Shown one piece after another: positions 1 through 64,000 of a DNA stretch of 64,000 nt (position 1 is the first letter of the stretch; the number at the start of each line of letters is the position of its first letter). The translations under genes were made by a program, and so were the position numbers. Origin of the DNA: Beverwykella pulmonaria. Taxonomy: Eukaryota > Ascomycota > Dothideomycetes > Pleosporales > Melanommataceae. The stretch covers positions 2,119,690 through 2,183,689 of the forward strand of contig BCHH01000008.1 in the NCBI GenBank assembly GCA_001599595.1. The letters run 5' to 3'. The notes under the pieces were generated by a model. The model saw only the letters and a program-made list of their open reading frames with translations. It did not search any database and was not told the DNA's origin.

Positions 1-327
1 AATCCTAAACATGTTAGCACCTTCACACCTAAAAATTACTATTGTGTTGTTGTTGCCGCGCCTAATATGTAGAGAGCATCCTTTTGTTGTGAAATAGACT
101 TCTCCTGCTACAGTATTATTATAACACTGGTCAACGTGGAAGGATGCTCTTTCCTGTCTCACCTCACACTGCCCAGGCCCACCAGCGCTATCCGCGATGC
201 CGGCGCAGAGCATTGCTCGTGTATCTGGTCGGGCAGTGTCACAAAGTCGGACGAGACCAGATCTCTCTCCAAAACCCTTGTGCAAGCTAATTGCGGTCAA
301 AACAATGTCGATCATGCCCGAATCCGC

Positions 328-3300
328 TCATACCCGACACTTATGCCTTGTCCTCAGGGCGTCCAAGATGGTTCTGCAAATGGCGAGCCTGATATCTTTC
401 TCATCATGTTCCTGCACGGTCATACCATCCAGTAAGATCCAAGGCGTAAGACAATGGTACTTGTTTTCTCTCGCCGACATTCTCGCGAACACAGCCGACA
501 TGCCATCAACCTGGCGCAAAACCTCATTACTGCCAATCACGTTACGGATATCGGGCTGCATGGAGAAGTCGATTAGTTGAGCTGCGACACCTGCGGCAAT
601 GATAGTTGAAAAAGATGTTCCTTTAAGAGGTTTCGTGTTTGGCAGTTGGATATCTTCACCGAGGATGGCGAAGTTGTATGCTGAATCCATGGGAGCAGGG
701 TTGAATTCGCAAGTTGGCTTGGCGCCCGCCGTGGTGGAGAATAAACAGAAAAGGTCGGAGAATCGGGAGAGCCACGCGGGGAAGAAGATTCCAGCTGTAT
801 TTCCATAGTTTGAGGCGGCGGAAAAGATGAGAACTTTGGAAGGTTTGGCGTTCAAGATGGCGTTTGCGATTGGTTGATATTCCGATTTGAATCCAGATGG
901 TAGGCAGATTACGTCTACTCCCCATCCTTTCGCTTTGCATATCGCGTGCTTGATTGCCTAACTAGATTGTTAGCTTGGTGTTGATATGAAAGTTTCTTGT
1001 AAACTAACGGTTTCCATGTATTCCTTTGTTTCGGGAGTTGCATCCTTGGTTTTGAAGACTCGTCCGACATATATTTCTGCATCTTCATATACCTTCTGGA
1101 GTAGGCGAACACATGATGTCCCATGACCAGTACCATCCTGTCTTATATTGTTTCTACCAGAAACAAAGTCCTTATAGTCTTTAATGCTCTTGGTACAGGA
1201 CTGGTCATTTTGGTAGTATGTTTCGTGGACGCCTGTATCCAGGATAGCTATTTTAACGGACCTCGAATGCTCGTCTCTCTTGTGCTGGGTTATCCTGAGT
1301 ACATCGTTTAAGTCGTCTAGCTTCGCAAACCAATCGGTGGATGTGAAAGATCTGCAGCATTTGTTTCATTAGAGTGTTTCCCGGATCACCGAATTTGAGA
1401 CTCACGACTTTACGCTCATGGTGGACCCTATCCGAGCCGTTGAGCCATCAGTATCAGCGATGCTGTTTGTTGATGTTAGGACAGTTCCGGCGGAAGAAGG
1501 AGGCAACCTGTACGTCATACGCGTTGCTAGTGATGAAGTTTCAGCGGTGTTGGTACCATAACTAGCTTCATCAGCTTGTAACAAATACATCTGCCTGCCA
1601 TCTTGCGCTGCATGCGAAAGTGATGGAGGCGCATTGTCGAGTGCTACCGGGTCCATCCGCTGGTAATCTGCATCAGACCAAGCTAATTCCATGAACGTCT
1701 TGAAAGGTCTAACCACTCTTTGGTAAAAGTTATGTCGTAGATCTTTCTCTACATTGCCAAGGACTTCCGTGTCCGCCTTTATACATATCTCGATAGACTC
1801 TTTCACAGGCTTCCAAATGTCTTTTGGTGGCCAAAGTTCTTGATCATTGAGTACTTTGGTAGACATGCTGTGTCGTATGTTGACAATATCTGAATCTTCG
1901 CCATCTTGGGTTGTCAAACTCTCGAGTTTGCGATCTAATTCGATCTCAAGTAACATGATGCCAAGTGCGAGTAATTTTGGATACTGATGCGTCCTCGTCC
2001 GAACTTTGGGACCTTGGGTTGTCTTTCGAAACATCTTTTTCCGGTTTGAGGATTTGCTTTGTTCTGTCGATTGTCGCGTTTTATCTCCATGGTCGCTCTT
2101 TTTGAAGCGAGCCTGAAGAAACGGTTCATGAACAGAAATAAACTTTGGATAACCGTTGACTGTGTCGAGCATAAAATGAACAGATTCTTTACTCCAGTCA
2201 TCCTGCATCCAATCCGATTCGCAATACTGCCAGAATGTACGTACCAGAAGGAAAGAAAGCGAAAGCTTCATCTTGTCACTAAGTTTCCCGGTTCCTATCA
2301 GATCCTCAAGGCGAATACCCATAGAACTCCTCAGAAATGACCTTTCCGGTTGACTAGACTTTTGCAGCTTGAAGTCTGTGGCGTATTCAAACCTATATTG
2401 GGCCACAGTGTGTTTTGCGAGATACTGACAAAGCTCGTCCGCCTCATTCTCGTCAGAGGAGGAAGTTTGATCCGTATCTCCGAAATCATGCGAGGTGTCC
2501 TCTAGATTGGGCAAGCAATCTTCCTGGGAATTCTCCAACAGTTCCAGGAGATTTGAAGCCCGGCTGGAAGGAATATTGAACACGACTTGTTTCCTTTTCG
2601 GGATGCAGACTTGGATGTCTTGCCAATGGCAATGCTTTCCCAAACCGTCCGATATACCCATTTTGCTGATGATAACGAAGAGTCCAAAGCATAGGGTATC
2701 ATTTTCTTTGGAAAGTTCGCACCAATTCAACCGAAGGTTGACAACTATTGATTTCCAGTCGTATGGACACCTCTCGGGCGTGAAATGTTGAGACAGAGCA
2801 TCATAAAGCTGTAGTACGAAGTTCTGATTGTCCTCGGGCTCTTCCGTCAATGTAGCGAGTTTCGTCAACTCTGACAGATCCGGGCCCTTCGATTCGTTCT
2901 CGGGTGCTGATAGAGTGTTAAATGCATTGATCATGTTTTGCCACAGTGTATTGGCTGCTTTATCACGGTGTGGAGGTGATTTTGCGCCCGCAAATTGGAC
3001 TAGTATGGCCTTGACAGAAGTGCGAGATTCCAGTAGTGATTTGAGAGTGGGGTATTGGCTTGCGCTGAAACAAGCGCTAGCTTCACGAGTGTACTTTAAT
3101 TCCGCGGGACATGGCCACTGCACACTTGGTTAATAAATGTCCTTGTGATCCATGGTCAAAAGGTGGGAAATATGCCAGATTTAGGCCTATTCTAAACGAA
3201 ATTAGGCCAGCAAAATGCTTTTCAGTCCAATGCAAACGGGCAACTCGACGGCGCCTTGGGTGGGCACCATTGACTTAGACTTCAGCCGGTCAAGGCATCG

Positions 3301-3714
3301 ATCTGATGTGATGGAGACACTCGGATGCCGACCCTGTATGCATTCGAAAGATTTACATTACCTCGCCAGGATAATGACAGAACGAAAATAGTCGGATAGC
3401 AAGGCTCTTACCTGGCACAGAACCTCCAAGCAGTCTAGGAGGGTTAGAAGTCGGTTCTGATTAGATCGATGCGGTAGGCCATTCAGATACTCGGGCATAG
3501 ACTCGAGGAAGGAACAGAAAACGCCTTTGAACAGCGCGACACCTGGCCCCGGTGTTAGTTGAGCGGCCTCTGACAGAAGCTTCTGCGCGACAGCCTGAGC
3601 AAATCCTGGGAGGGGGAGGGAATCGAGGTCTGCAGTCTGCGGTGGCGACGACTCTTCCACTTTAAGACTCCATGGTGAGACTGGTCGGGCTATTTTCGTG
3701 AGGTAGCTGAGCAT
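328..3714 (-). CDS. DUF7580-subtilisin-like serine protease (S8), HET-Q2-like candidate
   Basis: Predicted intracellular S8 protease. Best exon chain on the minus strand: 3714-3412, 3117-1406, 1351-1009, 957-328; all junctions keep frame, giving about 995 residues. The last three exons are solid (introns 1405-1352 and 1008-958 start GTGAGT and GTTAGT). The first exon and its 294-bp intron are tentative. The large exon carries a DUF7580-type region (SMGIRLEDLIGTGKLSDK, DDWSKESVHFML, LLALGIMLLEIELDRKLESL), a domain known from fungal HeLo and nonself-recognition proteins. The C-terminal part has the full subtilase triad: Asp in ILDTG (codon near 1239), His in GHGTS (near 1125), oxyanion Asn in SAASNYGN (near 810) and Ser in GTSFST (near 615). 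There is no signal peptide, which argues against a secreted digestive protease. It is divergent from the gasdermin-like gene at 4203, the known pairing for activator proteases of fungal gasdermins. Family assignment is firm; the partner role is inferred. Confidence 0.8.
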
Positions 3715-3885
3715 AGTGGAAGCAACTCACGGCATCGATCGTAGGTTGGGAGGACCGTCAGGTTGAGGGAGGTGCAGGATGACAGCTGGTCCGTGTGGGC
3801 GCTAACGGAAGCCAGACACACTGTCCAGACACACAGACACAGACACAAATCATAGACACAGACAGATACAGATAGACATAGTTAG

Positions 3886-3964
<79 letters not shown>

Positions 3965-4202
3965 TATATATTACGGATAGGAAGCCAAAAACAACTGTAA
4001 TTCTAGTTTTAAGAAGACTTTGACCACCCTCCTAGTTTGAGCTTGACCTGTACGTAGTTACGGTAGGGCTGATGTGCGGAAAGCCAAGAGAGGCCCCCAC
4101 GGCAAGCGCTTGAGGCAGAGAACCCGGTCACTACAAAAGCGGGCACCCTAGCCACCAAACACAAAACCCATCCTATGTCTCATTGACATTTCGCGAATAA
4201 CA
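3715..4202. promoter_or_regulatory. shared divergent promoter region of protease and gasdermin-like genes
   Basis: This 488-bp stretch separates the start of the minus-strand protease model from the plus-strand gasdermin-like start codon. It must hold at least the gasdermin promoter, and both promoters if the protease really starts at 3714. A plausible splice donor (GTGAGT, minus strand, near 3730) leaves room for a further upstream protease exon. The middle is filled by a long CA microsatellite. Confidence 0.5.
3891..3962. repeat. (CA)36 microsatellite
   Basis: This is an uninterrupted run of 36 CA units. It is preceded by about 80 bp of imperfect CAGACA/GATAGACA-like repeats (3812-3890) and followed by an AT run. 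It lies in the divergent promoter region. Perfect dinucleotide tracts of this length mutate quickly in length, so isolates should differ here. The open frame across it on the minus strand (Cys-Val repeats) is only the translation of the repeat. Confidence 0.98.
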
Positions 4203-5247
4203 ATGGAGAATTGCTGGTTTCGCTTGAAACAAACTCATTTCCCGCCCCCGACGCTGCCGACTGACACCAATGGCGTGGGCAAAGGCAATGGCGCCATCTG
4301 TCCAGGCCACATCTTGGCGAGTCTGAAAGATTTGGATCACATGGACAGTATCGTCAACCGATCAGTCGAAGGGTTTATGTTCACGCCCGCGGTCCCAATA
4401 TACACGACCGGAGCATGGAGGATGGAGTGGAAGGAAGGTGAGATGCATCAAACTGGAGTCTCTGGTATGTTCCCTTGTGATATTAGTTGGAGGCAAGTTT
4501 AGGCCTCAAAAAGATCTCGTTTTAGCTTACTCCTCTTGTTCGAAATTTGAGCTAAGAAGAAATTGCTGACTTGTGACCCAATTTTAGCGGATGCTAAAGT
4601 TCCCATTGCGGAAGTCGCGGGCTTGTCTGCCCAAACAAAAGTTGCTCTGGCATTCAAAGAATCAGTCCACAATTACCGTGCTTTTAACAAGCTGGACCGT
4701 TATATCATCGGACCAACAAGAGGATATATTAAGGATGTGCTTGAAGACAAGGAGGTAGAAAGTCATATCGAAAGAAACAAGACTTTAGGCGCCTGGTCCA
4801 TAATCATGATAACGGGCGTTGCAATCGCCCGTGGCTCTCAAGGATCAAGTTCCGAGAGTCATGGAAGATCTGGAAATCTGGGCGGGGGAGGGTAAGTCTG
4901 AGGCGTTGTTTGTTGACTTTAGCATATTTACGGCTAACAAACACTTTGGTAGGAACCTTGCGGGCGCGGCATCGGGAGAGCTGGCTACGACTACTGCCTC
5001 TCAAAGCGGAACTTCAATGTCGACGAGCGTCGAGTCGGACTTCGTGTGGGCTGTCCGAGTCAGTAAAATCTGGAAGGGCACATTAGACCGGACATGGTCT
5101 TTCCGCACGCAGTCAAAGGGTGCCACATTCTCGTTGGAGGACGAAGAGCACAACAAGGAAGAAGTCGCTCAAGTACTGGAAGTCGAAGGGAAAGGGGAGG
5201 CAAAGAAGGCCTGGCTTGGTGATGGGGATGAGTTCTTAGTGTTCTAA
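4203..5247 (+). CDS. gasdermin-like pore-forming protein (HET-Q1/RCD-1 type)
   Basis: Candidate cell-death effector of the fungal gasdermin family, in which an N-terminal beta-rich domain makes membrane pores after a short C-terminal tail is removed. Three exons: 4203-4464, 4588-4891 and 4953-5247 (donors GTATGT and GTAAGT; acceptors TTTTAG and TGGTAG); all junctions keep frame, giving 286 residues, the usual size for fungal gasdermins. Family-like stretches are GKGNGAICPGHILASLK near the N-terminus, GAWSIIMITGVAIARGS, and DFVWAVRVSKIWKGTLDRTW followed by KGATFSLEDEEH. Between the last two lies a Gly/Ser/Thr-rich linker of about 50 residues, presumably a disordered loop. The tail after KGATF is acidic and would be the inhibitory segment. 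There is no signal peptide or classical membrane helix. Its divergent neighbour is an S8 protease. I assigned the family from motif memory, size and context, so a profile search is decisive. Confidence 0.72.
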
Positions 5248-5334
5248 TGGGGAGATTGACCATGTACAGTGTTGTATCCAGCTTGTATTTTATGCATTTC
5301 CCACGCAAACTCCCTTAAGCTCGCTTATATAGAA
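5248..5334. other. 3' region of gasdermin-like gene
   Basis: A short stretch between the stop codon and the first transposon remnant. No gene is seen in it. Confidence 0.5.
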
Positions 5335-5870
5335 GTTGCGCACATATGAATGTTGCGCACTCCCACCAAATCGATCACAGTCTGTAAAACCTCAATTTTC
5401 TCAACTATTCCTACAGCGCTTGCCATTCAGTACACATAGATTCAAAGATCCTAGCTTCTACACCACCTGCAACCAATTTGACAGTAATCTTTGGTTTTTT
5501 GGCGACGTTCTGCTCCTCCTCAGCGTCCAATTTGCAAATTGCCTCCATAGCTATATCTGCACTTGCAAATCGTCGGTTTGGGTCAATTTGAACCCACTTT
5601 CGAGCCTTAACAGAGCCTATAGCTTATAGCTGTAGTTGATATAGCTTTTGAACAGTCTCAAGCTCTGCTGCACTTGTGTTCGCTATAGAGAGTGCCTTGC
5701 TCGCTTTCTAAAAGACAAGCCGGGTCGTACAAGAGAGCTTTTCAGAGCGATAGAAGTACTGTTGCGCGCAGTATATATCGCGAGGTCCTGTTAGAGCTGC
5801 AAAGACCTAATCGGTATCATAGAGTAGTTGTTTATAGCGTGGTGGCGTAGATGGCTGCTAGCAGAGCTGC
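5335..5870 (-). mobile_element. remnant of a DDE transposon, 3' end with transposase C-terminus
   Basis: Read on the minus strand, roughly 5620-5411 is open and encodes a transposase-like C-terminal tail (RKWVQIDPNRRFASADIAM, then KITVKLVAGGVEARIFES) ending in TAG at 5413-5411. Beyond the stop lies a direct repeat of GTTGCGCAC (5335-5343 and 5352-5360) next to a TA-rich boundary, which looks like a transposon end. The upstream part (5630-5860) is broken by stops. The tail resembles pogo/Tc1-mariner-type fungal transposases but not the copy at 11.6 kb. Family is uncertain. Confidence 0.5.
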
Positions 5871-5872
5871 GT

Positions 5873-6034
5873 GTGAGGGATACTTCTGCGGAAGCCCCTC
5901 GGAGGCCTATCGGGCCGTGTGTCTACTAGTCACGTGACACACACATATGTGTATTCTCTCTGAATCCTCTGAGCTCCTCAAGGATTCATCTGATCCATAT
6001 CTTCGTTCTGTTCCCTGCCAGTACTGCTCTCACA
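5873..6034 (+). repeat. left copy of diverged inverted repeat flanking the NLR locus
   Basis: Aligns by eye with the reverse complement of 14103-14302. Shared landmarks in the same order are GGGATACT, GGAGGC, CCTCGG, GTGTGTCTA, GTCACGTGACACA, TCTGAATCCTCT or TCCGAATCCTCT, CCTCAAGGATTC, CTGATCCAT, CTTCGTT and CTGCYCTCAC. The right copy is longer because of internal indels. No coding potential. It may be a solo LTR or a MITE-like repeat; the family is unknown to me. Confidence 0.8.
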
Positions 6035-6235
6035 AGGATGAGCTTTCTGAAAAGAGTATGAGATTGAGTAGTAACCAATGTATTGCTAATTATGAATCAA
6101 GGTTGAGCACGATCTACCATAAGGGTATATCACGCGGTCTATATATACTTCGATGTCCCAGGCTTTCTCAGGTTGTTCCAAGGTTTCTCAGGTATGGGAT
6201 TCTGTGGGAATCTGTGGAACTCACGTGACTTCGCT

Positions 6236-6597
6236 TATAGTGATACTGTATACTTGACGCGAAATTTCGTATCACATTCCTTGTAGGCGGCAAGTAACGT
6301 GCTGTGAGTCCTTCTATATACTCGACAAACTCCTGCTCTTGTTATGGGTGGAGTTTTTGATGCGTAGATGCACTTGCACGCAGCGCTGTAAGAGTTCAGT
6401 GCCTCCGTGTAAAATCTCGCTCCCTTTAAGCATCCTTACACTCCGCGACAACGTTGACTGATCAGTATCATGCCTTTTTAGCTATTTTCGTATAGGGGAA
6501 TTCTTCGCCAGGCTTCAATAGAGCTCATTTCGTGGAGTTATGATGTGTTGAAATTTTGACGTGTTTAATGTTGCGCGTGCATTGAGTGCACGGATAG
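6236..6597 (-). mobile_element. truncated 5' end of a Fot1/pogo-like element
   Basis: The reverse complement matches the 5' part of the complete element at 11604-13714: inner terminal repeat (around 6570-6592), the leader, the transposase start and the first part of its helix-turn-helix region. It lacks one of the two 18-bp terminal sub-repeats, has a deletion of about 30 bp just after the transposase start, and carries a separate 33-bp insertion (6408-6440). It points right, so its 5' end faces the NLR gene. Non-functional. Confidence 0.85.
6408..6440. other. 33-bp insertion with 5-bp target duplication
   Basis: Absent from the homologous position in the complete element. It begins TGTAA, ends TTACA, and is bounded on both sides by CTCCG (6403-6407 and 6441-6445), which occurs once in the complete element. 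TG...CA ends with a 5-bp duplication are the signature of integrase- or transposase-mediated insertion, but the insert is far too short to be a normal element. It could be a solo-end relic or an excision product. Confidence 0.6.
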
Positions 6598-6712
6598 GAA
6601 ACTGGTAGCGCCCTTGCGAGCCAGCTGCCGTTTCGATTCCGCCCACCATCCTCAAACGCTAGACGCAGGTTTGCGACCGTTACGCCCGACCCGCGATAAA
6701 CGTTAGAGCCAA

Positions 6713-9700
6713 ATGTCCATTAACACAGATATACGCAACCGCACACTGAACTGTATCGAGTTATTCAAAAAGTGTTCGGTGAATCTTGCACTTGGCTGGG
6801 TCGAAAGATGTCAGGCTGACTTTAATCTCTGGACCTATGGGCTGAAAGCAACTTCGACGGGAAAGTCATCACTCGACTATCGTGTCCGGGAGCGCGAAGA
6901 CGTGCGCAACGTGATTTGCGATCTCCTCGATGGATTGGCGGAGTCGCTACAGAGTTGTCTGGAGGTGTCGACAGAGCCCGACGGAGTGGAAGACCTGGAG
7001 TTTGACATCAGGACTGTTTTGAAACAGCTTTCTCGCATACATATCGCGATTCGAAGGACCGGAACTCATTTGCGACACCAGAGAGCTGATGCTACGCTGG
7101 GAGAAGCACTCGGTACTAAAGATTTCATAGATTGGAAAGAAGATATGAAGAACCTAATCCTAATGGGGATCGAGAACAAGAATCGAAAACAAGGGCTCGA
7201 GGAAGGTCGAAGCGTGAATCATACCCAGCAGAGGACTTTAAGCGAGGTTCAAGAGCGTCTCATTCGTGCAAATCTTTTACGTCGACATCGAATGCAATAT
7301 GCACGAGCAGCCTTGGAGAAAACTAAGCGGAAGGATGTGGAGCGAATGCTCGAGGAGGCCATCGAACCCGCGCCACTGAAACCACACGTGGCAGCTGCAA
7401 TCATCGAACCCGAACGGCTCGAACGTAAGGATCAAGGCCCAGTTGAAAGTCATCCCATCAAGAACCCACCGGTAAGCGAAAATCAACAAACAGCGACAGA
7501 TATTCCGTCGAAGTTCAAAGTTCCCCTTGCGAATTCCCGCAGGTCTGGTACGATCATTACGAAGGCGACGCAGACTGGGCGGGAACAGAATTACCCTCGT
7601 TGGCATAGAGATTTGGGAGCTGATGGCAATGTTTTGTGCCCGTACTGTGCAGAGCCGCTATCCAAAGACTACATTAGTAATGATGCCAGATGGAGGTTCG
7701 TAAGACCCTTTGACATCTGGATACAGAGTACTGCGCTAACATCAGTTCGCAGAGGACACCTCGCAGGAGATCTTACACCATACATCTGCATCATGGATGA
7801 TTGCAAGACGCCGGAGCTTATGTTTGTCACTACTGAGGATCTGAACAAACACATCCTTGGCGAACACGGCAGCTATCGTTGGGTGTGTAATTACTGTGCA
7901 AACGAGGCTGACGAGCTACACCGCGATGACACTTTCACATACGACACAGCTGAAGACTGGGTAAACCACATTAAAGATGATCATCTCCCGAATATACCAG
8001 TATCACAACTTCAAGAGCTGTCTACACTCAGCCAAAGGAAATTTGTCCAGCCCATAGAGTGTCCACTTTGCGATGTTGCTATTTCTGCTATACAAGCCGA
8101 ACTGGATGCGCATATAACAGGCCATCTCCACTCTTTTGCATTAAGAGCGCTTCCTTGGGGACTTTCGCAAGGCTCCCATGAATCTGACACACCGCGATTG
8201 TCCGCAAGAATCGAATTGGAAACCTCTCACGTGTCTTCCAAGTGGGAACATCTCAGTAACCTTTCCGATGTAGAATGGCCGGGTCACGATAATCCGGCGA
8301 TAAAGAACTGGAGCGACTGGCAGGACATGAAAGATGAAGCTTTCATCAGAGAAAATTTCATAGAAGATTGGATACAGGACCTTCAAGACTTCTTAGCATC
8401 AGATGAAGAACTATCTGATGGTTCAGGACTCGCATCAGATGAGGGAAAGTTCCATCGTGCAGTGCCTAGGAAGGGGCATCCGGATACGCTGATCGGCATG
8501 GCCAACCTGGCGTCGCCGTACAGCAATCAAGGGCAGTGCAAGGAGACCGAAGAGCCGTGGATCGCAGATGAACCCGAGACCCCGGCGGCGCCTTCCTGCG
8601 CCGTTCCATTCCGCCGGGACACCGACTTCGTCGATCGCGGAAAGCTGCTTGATCAGATACGCAAGAAATGCTCTGCGCCGGCATCATGGATAGCGCTGGT
8701 AGGCCTGGGCGGCATGGGGTGAGCTAGGAGAACCCTTAGCAAGTGTAGATCGCTAACACAGACACAGAAAGTCGCAACTCGCCATCGAGCACTGCTATCG
8801 AACCGCGGATGAATCTCCAGAGACGTGGGTGTTCTGGGTGCACGCCTGCAACGCAGCCCGCATCGAACAAGGCTACCGAGACATCGCAGACCAGGTCAGG
8901 CTGGCTGGCCGGAACGATCCGCAAGCGGACGTGTTTAAGCTTGTTTTTAACTGGCTTCGCAACGGAAAGAATGGAAAGTGGTTGCTAGTCCTTGACGGCG
9001 CCGACGATACTGATGCTTTCTCTCTACCAGCAAGCAATGACCTGAAGGTACAGGCGAGCAGCGGAGATGGTACTCGCCCACGCTACTTCTCATCGTATCT
9101 GCCCATGAGCAAGAATGGCTCGGTTTTGATCACTAGTCGGACGAGGAGCGTGGCGTTGCAGCTAGTGGAGGAGAGCAATATCATATCTATTGAGCCTATG
9201 GACGACGCCGGCGCACAAGATCTTCTGCAAAAGAAGTTGGTAGAGGAGGTAGATAAAGAGACCACTGCTGAACTAGCAAGGGCCCTCGAGTTCATGCCAC
9301 TTGCTCTTGTGCAGGCGGCGGCGTACATCCAACAATATGCACCTCGGTGGTCGGTGCGACGATACCTAGAGGAGTTCTACAAGAGTGATAGGAATAAGAT
9401 AAGCCTTTTAAACTACAACGGAGGCTATCTTCGGAGAGACAACGAAGCTAATAACTCTATTCTTATAACTTGGCAAGTCTCGTTTAATCATGTACTCCAG
9501 GAAAGGCGGTCAGCAGCAGACTTATTGTCATTAATGAGCTTCTTTGACCGGCAGGGGATTCCTGAAGCGCTTCTTCGCAATCAAAATAGGACAGGAAACA
9601 GAAACAGGAGTATAGAAGCTTGTCATGCAAACAACATAGACAATAACAGCGACAATAGTGGGTTAGAAGCTTACATTGACGACAGGTTTGAAGAGGATAT

Positions 9701-11497
9701 TCTCACGCTAAGGAACTACTCGTTTATTAGGGTCACTACTAAACATACCACGTTCAACATGTATAGGATTGTGCAGCTGGCCATTCAGAAGTGGTTAGAA
9801 GGGCAGGGTCAATTAGAAAGGTGGAAGCAGCAGTACATTAGTAATCTTTGCACAGCATTTCCAACAGGGGAACACAAGAACTGGCCCCAGTGCCAGGCGC
9901 TCTTCCTGCATGCCAAGTCAGCGCTGTCGCATCCGCCTAAATCTGAGGAATCCCTCCAACAGTGGGCTTTATTGTTGTACAATGCAGCGTGGTATGCGTG
10001 GAGAAAAGGACGTCTAGACGATGCTAAGAAACTGTCAGTCCAGTCAATGAAGGTTATAAAAAAGCTGCTTGGTAAAGAGCATACAAACACGTTAAGCAGT
10101 ATGGCGATGGTAGGGCTCACAGTGAATCTTGCAGGCCAGTGGAAGGATGCTGAGGAGCTGGAGGTTCAAGTCATGGAGACAAGAAAGAGGGTGCTTGGGG
10201 AGGAGCATCCAGACACGCTGACTNNNNNNNNNNNNNNNNNNNNNNNNNNNNNNNNNNNNNNNNNNNNNNNNNNNNNNNNNNNNNNNNNNNNNNNNNNNNN
10301 NNNNNNNNNNNNNNNNNNNNNNNNNNNNNNNNNNNNNNNNNNNNNNNNNNNNNNNNNNNNNNNNNNNNNNNNNNNNNNNNNNNNNNNNNNNNNNNNNNNN
10401 NNNNNNNNNNNNNNNNNNNNNNNNNNNNNNNNNNNNNNNNNNNNNNNNNNNNNNNNNNNNNNNNNNNNNNNNNNNNNNNNNNNNNNNNNNNNNNNNNNNN
10501 NNNNNNNNNNNNNNNNNNNNNNNNNNNNNNNNNNNNNNNNNNNNNNNNNNNNNNNNNNNNNNNNNNNNNNNNNNNNNNNNNNNNNNNNNNNNNNNNNNNN
10601 NNNNNNNNNNNNNNNNNNNNNNNNNNNNNNNNNNNNNNNNNNNNNNNNNNNNNNNNNNNNNNNNNNNNNNNNNNNNNNNNNNNNNNNNNNNNNNNNNNNN
10701 NNNNNNNNNNNNNNNNNNNNNNNNNNNNNNNNNNNNNNNNNNNNNNNNNNNNNNNNNNNNNNNNNNNNNNNNNNNNNNNNNNNNNNNNNNNNNNNNNNNN
10801 NNNNNNNNNNNNNNNNNNNNNNNNNNNNNNNNNNNNNNNNNNNNNNNNNNNNNNNNNNNNNNNNNNNNNNNNNNNNNNNNNNNNNNNNNNNNNNNNNNNN
10901 NNNNNNNNNNNNNNNNNNNNNNNNNNNNNNNNNNNNNNNNNNNNNNNNNNNNNNNNNNNNNNNNNNNNNNNNNNNNNNNNNNNNNNNNNNNNNNNNNNNN
11001 NNNNNNNNNAGCTAGAGGTGCAAGTGCTAGAGAAGAGCTCGAGGGTGCTTGGGGAGGAGCATCCAGACACGCTGACCAGCATGGCTAATCTGGCATCGAC
11101 GTACAGGGATCAAGGCCGGTGGAAGGAGGCCGAAGAGCTGGAGGTGCAAGCAGTGGAGATAAGAAAGAGAGTGCTTGGAGAAGAGCATCCAGACACGCTG
11201 ACTAGCATGGGCAACCTGGCGTCGACGTACAGGAATCAAGGCCGGTGGAAGGAGGCTGAGGAGCTAGAGGTGCAAGTGCTAGAGAAGAGCTCGAGGGTGC
11301 TTGGGGAGGAGCATCCAGACGCACTGATCAGCATGAACAATCTCGCATTTACGTTCATGTGCCAATCTCGCAATACCGACGCTATTATACTTATGGAAAA
11401 ATGCGTTCAACTACGCCAACACGTCCTAGGTCCTCAGCATCCACACACAACATTATCACTACAAGCTTTAAATGGGTGGCGGATGGAGAACATGTGA
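6713..11497 (+). CDS. NLR: C2H2 zinc fingers, NB-ARC, TPR repeats (internal gap)
   Basis: STAND/NLR-type receptor. Exons are 6713-7695, 7753-8718 and 8768-11497; the second intron splits the P-loop Gly codon and restores GLGGMGKSQLAIEHCY. The known protein is about 1,135 residues before and 161 after a run of N (10224-11009). Order: N-terminal region of about 300 residues; Cys/His clusters of AcuF-like C2H2 type (VLCPYC; WRGHLAGDLTPYICIMDDC; RWVCNYC...HIKDDH; IECPLC...HITGH); a linker holding a TPR-like fragment (8472-8563); NB-ARC with Walker A, Walker B (WLLVLDGADD), GSVLITSRTR and MPLALVQAA; then 42-residue TPRs of the kinesin-light-chain type (RVLGEEHPDTLTSMANLAS). The last three complete repeats are nearly identical in DNA, the pattern of repeats under concerted change in fungal nonself-recognition NLRs. 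The N-run length does not preserve frame between its edges. The first intron (7696-7752) is a multiple of three and free of stops, so retention would go unnoticed. Confidence 0.9.
8472..8563 (+). repeat. isolated TPR-repeat fragment inside the NLR linker
   Basis: Encodes KGHPDTLIGMANLASPY, then SNQGQCKETEEPW. This is collinear with the 3' TPR unit EEHPDTLTSMANLASTYRNQ and GRWKEAEEL, and the DNA is also alignable (GCATCCNGANACGCTGA, GGCATGG, AACCTGGCGTCG, ACGTACAG-like). It sits about 2 kb upstream of the array, between the zinc fingers and the NB-ARC domain, as part of the reading frame. Confidence 0.85.
10015..11460 (+). repeat. TPR-encoding tandem repeat array (126-bp unit)
   Basis: The period is 126 bp (42 codons). 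One diverged unit starts at about 10015, the next is cut by the gap, and three full units plus a diverged capping unit follow the gap. Alternating unit types (EKSSRVLGEEHP and EIRKRVLGEEHP) suggest higher-order duplication. The array is almost certainly longer than assembled. Confidence 0.9.
10224..11009. other. assembly gap (786 N)
   Basis: Run of N within the TPR array. The codon phase on the left (ACT ending at 10223) and on the right (CTA starting at 11012) differ relative to the run length, so 786 is an estimate, not a measured length. Confidence 0.99.
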
Positions 11498-11603
11498 GAC
11501 TTAGCATTTAACAGAACTTCACATGTTGTATGCTTGTAACTATGCTAGTTTTTGTTAGGGAAGATTTTTTAATAGAGGCATTGGTGATCTTTTGATAGTA
11601 CTA

Positions 11604-11647
11604 CCGTGTCCGTGCACTCAATGCACGGATTCACTCAATGCACGCGC
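11604..11647 (+). repeat. left terminal inverted repeat of Fot1-like element
   Basis: Perfectly complementary to 13672-13714, with TA just outside. The internal duplication of the CACTCAATGCACG motif makes each end a double site. Confidence 0.9.
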
Positions 11648-11691
11648 AACATCAAACACGTCAAACTTCAACACCCCATAACTCCACGAAA

Positions 11692-13562
11692 TGAGCCCTA
11701 TTGAAGCTGCGCTTGCAGAGCTAGATGCTCTGAAGCCTGGCGAAGAATTCACCTACACAAAAATAGCCAAAAAGCATGGTGTTGATCGGTCAACGTTGTC
11801 GCGGAGGCACTGAGCTGTTACAGCGTCGCGTGCAGCCAGTGCATCCACGCGTCAAAAACTCAACCCACAACAAGAGCAGGAACTTGTCAAGTACATAGAA
11901 GGACTTACAGCTCGTCACCTGCCGCCTACAAGGGATATGATATGAAATTTTGCATTAAGCATAGCAGGAGAGCGAGTGAGCGAGAGCTAGGTTACGCGCT
12001 TTATTAACTGACACAGCATCCACCTCATCTCTCAATGGGTGACAGGTATGGACGCCAATCGCCACAACGCTAATTCTGGTGATAAGTACAAGCTGTACTT
12101 TGATCTGTTGCAGCACAAAATTGCTAAGTACAACATTAACGTTTGTTACACATACAATATGGATAAGAAGGGCTTCTTGATTAGTATTATTGGCAGGTCA
12201 AAACAGGTGTTTAGTAGACAGATGTGGGAGAAGAAGGAGGTTACAGCATTACTTTAAGATAGCAATTGCAAGTGGATTACCCTCCTAGCGTGTGTGTGCG
12301 CTGATGGATTAGCTCTGCCGCCAGGCCTTATCTATTAGGCAGCTGGCAAAGCTATACAATTAAGCTGGGTTGAAGATATAAAGGCTGGAGAACACTTAGT
12401 ATTTGTTACCTTATTGCCCTCTAGCTAGACAAATGATGACGTAGGGATAGCTTGGCTTGAACAGGTGTTTAATTGCTACACCAAGAAGAAAGCTTGAAGA
12501 AGTTACTGACTATTAATAGTTGATGGCCATGGGTCTTACCTAACAATAGATTTTATTGACTACTGCGACAAGAACAAGATACTACTAGCTATCTTTCCTC
12601 CTTATTTAACTTACACGCTTTAGCCTCTGGATGTGGCGTGCTTTAAGCCTCTGTCAACTGCATACTTAACTAAGCTATTAGCACACCTTTACTAAGCCTA
12701 GGGACTGCTTGCTATTACAAAGGGTGACTTCTTTACTCTATTCTAGAAGGCCTAGGTGAGCAGCTTTGTTAAGATAACAATTCTTAACTCTTTTAAAGCA
12801 ACAGGTATAGCACCCCTCAACCCCAATGTTATACTTAATAGATTTACTAACAACACCCTAGACGCCCTAGAATTGCCAGAGAGCTCTACGTTAGTACTTA
12901 GTGGAGAAGACTAGCGCAGAATAGAGAGACTTGTACGCACTATAGTAAAGGATTAGGGTAGTAAGGACGCGTAGAAGCTTAGCTGTTCGCTCCACCACAT
13001 TTTAGTTCAAAATAAGCTACTTTACCTTGAGATTAATGGACTTAGGGAGGTGCTCTTAGTTAAGAAGAAGCACAAGAAGAAGGGCAAAACTCTAGACCTT
13101 CAACAGCGCGAGGAGTACCATAGTAGAGCTGTCTTCTAGTCACCGCGCAAAATAAGAGAAGCACGCTATCGCGAGTTAGTGAAGGAGCAAGAGAAGAAGG
13201 AGCAGCAACTCCAAAAAGCTGAGACAGCCAAGTTGAAACAGGCTGCTAAGCTGTACAAGGAGAAAATTGCAGAGGAGAGGCGTGTGGCAAGGGCAGAGGC
13301 GGCGAAGGTTAAGGAGACAGAGAAGGCTAAAAAGGCAGCAGACCGCGCTTGTNAGAAGGAGGCTCGCGACGCTGCAAAAGCTCTACAATTATCCCAAAAG
13401 GGTAAGAGGAAGGCCTCACNGCTACCCACACAGAGCAGCAAGCGTCAGAAACGTGTGGTTGATGCTGCGGGTGCTGGGGAGGCCGCAGAGGCTCCCCCAG
13501 CTCCCCCACCCGTTATCACACGCCGCGGCCGCAACGTCAAGCTTCCGAGTAAATATAAGTAG
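11692..13562 (+). pseudogene. Fot1/pogo-like transposase, degenerate
   Basis: Starts with an intact helix-turn-helix region (FTYTKIAKKHGVDRSTLSRRH) followed at once by a stop. DDE-domain landmarks are visible across several frames: TYNMDKKGFLI near 12160, VDGHGSYLTIDFIDYCDKN near 12525 and PPYLTYTL...PLDV near 12600. Many positions where the family has Trp or Gln are TAG here, as CpA-to-TpA change predicts. By contrast the C-terminal Lys/Glu/Ala-rich coiled-coil tail from about 13160 to 13562 has no stop and ends ITRRGRNVKLPSKYK. Two ambiguous bases lie in this tail (13353 and 13420). Confidence 0.9.
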
Positions 13563-13671
13563 CACAAGTTGGTCGCATGTATTACTATAGTACTCCACCA
13601 TAAAATCTCGAAATAATAGCTATCGTGTGTGGCTCTACAGCCTCATTTTTGGGTGAGCTGGTTTGGTGGCT

Positions 13672-13714
13672 AGCGTGCATTGAGTGAATCCGTGCATTGA
13701 GTGCACGGACACGG
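13672..13714 (-). repeat. right terminal inverted repeat of Fot1-like element
   Basis: Reverse complement of the left terminus, followed by the TA duplication at 13715-13716. Confidence 0.9.
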
Positions 13715-13716
13715 TA

Positions 13717-14102
13717 TTAAAGCCGCAAACAGAAGGTTTGCAAATGCGCAGAGATCCACAGCCGAAAGCATGCTTATAAATAATATCTAACGGTATTCTT
13801 AGTAATACAGCATTCGATATCACCACCGCTAGCAGGGAGGACGGCCGACCCGTTCTGACACTGACCTTGTGCGGTGGCGATCTCTGTAGGCAGTCTGAAG
13901 TCGGGTCGCAGAACTGCGGGATTCAGGTCGGCCCGTATGGCAGGTCCGCATAGCCACAGGTCGAGCTGTAAATTACACAATAATTAAGTTACTAATTGTG
14001 GGCAGCCTAGATTTCATTAGAGGTACTAATACCTGTAGCGGCCTTGCGTAAATCTTCGTGCGATAGCAGCCACAATGCCAATAGCAGCTTCTAAACGCTA
14101 CT
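13717..14102. other. no gene seen
   Basis: Spacer between the Fot1-like element and the right copy of the flanking inverted repeat. Only short frames that lack coding character. Confidence 0.5.
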
Positions 14103-14302
14103 GTGAGGGCAGTAATGGTAGGTAACAAAACGAAGAGATGGATCAGAGGTAAACAGGCTTGATTCATCAGAGTCAAGACGAATCCTTGAGGATACCCAGA
14201 GGATTCGGAGAAACTATATATATTATGTGTCACGTGACCCATAGACACACAGCCCGAGGGGCCTCCGCAGGAGGCCCGCCGGGAAACAGGAGTATCCCTT
14301 AC
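14103..14302 (-). repeat. right copy of diverged inverted repeat flanking the NLR locus
   Basis: The reverse complement aligns with 5873-6034, as described for the left copy. Together the two copies enclose about 8 kb containing the Fot1 5' remnant, the NLR gene and the complete Fot1-like element. Confidence 0.8.
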
Positions 14303-14769
14303 AGTCCCTCTCTATTTTCTCGGCCCGGATGTTTTCTCCACCTGCAGGAAGGGACGTTACTCGTCGAACGATAAAAAGTCCACCTTTTTGGCGTGGAAAG
14401 TTGGTACAGCGACGATTGAACCATGGTAGAAGAACACAGTAAGGAGCCTTGGAAGGGAGTAGACGTTCTCGTCGAAGCATAGCAGAAAGAGAGCATCAGG
14501 AATTTTTAGAGAAAAATAAACATATCTGGGTATTTATGGAGGTATAACTACTTGGAATAGACTGGCCCTATGCTACCTGTTTGCAAAATGACGAAAACAG
14601 ATTTCAAACCTCTATAAAGATGCAACGTTGGGTTCATTGCCAAATACCTTCCTCTGCCTTTTGGGCAAATGGGTGTCGAAATGCTTGTAAATATCATGCT
14701 GTGGAGCCCATCACTCATCTAAGTAGCGCCGTGGATAAAACCCCCTCTCCAAAAGACCTGTCTAGGTTA
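14303..14769. other. no gene seen
   Basis: Downstream (3') flank of dre2. No convincing reading frame. Confidence 0.5.
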
Positions 14770-15794
14770 TCACAACTGGATATCATTATTCATCATCCGC
14801 ACTTCCTCGCCTGGCTTGAATGCAGGTAGTCCAATGTACGGACACCCATCGCACCGGAAAGCGTCACCAAGTGCACAGTTCCCGCAACTTCCCACCTTAC
14901 CCTGGACCGTAAAGTCGACCTCGTCCAGGTCGTTGGCGTCCAGCTTCAGTGTGTTTAGGGCCTTGTCGGCAGCAGCGCGCTTTGCGGCATCTTCGGCTTC
15001 GAGTTTCTCCTTCATGCCGCAGGTGCAGTCTTTGCAGGCGCGGCGTCGCTTTCCAGCTTTGGGGAGGCACTCTGGCGCTATAGAAGTCAGTATTGGGGTA
15101 GTGGTAGGGTTGAAAGGGACGCACGTTGAATAATAGGGCGTGCCAAGTCCTCCTCTGTGATTAGGTCGTCTTCGTCGATGAGGTCGTCATCTTCGCCTGT
15201 AGCCACGAAATCGTCCAGATCGTCGCTGAAATCAACAAATCCCACGCCCAAAGGCTTTGAAGGCTCGGGTTCGCTCCGCTTTCCATTGAGATTGAGCGTC
15301 ACGGTCCCATTGCTGTTCAGAGGCACTGCACCGTTGCCGTTTGTGGTCCCATTCGTCACACTCGCAGTCCCGTTCGCCTTCTTCCTGCCTAGTTTCAATG
15401 GTATAGACACGCTCTCCACGTCCTGAGGCTTCATCATGCCGTCGGAGCCTTCCACAAGCCCTGCCAGAATCGCCTCCGTCTTATCGGAGCTGTAGCTCGA
15501 TCCAAAGGCGCCATCCTGACTCCTGAGGACCCCGCCTGCTTTCAGCGCATTGACGATCTTTGTCATGACATCCCTTCCCAGAAATTTGTGCGTCTCGCGC
15601 GTGGTGCCGTCGGCGTCGGTGAGGAGTAGTACGACGTCATAGGTGGATGCGGGGAGGTGCACGAGTCCGGCGGCCAGGCGGTCTAGCATTTGCAGGTCGG
15701 CGGAGGACCGGTGGTGGATCTCGTAGACTTTGTCCAGGACCTCTGGGTGCGCGGGTATGGACGGCGGAGCGAGGAGGAGGGTGCGCGGGGTCAT
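14770..15794 (-). CDS. dre2: Fe-S cluster assembly protein Dre2 (anamorsin)
   Basis: Cytosolic iron-sulphur assembly factor; in yeast, Dre2 takes electrons from Tah18 and feeds the early cytosolic Fe-S pathway. Exons are 15794-15125 and 15077-14770 (donor GTGCGT, acceptor CTATAG), 325 residues, in frame. The N-terminal two thirds is the methyltransferase-like domain beginning [20 protein letters not shown]. An acidic linker ([20 protein letters not shown]) follows. The C-terminal CIAPIN1 domain carries the two Fe-S motifs: [20 protein letters not shown] (2Fe-2S type) and the twin CX2C pair [17 protein letters not shown]. All the expected cysteines are present, so the gene looks functional. 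The start was chosen because a frame extending to 16082 upstream has no family character. Confidence 0.97.
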
Positions 15795-16176
15795 GGTGGG
15801 GCGAGCTGCCGTTTGCAAGGCAGACAACTGTGGTTTATGGAGTTGGATGGGGCGAAGGACGAGGGAGAGAGTTCTCAGTGTGTGAAGAGTGTGTGGGAGC
15901 AAGCAGTGACGGGTTTGTATCAAAAGAACTTTTTCTAAGTCACCTCCGCCGGCCTCGGAGAAACGCGGCGCTTGGTGGAGTGATTGATTACGTGATGAGT
16001 AATTGGTGCGACCACTGTCCCGATCTGGTGATGTGGAGCATGCCAGCATAAGCAAGCCCATAGGATAATGAAGTGGAAGCAATCGCCATTCTACTCGTGC
16101 GCACAGTATGCATTGCGCCTGACTCCCCTCTCATGCTCTCGTGCCAATTATCCGTCCATGCTCTGGTGTACGTTTT

Positions 16177-16900
16177 CTAATCTCCCGCAACGTACACAAG
16201 TTCCCATCCAAGCGAACGTGAGATTCTACCAACGGCCTGTGCCGCAGTGCCTCCAGCGTCCTTGCTCCAATGTTCAAGTATATGCGTACAGGTGGCCGCA
16301 TCCATGGTGCTGATAAGGGCCGCAGTTCCGGGAAAGCAAACAATGGCTTCGCTGGTCTGGAGGGAGAGGAGGGGTGCGAGGGGTAATTCCGCGCTGAGGA
16401 GAGGCTATGTGGCTGTTTTGGAGGCGTGCTTGGTTGTTCTCATCGATTCAGATCAGTTCAAAACGAATAACTTACTGGGATGCGGCTTTCGCGTCGGGAG
16501 TACTGCATATCACGTTGGATGTCACATTGGATGTCACGTAACATGTCTTTGATCTCGTTGCGTTGTTGGACAACCTGTTGCATTCTTTCGACGAGGCAGA
16601 TGTTTGTAGCGATGCCTTGGCAGTCGAACGGCTATGTCGTCGCAGTGCTGGGCCACGGCCTCCAAGTCGGGCGCACCTAGCTTTGGCACAGACCCGCCCG
16701 TTGGCCTCGTTAGCGGCGCGCGCAAGTCTGGGGTAAACCGCCGCCAAGCCTCTTCAAAAGGCCAGTTGCAGCATTGTCAGCTGCGCGGCATTGCGGAGGC
16801 ATTGCGGTGTGAATTGCACAGCCAGCTGCTCAGGAGAACGCTGGGCCGCCAGAGCTCCTGCCGTGAGGTCGGACGGTGGGGCTTCGCTGCTTGAGAATGG
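16177..16900 (-). CDS. uncertain multi-exon gene of unknown function
   Basis: Not recognised. Two exons look real on the minus strand: 16631-16476, encoding a charged helix (NICLVERMQQVVQQRNEIKD, MLRDIQCDIQRDMQYSRRES), and 16356-16177, encoding TSEAIVCFPGTAALISTMDA and ending WELVYVAGD. They join in frame across a GTAAGT...CTCCAG intron. Upstream, WPFEEAWRRFTPDLR and DLEAVAQHCDDIA (16740-16630) lie in another frame, and I could not find an unambiguous start codon or join. Either a small intron is missed or the 5' half has frameshifts. Likely a coiled-coil protein. Confidence 0.4.
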
Positions 16901-17040
16901 CGATCGCTGCTCCCAATGACGTAGGCCTCACGGCTCCTGCTCCAGGAACAGCGGTGTTGACCCGACACGTTAACAGCCTCAATTCACCGTGATGGCTGGA
17001 ACCTTACGCCGACAGGCCAAGGTCACAATAGCGTCTCCTG

Positions 17041-17457
17041 AGGGCGTAAACAGAGTTCAATCGCCATAAAAGGGGGCGTCTGCTCAGCTTCCCCGCTCTT
17101 GAAACCTCACCCGCTCGCGTGCTTCCACCACCCCGTTGCTTTGTCCTACAGCTCACCTACCTCGACGCCAGCCGCCCGCCCTCCGAAACAAATCCTCTCC
17201 ACGTCAAACGCTATCGGATTGAGCACATTTCTGCAAGGTACGCAGCTTTCACCGCCGACTGGTCGAGGTGGTTCCATGGTGGCTTCATCCCAGAAGATTC
17301 CATCATTGGCCCAAGCTCCCAGATGGTCACGCGAGAGCACCTCACTTACTGATCTACCGAAGCCTTCCTCACTGTACCTGACTACAACTACTCGCGACAC
17401 CCCCCCATCATCCAACTCTCATCTTCACACATCCCCAACTCAATCAACCCAATCAAC
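17041..17457 (+). promoter_or_regulatory. promoter and 5' leader of the STF2-like gene
   Basis: Contains a CCATAAAAGG TATA-like stretch near 17065 followed by a pyrimidine- and CA-rich leader running into the first exon. Confidence 0.45.
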
Positions 17458-18160
17458 AGTGAGTCTCTCCCGTCTCTCCCGTCACCTCCACAGCTCCCAT
17501 CTCGTCTGCCAATAGCACCCTTGCCACCAACAAGTGCTAGGGAAGCTATGTATATACCTCTGCAAGCTCTAGGTCCCGAGGCGTCTCGCATCCCATCACT
17601 CACCTCTTCCAAGCTTCCCAGACTGACCCTCGAGCAGTGACTCGATCTCACAAGTTCACCGACCGCGACCACTCCGGCCTCGTCGACGGCACCGCAGAAG
17701 CCGAACAGCACCTTCCTCGCTACTTCGCCAAAGCTGGTCACGCCGACACCGACCCCACCAAGACCAAGAAGAATGGCGGTGGAAAGGGCAACTGGTAAGC
17801 AATTCCTTCTTCCCGCCCTTATCCGCCCTTTGCCATTCGTCATTCCAGCCCAGCAGTTCATTCCGAAGCCCCACATTCCGTCCACTCCAAGTATCATGTC
17901 ACTAACCACCTTGAAACGCCAACAGGGGCCTTCCGGGCGACGAAGTCGACGACGTAACCTACAACAAGGCGAATCCACGCCGCCGCAGCAACTCCAGCAC
18001 CCACATCAGCAAGGACTTCAAGACCAAGTTCGAGACCATCGAGGCAGAGCCCGTCTTCGAGGAGGAGCTCCACGGACCTAACGGCGCTGAGCTCGATCAC
18101 GCCAGCACAACCTCCAGCTCCAAGAGCGTGGAGGAGGAGGACGCCACCAAGAAGTCGTAA
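17458..18160 (+). CDS. STF2-like small hydrophilic protein
   Basis: Homologue of yeast Stf2-type proteins (ATP synthase stabilising factor/hydrophilin group with HABP4-like motifs). The start codon appears split by an intron: A at 17458, then GTGAGT...GAGCAG, then TG at 17638-17639. This gives MTRSHKFTDRDHSGLV, close to the MTRTNKW-type start of the yeast proteins. Further exons are 17638-17794 and 17926-18160 (GTAAGC...CAACAG); the sum is 393 nt, 130 residues. The diagnostic centre is KKNGGGKGNWGLPGDEVDD with RRRSNSSTH and DFKTKFETIEAEPVFEEE after it, and a charged tail ending TKKS. No ATG exists in frame in exon 2 upstream of the conserved region, which supports the split start. Confidence 0.85.
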
Positions 18161-19170
18161 TTCCGCACCGCGCCCCGAAAGGGGACGGCTGGGGGACGGC
18201 GGAGAATGGCGGAGTAACACCCATTCATGGCATCTTGGATGGGCTGCGACTAGGACTGGCAAGTCTCGCTCGTTGCCATTCATTGCCAACAATGGTTGAT
18301 CAGATGGACTGCTTTGATTTCCCGGACAAACAGTTACACATTCATGTATTATGTTTTTCTTGGGAATCGTGTCTACGCCTATGGCAGCTGGTGGAACAGC
18401 TGCCTTGGAATCGGGATTGGCGTCTTATCTGTCTCTTTTTTCTTTCTTCATCTGAGGGACTTTCTTCCAATCTGTGTTACGAGAACCTATGATGAATGAT
18501 GGATGAAGTAAATAAATTAACAAATAACGGATACCTGAGTTTATCCAGCAAGTGCGCTCTTCAACCTGCAGTGAATGGCGTGGAATCCAAGTAAACAGCG
18601 GTGTTGTGAGGGGAAGGGGGGGCCAAATGAGGCGTTTGATAGATGGTGATACAAGAAGATAGCGAAGGCGCCTATGTCGATGTACTTTAAACAGAAGCAT
18701 GAAGGTGTGTGGTAGTAATTGAAATAGAAAGACCTCCTAGATATGGTTATATCCTGAATCAAGGAAGGTATGTTCCATAGGGGTCACATTGTATACGCAT
18801 TATTAAGCTCCCGAAATAGCGTTGGACTGTATGTACCGCGGTACCTGGATCTGAAGTGTTTTAGACAACTGGAAAGAGCCTGAAATGTATGCTAGGGCCT
18901 CAGAGAATACAGACGGGCCAAGAGAGGAAAATTGAAATCGAATTCGCAGCGGTGACGGTGAAGGTGAAAAAGATGCGCTGGCCTCGACTCGCTCACTAAC
19001 TCCGCGCCAAGGATTACACCCCTGTCGTTGTTTTCCTCGAATCGAAAGCTCTCCGATGCCATTCTTCGCTGGCATCCCAACACCAACAACGTCAAGGAGA
19101 GGAGCCAGTCCAACTCATCGGCGCGCTTCATCGCGCATCACCACCCGTGGACCCTCCCTCTTTGCCCAGC
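18161..19170. other. intergenic, no gene seen
   Basis: Holds the 3' flank of the STF2-like gene and the promoter of nup133. Short frames only; no convincing family or codon pattern. Confidence 0.6.
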
Positions 19171-22100
19171 ATGTTCTCCCCGGAGGCATCGCAGAGCGCG
19201 CGCAGCTCTCTACGGAACCCCCGTCGTCGCCAGCGCAAAGACTCCGACGGCCTTCAGCAACAGCCTCGACGCAAGCGCAGCAAACTATCGGGAGACACGT
19301 TCCATTCGACGACGGACGCGCACGTCAATGGAAATGGAAACGGCCACGTGTTGATGAACGGCCATGCCGGTCACGGGGTCGTTGATGGCTTTCTGCCTGT
19401 CGACATTCCCGTGCGCGAAAAGAAGGAGCCGCCAAAGCGCGGAGTGAAGAACGATACGTCGCTGTATCTGGTGAGTGCCATAGCAGAGGGATGGCGGGCG
19501 TTTGATTTGCTGACGAGTGTGGTGGACAGACACAGAACGAGAACTACGACGTCAAGAGGCTCCCCAGTTTCCCAACCAGTCTTTCACGCGGCCCAGGTGC
19601 GTTGGTCTCCATTCTGCGCAAGCTTGACACAATCCATCTGACGACTACAGCGCCCTTCCGAGCCTCTGCTCTCCCCTCCGCCGGCCTCGCGCTCGCCCTG
19701 ACTACCAGCAACGCGATCCTATGGGACTATACCCCCGTGAGCGGTCCTTCCAAGGTCGTCACGCTACCTCTTCCGTTCGGCCTGAAGGCGTCCGATCCGC
19801 TGCCATTGGGCGCCGTCGTGCGCAACGGCCCAACAAACGAATACGGAATCCTCGCCGTCGCGCCCTCGAGCGGCAAGATCACATTCTGGGAAAATGTGGA
19901 GAGCGCAGAAGCCCGCAGCCACTTCCCCCAGCGCCACCAAGGAGTAGATGGCTCTGTGAAGCTGTATTCTGGGGAGACGATTACCGACGTCGTGGACATA
20001 GAGCATGCCGGCTATGTGCTCATCTTCAGTAGCGGCAGGCTAGCCCAGTTGACCTTGAGGGACTCACAGGGACGACCGAGCATCTCCACGGGCGTACTAA
20101 GCTCGCCACATGGCTCCAACGGCAGCTTCTTCAGCTTCAAAGGCCTTCTTGGGGGAGCTATCCGCAAGACGATTGCTTCCGTAAAGGCTCGCCCGTCTGA
20201 GGCGAGGGGGCAAATGGAGGTCATTTCAGCAACTAGGAACGGCCTCTTTCAACGCTGGGATCTGAGTTGGTCTGGACAACAACAAATCTTCAGGGAGGAA
20301 ATTGACGTACACTCGGAAATCCTCGCCGCGGTCCAGCAGGGATCGGCTCCAGAAACCCGCGGACAGCATGAGGCGCACATCTTGGACTTCTCCATACTGG
20401 AACAACAGAATATCCCAGGATCCGTCAGCCTGTTGGTGCTTGTGGCTCTCTCTGGACGGAACCTCTTGGACTACTCTCTCCTGGAAGTAGACTTGTCAAA
20501 CAATTCCGGCATCGTCACCAGGGCCATACCCATACGAAACTTCCACCAAGACCAAATACCCAAAGAGCTGTCCGGAACACTGCTACTTCCTCGCCCGGAG
20601 CACACTGCTTTTGTCCTATTCCCTGGTGCGATCGTTGTTGCGTCCCTCGCTAAGCCCGAGGTGAGCCCCGATGAACAGCTCCTCTCCGATTCCGGAAAGC
20701 CGACCCTGCCCTTTCAAGATACCATTTATTTCAGAGAAGCCCTGGATGTGCAAATCTGTGGGCATGCACTAGAGTTCGTCGGGAAAAAGGACAAATATGC
20801 CAGCGCTCTCGTGTTCATCCAAGACTACGGCATAATCCAGATTACGACACAACCCCCTGGAACAGATGACGAAGAAATCGGAAGACACAAAGTTACTGCC
20901 AGAAGCAAGCTCTACCAGGCCACCTTCTTCAGCGGGGTTCCGGGCAATATAATAGACTTTTCAGTACAGTCACGATACACCTTTGCACAATCAGAGGTGG
21001 AATCCGCCGCTCTGATTATCAGTGCTGCGACTCTCGGGTCAGGAATCGACCTTTTCGAGAAGGTCCCTTCTTCCATGGACGACCACATTCGCCAGCGAGC
21101 TGCTGCCCTAGAGTCTCTCATATTACATCTCCGTGCAGACTACCCTCCACTGTCTCCGAAGACCACCTGGCGTTTGTTGTGGCACGCGGAAAAGCTTGCT
21201 GCGGCTTCTGAACTATGGAAATGGTACCAAATGAAGCTACAGGACAAGGAAGCTCGTCCGGAAGCATACCCTGAGCCGCTACTCATGAGCGACATGGTCA
21301 AAGCCCTGGCTGACAAGTTCAAAACTAAGATCAATCCGGAGCTAGGTGAAACGGATCCTGTACGTCAGTTCTTCATGAGAGATCTCCACTCTCTTGAAGT
21401 TATTTTGCCTTGGGCTTGGCAATATCTGCGCATGGTTTACCTGAAGGATGAATCGAAAGCACGACCTGCCATCATGCAACGGCTGAGTGAGGGCAACGAT
21501 GTGGTTATTTTTACCTTGGAAGCGGCGTTCAAATTTCGGCAAGAAAATTGCGAGTTGTACGGCTTGGATCCCGACACCATAAAAGACGGCATCTTGCAGC
21601 CGGGCCATGGCTATGATTTGCTGCCTCACTTCTGGACCTCGACACACAATGTTGTATCTTCGATTCGGAGTCTCATCGATGTAGGACGCAACCTCTCGAT
21701 CGAGAGCTTCGAACAAAGCATCCAAGAGGACCTAGCGAAGAAAATTGCGAAGGACAATCCTCGACTTGTGAAATTGGGCTGTCAGACCCATATCGAACGT
21801 TTCCAATGGGCCCTCGAACAGAGCGATGAGCAGAAGATCGAGATGGGAAGGTGCCTGAAGGAGGAATTTGATACCAACGTTCGGCCCGACCATATTTACC
21901 GACTCGTGGATATTGGCATGGCCGGCGAAGGCATGAATCTTGCCGAGTACTATCACGATATGCCAACCCTTGTGCGCCTCATATGGGACGAGTCGACATT
22001 TCTGGAAGAAAGCAAGACCAACACCCAAAGCAAGATGGAGCAAGCTGAAATCGTGGTCAAGCTCAATAGGATCAAGGAGCGAATCTCGCGCTACTTTGAC

Positions 22101-23446
22101 ACGTATGGCGTTGCATGGGCCGAAGCCTTCTATTCGCAATACATCCGCGAGAACCAGTCCGGGCAGCTTTTGATGCAGGAACACCTCAATCAACCGGCGC
22201 TCACGGAGTTCTTGCGCGCAGACCCATCGCGCGCCCGACTTCGGTGGATCAACGAAGTGTGTGGCGAGAAGAACTACGATGGCGCCGCTGATGCGCTATG
22301 GACATCAGCGTCGAAGCAAGAAACCAACGCGTGGTGCTATAAGGTCGAGCTGTCTATCGCGAAACTAGCACTGTTATGCAAAGATCAAGCGGCACCAGGC
22401 GCGACCGACGAGCCCAGAGAGGCGCCAAAAGAGTTGACAAAACAAGAAAAGTCCAGAAAACAGAATTACACCATGGTCAAAAATCAACTCGAGTACGCCA
22501 AAATCCAGGACCGCGTTTACGAGCGCTTGGTCCCCACGCTATCTGGAGCTTTGGACGACGAATCGGCTGTGCAGCTACTCATGGCTGAGTTCGGACAGGG
22601 CCGCCTTACCACCCGACCTGCTCATCAACAACTGCTCCAGCAAGGCTTCGAAGAGCTGATAAATAATCACGTGTTGGAACCTGCTTTGTTGATTGATGTT
22701 TTGACCCTGATGACCTACGATGAGACGGTGGCACCCACCGAGATCATACAATCCAACGAGTTTGCGTTTGCTCTGAAGATTATAGCGCTCTGCTATTATA
22801 GCATCCACAAGAATTCCCGAGCAGGTCTGATCAAGCTTGTCTGGAAGCGTCTATGCATCCGAGACAACTGGGCGGAAATCAACGATACGAAGAACGTATC
22901 CGATGCGCAGCTACAAGAGTTTCTGGCGCACACGGCGGCTGGTTGGACTTGGAAAGCCTTCCAGAAGATGTTGGGTGAGTCTACCCCTATATGCTACATA
23001 TCCATATGCGAGGCCTGCGCTAACAATACACAGATGATGACAAGTTCAACAAAGTCGTCGCGCCGCCTCCAAAACTGGCCGAGTTGCTTGGAGCTGGAAG
23101 CACACATGGAGAATTGTGCTGCAGATTTGCGTCTGAAGATATTCGAAGTCGGATCATCAGCGATAACCTGGCGGACGATGCGATCCTGCAAGCCAACATC
23201 GAGAAGCACAGGCTGGAGGGCTGGTTTGCAGGCGCTTGCACGGCGGGCAGGAAGGCATACGAGAAGGAGGTGAATCCGGATCTTCACTCGCAGGTCTTGG
23301 TTATCGATTCCGATGACTCGGCCAGTGTCGAGGGAGAGCCAGCATCCGTGCCGGTTACCGCTGCGGCGGCGGATCCGAGTGCAGCTCAAGGCAATGAGCA
23401 GCATATGGTGGTCGCGGTTCAGGATGTGGAAATGCAGGATCCATAG
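19171..23446 (+). CDS. nup133: nucleoporin Nup133/Nup155-type
   Basis: Structural nucleoporin of the Y-complex (Nup84 complex) of the nuclear pore. Exons are 19171-19470, 19530-22974 and 23034-23446 (donors GTGAGT twice; acceptors GGACAG and ACACAG), 1,385 residues in frame, the normal fungal size. The N-terminus (MFSPEASQSARSSLRNPRRR) is basic and disordered, followed by the beta-propeller (GLALALTTSNAILWDYTP, YGILAVAPSSGKITFWENV, HAGYVLIFSSGRLAQLTLRD) and a long alpha-helical C-terminal domain (EFLRADPSRARLRWINEV, DNWAEINDTKNVSDAQL). The last exon is less conserved and ends in an acidic tail. The acceptor of exon 2 could be 6 nt further downstream without changing frame. The initiator is the first ATG with family-like sequence. 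Confidence 0.93.
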
Positions 23447-24947
23447 GATGTCCTCCATTGGGCACGGATACAGCTGGGATGGCAATGGGGAATTTGATAG
23501 GTTGGCGACAATCATCGGAGAGAGCAGAGCATTGGGCATGGCGTTTTGCAACACACAGACAGTGCATGTCTTCTATTCAGTTCATTTGTTCAGAGATTCG
23601 AAAAGTCTCCTAGGCATTGCGGGTAGCGATCTTGTACATGTAATTATACGGCATGCGAGTCGAGGGACCGGGGAATTGGAGTTTGGGGCCCAGCTATGTT
23701 TAGGCTGAATGATTTGTGCTTTTCTTTGCACACAATTTGTGAGAGGAGCAGGTCTCCTGGATTTTAAGATTATTAACATAAAATGTTGAACAGCGGTACC
23801 ACCCAACAAAATTGTACGGCCTTGCGGCAGGTGCCCTCTTTACGTCTTGTTACGTACGGCAACGGTCACCTGCCCTGCAACCAATTTTCCACGCGTGTTT
23901 CCGCCTGAGAACGCATCTCGCTCATCTCTCCTAACCCACGAACTAGCCGTTGAAATAGTTAGGTGAAGTCCCGATCCCGTGCTCAATATCCGCCCAGCAG
24001 CAGATCATATGATACACTCGGGCCAGGGCATGGCTGGAGCGCTCGGAAGAACCGAATAGGCTAGGGAGAGATCAATCTTGCAGCGTTAGCTGTCAAAAAT
24101 GTTAACGCAAGTCAATGCTAACGCCGACCCGAGGGACATGGGGGACAGCTCTGCATCGCCGCGATATCGCGAGGAAGGGGGATGCTGGGGGGTGCGGCGA
24201 GCTGGCCATGGCGAGTGGACACGCATAAAGGGCGACGCGGAGAGAGAGAACCGCGAGTACGATGCGCCACAGGATGCGCCTCGAGTTCCGCTCCGTGGGT
24301 TGAAACGGCGGTGGCAAACACTTGCATGCAAGTGAATTGTGCGTCACGTGCGGATCGAGGTGCGTTCGGAGGCTCCTTCCCAGTTGAGGCGGGCGAGGCA
24401 GGTACGACGACGTGGTGAGGGACAACACAGTCAGGCCGTGGCATCGCCGCTGCCAGTCGACGCTCCAAAAGCAGCAGAGAAGCATCGCCGCACAGGCGAT
24501 ACGGCGTCTTCATTGGCCACCTGCAGGCTGCACTTTAATAAGCTGCTAGACATATAAACGGCGTCCTGCAGTGAATGCAAAGGCCTGCTACGGCGGGCCG
24601 TGCGCGCTTGGCACACCAGCCGCCCCTTCTTCTCGCACGCCCAAAGTGATCGAGTGCCTAAGAACCCTCATCCTCACCTCTCCACGACCGCTCTCTCTTT
24701 CTCTCCTCTCCCCCGTCATTTTTTTTTCCAACCCGCTCAGCGTCACGGCCCCAACGACCCTCCGCTGAAGCTTCCTTCTTCCCTCACCCCTAGCACGCTT
24801 CGTCGCATGATCTAGGCCGGCTGCATAGCCCCCAGCGACCTCCGGAGACGGCTGCGGCCTCTTCCCCCAACACCCTCCGACCTCGACCTCCTCCCGATTC
24901 CCATATCCAGCCACACCGCACAACCACGCAACCGCTCAACCGCTCAC
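23447..24947. other. intergenic region with long pyrimidine-rich leader of casein kinase gene
   Basis: No gene recognised. 24640-24940 is CT/CA-rich (TCTCTCTTTCTCTCCTCTC, poly-T), typical of a fungal housekeeping promoter and 5' leader. An upstream frame on the plus strand at 24099-24335 has no family character. Confidence 0.6.
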
Positions 24948-26743
24948 ATGGCTACCGGCAGCACATCATCCAACGTCGTGGGCGTCCACTACCGCGTCGG
25001 CAAGAAGATTGGCGAGGGCTCCTTCGGCGTCATCTTTGAGGGCACCAACCTGCTCAACCAGCAGCAGGTCGCCATCAAGTTCGAGCCTCGCAAGAGCGAC
25101 GCTCCCCAATTGCGCGATGAATATCGCACGTACAAGATTCTTGTGGGCTGCCGTGAGTTATTTCCCTGCGAGTGTCCACATCGACATGGCAACGTCTCTC
25201 CCTCCACACCAGACACCACCGATCCATCGACACAACGACGATAGCAGAAGCAAAACATGGGGTACTTGCGGTCCGAAACCAATTTGGAAGGGGAGTCTAC
25301 GACTTTGCGCACTGCCATGCCCCTTTCCGTCCTGTCTTCGGGCTTCGTGTTCCTCGTCAGCCCTGTCTGTCTTTGCTTCAGCCGTCGATCGTGTCATCGT
25401 ACCTGTCACTCCTACCACCCCTGCCCTGTCTACACCCTCAGTACCTGTGCTTGATTATTGGCTAACGTTGCTGCAGCCGGCATCCCCAATGTCTACTATT
25501 TTGGTCAAGAAGGGCTGCATAACATCCTGGTCATCGACTTGCTAGGACCCAGCTTAGAGGACCTGTTTGATCACTGCAACAGGAAGTTCACCATCAAGAC
25601 TGTCGTTATGGTAGCGAAGCAGATGGTATGTTTTGGTGTCCATCTTTTTTTGGGTTGTTACTAACGCCACTTCTAGCTCTCACGGGTTCAGACCATTCAC
25701 GAGAAGAATCTTATCTATCGGGATATCAAGCCTGATAACTTCCTCATCGGCCGACCTGGCTCTAAGTCAGCCAATGTCATCCATGTCGTTGATTTTGGCA
25801 TGGCGAAGCAGTACCGCGACCCCAAGACGAAACAACACATTCCTTATAGAGAACGCAAATCTCTATCCGGAACAGCACGATACATGAGTATTAATACACA
25901 TCTTGGGAGAGAGCAGTCACGACGAGACGATTTGGAAGCACTTGGCCATGTCTTCATGTACTTCCTCCGAGGTGGTCTCCCGTGGCAAGGACTCAAGGCG
26001 GCAACCAACAAGCAGAAGTACGAGAAGATCGGAGAGAAGAAGCAGACAACTCCGATCAAGGATCTGTGTGATTCGTTCCCTGGTAAGTTTTCTTCAATGT
26101 GAAGTTGATGGCCAGCCACTTATATGTCCCAGAGGAGTTCAACAAGTACCTGAGCTACGTCAGGAACCTTGGCTTTGAGGATACGCCCGACTACGACTAT
26201 CTTCGCGAATTATTCACCCAAGCACTGAAGAGCACTGGGGAGGTGGAGGACGGCGAGTACGATTGGATGAAGCTAAACAATGGAAAGGGCTGGGAAGTCC
26301 TCAAGGCACATCCATCTGCCATCCATCAGCTCCAGCATACCGGCGTAAACCAGAACTCGTCGACCGCGGTCAATGTCCATGGTCAGCCACATACGAGGCA
26401 ACAGAAAGGGACAACCCATCTTCCAATTGACCACCACCGTTTAAACGCCGATCTCCCGAAGCCCGGAGTATCACGCCCGCCCGGAAGAAGCCCAAGGGAC
26501 ATGGCGCAGGGGAAATATGGACATCCAGACGCAGGAAAGAGACAGAGCAAGGGCGAGCTACCACTAGCAGAAGGAGCATCGAACCAAGCAACATTCCAAC
26601 ACAGTCAGCCGAATCTGACATCGAACCGAGCCGCGCCAGTGCAACGACCCAACCCGACCATGCAGAGGCAACAGGAGCCTGAGAAACCGAGCTTCGCGAA
26701 GAAGCTGATGAACATCCTATGCTGCGGAGGCGGCAATGCGTAG
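24948..26743 (+). CDS. casein kinase I, membrane-anchored (Yck1/2, CkiA type)
   Basis: Ser/Thr protein kinase of the CK1 family acting at the plasma membrane. Exons are 24948-25152, 25477-25625, 25677-26082 and 26133-26743; all junctions keep frame, 456 residues. The kinase domain is complete: glycine loop [14 protein letters not shown], catalytic Lys in [10 protein letters not shown], catalytic loop [23 protein letters not shown] in place of canonical DFG spacing, and the CK1 signature [20 protein letters not shown] (SIN in place of APE). The C-terminus is Gln/Pro/Asn-rich and ends [14 protein letters not shown]. The paired cysteines near the end are probable palmitoylation sites, as in the yeast Yck kinases. 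The first intron (324 bp) is unusually long for this window and restores [12 protein letters not shown] precisely. Expected to be essential or nearly so. Confidence 0.95.
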
Positions 26744-27508
26744 TGCTCTGTTAGTGCGCGCTCTCACTTTCTCTTCTCTTCTCTTTTGGTTGCATTCTGG
26801 AGTCCATCCCTAAGCGAAGCCGCCCTTTTCACTCGTACCGGTAGTTCCGGCCCGAGTCAACCATTTTTCTCCCTGTATAGGTAGTTTGTAATGATCAATA
26901 GACGGGATCGTAAAATTTTCGGTAATGCGAGATAGCCTCACTCTGGAAGTTCCCTTTTCTTTTCTTCACTATTTCCGGTCGCTTTCGTTGGATGAGGGCT
27001 GGATATGGGATCTTTTTAAGCGGCGTCTTTGGTGTCGATTACTTTGCGAAATACATGCATGTGGAGAATTGAGCGGTCGCTGAACTCAGCTTGGTTCGGG
27101 TTGCGGGAGGAGGAAGGCAGAAGTGGAGAAGTCTTATTTATTTTCTCTTTGTTCGTGTCGGTACGTATGTAGAATCTGGAGCGAGTTAGCTCTGCAAATA
27201 GAGAGATGAAAATTTCAAAGGTGGCACCTGACTTGACGTGATGTTTCTATGTGAGGTCATGGGTAAGAATTATTTGATCATCAATGAATGTATTGATTTG
27301 TAGCCTTAGACCGTCGGAGACGTCACGCTAGACGGCAGGCATTACATCTTTTCATGACAATGGGAACCGAACAAAAACGCCGACGCTATGCTAGAAAGAC
27401 AGAACAGTTCCCAAAATCAGATCCTTCCGTCCCATAGGGAAGACCAGTAGTAGTAGTAGAGCCATGAGTACTCCCATTCCCAAAAACACACACAAACACA
27501 ACCACAAC
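26744..27508. other. convergent 3' intergenic region
   Basis: Lies between the tail-to-tail casein kinase and swc4 genes. AT-rich 3' flanks with no gene seen. Confidence 0.6.
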
Positions 27509-29476
27509 CTACTTCCTCGACCTCTTCACACTCTTCGTACTCGCCTGGCTCAACACACTAGCACTCCTCTTGTGACCCGCGCTCGTAGTCCTCGTACTCA
27601 CAACCTCGCTTGCCTGCCGCGTAGACTGCATCTGGGACTCGATATCCTCGCCCTCTGCATCTTCGTCTTCTTCTTCACCTTCTGCATCGACGTCCCCATC
27701 TGCATCTTCGTCATCCTCTCCGTTCCCATCCTGCGAGTCGCGGTCCTGCGAATCTGCAATTTCTCGATTGGAAGACTGATGTCGGTCTCCGTTCTCAGAG
27801 CCTTGTATCTCGCTCATGCGCCGCGCCTTCATGGCTTCTAGCACGCGGCATTCGCCTTCCTCTTTCTCCCGCACTTTGCGCACGTCGAGCAACTTGCCCA
27901 CTTTGTTGACAAGCGACTCGAATGCGTCGCCCACTTTGGCTGTTGGGATCGAGATGATATCTGCGATGCCCAGTTGTGCTAGCGCTTGGCCGATCTTTTG
28001 TGTCTGGACGTTGGATTTTGCCTGGCGCATTTTTAGCAGTTTGTCCGAGCCGAACGTTATCCCGCTAGTGAGGCGGTCGTGCGTTGAGACGTTGTAACGG
28101 TATTCCGCTGCAGGGGAAAGATGACGGATGGGCGTTTGGAGAGCAGGTTGGGCGAGGGATTGGCGGCGAGCGGCAGCGGAGAGGGAGGCGTGTTGTGCAG
28201 ACGTGGGCGTGCCCATTAGATCTGCTGCTGATAAGCTGAGACGACCTGGTCCTGCGCCGCCGCCACCGCCGCCGCCCGAGGCGCGCTTCTTACTTCTGTC
28301 TGCTTGGAAAAGCTGCGAGAAGAGCGCTGCGAGGGCTTGCGAGGACGTGAATGAGGCGAGGCCGGCCGAGACTTGCGCGTTGGGGATCGGGGCTTCGAGT
28401 CGTGAGCGCAGTTCTTCGCGTTCAGCGTCGAGGCGGTTCGCGGCCATGTTGATGCGTTGGAGTTCGGCGAGGAGGAATTCTTCTTCTTTAACTTCGTCCA
28501 TGTTGCGGTTCATTAGGGCTGCGGCGAGCGTCTTGCGATTGCGTTCTAGGACCGGATCGAATTTTGTCAAAATTTCGTACAGGGCGTATTGATCGGCGTC
28601 CATTTGTACTTCTGGGGTGCGGAGCTTCATGAGTTTGGCGGAGATGTCGTAGAAGCGCGCTTTTATATCTTCTACCGAGCGAGTTTTTGACGGTGCGAAG
28701 GGGAGCGCCGCGAGCGCTTGCTCCATGTTGTTGTTGTCGACGTCTTGTGTGGAGGGTAATTGGGCCTTTAACTGGGGTTGGAAGTCGTACCGGTCCCAGA
28801 CCACGGGCCAGCGGTATGAGTAGTCCTCTATCATCTTGAAGAGGTAATCTGTTTCCTCTCTGCTCCAGTCGTCGCTGCGCAGATGCGCGTCATACTCTTC
28901 GTCCGTGAAGGTCGGCATATCAGGACGCACGTTGTACTTCAAGAACTCGGACGAGTCTTCAATGTAAGGCTCTGCGTTGTTCTCGGCATCAGACATGGCG
29001 GTGTCGTCGCCGCCGTTTTGAGCCGCGGGTAAGGAAGTGGATGTGGGTTTGCGTCGCCAGTGCTTGAGAACCAGGCCGTCGATGCGGGCGCGGTTCGTGA
29101 AGGGTTGCGACACCCTATTCGCATGGCAATTAGCAACCTCGTTCGAATTTCTAGAGGTGTGGACTTTGCAAGTACCATTTCTTCGCCGGACCTGTGCTCT
29201 GCCGCTTCGCGCGGTACGATTTCTTCTCTTCGTAGACGGCGACCGGGGGAGGTCGCTCGCCATATAACGCTGCGACTTCGCGCGCAACGCCCTCTGTCTA
29301 GATATTAGCCTTCCATGTATATATTTCATTCCTCCGAACAGAGTATAAGGCACGCTAGACGCACGTATTTTCTTTACTGGCCCCGCGGGCTTCACGCGTT
29401 TCTGGGTCACGGCTTTGGGAGTGTCGGCGCCGGTAGGCAGGCCTAGCATGTCGCGCACATCTCGGCCGGACGCCAT
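27509..29476 (-). CDS. swc4: SWR1-complex/NuA4 subunit Swc4 (DMAP1)
   Basis: Subunit shared by the SWR1 (H2A.Z deposition) and NuA4 (H4/H2A acetylation) chromatin complexes. Exons are 29476-29365, 29293-29176 and 29114-27509, 611 residues in frame (donors GTGCGT and GTACTT; acceptors GACAG and AATAG). Starts MASGRDVRDMLGLPTG; the short second exon restores REVAALYGERPPPVAVYEEK. Then SQPFTNRARIDGLVLKHW and the SANT/Myb-like domain (DDWSREETDYLFKMIEDYSY, RWPVVWDRY) typical of DMAP1/Swc4. The C-terminal part has a glycine run (about 8 Gly) and a very acidic stretch (DEDADGDVDAEGEEEDEDAE) before a basic tail KSVKRSRK, a likely nuclear signal. Confidence 0.94.
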   Translation of the reverse strand: MASGRDVRDMLGLPTGADTPKAVTQKRVKPAGPVKKIRASSVPYTLFGGMKYIHGRLISRQRALRAKSQRYMASDLPRSPSTKRRNRTARSGRAQVRRRNGTCKVHTSRNSNEVANCHANRVSQPFTNRARIDGLVLKHWRRKPTSTSLPAAQNGGDDTAMSDAENNAEPYIEDSSEFLKYNVRPDMPTFTDEEYDAHLRSDDWSREETDYLFKMIEDYSYRWPVVWDRYDFQPQLKAQLPSTQDVDNNNMEQALAALPFAPSKTRSVEDIKARFYDISAKLMKLRTPEVQMDADQYALYEILTKFDPVLERNRKTLAAALMNRNMDEVKEEEFLLAELQRINMAANRLDAEREELRSRLEAPIPNAQVSAGLASFTSSQALAALFSQLFQADRSKKRASGGGGGGGAGPGRLSLSAADLMGTPTSAQHASLSAAARRQSLAQPALQTPIRHLSPAAEYRYNVSTHDRLTSGITFGSDKLLKMRQAKSNVQTQKIGQALAQLGIADIISIPTAKVGDAFESLVNKVGKLLDVRKVREKEEGECRVLEAMKARRMSEIQGSENGDRHQSSNREIADSQDRDSQDGNGEDDEDADGDVDAEGEEEDEDAEGEDIESQMQSTRQASEVVSTRTTSAGHKRSASVLSQASTKSVKRSRK

Positions 29477-29843
29477 CGCGCAGAATTTGGGGGCCCGGAA
29501 GGCGATGAGAGACGGGTGGAAGGTGCGAGGTTGATGGATTTGCGGGGGTGCGAGATGGGGGAAGTCCGCAATGATGATGGGTTGTTGGAATTTTGGCGGC
29601 GTCGCGGAGGTCCGCAGAAGTCACGTGGCTCAACCTCTCCTTTCAATTTCCGACTTCACTATTTCGCAATTATGAATATTGGTATATATTTGGCCTTTGA
29701 GTCAAAATCTAGAACTCGGGCCTCCACCACCATTCACATATATATCCAGAGGTTGTGAGGAAGGAAACGCCCACTACGTTCTATGACACGAACATCTTCC
29801 ACTACGTTACATCGACATACACGTATGTGACTTGGTCCATTAC

Positions 29844-31716
29844 TCAGACATGCTTCGTCCCATCACCGGCCGCTAAATCCTCCGTATAAACATTCTGTGT
29901 CTCTTTCGCCTGGCTATGCAAATCCGTGATTCTACCATCCTGTACATTTATCTCCCTTTGATAAACCGCAACATCATCTTCGTCTCCGAAGATAGCTGCA
30001 ATCTCCTCCAATGGCAGGCCATTCGTATTTGGGAACCAGATCCACATCACGATGCCACCAATTGTACCCGGGATAATGAATACAAGATAGAATTTCCAGC
30101 CAATATTGAGGAATGCTGTTGGTGCCGATTGTAGCCAGATGATGTTTGTGAAAGAGATGGTTGCTACACCGAGGGAGACCCCTTTGGCGCGGAGGTGGGT
30201 GGGAAAGAGTTCACCGAGATAGGCGAATTGTGTTCCTGTGAATAAGTTAGAAAACCGCAGCAAAATCCAAGAGATAAAGATAAGAATACGAACCATCGAG
30301 ACAGAATCCGTAGAAGATCTGGAAGACGAAGAACATGGCCACCGCAGCGAGCAGAGCGGGTTCGTTATTCGAGTTACCGAAGTTTGCAATGAGCGCAGCT
30401 TCGATGATTAGGGTGATCATGCAACCCAGGATGCCAAATGAAATGTACTTGTTTCGAGGGAAGTGGTCGACGAGTGGGATTGCCATCGCGTTGATGCCGA
30501 GGGCGAATGTCAGCCATGCCGCTGGGTACAAGAGCTGTTTAACGGGAGAGAAGCCTAGGTTCTTATAAAGAGTCGGTCCATAATCTGCATGGGTTAATTC
30601 ATATGTATTGAGGGACGCGGGAAAGACTTACTATTGATGACCAGCACGCCAGAGCACTGGATGGAAAACGTTGTACCAATAGCAAGTAGTACACGCTTCC
30701 TATACGAAGGCCTCCTGAACATTGTAGCCCACGAACTATCAAGCGTCCTATCGATGGCAATTTGTTTCTGGATCTGATAAAACTCTGATCTGGCGTAGTC
30801 GTTCGAGGGATCGCTAGGATCGCTATGCAAACGGTCGAGAATGGTTCGTGCTTCGTCTATCCGGTCTTGCATAATGAGCCACCTTGGGCTTTCAGGGATC
30901 CAATACAGGCCACAGAGAAGAAGAAGTGGCCAAGCACATTGGAGGGCGAGCGGTGGTCTCCAAGTATTTTGGCCGCCTATCGCAAGTCAGCCATCTTATC
31001 TTAGTGGTGAGTGCATAGTAGGATAGACTTACCATTCTTCCAAAAGAAGAACCCAAAGCCGACCCAACCTTGGACTGTGTATCCAAGCACGAGGAACACG
31101 GCGTGGATATCGACGAGACCAGCTCTCATAGTCACAGGAACGACTTCATTCATCCAAATCTACGACTTCATCAGCCAGCTACACGAAACTCTTAAACATG
31201 ACAACTCACAGGTACTGCGGCCAATATCATAAAGGCACTTGCTCCTGCGATGAAGCGAAAAGTGATAAATACAGCAATGTGAGTGCTACCCGCAAGTAAC
31301 GCGCCGGATATGATAGCCAATATGGCGCTCTTTGCATATTGTCAGTAAAAGGCCTTATATCAACGCCGTTTGACGAACTCACAATTGCGATTCCCCATTT
31401 GCGTCCGTATTTATCTGCGACCAGTGGGAGTAAGAGGGTACCGATAACTCCACCAGTCTGAAACAACCCGTTCATCGTCGATATCAAGGCCGTACCATCG
31501 CTTCTCGTGTCAAGATCGAAGTAGCTGATGAATGATGGTTGACCTGACAGAGGCGTCAGCATGCCGTGTGCGGAAATCAAGGGTGTACGCACCGATTGTC
31601 GTTCCAATGATGGACGCCGTATAGCCATAGGTCATGGAACCCAAGCCAACAAAACAGAGAATCAAAACATTGAACGCGTTGATGTTCTTCCTTTTGATGT
31701 TGTGTATAGAAGACAT
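29844..31716 (-). CDS. MFS sugar-type transporter
   Basis: Plasma-membrane major facilitator of the sugar transporter family. Seven exons: 31716-31593, 31543-31383, 31329-31210, 31159-31033, 30976-30632, 30584-30294 and 30235-29844; all keep frame, 519 residues. Family motifs: ADKYGRKWG between helices 2 and 3, ESPRWLIMQDRIDEARTIL after helix 6, FYGFCLDGTQFAYLGELFP and THLRAKG after helix 10, and FPNTNGLPLEEIAAIFGDED at the end of helix 12. About 12 hydrophobic segments can be traced. Substrate cannot be read from sequence; fungal relatives include lactose, hexose and quinate permeases. The neighbour on the same strand is a cyclase-family hydrolase, which may point to joint catabolic use, but that is a guess. 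Confidence 0.9.
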
Positions 31717-32757
31717 CTTTTCTCTGAGTTTCGTTTTGTGCCAGAATAAGACTTTGCAAGGCAAGTGATGAGAAGAGGAGCTCATGCAGTGCTCAAAAAT
31801 ATATGTTATAGCTCAGAATGTGACACTAGACCCATCGGGAAACGATTGCCATCCAGAGAGCGAATTCGTCCAGCTCCAGGCTTCATGTTGATGCTGGCCA
31901 CATGGTCGGACGTCTGACCCGTCCCAATTCCGTGCATCCGGTGCTGACGCAGAGGCATGACAGCTCCAAATAACGCTCGAAATCATTGTGGTATTGGCTA
32001 TGATCTCTTAGTGAGGCATGATCCGTCCAGCGGCGCAATTTAGTCGTCATATTCTTACCAGTGATTTGAGGGGGCCCCGGGAAATTATGGGGTACCCCAG
32101 AGCTAGGTGATCAAGCATTAATTTCACATAGCGTAACTTACTCGTGGATGTGGATACTAGAGATGCAGTTGGCTCGACTCGACTTTCGACGTCGACTTTG
32201 ACGACTCATGCCAAACCGCCCAGGACCCTCACCCGTGAATAACTTCCAAAGTACGGATTTGAGTCATTTTCCAAGGCGCCCTCTGTGAACGTGACCGTAG
32301 TCCTGAGCACCTGAATCTTCCTTTCATGTACCTGAGTTATTCATGGACGTGGTCGAGCTGCGAGCGAAAATGAGAGTGTTAAATAGCAAATTCCATCACG
32401 AGGAATCAGCTAACATAGGAGATATGTGGCACATGTACTAGAACCCGGTGCTTTTATGTTGATTAGAGTTGTTAGAGCATTGAGAAGAAACGAAGTTGAT
32501 AACCTTTGCCGGGAAAAAGTAAACGCCGAGTACTAACGTTAGCGTAAAACCACCCCACTTCAAACCACGTTCAACTTCAGCCCAATAGCACCATCCATCA
32601 AAGCCGGCTTGCTCTCCATACAGCACATTTCCGTCTCTATTGATTGTGAATACGGACAACGTAGGGCCATCTTGATACCTTTGACCTCCGACTTGTAGAG
32701 CGTAGAAATGCACCAGGACCCAACCTCCTCAAATCGCGGAACATACGCTCCTTTTAA
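31717..32757. other. intergenic between MFS and cyclase genes
   Basis: Promoter of the MFS gene and 3' flank of the cyclase gene. A minus-strand frame at 32713-32438 (GLKWGGFTLTLVLGVYFF) is open for about 90 codons but has no ATG and no recognised family. Confidence 0.5.
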
Positions 32758-33881
32758 TCAGAATACTGCAAGAGCGTTCGGCGTACTCGAAACCCCTCCT
32801 TTGATATTGAGCGGGGCACTTGTAAAGAAGAAGCTCCACCTTTTCTGTTTCTCACACTCGACCGCCAACGCTTCCAGATCCCACAGCTCGCCAATCGGCA
32901 TCCCCCAGAGTGCTATGTGATCGTGAATCCTCCTCGGAAGCTGAGGGGGCCACGCTTCGAACCCAATCGCGTCCCCAGCCACGGCTGAGAAGTGCTTGTT
33001 CCACAACCACTCGACTGATTCTTCCGAACCCTCCACACCAACGTACTCCTTCCCGTTCGTGATGTATCGGATCCTATCGTCAATTTCATGTTCATTGTAC
33101 CATTTTATCCAGCCGCTTCGGACGATGAGCAAGTCTCCGGGTTTGAAGGTGATGTTTTCTTCTTTCGCAATGGCTTCAAGGTCTGCCACGGTAATACAGT
33201 GGCGGCTCATGGGGTTGTACTTGATGCCGTGGCGTTCAGCATAAGAGACGTAGTCTAGCAGTACTCCTCTTCCTACTATCCCCCCTCGTTTACTCCAATC
33301 TAGGTTCCAAGTTAGCTCTAAGGCGAGTGAACGGGGTGCAAGGATACCAACGGTCGATCCCGATTCGGTCTGTGTCCAACAGGTCATCGTGATGGATGTT
33401 GTTATAATACAAACCCGTCTCAGTATGACCAAAATGGCGCAATCCGTCCCATTGACTCCCAGACTGCGGATTCATCTTGATTTCGTCGTCGTATGAGTAG
33501 TAGTGCTGAATCTTTCTCCAGTCAACAATCTTGTGCTCGACTTTGATACGACCAAACCCTAAGAGCATCATTAGCCCAAGGCCTTCATGTTGAACGGCGT
33601 ACACTTTCCTGGTTCTGCGACATGCTCAAGCCCCCAGTTCAGGACTACACTTTTTCCTGTCTTGATCTCTTTTCCGGCTTCGACAACAACTTCAGGTGTC
33701 AGAAGATTCAGAGTCCCTACTTCGTCCCGCACGCCATCTCTATCGAATAGGCCCCATACGGTTCCGTGGCTGTAACCTTTGTTCGATACTGACATTTAAA
33801 TAAAGCTAGAATAGCAACTTACGGCATTCCTTCTACGGCCGGCATGTCCTTCCAATCGGGTAGATCAGATGCGTTCGTCAT
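32758..33881 (-). CDS. cyclase-family (kynurenine formamidase-like) enzyme
   Basis: Member of the fungal putative-cyclase family (related to metal-dependent formamidases); substrate unknown. Exons are 33881-33823, 33769-33603, 33558-33352 and 33299-32758; the sum is 975 nt, 324 residues, typical for the family. Order: GMPHGTVWGLFDRDG (rebuilt across intron 1), VGTLNLLTPEVVVEAGK, QWDGLRHFGHTETGLYYN, GGIVGRGVLLDYVSYAERHG, FKPGDLLIVRSGW, and the C-terminal IALWGMPIGELWDLEALAVE with GGVSSTPNALAVF. The metal site is the divergent WDGLRHxGH form of fungal members rather than the bacterial HxGTHxDxPxH. The third intron uses a weak donor (GTTGGT), which is the choice that avoids a stop and keeps frame. 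Cytosolic: no signal peptide. Confidence 0.88.
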
Positions 33882-34637
33882 AGCTGCGTACTATTATCTA
33901 CTGTGAAAACCGAGGTTTTGAAGTATCTCACTTGCAAAGTGACCAGAATGAATTGTGATCCTGCTAGCATTTTGTCCTTTCATTAGAATGTTCATGTGCG
34001 TCTTGAAAACGAGCTAGCGTTCTGCAGTCACAGTCGAATGGCTAATGTTTTCCTGTTGGTTCCAGTCTCTAAGTACTATTTTAAGCATCATCGACTTTCG
34101 ATGTCATAGTATTTGAGGTACAGAATAGCCAGAGTACCCCATACCCCGCGTTTACAGCTTGAAGCGATCCACCGCACCTCGGCTGGCGCTTCTTCTCCTC
34201 ACTTCTTTCCTATTTGAGTTGTCAACATGCAAATATTTCAAGATCTCCAATACTGAGCAACCACATTGTGTTTTCGCGCTTGGAGAAAATTGACTCATTA
34301 CCTCCCTACCTCAACTCTTCGATTTCCGACTATGACCTTGGTGACCTTGTCGAGGTAAAGAGAGGTGCGAGACTCCTGCCTCGACATTTCGACCACGACA
34401 AATTTTGGACAAGACGCTTTTGACTAATAAGAAGCCCGGCTTGAGACCAGATGTTGTCGGAAGAGGTCACTACAAAGAGATAACTGTGTTTTGTGACGAT
34501 AATGACCTTGACTCTAACCCTCATGTGCTTAACTTGATCAGACAATAGAACGTGAAACAGAACAAAAGCCACACAGCGAAGGTTATCATAAGTTAGTTGC
34601 GGAACTTAACTTCCAATCCCTTTCTCCAGGCCTTTAC
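33882..34637. other. intergenic, no gene seen
   Basis: Promoter side of the cyclase gene. Short frames only. Confidence 0.5.
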
Positions 34638-34901
34638 CTATTCTTCTGTAGGCTGGATCTTGTATCCTTCTTCGCTCACTTCTTTGGTGTGATTGCCTGT
34701 CTCTTGAGTTCCCTGCCCAATCTCTTGTAGCCGGGTTGTGGGAAGAGCGGTGGGAGTGGCTTTGTGGAATGATGCGGTCGAACGTAGGAAATTATCTGAG
34801 AGTAGGTTTTTACAGTCAGTTTGGTGGATGAAGGTAGTCTGCGATAGCATAGGTTGAGTGAGTGTGGCCTCTCGATAGAGATAGCTAGGATACTGCAGCA
34901 T
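34638..34901 (-). CDS. small hypothetical protein (87 aa)
   Basis: Not recognised. A single-exon frame on the minus strand starting MLQYPSYLYREATLTQP and ending EEGYKIQPTEE; hydrophilic, Thr/Glu-rich. The frame continues open upstream of the ATG (ARPLAQLTPRPQNYL) to about 34975 without another ATG, so a longer spliced form is possible. The upstream leader is CA/CT-rich like a fungal 5' leader. It could be an orphan or spurious frame. Confidence 0.3.
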   Translation of the reverse strand: MLQYPSYLYREATLTQPMLSQTTFIHQTDCKNLLSDNFLRSTASFHKATPTALPTTRLQEIGQGTQETGNHTKEVSEEGYKIQPTEE

Positions 34902-34975
34902 TACGCAAAGGTAGTTCTGCGGTCGTGGTGTTAATTGGGCTAACGGTCGAGCGATGTTACGCGAAACGGAGATGT

Positions 34976-35991
34976 TAATTCTGAGTGGTTGATTGGGTTG
35001 CGTGTGTGTTTAGTGCGAGATGATGATCTCTAGGGAAAAAGCTGTGATGTAAAAGAAATGGAAAGTGTTGAGGAGAATACTATAGTTAAAGGATATTAGT
35101 ATAAAAACATCCAGTACCCGTAGAACTCTTATTTCGTTTCTTGCGAATATTTAGTCTCGCATCCATCTTCATATCTATGCTTTGAACTAGTGCTTTCACC
35201 AACCATGTCCTTCAGTGTGGCTAGTAGGCTATTTGCATACCCAAATTATAAATCTTCGTAGCTACGACCTACATAGCAACCTGGATAATCCTCAAAAATC
35301 AAGCATGGTGTCCGATACCAGTAAAGGGTCACCGATATTGGGCATGCACTAGATAACCTTTTAATGCTCAATAATCAAACGTCTCTATCATAAGAGCGCA
35401 GCACAGCAGACCACAAAAGGCAGTGAAGCGAGGGCAAAGTGAGAAGACACAGGTGAGGTAGCTGGCGACCGCTAAGCTAGTGTGCCTAGCCTCTGCCTTA
35501 CGCAAGCATGAAGTTACACTGATTAACGTTACAATACATGGATATGTTCTACCAGCACGATTTCGAGCAAAAATAACAAGGAAATCACAAGGAACGAAAT
35601 AGGCACCGCAAAAACTATTTTCGCCTAACCACAGTTCTCAAATGCTTGGTCCACCCTTGCTTTGAGCTGAAAAAAAATATACCTCTTCCTAAAACGCACT
35701 CCATGCATGTGTCGCTGTTAAACCCTTTAATTACTAATCAGTAGCGTGGATTATTCACGAACTCGATATTATGCCTACACGTAGTGAAGTTTTCCCTTGA
35801 ATCGATGACTCCGAGTAACAGTATTTCCACAGAAAGCTGCAGAAGAGCCGAACTAGTACATGTCATTCTCGGAGTTAAGATGCTGGCCAGCTGCAGTGCT
35901 ACCGACCGCGACGTCTACCTTCAGCTCAAGACTGACCTTTTGCTCATACCCTCACCATCACCACCACTGGTATCCAGCGTCAATACCCACG
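34976..35991. other. intergenic upstream of HET gene
   Basis: No gene seen. A frame open upstream of the chosen HET start (from 35860) has no family character and includes a His run, so I treat it as leader. Confidence 0.5.
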
Positions 35992-38112
35992 ATGAGCTCA
36001 CGAGCCCGCATCCAGGCCATACTGGAGGAGCAGGTCGCGGCTGACCCCGAAGCCTACTTCAAAAAAGACAATCTTTGTGCGGTGTGCGAGGAAACTTTAC
36101 GCAAGTCAAGAATCTTCTCGGGGGATCTGGCATACATTGAAGGCTTCCGCCAAGCTCAAACTCATGTAGGGATATTATTGGCATACGAAGATCTTCCCCA
36201 TTACTCAACTCTCGAGGTAGCGGAAGTATCTGCTGCTAGAGGCTGTCATCTGTGCACACTTCTATGCGATTTATTGAACGCCCCATTGCCCAAAGAGAGT
36301 GAAAGGTCAGACTCCAGCATTGACCGCTTGATTAGCGAGAAGCCAATCCTTAATACACAACCTGACTTCGACTTTCTTGAGTGGAGCGGCATCGTTTGGC
36401 GTATCTTCGGCTCAGACATCTACGTTGGTAGAATGGAGATTCCAGGGGTCAAACCAGCATTTGGACGGCATTCTCGCCTTGAGAATCTTCCAGCGCCTTA
36501 TTGCGCTTCTGATTGGCCAGACCATCGCCGTTCTTTATCAACAGCGTCCAGTGCCAGTATTTCCCTCGCCAATAGCTGGATCAACAATTGTAATGAGCAG
36601 CATCCCCATTGCGTTACTAGGGTAAAACATGCATCTGTACTCCCCAGTCGGCTTCTTGAGCTTGGTTCTCAAACTTTCAGAGTGTGCACGGTGGAACACG
36701 CCAACAAAGATGGCAAGAACCAACGACTAGAGTACGTAACTCTCAGTCATCGATGGCCGGACACTCCCATGCTTCTTTTGACGGAGCAGAATCAAAGCCG
36801 CCTTGCGGGTGAAGTAGCTTTCGGAGAGCTATCGAAAACATTCCAACACGCGATTGAGATTACCCGGAAACTTGGTTTTCGCTACCTATGGATCGATTCT
36901 TTGTGCATCATCCAGGACTCTGGGCCGGATTGGGAGCGCGAGTCAGCTATCATGGGCGAGATATATGGCGGAAGTGTGTGCACGATCGCAGTACTCAGTA
37001 CCCAGAACAGCAGCGGGGGTTGCTTTTCAACGCACAACCCTCTATTGAACCTGCCTTGCTTTCTTAAGACAGGCCGTGGTGCCCTCAAACTCGGAATAAT
37101 CGATCACTTGAAGCAGCATGAGCCCCGTGGGGAGCTTCTACAGCGAGGCTGGGTTATGCAGGAAACAGTACTCTCGCCGAGGACTTTGTACTACTCCCCG
37201 GACCGCATCATGTGGGAATGCACAGATTTCTCTGATTACGAAAACAGTCCTAAGCGTCATGGAGCTTCTCCGAAGACTTCTAAACAAGTTTTCGATTCCC
37301 ACACTACCTATGTCCTGCCTGGTACTACGACATCACACCCGGACCAGGACTGCAGCTTCTACTAGCCTTGGACGCGACTCATTGAACAGTATACAAGGTG
37401 TGATCTCACGCGGAGCGAAGACAAGTTGGTTGCTATTCATGGCATCGTCCGCAGAATTGAGACCCAGTCACAGATTCATTCAATAGCCGGTCTCTGGAAG
37501 GAAGTTCTTCCTCTGGAGATGCTCTGGTACACCCCGCAAGCGCAGGTTATCAAGCCGCACGAAGAAAGCAGATCGTATCGAGCACCGTCCTGGTCGTGGG
37601 CTGCCATAGATGCCACAGTAGAGAACAACTACATCAGACAACTTAAATATAACAAGAATACTGAACTCGAATGGCGAATGACAATACTATCCGTTGATGC
37701 AGACACCAAGCCCAATGGGGCTGTATTATCGGCTCAATTAGTCGTGCTCGCTTCATTAAGAAAGATCGACCTTAGTTTATACGATGCTAATAGAAGGGAA
37801 CCCTGTTTTCCTCCTCGTGATTACATATATGAAAGGCAGTATCTGGACATATCTGTTTCACCCACAAGCGATGTCTTCGCTCTATGGATTGTTCGAGGGA
37901 GTGAGAACCGCAGTCCAGGGACAGTTAGAGGGAACGCTTCAATACGAAATGCTGGAATCCTTGTAGAGCGTGTGGTGCAACGTGAAGACGTTTGGAGGAG
38001 AGTGGGATACTGGGAGCAGTCTTATCGGGAATGGGGGGACGACATGTATGTGCCCCGGTTGCACTTTCCTGGAAAGAACAAGATGGACAAGCAACGGATT
38101 ACTTTGATTTAG
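35992..38112 (+). CDS. HET-domain protein, interrupted by an in-frame TAG or a weak intron
   Basis: Heterokaryon-incompatibility (HET) domain protein; members trigger nonself-recognition cell death. Start MSSRARIQAILEEQVAADPE at 35992. After an N-terminal region with Cys pairs (LCAVCEE, GCHLCTLLC) comes the HET domain: LEYVTLSHRWP, FRYLWIDSLCIIQDS, WERESAIMGEIYGGSVCTIA and RGWVMQETVLSPRTLYYS. A TAG at 37363-37365 then interrupts the frame, which continues in the same phase for 248 codons with normal HET C-terminal sequence (PWTRLIEQYTRCDLTRSEDK, YRAPSWSWAAID) to 38112. Two introns ending at that TAG (37288-37365 or 37312-37365) would be in frame, but their donors (GTTTTC, GTCCTG) are poor. 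So this is either a spliced active gene or a single-nonsense allele. Confidence 0.85.
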
Positions 38113-38764
38113 TGAATTTTACTCAAAAAATGTTAGGATTCCTCTTTATTCTCTGACATTTACGTGAACCGCTAGTGCTTCATTGTATTCCTCCTGTCTT
38201 GATTGCTAAAACAATTTCAGAGGATCAAGGCGCTTATGAATACAAAGCATCGTCTCTGAAGATCCCAATTAGAAGTACCTCCTTATAATATACAAATTTA
38301 CAAAGGATATTGCGACTGATTGTTTAGGTCAGGTGTTAAAGCCTCCGCGCGACATATACCTTAATTGGCGTGCAAATTGCAGCTCCAATACTCGATTCTT
38401 TATACAGTTGTAGAACCAGTTGCGCAATCTATTCTACTTTATCCATTCCACCGAAAACGGTGAGGACTATCTCTACAATTGTTGTAGGGTACATGTACAT
38501 GTCGAAGAAAGCCCTGGGCCTCCCCCCCCAAAATATTCAAAAATTTACGACTCGCGTCTTCGTCTAGATATTACACTACCTTTGGCTGATCCGACCTTTT
38601 TTCATTGAGACACTTGGTGTTGGTTTCACAGGGCTATTGCAATAGCAATGGGGGTTCTCAAAGGTGGTAATAAATCGTTGTGTCTTTCTATCTTGAAGCG
38701 GTGCAGCAGAGGGAATACCATCCACCTCACCGTCGCGTGCACTAGCCGAGTATGGCTAGTGCCC
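38113..38764. other. intergenic, no gene seen
   Basis: 3' flank of the HET gene, AT-rich. Only short frames. Confidence 0.5.
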
Positions 38765-38847
38765 CACGTGTCCACACGTGATTGGTACCTCCACACGTGA
38801 TCCATACATCCCACGTGATCCACACGTGATCTACACATCAACACGTG
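38765..38847. promoter_or_regulatory. cluster of six CACGTG motifs
   Basis: CACGTG occurs at 38765, 38775, 38794, 38812, 38823 and 38842, six copies in 83 bp. Four are followed by AT and a pyrimidine. The palindrome is the core site of bHLH factors (Cbf1, Pho4, SREBP-like). Spacings of 10, 19, 18, 11 and 19 suggest decayed short tandem duplication. The nearest gene on either side ends here rather than starts, so regulatory use is uncertain. Confidence 0.6.
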
Positions 38848-39035
38848 ATTCCCACATTCTATATACTCCCAACACTTGGCTTGTGGGTGCTTGAGCAAGA
38901 AGCTTTGCGACTTTCACCTCCATCGGCCTCTCTCCTGCCTCGGTAACCCCGTCACTCGCCGGTGGCTCCACTGTAACCCTGTCACATCTGCGTCTCCCGT
39001 ACCGCTGCTCCAGCCTAGGTGGATTTACCAATACG

Positions 39036-40753
39036 CTACAAAGAAACCTCCTCATCATCGGGACTCTTCGCCCCCTTCGTCCACCTCACCAACCCCACCC
39101 CCCCAAAACTAGCACCCGCCATCATAACCCCCGTGAAAATCACCAACCACTTCCACTTCCCCGCGCCATACCCCTCTTCAATCCCCACATCCTCACTCTT
39201 CTGCACAATCGCCTTACCAACGAACCCGGACGTGATCGTAGCGATGCCACGAATCGACATTAGGAGGCCCGAGACGAGTGATTCCGCTTTTGTCTTCTCG
39301 ATTTCGGTCGACGACAACTCTTCTGCGGGCTGTTCAGAAATGGATTTGGAGTTGGCCTGCGTGATGATTCGAGATGCGAAACTGCTCCGCAGAACGACGA
39401 AGCCGCCAGAGGAAGCGCCGAATAGGATCATTAGAATGACTAAGGGTAAATATGTATGGCCGAGGCCCCAGAGGGTGAGGATTGAGGCGGAAGCAACGAG
39501 TGTTGTGAGGAGGAGGGGGAGGAGGGGACCGATTTTGTCGCTATTTGCTTGCGTTAGATTCTGTATCAGAATATTTGGTGATGACAGGAGGAGGAACTTA
39601 CACTAGAGCACCGTAAAGCGGCTGTGCGACCACACACGTCAAGTTGAAGTACGTAATAAGAAGCGAAGCATCTCTCAGCGACACACCGAAATCGGTTGCG
39701 TATGTTGGGAGGTACAGTGCCGGGAGGAAGTGTGCTAGGCCTTGACATATTGTCGATATGCAGAGGAGGTAGAATAGAGGCCGAGTCCAGAAGCGATGAG
39801 GATTATTCCCCCCTTCTTTTTCTATGGTATCACCATGGTGCGTCGTGGGTTCTAGATGTGTATTTAAATGCTGGAGATGTTGTCTCGGTCGAATGCAAGG
39901 GAGCGATACCAAAGAAAGGAATCCACAGAACACCGCCCATCCTAAAAGTGTAGTCTTGGGCGAGTAGTGGTCTAGTGTAAATGCGAACAGCGGCGAGAGA
40001 CATGCTGGTGCAAGGCTGCTGGCTGAAAAGCTGACCACCTATTAGATTTCCATTATCTCGCCCACAATCTCACAAACTCACAAGATTCCATTCGCTAGCG
40101 TTCTGTGCTCGACGAACCACCCGTCTATGAGCGTCATGCAAGGTGCAAAAATACAGCTACCGCCTAACCCGTACAAGACGCCAAGGGTCATAATTAATTG
40201 TGTTGGCTGCCGTCATGTACGTTAGCAAACCCATCCATCGGGCAGAAAGAAACACAGAGTTAGTTGTGGACTCACGGTAGTCGCAAACGCCGCGCCCATC
40301 GCAGATGCCACCATTAACAGCGCGCCAGACCACAGCATCAGCTTCAGCTTCTCGGGATACTTGCTGCAAAAGTACACGAGAAAGGGTGATAGGCCCTGAA
40401 TTAAGCCCTTTCCATTGTATTAGACGTTGATCATCTGTAAACGTATGGTTGTGCACCTACAAGACCAATGGGGCCAACATAGGCTATTTGTTGGTTTCCT
40501 GCAAAAGGAGGATGCCGGAAGTAGTATTCTCGAAATACTCCAAATGTCGATGAGAATCCTTGATAATTCAGTCTCCGTATTTAAAAAGAACATGATTTTG
40601 GAGGAACGGAGGCTCACCATAAGTATAGATATTTGTAGCAGAAGCTGTCGCCAGAAATACCCATGCGTTTCTGCCTTTGTCGGACACGTCGCTCCGCTGG
40701 GACGACCTTTTGTCATTTGGGACGCACCTCTGGATGTACTTTCCGAGTTTCAT
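39036..40753 (-). CDS. MFS monocarboxylate-type transporter
   Basis: Major facilitator of the fungal monocarboxylate-transporter-like (SLC16-type) group. Starts MKLGKYIQRCVPNDKRS (ATG at 40753). The first intron rejoins NAWVFLATASATNIYTYG to GFSSTFGVFREYYFRHPPFA, the usual first-helix pattern of the group; then NQQIAYVGPIGL, LIQGLSPFLVYFCSKYPEKL and PTQLIMTLGVLYGLGGSCIF. The second half includes FYLLCISTICQGLAHFLPAL, YLPTYATDFGVSLRDASLLI and PLVILMILFGASSGGFVVLR, ending KGAKSPDDEEVSL. At least five short introns. I did not fix every boundary. Substrate unknown. It lies divergent from the 2OG oxygenase, so a shared role in a small metabolic unit is possible but unproven. Confidence 0.85.
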
Positions 40754-41709
40754 GACTTCTAGACGAGATAAACTGAAAGATATGGGCGACTTTTGAACAA
40801 AGCGAGAAAAACCAAGAAGACAGAAAACGAGAGTATATCAAGAGATGGACTGTTCAAAGCAACCAAAAGAGATGTGACCCCGTGCAGCTAACCAAAGGAA
40901 CAGACTTGGCTTCTCAATATATATTCTGTTTATACGAACTAAGACTCGCCAGTGCATAGGAGCATCTGTCTCTCCGCCGGCGCCATACCAGCCCCGTATC
41001 CACCGGCGACACCGACGCTTCTTCTCGTCAGACTTTTGCGCGAAGAATAATAATAGTATGCGCAGGTCAGTCCCCGTGGAGTAGCCAGCTGAAAGAGCCA
41101 GAAGAGGTAACTCACGATACGAGTCGTTGCAGATCACGTTGCGGAATGTACAGCGTTAGATTTTTTACTCAGCTTTCTCACATAATATGGACAACACTGT
41201 CTAGTAACGCACCTGAGACTGAACCTGAACGTTCCATGCACACCGCTTCTATTTCCCAACTTTGGAAATTCTGAACATGTCCGCATGTGATGTTGCACTC
41301 GCCGGCCTGGTCTCGGCGAAGTTACTATAGCCTAATGAGGGTAAAGCGTATACAACAAGGCAAAACCATACCCCAGGCAAGCGCGTGCATTATCCAAATC
41401 CGATACCAATGCAGAGTGGACTGTAGATGTTTCGAGTTCTCGGTAGCGAATGTTTGGGTCAGATATGCAGAGTTGTTTTTATGGGTTGGGACCGGTGTAG
41501 GATGAGTGCGCGGGGTCGGTCAAAAGAAGTTGGGAGTCTGCTGTAGAGCATCATCTACTTTGGTGTATTAATATGCTCCCACTTTCCCTCATGAAACGTT
41601 CTCATCTCTCCAACCCATCTCCTCATTGATAAATATCCTAGATCCTCTACATCGAGACTCAGCCTATCTTCAACTTAATCCTTCACTTCATAACTTACCT
41701 ACATTCAAA
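40754..41709. promoter_or_regulatory. divergent intergenic region, MFS and 2OG oxygenase
   Basis: 956 bp between two head-to-head genes. CT-rich leader before 41710 (CATTCAAAATGG). No other gene seen. Confidence 0.45.
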
Positions 41710-42806
41710 ATGGTGTTCCTAGATATTGAAGGAATCTCCAAAGGGGCCGCCGTAGCCCAGCTCAAGACGATCAGCTTCTCAGACCTGCTCGATGGCAAAG
41801 CGTCTGAAATGGCGAATCTCATCTCGGCCTGCGAACACTATGGCTTCTTCTATCTGGACCTTACGGGGAAAGGGTCCAGCAAGATGTTCAAAGACCTCGA
41901 GGAGCTGCGTGCGCTCATGAAGGATTGGTTCAACCAGCCCGTGGTGTCCAAGTTGAAGACCGAGACGATTTCGAACGCCCATGGGTAAGTTTCCCGGCCG
42001 TATGGCAGGGACTAGTGTTTACTAACACCACGCCATGAAGCTACAAGCCGCTGGGCGTTCAGTCCGGAATCAGCGAGAACTCGAAGGATGGGTGGGAAGC
42101 ACTCAAGGTCAGTCACTGAAGAAAGCGTCGCTCACAATCCAACACTAACAACCCCTAGATCGGCCACAACGAGCTCCGAGGCCGCTGGGCCCTCCCATCC
42201 GTAGTCGTCTCGCACCAAAAGACATTTGATGATTTCACCGCAACAGCACACTACGTCTTGAAGCATGTGCTGGACTGCATCTCGACAGGTTTAGGGCTCA
42301 AAGACAATGCAAGCCTGCACAAGTACCACCGCGACGACGAGCCCTCGAAGAGCACCCTCTACTTCCTGCACTATCCCGCCGCGAGCATTGCCAAGGCAGG
42401 CGTAGGTCAGAACATGCATACAGACATCGGTTCCTTAACGCTACTGTTCGCGCCGCAGTGGGGATTGCAAGCGCTGTCTCCAGACAGCGGAGCGTGGGAA
42501 TGGGTGGAGCCGAAACCGGGACACGCTATCATCAATGTTGGGGATACGCTACGGTTTTTGTCTGGGAGGCGCCTGCGCTCTGCTTTGCACCGAGCCGTGC
42601 AGGCCGAGGGCGTAGACCGCTTTTCCATTTCCTATTTTTTGCGTGCTAGTGATCGCACAGAGTTTCGAGATAGCGATAATGTCGGGACTGATGCGAAGGC
42701 GTGGTATTTGAGGAAGTATAAGACGTACGAACAGTCGCATGAGGTCCAGCGCGCGGGGACGGTTCTTACGGGGGGGATGATGGAGGAGTTGGTATCCCCT
42801 CCGTGA
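41710..42806 (+). CDS. 2-oxoglutarate/Fe(II) oxygenase (isopenicillin N synthase-like)
   Basis: Non-haem iron dioxygenase of the DIOX_N plus 2OG-FeII_Oxy family. Exons are 41710-41984, 42041-42107 and 42159-42806, all in frame, 329 residues, the normal length. The N-terminal part has the family pattern LISACEHYGFFYLDLTGKGS; an unusually short middle exon follows. The catalytic core shows the iron ligands His and Asp in NMHTDIGSLTLLF, the distal His in RSALHRAVQAEG, and the Arg-x-Ser that binds 2-oxoglutarate in RFSISYFLRASDR. No signal peptide. Relatives act in secondary metabolism or detoxification; the substrate cannot be predicted. All catalytic residues are present, so it should be active. 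Confidence 0.93.
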
Positions 42807-43814
42807 TGGAACTTTCCGCTTTCGAGTATGGCACACCTGTTCCTCTTAGATTAGAACCTTCTCTGGGTATATCATAGAAGTTGTACTACCTTCCAAAGAC
42901 GTAGAATTTTCTCTTCTTATTTTGTTGAGCCACCTCGCTTGTCTGGGTGCGTGAAGAAGAAGCTTTCTGTGTGTTCTCTGTCAGCAGATCAATAACAGTC
43001 CCATGCACAGAGCACTTCCTTATCCATGAAGTAAAGCCACAAACCTTCCTTTCGGCCGACTATCTTCCTCTATCTACTGTGCACGCCACACCGCAGATCG
43101 CTCCCGCAAGCACACCAATGAACGGCAACTTACGAGCTATAAGGTCCAGCCTCCCGCCCTCCCTCGACATGATACGCAAGCCCAGCCTGTCGTCTCCTCG
43201 CCTTCTGTCTTGTAGAATCCAAAGGTACTGTCCCGATCGCTTCGACGCTCCGCCGAGCCGTGACACTCGTCACCTGCCTCGCTCGCCGGGTAACACTAAA
43301 CAACTGGCAATTTACAGCGACGACTCATAGTCATCGTGAGCTCGGCAGGGTCGATATATATCACAATGCATAGGAATAGATATGACGGACTTAAGACGCC
43401 ACCCGGTGGGAGGAGGGTTTGCAGGTCGAGAGAGGCGTGTGGCTTGCCGCAGGGGCACAATTCTGACCTTGATCGTTGTCAGCGAAGACTTCCTAAGGCA
43501 GACAGGCAGAGCAGACATGGATGCAATTCCGTACTAAACGGAAATAGAACCTGCTACCCGCATCAATATCTCCACGGCGAAGCCCCCCAACTCAAAACAC
43601 AACACTCCCCGCCTTCACAATCAGCCAACCCCAAGCTAACATGATAACGAGCTTGATTTCTATCGCAAACGCTAATTCATCCATCCTTCCCGTTGTACAA
43701 ACGCCAATTGCCTACAATACACATTCCTCGACCTCGCAGACGCATTTTTCAACTCCCAGCCGTGGTATCGCGTCAACCCCATTCCTTGCTTCGCTTCCCA
43801 TCCTTTCGATAGTC
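42807..43814. other. intergenic between 2OG oxygenase and p24 gene
   Basis: Convergent 3' flanks. Short CT-rich frames on both strands (42947-43330, 43336-43644) lack family character. No gene supported. Confidence 0.5.
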
Positions 43815-44676
43815 TCACGTAAGCTTTTGTTTGATGAAGAAGGCCCGCAAGTGCGATAGCTGCCACGCGCAGGTGACGCCGAGAATGGTGAGTTGGATCA
43901 GCGACCAGCGGACGACGCGGGCGTTTGTGGATTCGGACTGGTCGCGGAACTCGGCTTCACGCTCCTAAACGAATCAATGAGCACATGAATTCTTCCTCTG
44001 AAATACTCTGTGCAAAGGACAGAGCCGTATGAAAGGAATTGGGAGTATGGGATACGCACGCGCTGGAAAATCTGCTCCCTCTTGATATCCTGCAGTCTGC
44101 TATTTAGATCCCTAACCTTCTGCACAATATCATCAATCTTTCCCTTGTCCGTGCTCTCGATCTTGCTCGTCTCTCCAATCGCCAGATCTAGCGTGAACTT
44201 GACGGTGCCGTGGATGCCCGAGTTGCCTAGTCCCCAACTTCCACCTCCTCCAGGAACATTTTGGGGCGTAACACACAGCCTGTGCTCGCCCGAGTCGGCG
44301 GCGCTGAAGGTGAAGCGGCCCGTGTTGGAGCCCCGTTGCGCGACGACCCGGTGGTTGTTGTCAAAGGTTTCTTCGACGGATATGAAGACGGCGACGTCAG
44401 TTTTGGTTAGGTAGGACTTCGTTGCGTCGTCCCAGACCTGGGCGTCGTAGTGGCCTATTATTCAAGTCAAACACAGCCCTTGATCTCCCTCCATCCTATC
44501 CTCTCCTCTCTCTCAATACTGGGCTAGGGGCAGAGGGATTGTAGCGTACCCTGAACTAGCGTGTCCTTTGGCAGCTCCTCGAAGAAGCACTTCGTGGCCG
44601 CGCCATCGATGAAGAAGTGCAGAGCGTAGCTGGGGGCCACGAGCGCAGCGGCGAGGAATAGAGACGGGCTCCACAT
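43815..44676 (-). CDS. p24/emp24 family cargo receptor
   Basis: Type I membrane protein of the ER-Golgi p24 family, which sorts cargo into COPII and COPI vesicles. Exons are 44676-44550, 44454-44060 and 43964-43815 (donors GTACGC and GTGCGT), all in frame, 223 residues. Signal peptide [18 protein letters not shown]; mature start [20 protein letters not shown], the p24 GOLD-domain opening with its first conserved Cys; second conserved Cys in [12 protein letters not shown]; coiled coil [20 protein letters not shown]; then one membrane helix and a short cytosolic tail [12 protein letters not shown] with the FF motif used for COPII export. Most like the fungal Erp subgroup. Complete and probably functional. 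Confidence 0.94.
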
Positions 44677-45349
44677 GCTGGCGATGGAAGTGCTCCGCGG
44701 GATTTGGGTGCGTGGGCGCGGAGCAAAGTGACTGTCGTGCTGAGTTTGGATTCAATGTTTCTAGACGTCAAGCAACCGTGTCGCCAAGTCAGCTCCCTGG
44801 AAGGCTAGTGCGACGGCACGTGCGCTCTCCCGAGGCCGCGGCCGGTCCTGCCATGCCATGCCTCAGCTTCACCTCACCTCGACTGTCATGGTGGCCTCAA
44901 TGTGACTGGTAGTCTCGACTCCAGCACTCCTCGCATGCGCGTCCGGAAATGTTCATCATGGTAAAGGCTAAGCGCTTTTAGAGGCCGGTGTCCTGCTCCA
45001 GCAACCGAGTCAGCATTTCCTCCATCACACAATTTCCGCGCGACAGCCGACCCCGCATTCTCTAACAAGATGGTTAGACTATGAATTGTACCTAGGCAAT
45101 GGGTCAAGAATGAAGAACTTGAGTTGCGCCGCTTGTATGCTCTGTTTCTGAGCTTTGATTTCCTACTTTGAGTCTCTCTACTTTCTGTCCTCACCACCAG
45201 CCGTGTCAATACGAGCTCTCTTAACCTTGCTTCCGTCAATTGTGCTGTGACGAAAACCAGCTCTTAGCAATTGACTTCCCTTACCTGCCCTCTTTAGCAA
45301 TAGAACAGCTGTGCTACTACGCCCAGGCTCCCTCCGACCTGCCATTAGC
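44677..45349. promoter_or_regulatory. divergent intergenic region, p24 and SDR genes
   Basis: Promoters of two head-to-head genes. No further gene seen. Confidence 0.45.
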
Positions 45350-46361
45350 ATGTCGCTCTTTCAACCCGACGCCTCTACCTTCACCACCCTGAAATCGACC
45401 CCAAAGACCATCCTTATAACCGGTGGATCCTCTGGCATCGGCCTCGCAACTGCACGCCTCCTCTCCTCCCTCAACCCCCAGCACAACATTGCCATAATTG
45501 ATCTTTCGGGTCCCCCACCCACCTTCACGCATTCACCCGCACACTTACTAGTCCACACCTGTAACCTGACCTCCTGGGCCGCGCAACGCGCCGGCTTCGA
45601 AGCCGCGTACAAAAAGTTCGGGCGGATCGACGCCGTGTTCGTGAACGCGGGGATCGCAGAATATAAAGATCAATTTTTCAATGATGAGCTGGACTCGGAG
45701 GGAAGGCTGAAGGAGCCAGACAGGAGAGTGCTGAATGTGGATATGGATGCAGCGTCCGATACGACCAAGTTGGCGATTCATTATTTGAGAAAGAATAAGG
45801 AGGGAGGGACGATTGCGATGACGGCGAGTTTGGCGGGGTATTTGGCGAGTGCCGGGGCGCCGTTGTATTCGGCGGCGAAGCATGGTATGTTTTCCTGTCG
45901 TACTTGGAGCGATGAGGGTGAGTATTGTGGGACTGACTGAATTTGGAATAGGTGTTGTGGGCCTCATGCGTGCCTTGAAGCAAGAGTGCGCCAAAGTCAA
46001 CATCGCCATCTCAGTAGTCGCGCCCGCCATCACCGTAACGCCCATTCTCGGGTCTAGCAACCGCGAAACCGACGGAAAGTCGCCCCAGGATTACGCGAAC
46101 GAGATGGCTGGCCATGGGGTGCCCCTCAACAAGCCTGAGTCCATTGCTCTGGCGGTATGCTGGCTGTTCGATCAGGGTATGGCGGCGAACGGCGCGGGCA
46201 TCTTTGTTCAAGCAGACAAGTTTACGGATTTGGAGAGGGGTCTCGCGAAGAACAGAGAGCAGTGGATGGGGAGGGAGATGTTGGATCTTTTCAGGAGTGG
46301 GAGGACGGCGCCGCTGTTTTCGAGGCTGGATGCTGAAGGGCCCGTTAAGCCAAAGATTTGA
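45350..46361 (+). CDS. short-chain dehydrogenase/reductase
   Basis: Classical SDR oxidoreductase using NAD(P)H. Exons are 45350-45884 and 45952-46361 (donor GTATGT, acceptor GAATAG), in frame, 314 residues. Cofactor motif TILITGGSSGIGLATARLL with Asp in IAIIDLS at the end of strand 2, which favours NAD(H). NNAG-equivalent VFVNAGIAEY, catalytic Ser in GTIAMTASLAGY, and active-site YxxxK in LYSAAKHG, placed immediately at the intron. The C-terminal part (YANEMAGHGVPLNKPESIAL) resembles 15-hydroxyprostaglandin-dehydrogenase-like fungal SDRs. Start chosen at MSLFQPDASTF; the upstream open frame has no support. Cytosolic; substrate unknown. Confidence 0.93.
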
Positions 46362-49300
46362 TGTATGTAGTTGTGTTGATGAGAACAATCTAAGGTTCTT
46401 GCGTTCCGTGCCTTAACTTTTATTTGTTTCTCCGTGGTAACAAAGTCCATCTTTGGCTTCAGAGTTGCGAAGGCGATGACAAAACTGAGATTATGTTGTG
46501 GGTTTAAATGTATCCCAACGCGTGCACTGATGTACTGTGACAGTAAAGTAGCCCCTTGAGTGTTGTGGCTAGATTACCTCATTGATGCACGACATATATT
46601 ACTCTTCTGTGTCACAAAGCCTAACTTCTTACCTGCTATCGCCACGTCGCTAAGCCCTCCCAGAATAGATATCCGAACACAGTTGACATCGTGGTATTTT
46701 AGGAAGATCGGAGGATGCTAGGATGGACCATCTGGCGACACTATGTCTATACTACCTGTCGACTTCAGTCCAGTGCATCAATGCGTCTTCTAGAAGGAGC
46801 GAGGTAGACTGAGGATTCAGCCGCTCTAGTAGGATGGATAGAGGAATGGCCACGCTATAATGCAGGATGACACAGTACTTTGTATTGCGTGATAAGGCGG
46901 AAGGCCAAAAAGGGCGGCATGCTCATTACACGAACACGAGGCGGAAATCTCTTGGTTGAGTCGAAACATCGGTTTGCTGCAGAGGCTCGTTCGCCTCAGC
47001 CACCGAAAGGAATGGACAGATATATGCGAACGGCGAGGTACAGGAGCGAAGAAGAGAAATGGTTGTAGGAATCCATAGGGATCGTAGGAATTCCTAGGTT
47101 GGGTTCGAAACGCAAGCACGTGAACCTTTCACAGGATGCGGATGCTGGTTGTAGATTCCTTCTCGGAAGAAACGCACGCAGGTTCGCGGAGTTTGTATCG
47201 ATTGTTTTGTCGGCCCGCGAGCTCCCATATGGAGATTATACATTTCATCGTGGAGATTTGTGGTGTTGGTGGTTGTGGTTCCCCAACATGCAGAGCGGAA
47301 ATGAAGCTGAAAAGCTGGCGAAGTCCGCTGTACTGAATTGATTAGCAGCGCGAAAGCATGTGTTTCAACAACCGCACCTAGATGGTTTACGAATGCTGAG
47401 GGAGCGTTCGGTGGTCGTGGATTGGAGCACTTTTCGTGTTTGACTTCAGGCCATTTGTTTGCGACAGATGAGTCCGATGACGTTGGTAGTGGTCGAATTC
47501 CTGGCCGTCCGAACAAACATTCGATGGAGGACCCCACATACCTGTCTATATCGAGAACTGTGGCGTCGTAGAGGAAATAGAAGGAGGTTTCGGTGGGTAT
47601 CCCGCAGTAGACAGGTGACGTGCATGATGTGCTCCGTTTCAGTGGGAGTGAATGCTGCGAGAAAGTGTTCTTTTTACAGCTGCTTAGCGCAGCCCTGAAG
47701 TTGTTGTGGGGCGGGTCCGTCGGTGTAAAATGTGCCATATATCGTAGAAGCCAAAATTTGGCTCGAGATTTGCGATTAGTGGTCCTGTAATTGTTAGCGC
47801 ATGAGGATGTTTCGTTTCATACTTAGGTAGAAAGTTTCGAAACGCGATGGGAGCGATCGCTTTAGGGCAGCCGTCTAGTCTGGCAAACCCATTGGTAGAC
47901 GGTGAATGAGAGGGAATTGCTCGTTTGGAGCTTAAAGCAAAGCGTCAAGTTCGGTGGCGAAGTTGAGTGTTGACGTTTCTAGAAGGCCTGTTTGCAAAAC
48001 CTTGATCCATGAAAGACAAAGCGGAAAGAAAAGCGTAGCTCAGTATAGTACGCTTCAGACTTTTAGTTCCTTGCGATACGTGCAACTCTCCAGTGACGAT
48101 CTTCTTCGATTCGCGTTGCCAACATCTGACACTGGGCTGATGTCGCTTTGGGATTCAATGGAGGATGAGGCTGTGAACGGGACCGCCCGCATTTTACGCG
48201 TAGAGTCTGACTGATGAGATTGTGTGATTATGGTAAGAAATCTGACGAATGAGACTTCTCGTGAGCAAAGAGCGCCTAATAGATTGGCTCGGTGACACAA
48301 AGTTCGGGTAGTTCGTGATCTGAGGTCAGATCTATAAAAGCAAAGAGCAAACGCTTTTTCTCGACGGGACTTGCGAGATTAACTGCAGTCCGACCGGTGT
48401 CTCTTTGTCATACCTCTAAGAAAAGGTGTGAGCCTTGGCCATCGCGAAATGAGGCGTGAGGCTAATAAGATGATGGTTGCAGAGAGCATCTCCTCATCAG
48501 CGGGATTCTGATGAGAGATGCTGGGCTGCCGAGGAGGCCGAAGTGAGGGTTGCTCCACGGCAATCTCCCGTCCGTGGGGCTCTCGTAATGATGAAATGAC
48601 AGGGAACCAGAGCCGTGCTAGCACCCGTGCAGTGCCGTCGGCTCATCTAATGCACGTTTTGCAAATGAAAGCTGTTGTCGTTGTCTGGTCGATGGGACGT
48701 TCGGAACCAACGTCAGACCTCAGGATCCGAGGCATGAAGAACGGTAAGGTTTGGAACCCGATGAGAGTTTTGCGTTGTGAAGCATTCGATGGAGCAGTGG
48801 CTGTGTCTCATGCAAGGAAGGCCTCCATCAAGCTTTGTGCGGCTCGCAGGTCGATGCGAGGGCTTCCCGCGAGGCCCCAGCGCGACGAGACGAGAGCCAG
48901 TTTGCGGTATGGCTGCTGGTGGGCGTTTGCTCTTGTCGTTTACACCGCTTGATGAATGCAGTTCGTGTTTCGCGCGGAACCCCCAAATTCATGCCCGTGG
49001 CCGTGATGACATCAACTTGGCTGGCAGTCACATAATTCACAATTTCCCTGAGGTGTGATGGTGCAGATTTGCGGTGGGGGACCGCGGGGATTGGGTGGAG
49101 ATCCCACTGTCGCACGTTGATGAATACGGGAGGTCGAAGAGCTTGTTTAGAGAGGGCCGGCGGGCGGTGTGGCTGGAGTGTGAAACATGAGCGGCAGCCC
49201 AATTCTTATCACGCCAATCGGCATGGGCGCCATGCGCGACCAAGAAACGAAAATGGGCGCGATCCAGTTCATTTCAGGCCACAGCACGACGCGAGAGCAT

Positions 49301-50305
49301 TCGCTGTCGTTGGTCGCACCGCTGGATCCAGCTGAGGTCAGTGATCCGCAACGTTGCAGTGCCCATCAGCTACAGGCAGGCTCTCGGCGAAGAGCCTGCG
49401 AGACGCAGGCCTTGGCTGATAAGATTTGCTGAGCGTCAGCGCACATCTGCATCTGCTTCTGCCAGGTACCCGCCGCAAGTCGACTGGGATGCCTTGGTGT
49501 ATAGGGAGGATCTGCGCGGCGGGGCTATTTTGGACAGGTGCAGCGAAACGCAATCTAGGAGCGACAGCAGCTACAGCAGCTGGGAGAGGTGCGAAGGGGA
49601 TTCAGAGAGAGGGCGGAGAGGGAGCACAGCAAGGCAGCAGCAAACTCCATCAGGGTGAGGGAATCAAACTCGCCGGGCCACCCGTCCTCCTCCATCGCCA
49701 TCCCATCACCGCCGTCCGCCACACGTTGTTGTCGAGGCGATCCTGAGCGACGCCCACACAGCGGCCGCAACGTGCAAATTCAGGGCGCCGCGCGCGGCTC
49801 CAACCTCCGAGCACCCCGCTGAGACTCCTCACTGGCCACTGGCCCTGGCCACCCTGCACTACACCACAGACCCGATGCCGCCGCTCACTGGCCCCTGTCG
49901 CCGCCTGTTCCTGGCTGTTCCTGGCGGCCATGGCTCAAATTAACGCCAGCCAGGGGCACTAACCCGTGCGATCAAGGTGCTCTCTTGGCGGGGTTACTCC
50001 TGCAATCATCCAGTCCTTCATATAGCCCTCCCCTCCGCCAGCTGCTTTTTGCTCCCCACCGCAAGGCTCGCTTTTGTTTTCCTACCCTCTCTCTTTTGTC
50101 TTTATAGACAGTTACACTCTTTGAGTTCAATCTCTAGTCACTCCTTCACCATCGTCTCAGCGCTACTACAGAATTGACTTCTGTCTGGTTTCTCGCAGTA
50201 TCAATATCTATCCCGCAAAACACGCTCTCTTTTCCACTTTCAGGAAACATCCGTGCAGTCTTCGCATTCCGCCTTTAAAAGAGCAAGGAAAACAACACCG
50301 TCAAC
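46362..50305. other. 3.9-kb region with no recognisable gene
   Basis: Both strands carry only frames without family character; the longest, minus 47738-47094, has an uneven codon pattern and no start context. From about 48.5 kb the sequence becomes GC-rich, then CT-rich from 49.98 kb, which is the leader of the next gene. A long promoter of the downstream cell-surface gene is one explanation. Confidence 0.6.
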
Positions 50306-51847
50306 ATGATGATGAAGCTTACCGTCGCCTTCCTGGCCAGCTTGGCCGCTGTTGATGCCACCCACGGGCGCCGTCACATTCGTCGTGCCGATTCCGGCTA
50401 TGGAAACGGCTATGGATATGGAAGCAAATCATCCAGCTCTGCTGCCTTCCCCATTGGCACCGGCGCTTCCAGCCCTGTGGTTGAGTCTGTCGTCCCAAGC
50501 TCCACTGCTCTGCCAGTTGAGGCAACCTCCAGCGGCATCCCCAGTATGACTGGTGGATTCACCTTCCCCCATGGCCCCTCAGGAAGCGTGCACATTCCCC
50601 ACCCATCTGGCAGCCATCGTCCTCACCCATCTGGCAGCCGTCGTCCTCATCCCCCCCACCCATCTGGCACCGGTCACGTTCCCGGACCATCAACCGTTAT
50701 CGTTGATGGCTCCTCCGTTGCGTTGCCCTCTACTACCGCTGCTCCCGTCGGAACTGGTGCTACATTCACCGTGAGCGGCGCCGCAAACAGCACTGGAGCC
50801 CCTGGCGAGTACATCACCACCACCACCATCTACTCTACCCAGATCTTCACCCTCACAGTGACCGTGCCCGGAAAGCCTGATGCCACCAGCCTGATTACCA
50901 GTGTTGTGCCCGTTATCAGCACTTGCACCAAGACCAGGGGCGTGCCCGACTCGACTCCTGCGCCTGTTCTGTCTGCCCCAATTTCCGAGGTTGTCCACGT
51001 CACTACCGAGACGCTCACCTACACTGTTGGCGTTGGATCAACTGCTCATGCTGTCACCACCGAAATTGTTCAGACTTCGACCGAGACCATCTATAAGACC
51101 ATTATCATCACTGCCCCTGCCCCCGGCGGCCCTGCTACTACCGTTGCGGCTGCTGGCTCCGTTGTCCCTGGTGAGGGCCCCGAAGGCACCACTGTCATCT
51201 CCTCGACCTCGACCACCACCAAGTTCATCACTGTTTACCCCACCCCGCCTGCCAGCGGTGTGCCCACTGGTGTCGGCTCCGAGGGCTCTGTCGTTCTTCC
51301 TGTCCCAACCGGTGGTGCTGGCGAGTGCGCTCCCCCGGTCACCCAGACTGTCACTGTCAAGGAGACTGTCACTGTCGTATGTAGCCCTATCCTCCACTCA
51401 AATAATCTGATCTAACCAAATTTTTAGACTGCTGGCCAAGAAGTTCCCGCCACTACCGAGGCGCCAGTTGGTTCTACTGTCGTTCCTCTTACTGAGGTTC
51501 CCAGCAACACTGCTGTTGTTTCTGTCCCCTACCCGCTCGGCAACAGCACTGTGGCCCCAGTTGGTTCTACTGGCTTCGTGACCTTCACCAAGCCCCTCCC
51601 CAGCGGAACTGCTCCTCTCCCAACCCTGCCAATCCCCAGCAGCACGGCCCCTGCCGGCACCGAGATCCCTGTGCCAGGCACCAGCGGACTCCCGGCTTTC
51701 TCCCTCCCGTCCGAGGTCGCCGTTCCCTCCAGCACCGCACTCCCCGTCGAGACAGTCCCCGCTTCCTCGTCGGTCGTTGTGGCTTCTCCCTCCGCCACGC
51801 CATCCAGCGGCTACAGCTATGGCGGCTACCGCAAGCGCTCCACCTAA
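50306..51847 (+). CDS. secreted Ser/Thr-rich cell-surface protein
   Basis: Extracellular, probably heavily O-glycosylated wall or mucin-like protein. Exons are 50306-51376 and 51428-51847 (donor GTATGT, acceptor TTTTAG), both phase 0, 496 residues. Signal peptide MMMKLTVAFLASLAAVDA, followed by a dibasic region RRHIRR that could be a Kex2 site, then a YGNGYGYG segment. Residues about 95-130 form a His/Pro-rich repeat (HPSGSHRPHPSGSRRPHPPHP). The rest is Ser/Thr/Pro/Val-rich with patterns such as YITTTTIYSTQIFTLTVTV and TTTKFITVYPTPP. It ends YSYGGYRKRST with no hydrophobic GPI-anchor tail, so it is secreted or covalently held rather than GPI-anchored by the usual signal. A third in-frame ATG (50312) could equally serve as start. 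Confidence 0.85.
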
Positions 51848-54276
51848 GCGCATCACGCGTGAGGGTCGAGCCTAGCATTTCTCTTCGGTATACTGCGTGT
51901 GCTTGAGCTTGGTCTCTGGCACACTTTTCTCACCGGTCCTTTGACCTTTTCGTGTCTGTTACGCTGTCGCTGTCCCGCGAGACGGGAACAGGGCTTGAAA
52001 CGTTGGGTTGGGGAAGAGGATAGATGGACCGTAGGGGTATACCTGCTCCCTGACAATACATTCTGTCTTTCTTCACACATCTTCATCTCATTGTTATCAT
52101 CTCCTATGTCTTGTTTTGCGGCGACGGTGCAGTGTCCAGACTGATGCCATGCGTCATGATCCTTCTTGGAGTTCTTTCCTTTTCTTAGGGATCTCTATTT
52201 TTTTTTTTTCGTCTTTTGTGTTTTGGAAAATTACCACATCAGGCATGGCGGTGGAGTTGTGCATTTTTTCACTATGTCACTGCTAGCGATTTGTCAAGAA
52301 GAAAGAGGCGCTTCTGGCACAGCGTGCTGAGCGAGCGTCCAAAGAATATACCCATGCATGCTTATGCTTATTCAAACCTCTGTACTTTGAGCGACTTGTG
52401 ATATTCGAACAAACTATGCTGCTGACTACATTCCACTTGTTCATATCACAATTTCTACTCAACTCCACCCCTTTCCCCATGCTGTAAAACTCTTGGTTCC
52501 TTCTTCTTTGGGCCATACGAGTGCCTTTTTCGTCACGAACGTGCGTCTGAGACCCGTTCGCCGTTCTGTTGTCTATTGAGCAGATTAAATTTATCCGGGG
52601 CTGCGCCCCTTACCCCAATCCACCCTCTTAAGCAAAACTCCTACTTCTTCCCCCTCGTCCAGACTCAGACTCAGAGTCAAAGGAGCGGGAACTTACCCTC
52701 TTCCTCGGCTCAAAATCCTTCCACGTGTCGACCTGACCCTATGTAATCCGCACAGACATCTGACTTCTTACACGTCTCTCTTCTCTAGATTGTTGTCTCG
52801 GGTCAGCGCGTATGCTAAGCGGAGATTAAGCTATCGATACCAACGACCAACGCCCAACGCCTGGGCTCTAGCACAGCGCACGTGCATGCTTTTTTTTTCG
52901 CTCCTCCCGAGCTCGGTGGATGCGTTCCAAATGTGTGATCGTGGATGCACGTGCATGGTGCCCTTTTCGAAAAGGGAATTTTGCAAGGTTGTGTTTCAGC
53001 TTAAGTGGTCAAGGTCTGCGCCTCCCCCTAAACAGATAGACCTCAGATAGGTAGATACCTCAGGTACAAAACGCATTAATGGGCGGGTTTGCTGCTGTAC
53101 ATATGGAAACGCATTGATAGCAGATCGAAGATGGAAACGCATAAATGGAAGGGATATAAGCCTGGGAATCGTTATGCAGTATATATATAAATATGCCGAA
53201 ACGTGGGATTGGGACTGGAACAATTAATGGAACGTGGAGGCTCTTGGGATCGGTTACTGGGTGTTGGTGCTAAGGTCAAGGTTTGAGGCTTATGCTATGA
53301 TATTATTCTGTGCAGTAGCGACATGGCATTTTACCGAGCCAAACTTGGTCATGAAATGCTTCATCTCGCTAAATTCCAGCAGTTCAATATTAGTAAGAGC
53401 TGCCGAGCTATAGCACAATTTCGATACTGGAACAAAATATGAACGCCCAGCATCTTCATCGGGAAAAAAATAGACACACAAGCTCGCTCACTCAAGGGAA
53501 GTTAAGGTAGCTGAGGCTACAAGTCGAGTAACACAACTTCAATCTATAATCTATCTGTACCATCGGACTGCGCCGCTATGCTGGTCAGTTCATGGAAGTA
53601 CACAGTAGCCTCTACTTTGCGTCTCGATGCAAGCACCCTGTCCACGTTCTCAAATGAAATGAAATGTATTCTCTTCGGCCCTTCCTTCATAGTAGCGACA
53701 GAAATAGGAGCATCTTCTGGTGACGTAGTTGTCTGGTCCTACGAGGGAGTGGCCGAGGGAAGACATAATGGACGCCGCATCCCCCTTCGGTCTTTGCCCA
53801 TAGGTGTCTAAGTGCAATGTGGTATCTTCACGACGTGGGAAGAGGACACACAAAAACCATTCATTGCAACGACGTTGTCCAACGATATCCGCTTCCGGGA
53901 TGATACGCGGCATGGCAAGGTTGTGCGACATTTTATGATGCCACACTCGATGTGATGGTGTAGCCGAGGTTCGGAAAGTGGATGAGGGCTAAAAATTTGT
54001 GTCATTTATATGAGCGAGAACGGGAGCAGGAGCTGAGTATGTTGAGATAGGATACCCTGGTTGTTACGAGACATGTAACAGTGGCTTAGGGCGAAGTCCA
54101 GCTTTCGAGTATTACAGCCTTGCAAGAATTCGGAATATGGGTTTCGAGTCTCCCTCAGGACACGAAAATGTAATTGCAAAGCTGAGATCAAGATAACTTC
54201 AGAAAACGCCAATGAAAAATATATGCAAGCGTGGTATTGGGAGGATACGAAATGATAACATGGCGATATAATACCT
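51848..54276. other. intergenic, no gene seen
   Basis: 3' flank of the surface-protein gene, CT-rich to about 52.8 kb, then AT-richer sequence without a convincing frame. Confidence 0.55.
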
Positions 54277-55790
54277 TCATCTCTCAACTGGGTATTGCCA
54301 CTTCTTGAGCAACTCCGCTACCTCAATGTGACCCTTTTTTCTCGCTAGTTCTGCAGGTGTTTCCTTCATAAGAGTCTTCCGATCCATCCAATCGTCGAAA
54401 CTATCAAAAACCTCCATATAGGGGTACTGCCGAGCACCTATTTGAAGCAACAGCCTTGTTGCTGATACAAAACCCTCCATATCAGCCAAGGCGAGTGCCG
54501 TCACCTCATTGGCGGGCGATTTTATGGTTGGGGTCAAGTCCAGAGTTGAGCAGAAAGTTGACGATAGAAGGATGTTCCAACACGGCATTGAGTATGGACC
54601 CGCCCGCTAAACCTATAGCTCGCAGGTCTGCGCCGCGGGCGAGGAGAAGGCGGATAGTGAAAAGATGGCCCCCTTCGGCGGTAAATCGGAGAGGTGTAGC
54701 CTTGAGTGCGTTGTATCGTGTATCCACATCAAGGTTGTGATTGATAGTAAGCTAACGATCTCATCCATACCTCTAAACCTATCCCATTGCCATATTCAAC
54801 AAAGGCTCCTCGGTCGATTAGGATTTGGAGAGATTTCGGGTGACCGTTCACTACCGCCATGGCTAGAGGCGTGAATCCACCGTTGTTCACGGGATCAATA
54901 AGGGACCTAGCTTCTAGTAGAGTCTCAAGGACGCCTTTTCGATCTCTCTGAACAGCCAAGTGAATAGGCAAATCCTTGTGCTTACCTCCTAGATTCATCT
55001 TAGCGCCGCTTTTCCACAGAAGTTTGACGATATCGATATAGGAAAGAATGGTAGCTATGCACAGCGAGGGTAAACCGTCCCTGGAAGCCTTGTTCATGTC
55101 TGCTTTTGCATATAGTAGTGTCTGTAGCACACTTTTAGGTGCCTTGAGCCGAATGGCAGTGGTAAGGAGCGTATCGGCTAGATTCATTTCATCAACGTTT
55201 TGCATCTCCACGGCGTAGAACCTTGAACATTTCGAATTGATGCGCCTTGACTGCGGTATGGAGTTGTAGAAACTTGCCATCAATCACCTCATCCAGGAGA
55301 GCACCGTAAGCCAGAAGCTTAGAGGCCGCTTCACCGTTATTTCCTTTGACAGCATCTGCCATTGGTGTTTGCCTCTTCAAGTCTTGCAGACTCATGAATC
55401 CCCCAGCAGCTATTAGTGCGGTAATGTAGTGCATAGCGGCGGCTCCTTCGTTATTCGCCGCATTGGCAGGTACGCCCAGCTCGCACATTAATTAAACATA
55501 ATCCAAAGGAAACAGGAGTCTGGTAGCCTGTACAAGTGGGTACGTCCATTCTCATCTTTGTCTCGTAGATTGGCACCCGCCAAGTGAGAAAGATGATTCC
55601 ATCCTTACACTCCCTACCTTTGCTCAATGCCCGATGCAAAGGAGTTCATCCAGACACCTCTAATTGCGCACTAGGATCATATCGGTCTTCAAGTAAGGTG
55701 CGGAGCTTTGGGACATTCTCGTCCTCGATTGCTATTGAAGTTTTTGTGCATACTTGGGGCCTTGTTTGTACAAATTTCCTAGTTTAAGCG
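54277..55790 (-). pseudogene. ankyrin-repeat protein, frameshifted
   Basis: Ankyrin repeats run from about 55750 to 54277 on the minus strand but change frame repeatedly. Examples: LAGANLRDKDENGRTHLYRL; ADMNKASRDGLPSLCIATIL; GGFTPLAMAVVNGHPKSLQI; TPLRFTAEGGHLFTIRLLLA; TPAELARKKGHIEVAELLKK (end, stop at 54277). Lesions seen: an A run at 55198-55201, where removal of one base would rejoin the repeats; at least one more shift near 54720-54760; one near 54510; one near 55600; and a TGA in the first repeat (near 55650). Too many for introns alone. Such proteins are often the C-terminal sensor of fungal NLRs or stand alone; no NB domain is seen here. Confidence 0.75.
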
Positions 55791-55799
55791 TAACCCTTT

Positions 55800-57900
55800 G
55801 GTAAGAGCCTGGACGTAAGGATTGTCGGACTCTCGTTGGAAATCTATTACCACCTGGGCAGCTGCCATTTGGGGATGTTCCCATTCTGAAATTTCCCGGA
55901 TTGCTAGGGCGTTGGAATACTATTGCCCGATTCGTCCATTCGCGGTTGAATGTTGACTACAGACTCACTACCAGGCCGGGTAAGTACTTGTTCCCCTGGC
56001 CGCATGCTTTACTCACGTTTGAATGCATTCGATAATTAAGCTGATTGACGACCTCAGCAATCTCAACTGCTCCAAAGAATCCATAAAGAGCGGCTCAACC
56101 CAGAGAAACCTCACCTTCGAGGAAGCGGAGATGCTGACGGACAATTGCAAGAACCTCATCCGAGTGATCTCGCTCTCGAGGGTATTTATGACTCCCGTGA
56201 CTTCCAGAACAAGCGTTTTGAACACAGTCGTTATATCAGACACCCCTGGTGAGTTGGCGCTAGCAGCCACGGACGCGTTCGAAAGAGAGCCTCAAGACGA
56301 CGGAGAACGGCCGACAATGCCGTACACTCCAGTGCAAGCATAGATACTGTTGACGGAGCGCCGTCGTCTTTTAGCTTGAGGGTTTGAAGCTCCCGTCCCC
56401 CGCACGCGACAAAGGTAACAAGTCCAGCGACGCTTGCTATAATGGACAGCGGTTCCGCTATGTCGAAGGTGCATCATTCAAACCGCAACAACAGATGAAG
56501 ATGCTCATGTGAGGTTTTCCCTTCTCGCGCTCAGTCTTTGTGGCTCAGGCCGAGACGGCCAGGCCTGTCGCATTGAGATGCTATGATGATGGCAAGCTCT
56601 CCTCTACCCATGAGCATCTTGATGTGCTAGAGATTTCAAGGTATTGGTCATAAAGACAAACTATCCACTACTATTTGTTCTAGACGAAGTAGCTACCTAG
56701 GAAAGAGAAATTTGTGGTGCGGTTGTGTAAGGAAGATGCTGAGCTTGGCCTAGGAGAGAGGCTTTTCGTGACATGCGCTAATAGAATTCGGAATAATGTG
56801 CATATTGGGAAGGCCTCGATATCGCAGTATTCAAAACCGAAGCCGAATCCGATGAGATGGACATAGTGTGGAGAGATGCAGTAGTTTTCGATTCAGATTA
56901 ATTATAGCGACTAACGCTAAAATTCAGCTTGCTCTCAGCTGGTGTCACAATATCTTGCGACATGACACTCTCAAGTTTCCGACACGGGATTGATTTTTAA
57001 AGCGAGGCTGACTAAAAGATGTTACAGATCTATTTCTGGATAAAAGAAAATGAACATCAAGTGGAAATGAAAGGACAGCCTGGGACGTTGATGCCAAACA
57101 GCTGGAGTATGATCACCGAAAAGAAGGTTGGAGATCACGTCCAGGAACACGAAAGCTATATATAGGTCCCTCGTGTTGCGAAGATCATGTTCATTAATCT
57201 AGGAAATTTATGAATGGCGTCATGAATATGGCACGAGGAGCATGCAATACTACAGTAATTGCAATCCAAAATGAATACGAAGTTAACGAGAGGCGTGCTT
57301 AACTATGGCGAGAATGCATTCTCACAGAAAGAAAACTGATACAACACAACATGTCGCGTTAGTGCCATAAACGCGGACTCCCTCCCACATACCTACCATG
57401 TATAAAGGTTTTGGGTTAAGGGAGTGCTGCATGCGCTCTCTATCGGAATCTTTCTCATACGCTCTGCAGCTACAGGCCATGAACCCTCTGCCGAGCAACC
57501 AGTACATGCCAACAAGAATATTGTCATAAGTCGCATATGGTGCGGATGTGATACCTCTTCTCTTTCTTTCTTTTTACTCTTCTGTCGATTCATGGCCTCC
57601 CAAGCAGCATGAAGTTTGATTCAATGGCCCTCAAGAACAACACTCGGCTTCCAGTTATTAGCGTACGAGAAGAGTTTGTCAGCTGCCTCTCTTTGATTTT
57701 GTAGCTTGAAGACCGCCTTTAAGGCCAGGGGCGAAGGTCAGTGTAGTTCTTCAAAGCGAGTGCAGAGCATGATAGGAGGATTGGTGCTACATCAGTGCTT
57801 GACAAAGTTGCGAGGCGCCACCCAGGTGATGCTTCATTTAATTTGCAACAAGACACTGACCTTGCACCTGGGTCTTACTAAGATGCACATAACTCACTGC
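55800..57900. other. region without recognisable genes
   Basis: Frames at 56023-56343 (plus) and 56270-56013 (minus) overlap on opposite strands and neither is convincing. The remainder is AT-rich and without coding pattern. Confidence 0.5.
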
Positions 57901-57901
57901 G

Positions 57902-58324
57902 TCAGATGTCAGCTCTAATCACATTGCCTTTGAACACGTATAAAGGCGAGAATTGAAGGGGAATGGAGAAAAGAAGATGACTTACGATAGCAGCACCAGA
58001 AAAAGGATCCCCGAATTCAAAGCTGTAAGCGCTATCTTCGTTTTCGTGGAGATAATCTCTCCCATAGTTATATACAGTCACAGGAAGTCTAGGACGCTGT
58101 AGCTGAACCACGACTAGAACAGAGAAACCCACACATGGTTAATTTTGCCCCAAATATCTCAAAAACCCCGGATACTTACGATTAGCCCTAGCGGATGATT
58201 GAAATTCGGAATTGCCTCCGCGATAATGAAAGCCGCCACTAACAACACGGCGCAAATCCCCACCCGACTCCCACACTCTTGAGACTGTTCTCAGAGTGGG
58301 GACCCGTACGTAGTACGACCGCAA
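57902..58324 (-). pseudogene. unidentified coding fragment with two exons
   Basis: Not recognised. On the minus strand, VVSGGFHYRGGNSEFQSSAR (to about 58180) joins across a GTAAGT...TTCTAG intron to VVQLQRPRLPVTVYNYGRDY and YSFEFGDPFSGAAI (to about 57990), followed by another GTAAGT donor. No start or end exon found. It looks like the remains of a real gene. Confidence 0.3.
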
Positions 58325-58765
58325 TAGAGCCGTACGTCGTGCATATGTATAGTAGGTTTTGTGACGCCGACCGTAAGTGAGGTTGTAATTGTACGCGTAT
58401 ACAGCTCATACGCTATTTTTAATGTTGCAGAGAGCTTCAATTGGGATTGGTCCTATCGTGGGTTAATGATGCTGCACAACCAGATTTTCATCAACATACA
58501 AGCCCCTCAACCGAGCGGCCGATAGAAACCAATAAACAACGTTGTTACGAGTTACTTTATCGACCTCCGTTGGTACCTACAGCGCCAAGAACCTATATAA
58601 ACAGCCGTATACGGCCTAAACGCTGGTCTCCATACGTACAAATAGAAACCTGTTCACGAGTCCGTAAGCAAGTCACCTGTACTAGCTGCCTTACGTACGT
58701 ACAGCGTAACTTACCCGTACAGCTTCAAGAAATTCTACGGATGTACGGTGTACGTACGGATCCCA
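58290..58765. other. TACGTA/CGTACG-rich segment
   Basis: Contains many GTACG/CGTAC units (for example near 58305, 58328, 58395, 58637, 58695-58700, 58718 and 58743-58760), far more than its surroundings, without coding pattern. It abuts the broken 3' end of the amino-acid transporter pseudogene and may be a decayed mobile element. Confidence 0.4.
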
Positions 58766-58799
58766 CGCCGACTGTTCTGATGGATCACATCCGTATCTT

Positions 58800-59772
58800 T
58801 CCACATCCTCACATATATATACTTGCAAGCCACGTTGCCGTTGGTGACCCCGACCACCACAATAGTAGGCAGCGCAATACCGAATGCGACTTCACGGACA
58901 ATGGGGGAATGCGGAGTCGAGTACGGGGGAGGTAATAGATGGCCTAGCGTAGTAGTATATGATGGCGCTAGTTTACGTGAAGGCGAGTACTTTAATGAAG
59001 TCCTTGACGTTCTTGAGTTCGACACAGAAACTGAAGAAGGAGGTGTGGCCGGCTGGACGCATTTAGCTCTGTAGATCGTGGCGAGAAAGGGGGGGGGGGG
59101 GGAGAGGGGGGAAACCGCATACCGAAAGCTAGGATGATATTTATGATGGGACCGAGTCCTTTGACGAGCGGGATGGTTTTGCCAATGGTGAGGGCGTGGC
59201 CTATGTCCGGCTTATTGGTAGCGACGCCGACCATTGCAACGGTGACTGCCGCGATGACTGGGATGCATGCTAATCTGCTTGAGTGAAGAGCTCTTTGAAT
59301 ATTGTGTGCGAGATATGCTTACAGAAAAAAGAGAAGTATGAAACATTCTTCAACGTCATTGGTAACCCCAGCACAAAGAAACAATGAGGCCCAGTACCGC
59401 AAAGAACACCATACACTGCGCATGGTTCGTCGGAGCATTTAAAGCAATAGCAAAGCTAAGCACATGATCTACCATTATGAAGACCAGAATGAGAGCTTGC
59501 TTAAATTGGCCAATTATGTAGCCCGTGTAAGTAGCAATGACGCCGAGAAAGAAGATGAGGAGGAGGCCCAGAACGAGACCGAGGATAGGGGTGGTTTGGG
59601 GCAGAGTGAGGGCACCTAATGAGATGGTTTCTGCGAGCATAACTTGGAGGCTATATGTCAGTCGATGCGTCGATATGGATTGGGATAGGACGAGACTCAC
59701 GAAATCTGATGTGCCTGTGATGGGTGCATGCTGAGCTATGTGATCAAGTCTTCTTTCGTGAGCAGCGGCCAC
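58800..59772 (-). pseudogene. amino-acid transporter (AAAP type), truncated and frameshifted
   Basis: Remnant of a fungal neutral amino-acid permease. Recognisable pieces in order on the minus strand: LAETISLGALTLPQTTPILG, LGVIATYTGYIIGQFK, LILVFIMVDHVLSFAIALNA, VFFAVLGLIVSLC, TLKNVSYFS (shifted frame), IPVIAAVTVAMVGVATNKPD, and VREVAFGIALPTIVVVGVTN with ACKYIYVRMW. Relative to the family a loop of about 30 residues is missing after GQFK, the frame shifts near 59370, a 14-G run (59089-59102) lies near another break, and everything after the ACKYIYVR helix is lost. The N-terminal part beyond 59772 is also unrecognisable. Non-functional. Confidence 0.75.
59089..59102. repeat. poly-G tract (14 G)
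   Basis: Homopolymer inside the amino-acid transporter pseudogene, followed by GAGGGGGG. Length may be misassembled. Confidence 0.9.
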
Positions 59773-61348
59773 TTATCACTAGTTCATCGTCTTGGAATGA
59801 ATTGCTCCAGCTTCGCACCAAAGATGGGGTCTTGCTACGAATCCAAGACCTGTGTTGTGAGCACATCCTCCCTCTACCTAATAATTTAGGTCTTACAGGT
59901 CCCTCTGGGTCCGACGCTGGAGCGGTCCGACGGTTGAGCTCGAGAGCGTCACTTTTGGGCGCACTGTGCACACCACCGTTGTCCTTTCTAGCCACGAAAT
60001 TTGTCTCAACCGGGGTCTTGGGTGTCTCTTCAAAAGTTGCTGAGGTGTTTCGCTCGAAGATATTGAGGATAGGTAACGATCAAATTGGGTCTGCTGCTGA
60101 GATGATGAGGCGAATGTGGGAGAGGATAGGTAAAAGTGAGATAGAGTTGAAGTAAAGGAGGAGGGAGCAGGGACATGTCAACAAATCCCCTTCACTCTAC
60201 AAGTACTTTGGGGGGAGATATGGAATGCTAAGATTCGAATTGGCCAACAAGGCAAGACCAGTAAAAATGAGATACTCAAAGGTATGCAGATGTGAGTAGC
60301 GAGAATGTCACGGGGCCGCTCTCATGCTAAGTCCTGTCATGGTGGGAAATATCCAATGTACGAGTATTAGTGACGCAGAAGAAGAGTAGCAACGAACCCT
60401 CCACTGGAGCGGTTTGGCTGTATCTGCCTTCTTCCTCTGTAGAGAAACTGTTCTTCCACACATGTCTCTTTCTTGTAAATGCGATAAGTTGAAAGGCTGT
60501 TCATAGTTTCCATATTGCCCGACAACCAAACGAACCGAACTTCGGGCGATGGAAGAAACGCTAGCTCGCCCGAGTTTGAAGGGAATTTTCTTGATGATAG
60601 TTGTATGACTTTTCTAGTTGAGGGGAACGAAATGTGGGTCCGCTATGAATGACAGGATGCGCCATGGGCTGAGGTGGGGTATCTCGACGTCAGGATGGAC
60701 TTGAGAACCAGCTACGAACTGCTATAGAGATAATGCTTCGAAATGGAAGAGCCTGAATTCGAATATGTTCAGTGATGGCGGCGCAAGAGATGCGCGAGGG
60801 ATGAGGTTGGGGTTGCGAGGGAAGTCTTCCCCTCTTGGGCGTTCAGCCGAACGCCTCAGGCCGGGACATCGCTCCTCCTCTTTCCTGCAACACAGGCCGC
60901 AAGACTGCCAATCAGGGCCGCACGAGGCGCCGGGGCAGCTCAGCAGAGCCGTCGCCCAAAGACGCCAGCAATCTGCCTAATATCGCCATGGGATGAGTGC
61001 CAAGAGGAGGCTGGACGGACTCGACCTTCACTCAAAAGCGCCGCCGGAGCTGCGCCGGTGAAGGTCTCTCCGCACCTCTTCTCCTCCCAGCGCCGCACCC
61101 TGCTCAGGCCATTGTGTCCGTCGACGCTGTAACTAACGTGATACTACCGCCGTTACTCAGACAAGGTCAGTAAGCGCCTGCAGCGTGTGTTTCGACACAC
61201 AGCTTCGTCCAACCCCAGACCGACCGCCCACAACACCATACGTCCCGTTTTTGCGCCCTTTTTCGTCCCAACCCCATTTATACCCGTTCGCGACATTAAC
61301 ACGGCGCCGCTACAGCTTCGCGACCGCGCATTTCGCACGCAATCCACC
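59773..61348. other. intergenic, no gene supported
   Basis: 59773-60155 may hold the decayed 5' part of the transporter. 60760-61100 is GC-rich without family character. 61150-61348 is promoter and leader of the peroxiredoxin gene. Confidence 0.5.
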
Positions 61349-62171
61349 ATGGTCGAGCTCCGCAAGCGCAAGACGCCTCCGCCCGCGCCTGTCCGCCCAG
61401 CTAAGAAGAAGGCTGCGCCCAAGGCCGAGAAGCCCGAGAAGAAGACCGCCGTGGGTAAGGCGAAGGCCGCTGTCGCAGAGACAGTCGAAGCCGTGAAGGA
61501 GGCCGTGACGGAGGCCGTGACAGGCACCGCCAATGGCGCGACGGCCGGCCCCCCAAAGGTCGGCGACATCATTGACCTCGCAACCTTTGGCGGCGAGGTC
61601 GAGACACACGAGGGCACTAAGACGACACTCGCGAAGCTTGTCGAGGAGAGCAATGGCGGGGTCGTCCTCTTCACCTACCCCAAAGCCTCCACCCCCGGAT
61701 GTGAGCATACCCCTGATCGCACTCCATGCGCAGTGCGCTGACATGGTCGCTACAGGCACCAAGCAAGTGTGCTTCTTCCGCGACGCGTATGAGCCCCTGA
61801 CGGCCACCGGACTGAGCATCTACGGCCTTTCCAATGACAGCCCCAAGGCCAACACCACCTTCAAGACCAAGCAGAACCTGCCCTACCCGCTCCTCTGCGA
61901 CCCCTCCCAGACCCTCATCGCGGCTATCGGCCTGAAGAAGGCGCCAAAGGGTACTACGCGCGGCGTGTTTGTCATCGACAAGGCTGGCAAGGTCCTCGCG
62001 GCTGAGCCCGGAAGCCCAGAGGGCACTGTCAACGTGGTGAAGAAAATTGTAGCCAGCGGCTCTAGCGCCGCTGCGGGCGAATCAGCCAAGGAGAAGGAGG
62101 ATGCAAAGATAGCTGAGACTGCCGACGAGGTCGCTGATACTGCGGCAAAGGTGGATGGCGCCGCGGCTTGA
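61349..62171 (+). CDS. nuclear-type peroxiredoxin (Dot5/BCP family)
   Basis: Thiol peroxidase of the AhpC/TSA BCP-PrxQ type; the yeast homologue Dot5 is nuclear. Exons are 61349-61700 and 61756-62171 (donor GTGAGC, acceptor CTACAG), in frame, 255 residues. The N-terminus is lysine-rich (MVELRKRKTPPPAPVRPAKK), a probable nuclear signal. Then KVGDIIDLATFGGEVETHEG, and the active site VVLFTYPKASTPGC-TKQVC: the peroxidatic Cys in PGCT and, five residues on, the resolving Cys. The intron splits the codon of the peroxidatic Cys (T then GC). Then YGLSNDSPKANTTFKTKQNL and PYPLLCDPSQTLIAAIG. The C-terminal tail is an Ala/Glu/Lys-rich extension not needed for catalysis. The start is the first ATG; the frame upstream is open but uses no ATG. 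Confidence 0.94.
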
Positions 62172-64000
62172 TCGCACCAAGCAAGTGATGATCGTGGTTC
62201 TTTCCGGTATTTCTGTGTAGGATTCCCCTTTGCTCGTTTGGAGTTGGAGCGGGTTGGGCACAAGGTTGGGCGACTGGAAATGCGAGTACATGTCGAAGAG
62301 CATATTTGGGTTCTTAGGTATGGAATTGATATATTCTTGTACACGTCTTACTCCAAGATCTAGTTTGTGAAAAATGCGAGGACCACCAACTACACGATAT
62401 TTCTCCTTACGCGACACGCGCCCGATTCTAGTAACACGTCAAAAGGGATAGCGATGAATCTATGCTACTGAATGCGACTGAGTCATGCTATACTAATACC
62501 GAGACTCCTCATCGCAGCTGGATCATCGCAAATGCACGCCCCCAAACGCCCGACCAACCCCCGCACGTCGATCATACGCGGCATCCGACGCCCTCTCACC
62601 GTCTATATAGACCCCAATCTTTCTCCAACCCCTGGAGGAAAAGAGCCCCCTGAAATCCAAAAGACTACGATTATGAGTGGGGATCTATTTTAATAGCGAG
62701 ATCTATAAATTTTGCGAGCTTCCTTGAATGGAGCACTAAAGTGCACAGCACGATGGAATATGCTTCGAGATCTGCGCGTGTTGCATCTAAGATTTTCCTG
62801 ACTAGAAAACTGAGCACTCCCATTACATGGAGAGATTCCCTGCTGGAGCTCAAAATTTTGGTATTTTGGACTGATGCTCTATCGAGTCTTGTCGAAATGC
62901 AAGGGCCAACGCCTGATGGGTTTCTAGCAAGGTTTAACTGTTCGATAAGTACAAAAGTAACACCAGAAAGGAGGCATAGTTTGAGGATTGCCTGTTTTGC
63001 GCTTTCAAAGATAACTACTACAAGTGGTATGCGACTTTCAAGCGAGAAGATGCACAACTTCGAGAACATGGAAAACTTCCTCCCGGAATTCCCAAATGTT
63101 GGTCACTATCGACGAATTTCTGTTCAGTCTAGCCTAAATCCTGGGGAATATCCACGTACGGAAGCTGCGTTAAAAAGGTCATTTACCAGTGCTTTGGGTG
63201 TTCGGTACTCCTTAGCTGATTGTCGGTCGCGATGGAAATATGAGCAGAGCTCCTGCTTGATTTTAAAAATATCTTGGAATACACGCATGTTCGTCTTCCA
63301 AAATTGGGATATGATAGACCCATGGATCTCTGCTGCAGGTGCTACCGCGCACCGAACGCTATATTTGGCTCCTCTCTGCTATATTTGACAGGTTAGCATC
63401 TTAAATAATTATGTTCCATCTCCGCCGCATGTTTGTCCAATCAAATATTCCGAAGCATCACCGCAAGATGCCCATTGGATCTATGCTACAAAACTCGAAC
63501 GGACTCGGAATACGTCTGCTCGGCACTTCCTTTCCAGAGATTGATCAATATCATGCGATGGGAAGATCTCCTGCTGGAGTCTATCGAAATAACAGAGGTG
63601 CAACTTTTAGGATATCTGCAGCGAAATCGTACCACGATCTAACCATGTGGAGATCGTTGCTTGGTCAGACTTGTTCTACAAATTCAATAAGTCTGGAAAT
63701 TGGTTTATGCCTTATTACGGACGATCAAAGTGAACATAGCTAATTTCTCAAAGACTTGACCATGGTTTCGCGGACTTGCTTTCCATAGAAGTATGAAATA
63801 CAATAGATATCTCTATCAAGACTTCCGCAATAAAACTAGACAACATTCCCAATATGATAGAAGCTGTTGTTTGGGTTGAGAGCATACCTTTCCAAATCAA
63901 TTACAGTCGGTAGTTATAACTTAATGAATTCGCTTTGGCTGAGCTTGTTGGAAAGAAGGCGAGCACCTCAAGATAAGTTCTGCAGCAAAATTGAGACATG
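62172..64000. other. no recognisable gene
   Basis: AT-rich. The longest frames (62741-63388 plus; 63069-62671 minus) overlap on opposite strands and show no family. Two stretches, near 62825-62850 and 63555-63580, both read as GGAGAGATTCCCTGCTGGAG-like text, suggesting a weak internal repeat. Confidence 0.5.

Follow-up and report, generated by a model that had tools for sequence, protein, structure and literature searches.

The window analyzed here, a stretch of 64,000 nucleotides from the genome of Beverwykella pulmonaria, carries a gene for a gasdermin-like protein that lies head-to-head with a gene for a subtilisin-like protease. This arrangement raises the question of whether the two genes form a cell-death pair and, if so, what might set it off. 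Our overall explanation, to which we assign a probability of roughly 0.75, is that the locus encodes a pyroptosis-like cassette in which the protease activates the gasdermin, and in which the trigger most likely comes through a neighboring C2H2/NTPase/TPR protein.

The gasdermin gene (4203..5247, + strand), identified through its gene model, its match to RCD-1, profiles, and homologues, encodes 286 amino acids in three exons (4203-4464, 4588-4891, and 4953-5247), which are separated by introns that run from GTATGT to TTTTAG and from GTAAGT to TGGTAG. A total of 78 open two-intron models were enumerated, and a splice-site filter left two, encoding 286 and 290 amino acids, of which the 286-amino-acid version was chosen. 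Both this model and that of the protease are predictions from sequence, without transcript backing. When searched with phmmer against the sequences of the PDB, the predicted protein matches RCD-1-1 (E = 1.6e-30) and also RCD-1-2 (E = 8.7e-30), and a gasdermin profile of 21 sequences recovers RCD-1 (6e-73) as well as the pore chain of HET-Q1 (9uv9; 7.3e-7). As judged by these alignments, the homology of the window gasdermin to the pore-forming part of RCD-1 and HET-Q1 is far above chance. A Pfam scan of the protein yielded no family at E <= 10, and homologues numbered seven in one search and at least 63 among the matches listed in another. The fold comparison was made solely on P0038, a database relative that is approximately 40% identical to the window gasdermin and whose structure model has a mean pLDDT of 69.6, with the last 18 residues below 50; all 14 of its Foldseek hits at E <= 0.001 were RCD-1 chains. 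The suggestion of the initial annotation that the small protein is gasdermin-like is borne out by the sequence and profile matches and, for the relative P0038, by fold.

The protease gene (328..3714, − strand), recognized from its gene model, Pfam matches, and homologues, encodes 995 amino acids in a model picked from 21 open models enumerated, with introns GTAAGA..CAG, GTGAGT..CAG, and GTTAGT..TAG. Exon 1 (3412..3714) ends at the donor GTAAGA, exon 2 (1406..3117) carries DUF7580 (5.2e-14 on the open frame), exon 3 (1009..1351) carries the catalytic residues Asp710 and His748, and exon 4 (328..957) carries the oxyanion-hole residue Asn836 and the catalytic Ser901, all four exons being on the − strand. 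In the assembled protein, the Pfam matches to Peptidase_S8 (2.5e-9) and DUF7580 (3.1e-13) are both above the cut-off, and the layout consists of a helical N-terminal region, DUF7580 (residues 198-572), and an S8 subtilisin-like domain that extends from residue 702 to near the C terminus. The four active-site residues are all intact, consistent with the complete triad that had been claimed for this S8 protease. No signal peptide was apparent by eye in the protease MLSYLTKIARPVSPW. At least 29 homologues were found among the matches listed, the best full-length ones of which share DUF7580 and S8, and a PDB fold search with one relative (P0014) was filled by subtilisins. A search of NCBIfam with six window or locus proteins gave weak matches, none above the cut-off.

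The domains that accompany the S8 domain of Q2L proteases are given in reviews as ANK, TPR, WD40, NB, and "other predicted kinase-like domains" (PMC10197012, PMC12881547), and a kinase fold was considered for DUF7580. Pkinase was found in Pfam for none of 20 DUF7580 members, the DUF7580 profile gave no alignment to a partner protein's kinase, and Foldseek against BFVD returned kinases only below significance (E of 0.044 and up). On these Pfam, profile, and fold searches, a kinase fold of DUF7580 is conjectural.

The start codons of the two genes are divergent and separated by 488 bp, and this upstream region (3715..4202), which contains a (CA)36 run at 3891-3962, is a possible shared promoter. 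The gene models reproduce the coordinates, strands, 286-residue size, and head-to-head layout that had been assigned earlier. An 85-bp NTPase fragment adjoins the 3′ end of the protease gene, and dispersed repeats are present in the flanks of the cassette.

The linkage extends to other genomes. A gasdermin is linked to the protease relative in five of 29 protease records among the matches listed, a finding that answers favorably the initial annotation's question of whether orthologues of the two genes stay together. Four of these cases are contigs of identical size common to the gasdermin list (at least 63) and the protease list (at least 29), where identical size was taken to mean the same contig; the distance between the genes is known for Endocarpon only, the one of the four in which the gasdermin and protease relatives have consecutive locus tags. 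The fifth is a joint record (P0009), in which gasdermin and protease lie inside one gene model. The remaining 24 of the 29 records among the matches listed have no linked gasdermin, which is not evidence of absence. Two-gene clusters of fGSDM and Q2L genes are known from Clave et al. 2022, as summarized in reviews (PMC10197012, PMC12881547), and Q2L proteases are defined by an S8 or CHAT domain with catalytic residues and by a distance of at most 10 kb to an fGSDM gene; the window protease has an S8 domain of this sort and lies 488 bp from the gasdermin. The window pair is a cassette of this already known kind, composed of an fGSDM and a Q2L-type protease, and we consider it very probable that the two proteins are a fungal gasdermin and its own protease.

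The two-gene pair proposed in the initial annotation stands as a pair, but it stops short of a gene starting at 6707 that belongs to a family recurring head-to-head with DUF7580 genes. The 5′ part of this third gene (6707..8722, + strand) encodes a helical N-terminal domain, a C2H2-like cassette, and the start of a P-loop NTPase, and the 3′ part (8757..11015, + strand) encodes the NTPase, DUF7779, and TPR repeats. A run of N at 10224-11009 lies inside the 3′ part, and the Pfam scan covered 8757-10223; in this segment the NTPase matches NACHT (0.0025) and NB-ARC (0.044), both below the cut-off. The C2H2 label was given by eye because Pfam zinc-finger matches are likewise below the cut-off.

The same genome holds two further gasdermin and protease pairs, at the loci L014 and L015. 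Their gasdermin assignments rest on profiles, and a single-sequence search of the PDB with the L015 gasdermin matched no gasdermin. By direct BLASTP, the third gene of the window matches that of L014 (2e-10), with no significant match between window and L015 or between L014 and L015; the L015 third gene is tied to the family by one search match (E = 5.4e-5). Among the best 15 of 29 DUF7580 matches, all 15 are arranged head-to-head with a member of a single C2H2-like family, although these 15 pairs do not amount to 15 independent events and the pairing was seen in one genome only. The idea that the third gene is a chance neighbor was rejected for its family by whole-genome search with two members, which does not in itself prove a function. 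S8 is present at three of the 15 loci, and gasdermins were detected at those three only. DUF7580 genes without S8 start with a hydrophobic helix in 11 of 12 cases, and this helix is missing from the S8 versions; no Pfam family was matched by three of the N-terminal frames from proteins without S8, for which HeLo/HELL membership is conjectural. The C termini of the C2H2-family partners vary, being a TPR-type NTPase in the window, Pkinase at L017, weak NB-ARC at L019, and ULD_2 at L021, with no domain recognized by Pfam at L020. A truncated gasdermin exon was also found on C7, with no S8 or DUF7580 detected there.

The chances that the third gene encodes the upstream sensor of the cassette appear to us evenly balanced. 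The strongest rival to our explanation retains a working gasdermin/protease cassette and makes the third gene unrelated to its activation: the DUF7580 and C2H2 genes would be a long-standing pair, duplicated together, that serves some other function, such as regulating expression or holding the DUF7580 protein in check, and the gasdermin would have arrived with the S8 versions. The fact that the pairing occurs at 12 loci without S8 agrees with this proposal, as do the differing partner C termini and the position of the window gasdermin, which lies between the divergent protease and third gene, whereas the gasdermins of L014 and L015 lie beyond the protease. On the other hand, none of the three S8/gasdermin loci has lost the pairing, and fungal cell-death pathways are described as typically having NTPase/TPR and kinase domains among their upstream parts (PMC12881547). 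We regard an uninvolved third gene as somewhat unlikely.

The window cassette is apparently one form of a larger module that this genome reuses, and the survey of the genome suggests that the DUF7580 and C2H2 genes constitute a sensor/receiver module in which the death output can be exchanged. A more specific reading, which we put forward tentatively, is that DUF7580 acts as the receiver in a plug-in fungal immune circuit, the C2H2-family partner with its variable C terminus is the sensor, and the outputs are two unrelated means of killing. Most receivers would bear their own membrane-active N-terminal helix and give a necroptosis-like output, and three would have lost the helix, gained S8, and come to adjoin a gasdermin, giving a pyroptosis-like output. 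If this reading is true, the DUF7580 receiver shared between helix and S8/gasdermin versions means that one sensor/receiver logic has come to serve two killing machines of unrelated kinds, such that necroptosis-like and pyroptosis-like outputs are swappable on a shared input, and a single genome, which supplies its own internal controls, would display the swap. What acts upstream of the proteases of fungal gasdermins, both signals and sensors, is listed in PMC12881547 among the major open questions, and a C2H2-family gene that partners every DUF7580 gene would offer a specific sensor candidate for one class of gasdermin cassettes. The DUF7580/C2H2 pair was not found in the literature searched, to which subscription journals are mostly external, a result that speaks only weakly for novelty; the term DUF7580 was likewise absent from the papers searched.

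The window gasdermin has a C-terminal tail past its pore-forming part, a feature conserved in its relatives. The 38 amino acids past the KGATF motif (residues 249-286; 5131..5244, + strand) carry a net charge of −8 and are predicted to be inhibitory, and Phe248 of KGATF, a Phe kept in 18 of 21 aligned sequences, is the predicted cleavage site. Its equivalence to F238 of HET-Q1 is extrapolated because the alignment to HET-Q1 stops at profile position 221. A cut by the protease somewhere within the last 50 residues of the gasdermin is likely. We propose that the short acidic tail would keep the gasdermin inactive, and that the cytosolic multidomain S8 protease, of Q2L type, would be held off by DUF7580 and the N-terminal region until a signal arrives, most likely from the neighboring C2H2/NTPase/TPR protein. 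The activated protease would then cut the gasdermin, most likely after Phe248, and the freed residues 1-248 would assemble membrane pores that lead to cell death. At the DUF7580 pairs without S8, this receiver would act through a putatively membrane-active N-terminal helix, not through a protease and gasdermin.

The tail also bears on whether a cut takes place at all. RCD-1, the nearest solved relative by sequence, is not under proteolytic control (PMC12881547), and the window gasdermin could act in the same manner, through contact between allelic variants, with the adjacent protease unrelated. This is improbable given that RCD-1 variants are 244-257 amino acids long (PMC12881547), that RCD-1 chains end about where the window gasdermin has 38 more residues, that the tail motif is common to most of the 21 relatives, and that the protease is linked to gasdermin in other genomes. 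Slightly less probable again is a decayed or silent cassette, in which the frames are open and one partner is no longer functional. The NTPase fragment, the flanking repeats, and the truncated exon on C7 together indicate that genes of this kind decay in this genome; against decay of the pair itself, both frames remain open from first exon to last, their splice sites are ordinary, and the catalytic residues are intact. Least probable is an incompatibility locus of the het-Q type, whose genes act only when joined from different strains: the protein families are the same and gasdermins recur among the allorecognition genes of fungi (PMC12881547), but a single genome here has both genes, intact and side by side, the protease has 995 amino acids with DUF7580 and not 388, and a pair that was always active within one nucleus would be lethal to its carrier. 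The presence of both genes in one genome and the approximately 700 residues that precede S8 therefore make a regulated gasdermin/Q2L cassette likelier than an incompatibility locus.

The description of the locus as a het-Q-type pair is accordingly apt in that a gasdermin adjoins an S8 protease, and does not hold in the strict sense. The gasdermins are similar in size (278 amino acids in HET-Q1 and 286 in the window), each has a short C-terminal tail (40 residues in HET-Q1 and a predicted 38 in the window), and both systems include an S8 protease. In Podospora, however, a single locus holds het-Q1 and het-Q2 as idiomorphs (PMC12881547) and HET-Q2 is a protease of 388 amino acids (PMC10989679), whereas the window genes occur together and are not idiomorphs; het-Q is given in the literature as a case in which rearrangement left a sensor constitutively active (PMC10197012). 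Neurospora crassa RCD-1 (PDB 8jyz, 8jyx, and 8jyy) shares a homologous pore-forming part and is the best PDB sequence match, but it needs no cut, acts by allelic variants, and is without a C-terminal tail. The HET-S/NWD2-like and HELLP/PNT1 pairs, in which a membrane-active effector lies beside an NLR-type receptor (PMC12881547), can be compared with the 12 DUF7580 pairs without S8, where a HeLo/HELL identity of the N-terminal helix is conjectural. As in the fGSDM/Q2L clusters, the window gasdermin adjoins a multidomain S8 protease within one haplotype of an ascomycete-type genome; unlike in those clusters, the protease bears DUF7580 and is accompanied by a third gene of a C2H2-like family.

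The gasdermin gene of the window spans positions 4203 to 5247 on the + strand (three exons, 286 residues) and the protease gene positions 3714 to 328 on the − strand (four exons, 995 residues), where the initial annotation had placed them as a het-Q-type pair. Their start codons are divergent and 488 bp apart, with a 72-bp CA run in between. The proposal that the small protein is a gasdermin is borne out by sequence, wherein a single-sequence search of PDB sequences yields RCD-1-1 (1.6e-30) and RCD-1-2 (8.7e-30) and a profile of 21 gasdermin relatives matches RCD-1 (6e-73) and HET-Q1 (9uv9, 7.3e-7). It is also borne out by fold, as judged on P0038, a database relative ~40% identical to the window gasdermin that was modeled from 34 sequences with a mean pLDDT of 69.6. 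With this model, Foldseek gives 14 matches at E ≤ 0.001, every one an RCD-1 chain; bacterial gasdermins and GSDMD come next, without reaching significance.

RCD-1 needs no cut and its chain ends at about the position of a KGATF motif, whereas the window gasdermin continues for another 38 residues with a net charge of −8. The Phe of this motif is present in 18 of 21 aligned gasdermin sequences, and HET-Q1 is cleaved at F238 with the loss of 40 residues (excerpt of PMC10989679). Because of these three features, Phe248 is predicted to be the cleavage site of the window gasdermin; the alignment to HET-Q1 stops short of that position.

Just downstream of the protease gene, an 85-bp piece (152–236, − strand) shares 82% identity with the P-loop stretch of the third gene (8645–8729). 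This piece is interrupted by stops, has further copies on contigs C2 and C7, and may be what remains of a different NTPase gene. The 10 kb upstream of the window (L012) hold two ordinary neighbors assigned by eye, a RecQ-type helicase (locus positions 2889–4241) and, in open frames at 5811–9566, a large membrane protein containing cadherin-like repeats.

The proposed pairing of the two genes recurs in other fungi. Lists of 63 gasdermins and 29 proteases, from which many fungal genes are absent, were compared, and a common contig was inferred where records of both gave an equal size for the longest contig. Four sizes are common to both lists among the matches listed: 1,681,003 (Lophiotrema nucula, gasdermin P0001 and protease P0008), 2,477,575 (Mariannaea sp. 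PMI_226, P0006 and P0014), 36,312 (Endocarpon pusillum, P0046 and P0015, with consecutive tags GJ744_004803 and GJ744_004804), and 132,060 (P0076 and P0013). The database gasdermin closest to the window one is from L. nucula (79% identity). In Plenodomus tracheiphilus, a gasdermin and a DUF7580-S8 protease lie on one strand in a single 1199-residue gene model (P0009), unlike the divergent window pair; this record is either a genuine fusion or an annotation merge of same-strand neighbors. Including P0009, 5 of the 29 protease records have a linked gasdermin among the matches listed, and the Rhexocercosporidium gasdermin P0007 (contig 897,742) has no protease counterpart among them.

Two further pairs reside in the same genome (45.6 Mb, 31 contigs). 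Besides the window gasdermin, P0043 finds two weak places, C12:17740–18195 (9.5e-6) and C6:2056950–2057402 (0.011), each ~0.6 kb or less from an S8 match followed by a DUF7580 match. When read, both loci (L014 and L015) proved to carry a gasdermin-like gene and a DUF7580-S8 gene in convergent orientation. The gasdermin profile, run on 1841 open frames from the window and the loci read, recovers these genes at 2.3e-14 and 1.3e-16; apart from them and the window exons, no frame scores better than E 0.8. Support by hhalign is 98.2% and 96.7%, and the L015 protein matched no gasdermin in the PDB. Genome searches with five gasdermins revealed no additional complete gene. A solitary gasdermin first exon (locus positions 3016–3306, − strand, in C7:855501–861500) is 69% identical to that of L014; the remainder was not found within 6 kb, and genome searches gave no S8 or DUF7580 match nearby.

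Downstream of the window gasdermin, the third gene (6707 to about 11015, + strand) encodes a protein that starts with a helical part and continues through a C2H2-like cassette and an NTPase to TPR repeats. The C2H2-like label was assigned by eye, with Pfam zinc-finger matches below cut-off. Within 6707–8722, the NTPase start weakly matches a bacterial FxSxx-COOH TPR protein family (0.0024, below cut-off), and a 786-N run within the TPR part (10224–11009) is an assembly gap or else sequence that was withheld. Inverted copies (6249–6588 and 11632–11963, 71% identical) flank the gene. The stretch 5700–6640 has at least 54 matches in the genome, and therefore the third gene lies amid dispersed repeats.

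Relatives of this gene accompany the strongest DUF7580 matches in the genome. The first 496 residues of the window third gene find 11 C2H2-family loci and a related gene at L020 finds 16, for a combined 17. DUF7580 has 29 matches, 26 of them over cut-off. All 15 of the best have a C2H2-family gene 0.9 to 4.3 kb away, every pair divergent, compared with none of the 14 lower-scoring matches, and random placement (20,000 rounds) paired at most 3 of 15. Duplication of the pair may have given rise to these loci, and therefore the placement test reflects kept linkage rather than 15 separate origins. Two of the 17 C2H2-family places, C15:874722 and C17:117785 (three stops), lack an adjacent DUF7580. 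The partners differ in their C-termini, with Pkinase (6.8e-28, in frame with the cassette) at the C6 gasdermin locus (L017, 1345–4158, + strand), a weak NB-ARC in L019, ULD_2 in L021, and no recognized Pfam family in L020. Among partners at the three gasdermin loci, direct BLASTP is significant only for the window versus L014.

S8 occurs at 3 of the 15 pairs (the window, whose S8 was added separately, C12, and C6), and gasdermin at the same three, a coincidence with a chance of 1 in 455 if the two were independent. By pattern, 10 of the 12 non-S8 DUF7580 genes open on a hydrophobic MSGFEIAGxxLGxxPLIIxxLEHY-type helix; L030, read by eye and without an ATG, is an eleventh, and in L028 the helix was not seen. 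The S8-carrying versions have no such N-terminal stretch. Their best 19-residue hydropathy is 0.29–0.99, versus 1.34–2.37 for non-S8 versions, with the L014 and L015 protease starts chosen by eye. The helix may act as a membrane effector like HeLo domains; Pfam named no family for the three N-terminal frames it was run on.

In the favored model, a signal would arrive at the C2H2/NTPase/TPR protein, which would act on DUF7580, two steps inferred from the gene pairing alone. The S8 domain would then be released and the gasdermin tail cleaved off, whereupon pores would form.

In the literature searched, we met no description of a DUF7580 receiver whose head-to-head partner is constant while its output takes one of two forms, and the term DUF7580 is absent from those papers. 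The gasdermin/protease pair of the window belongs to an already known kind. Most fungal gasdermin genes lie next to a protease gene, and cleavage is believed to activate their products; such activation has been demonstrated in Podospora for HET-Q2 and a TPR-CHAT protease (excerpts of PMC12881547 and PMC10197012).
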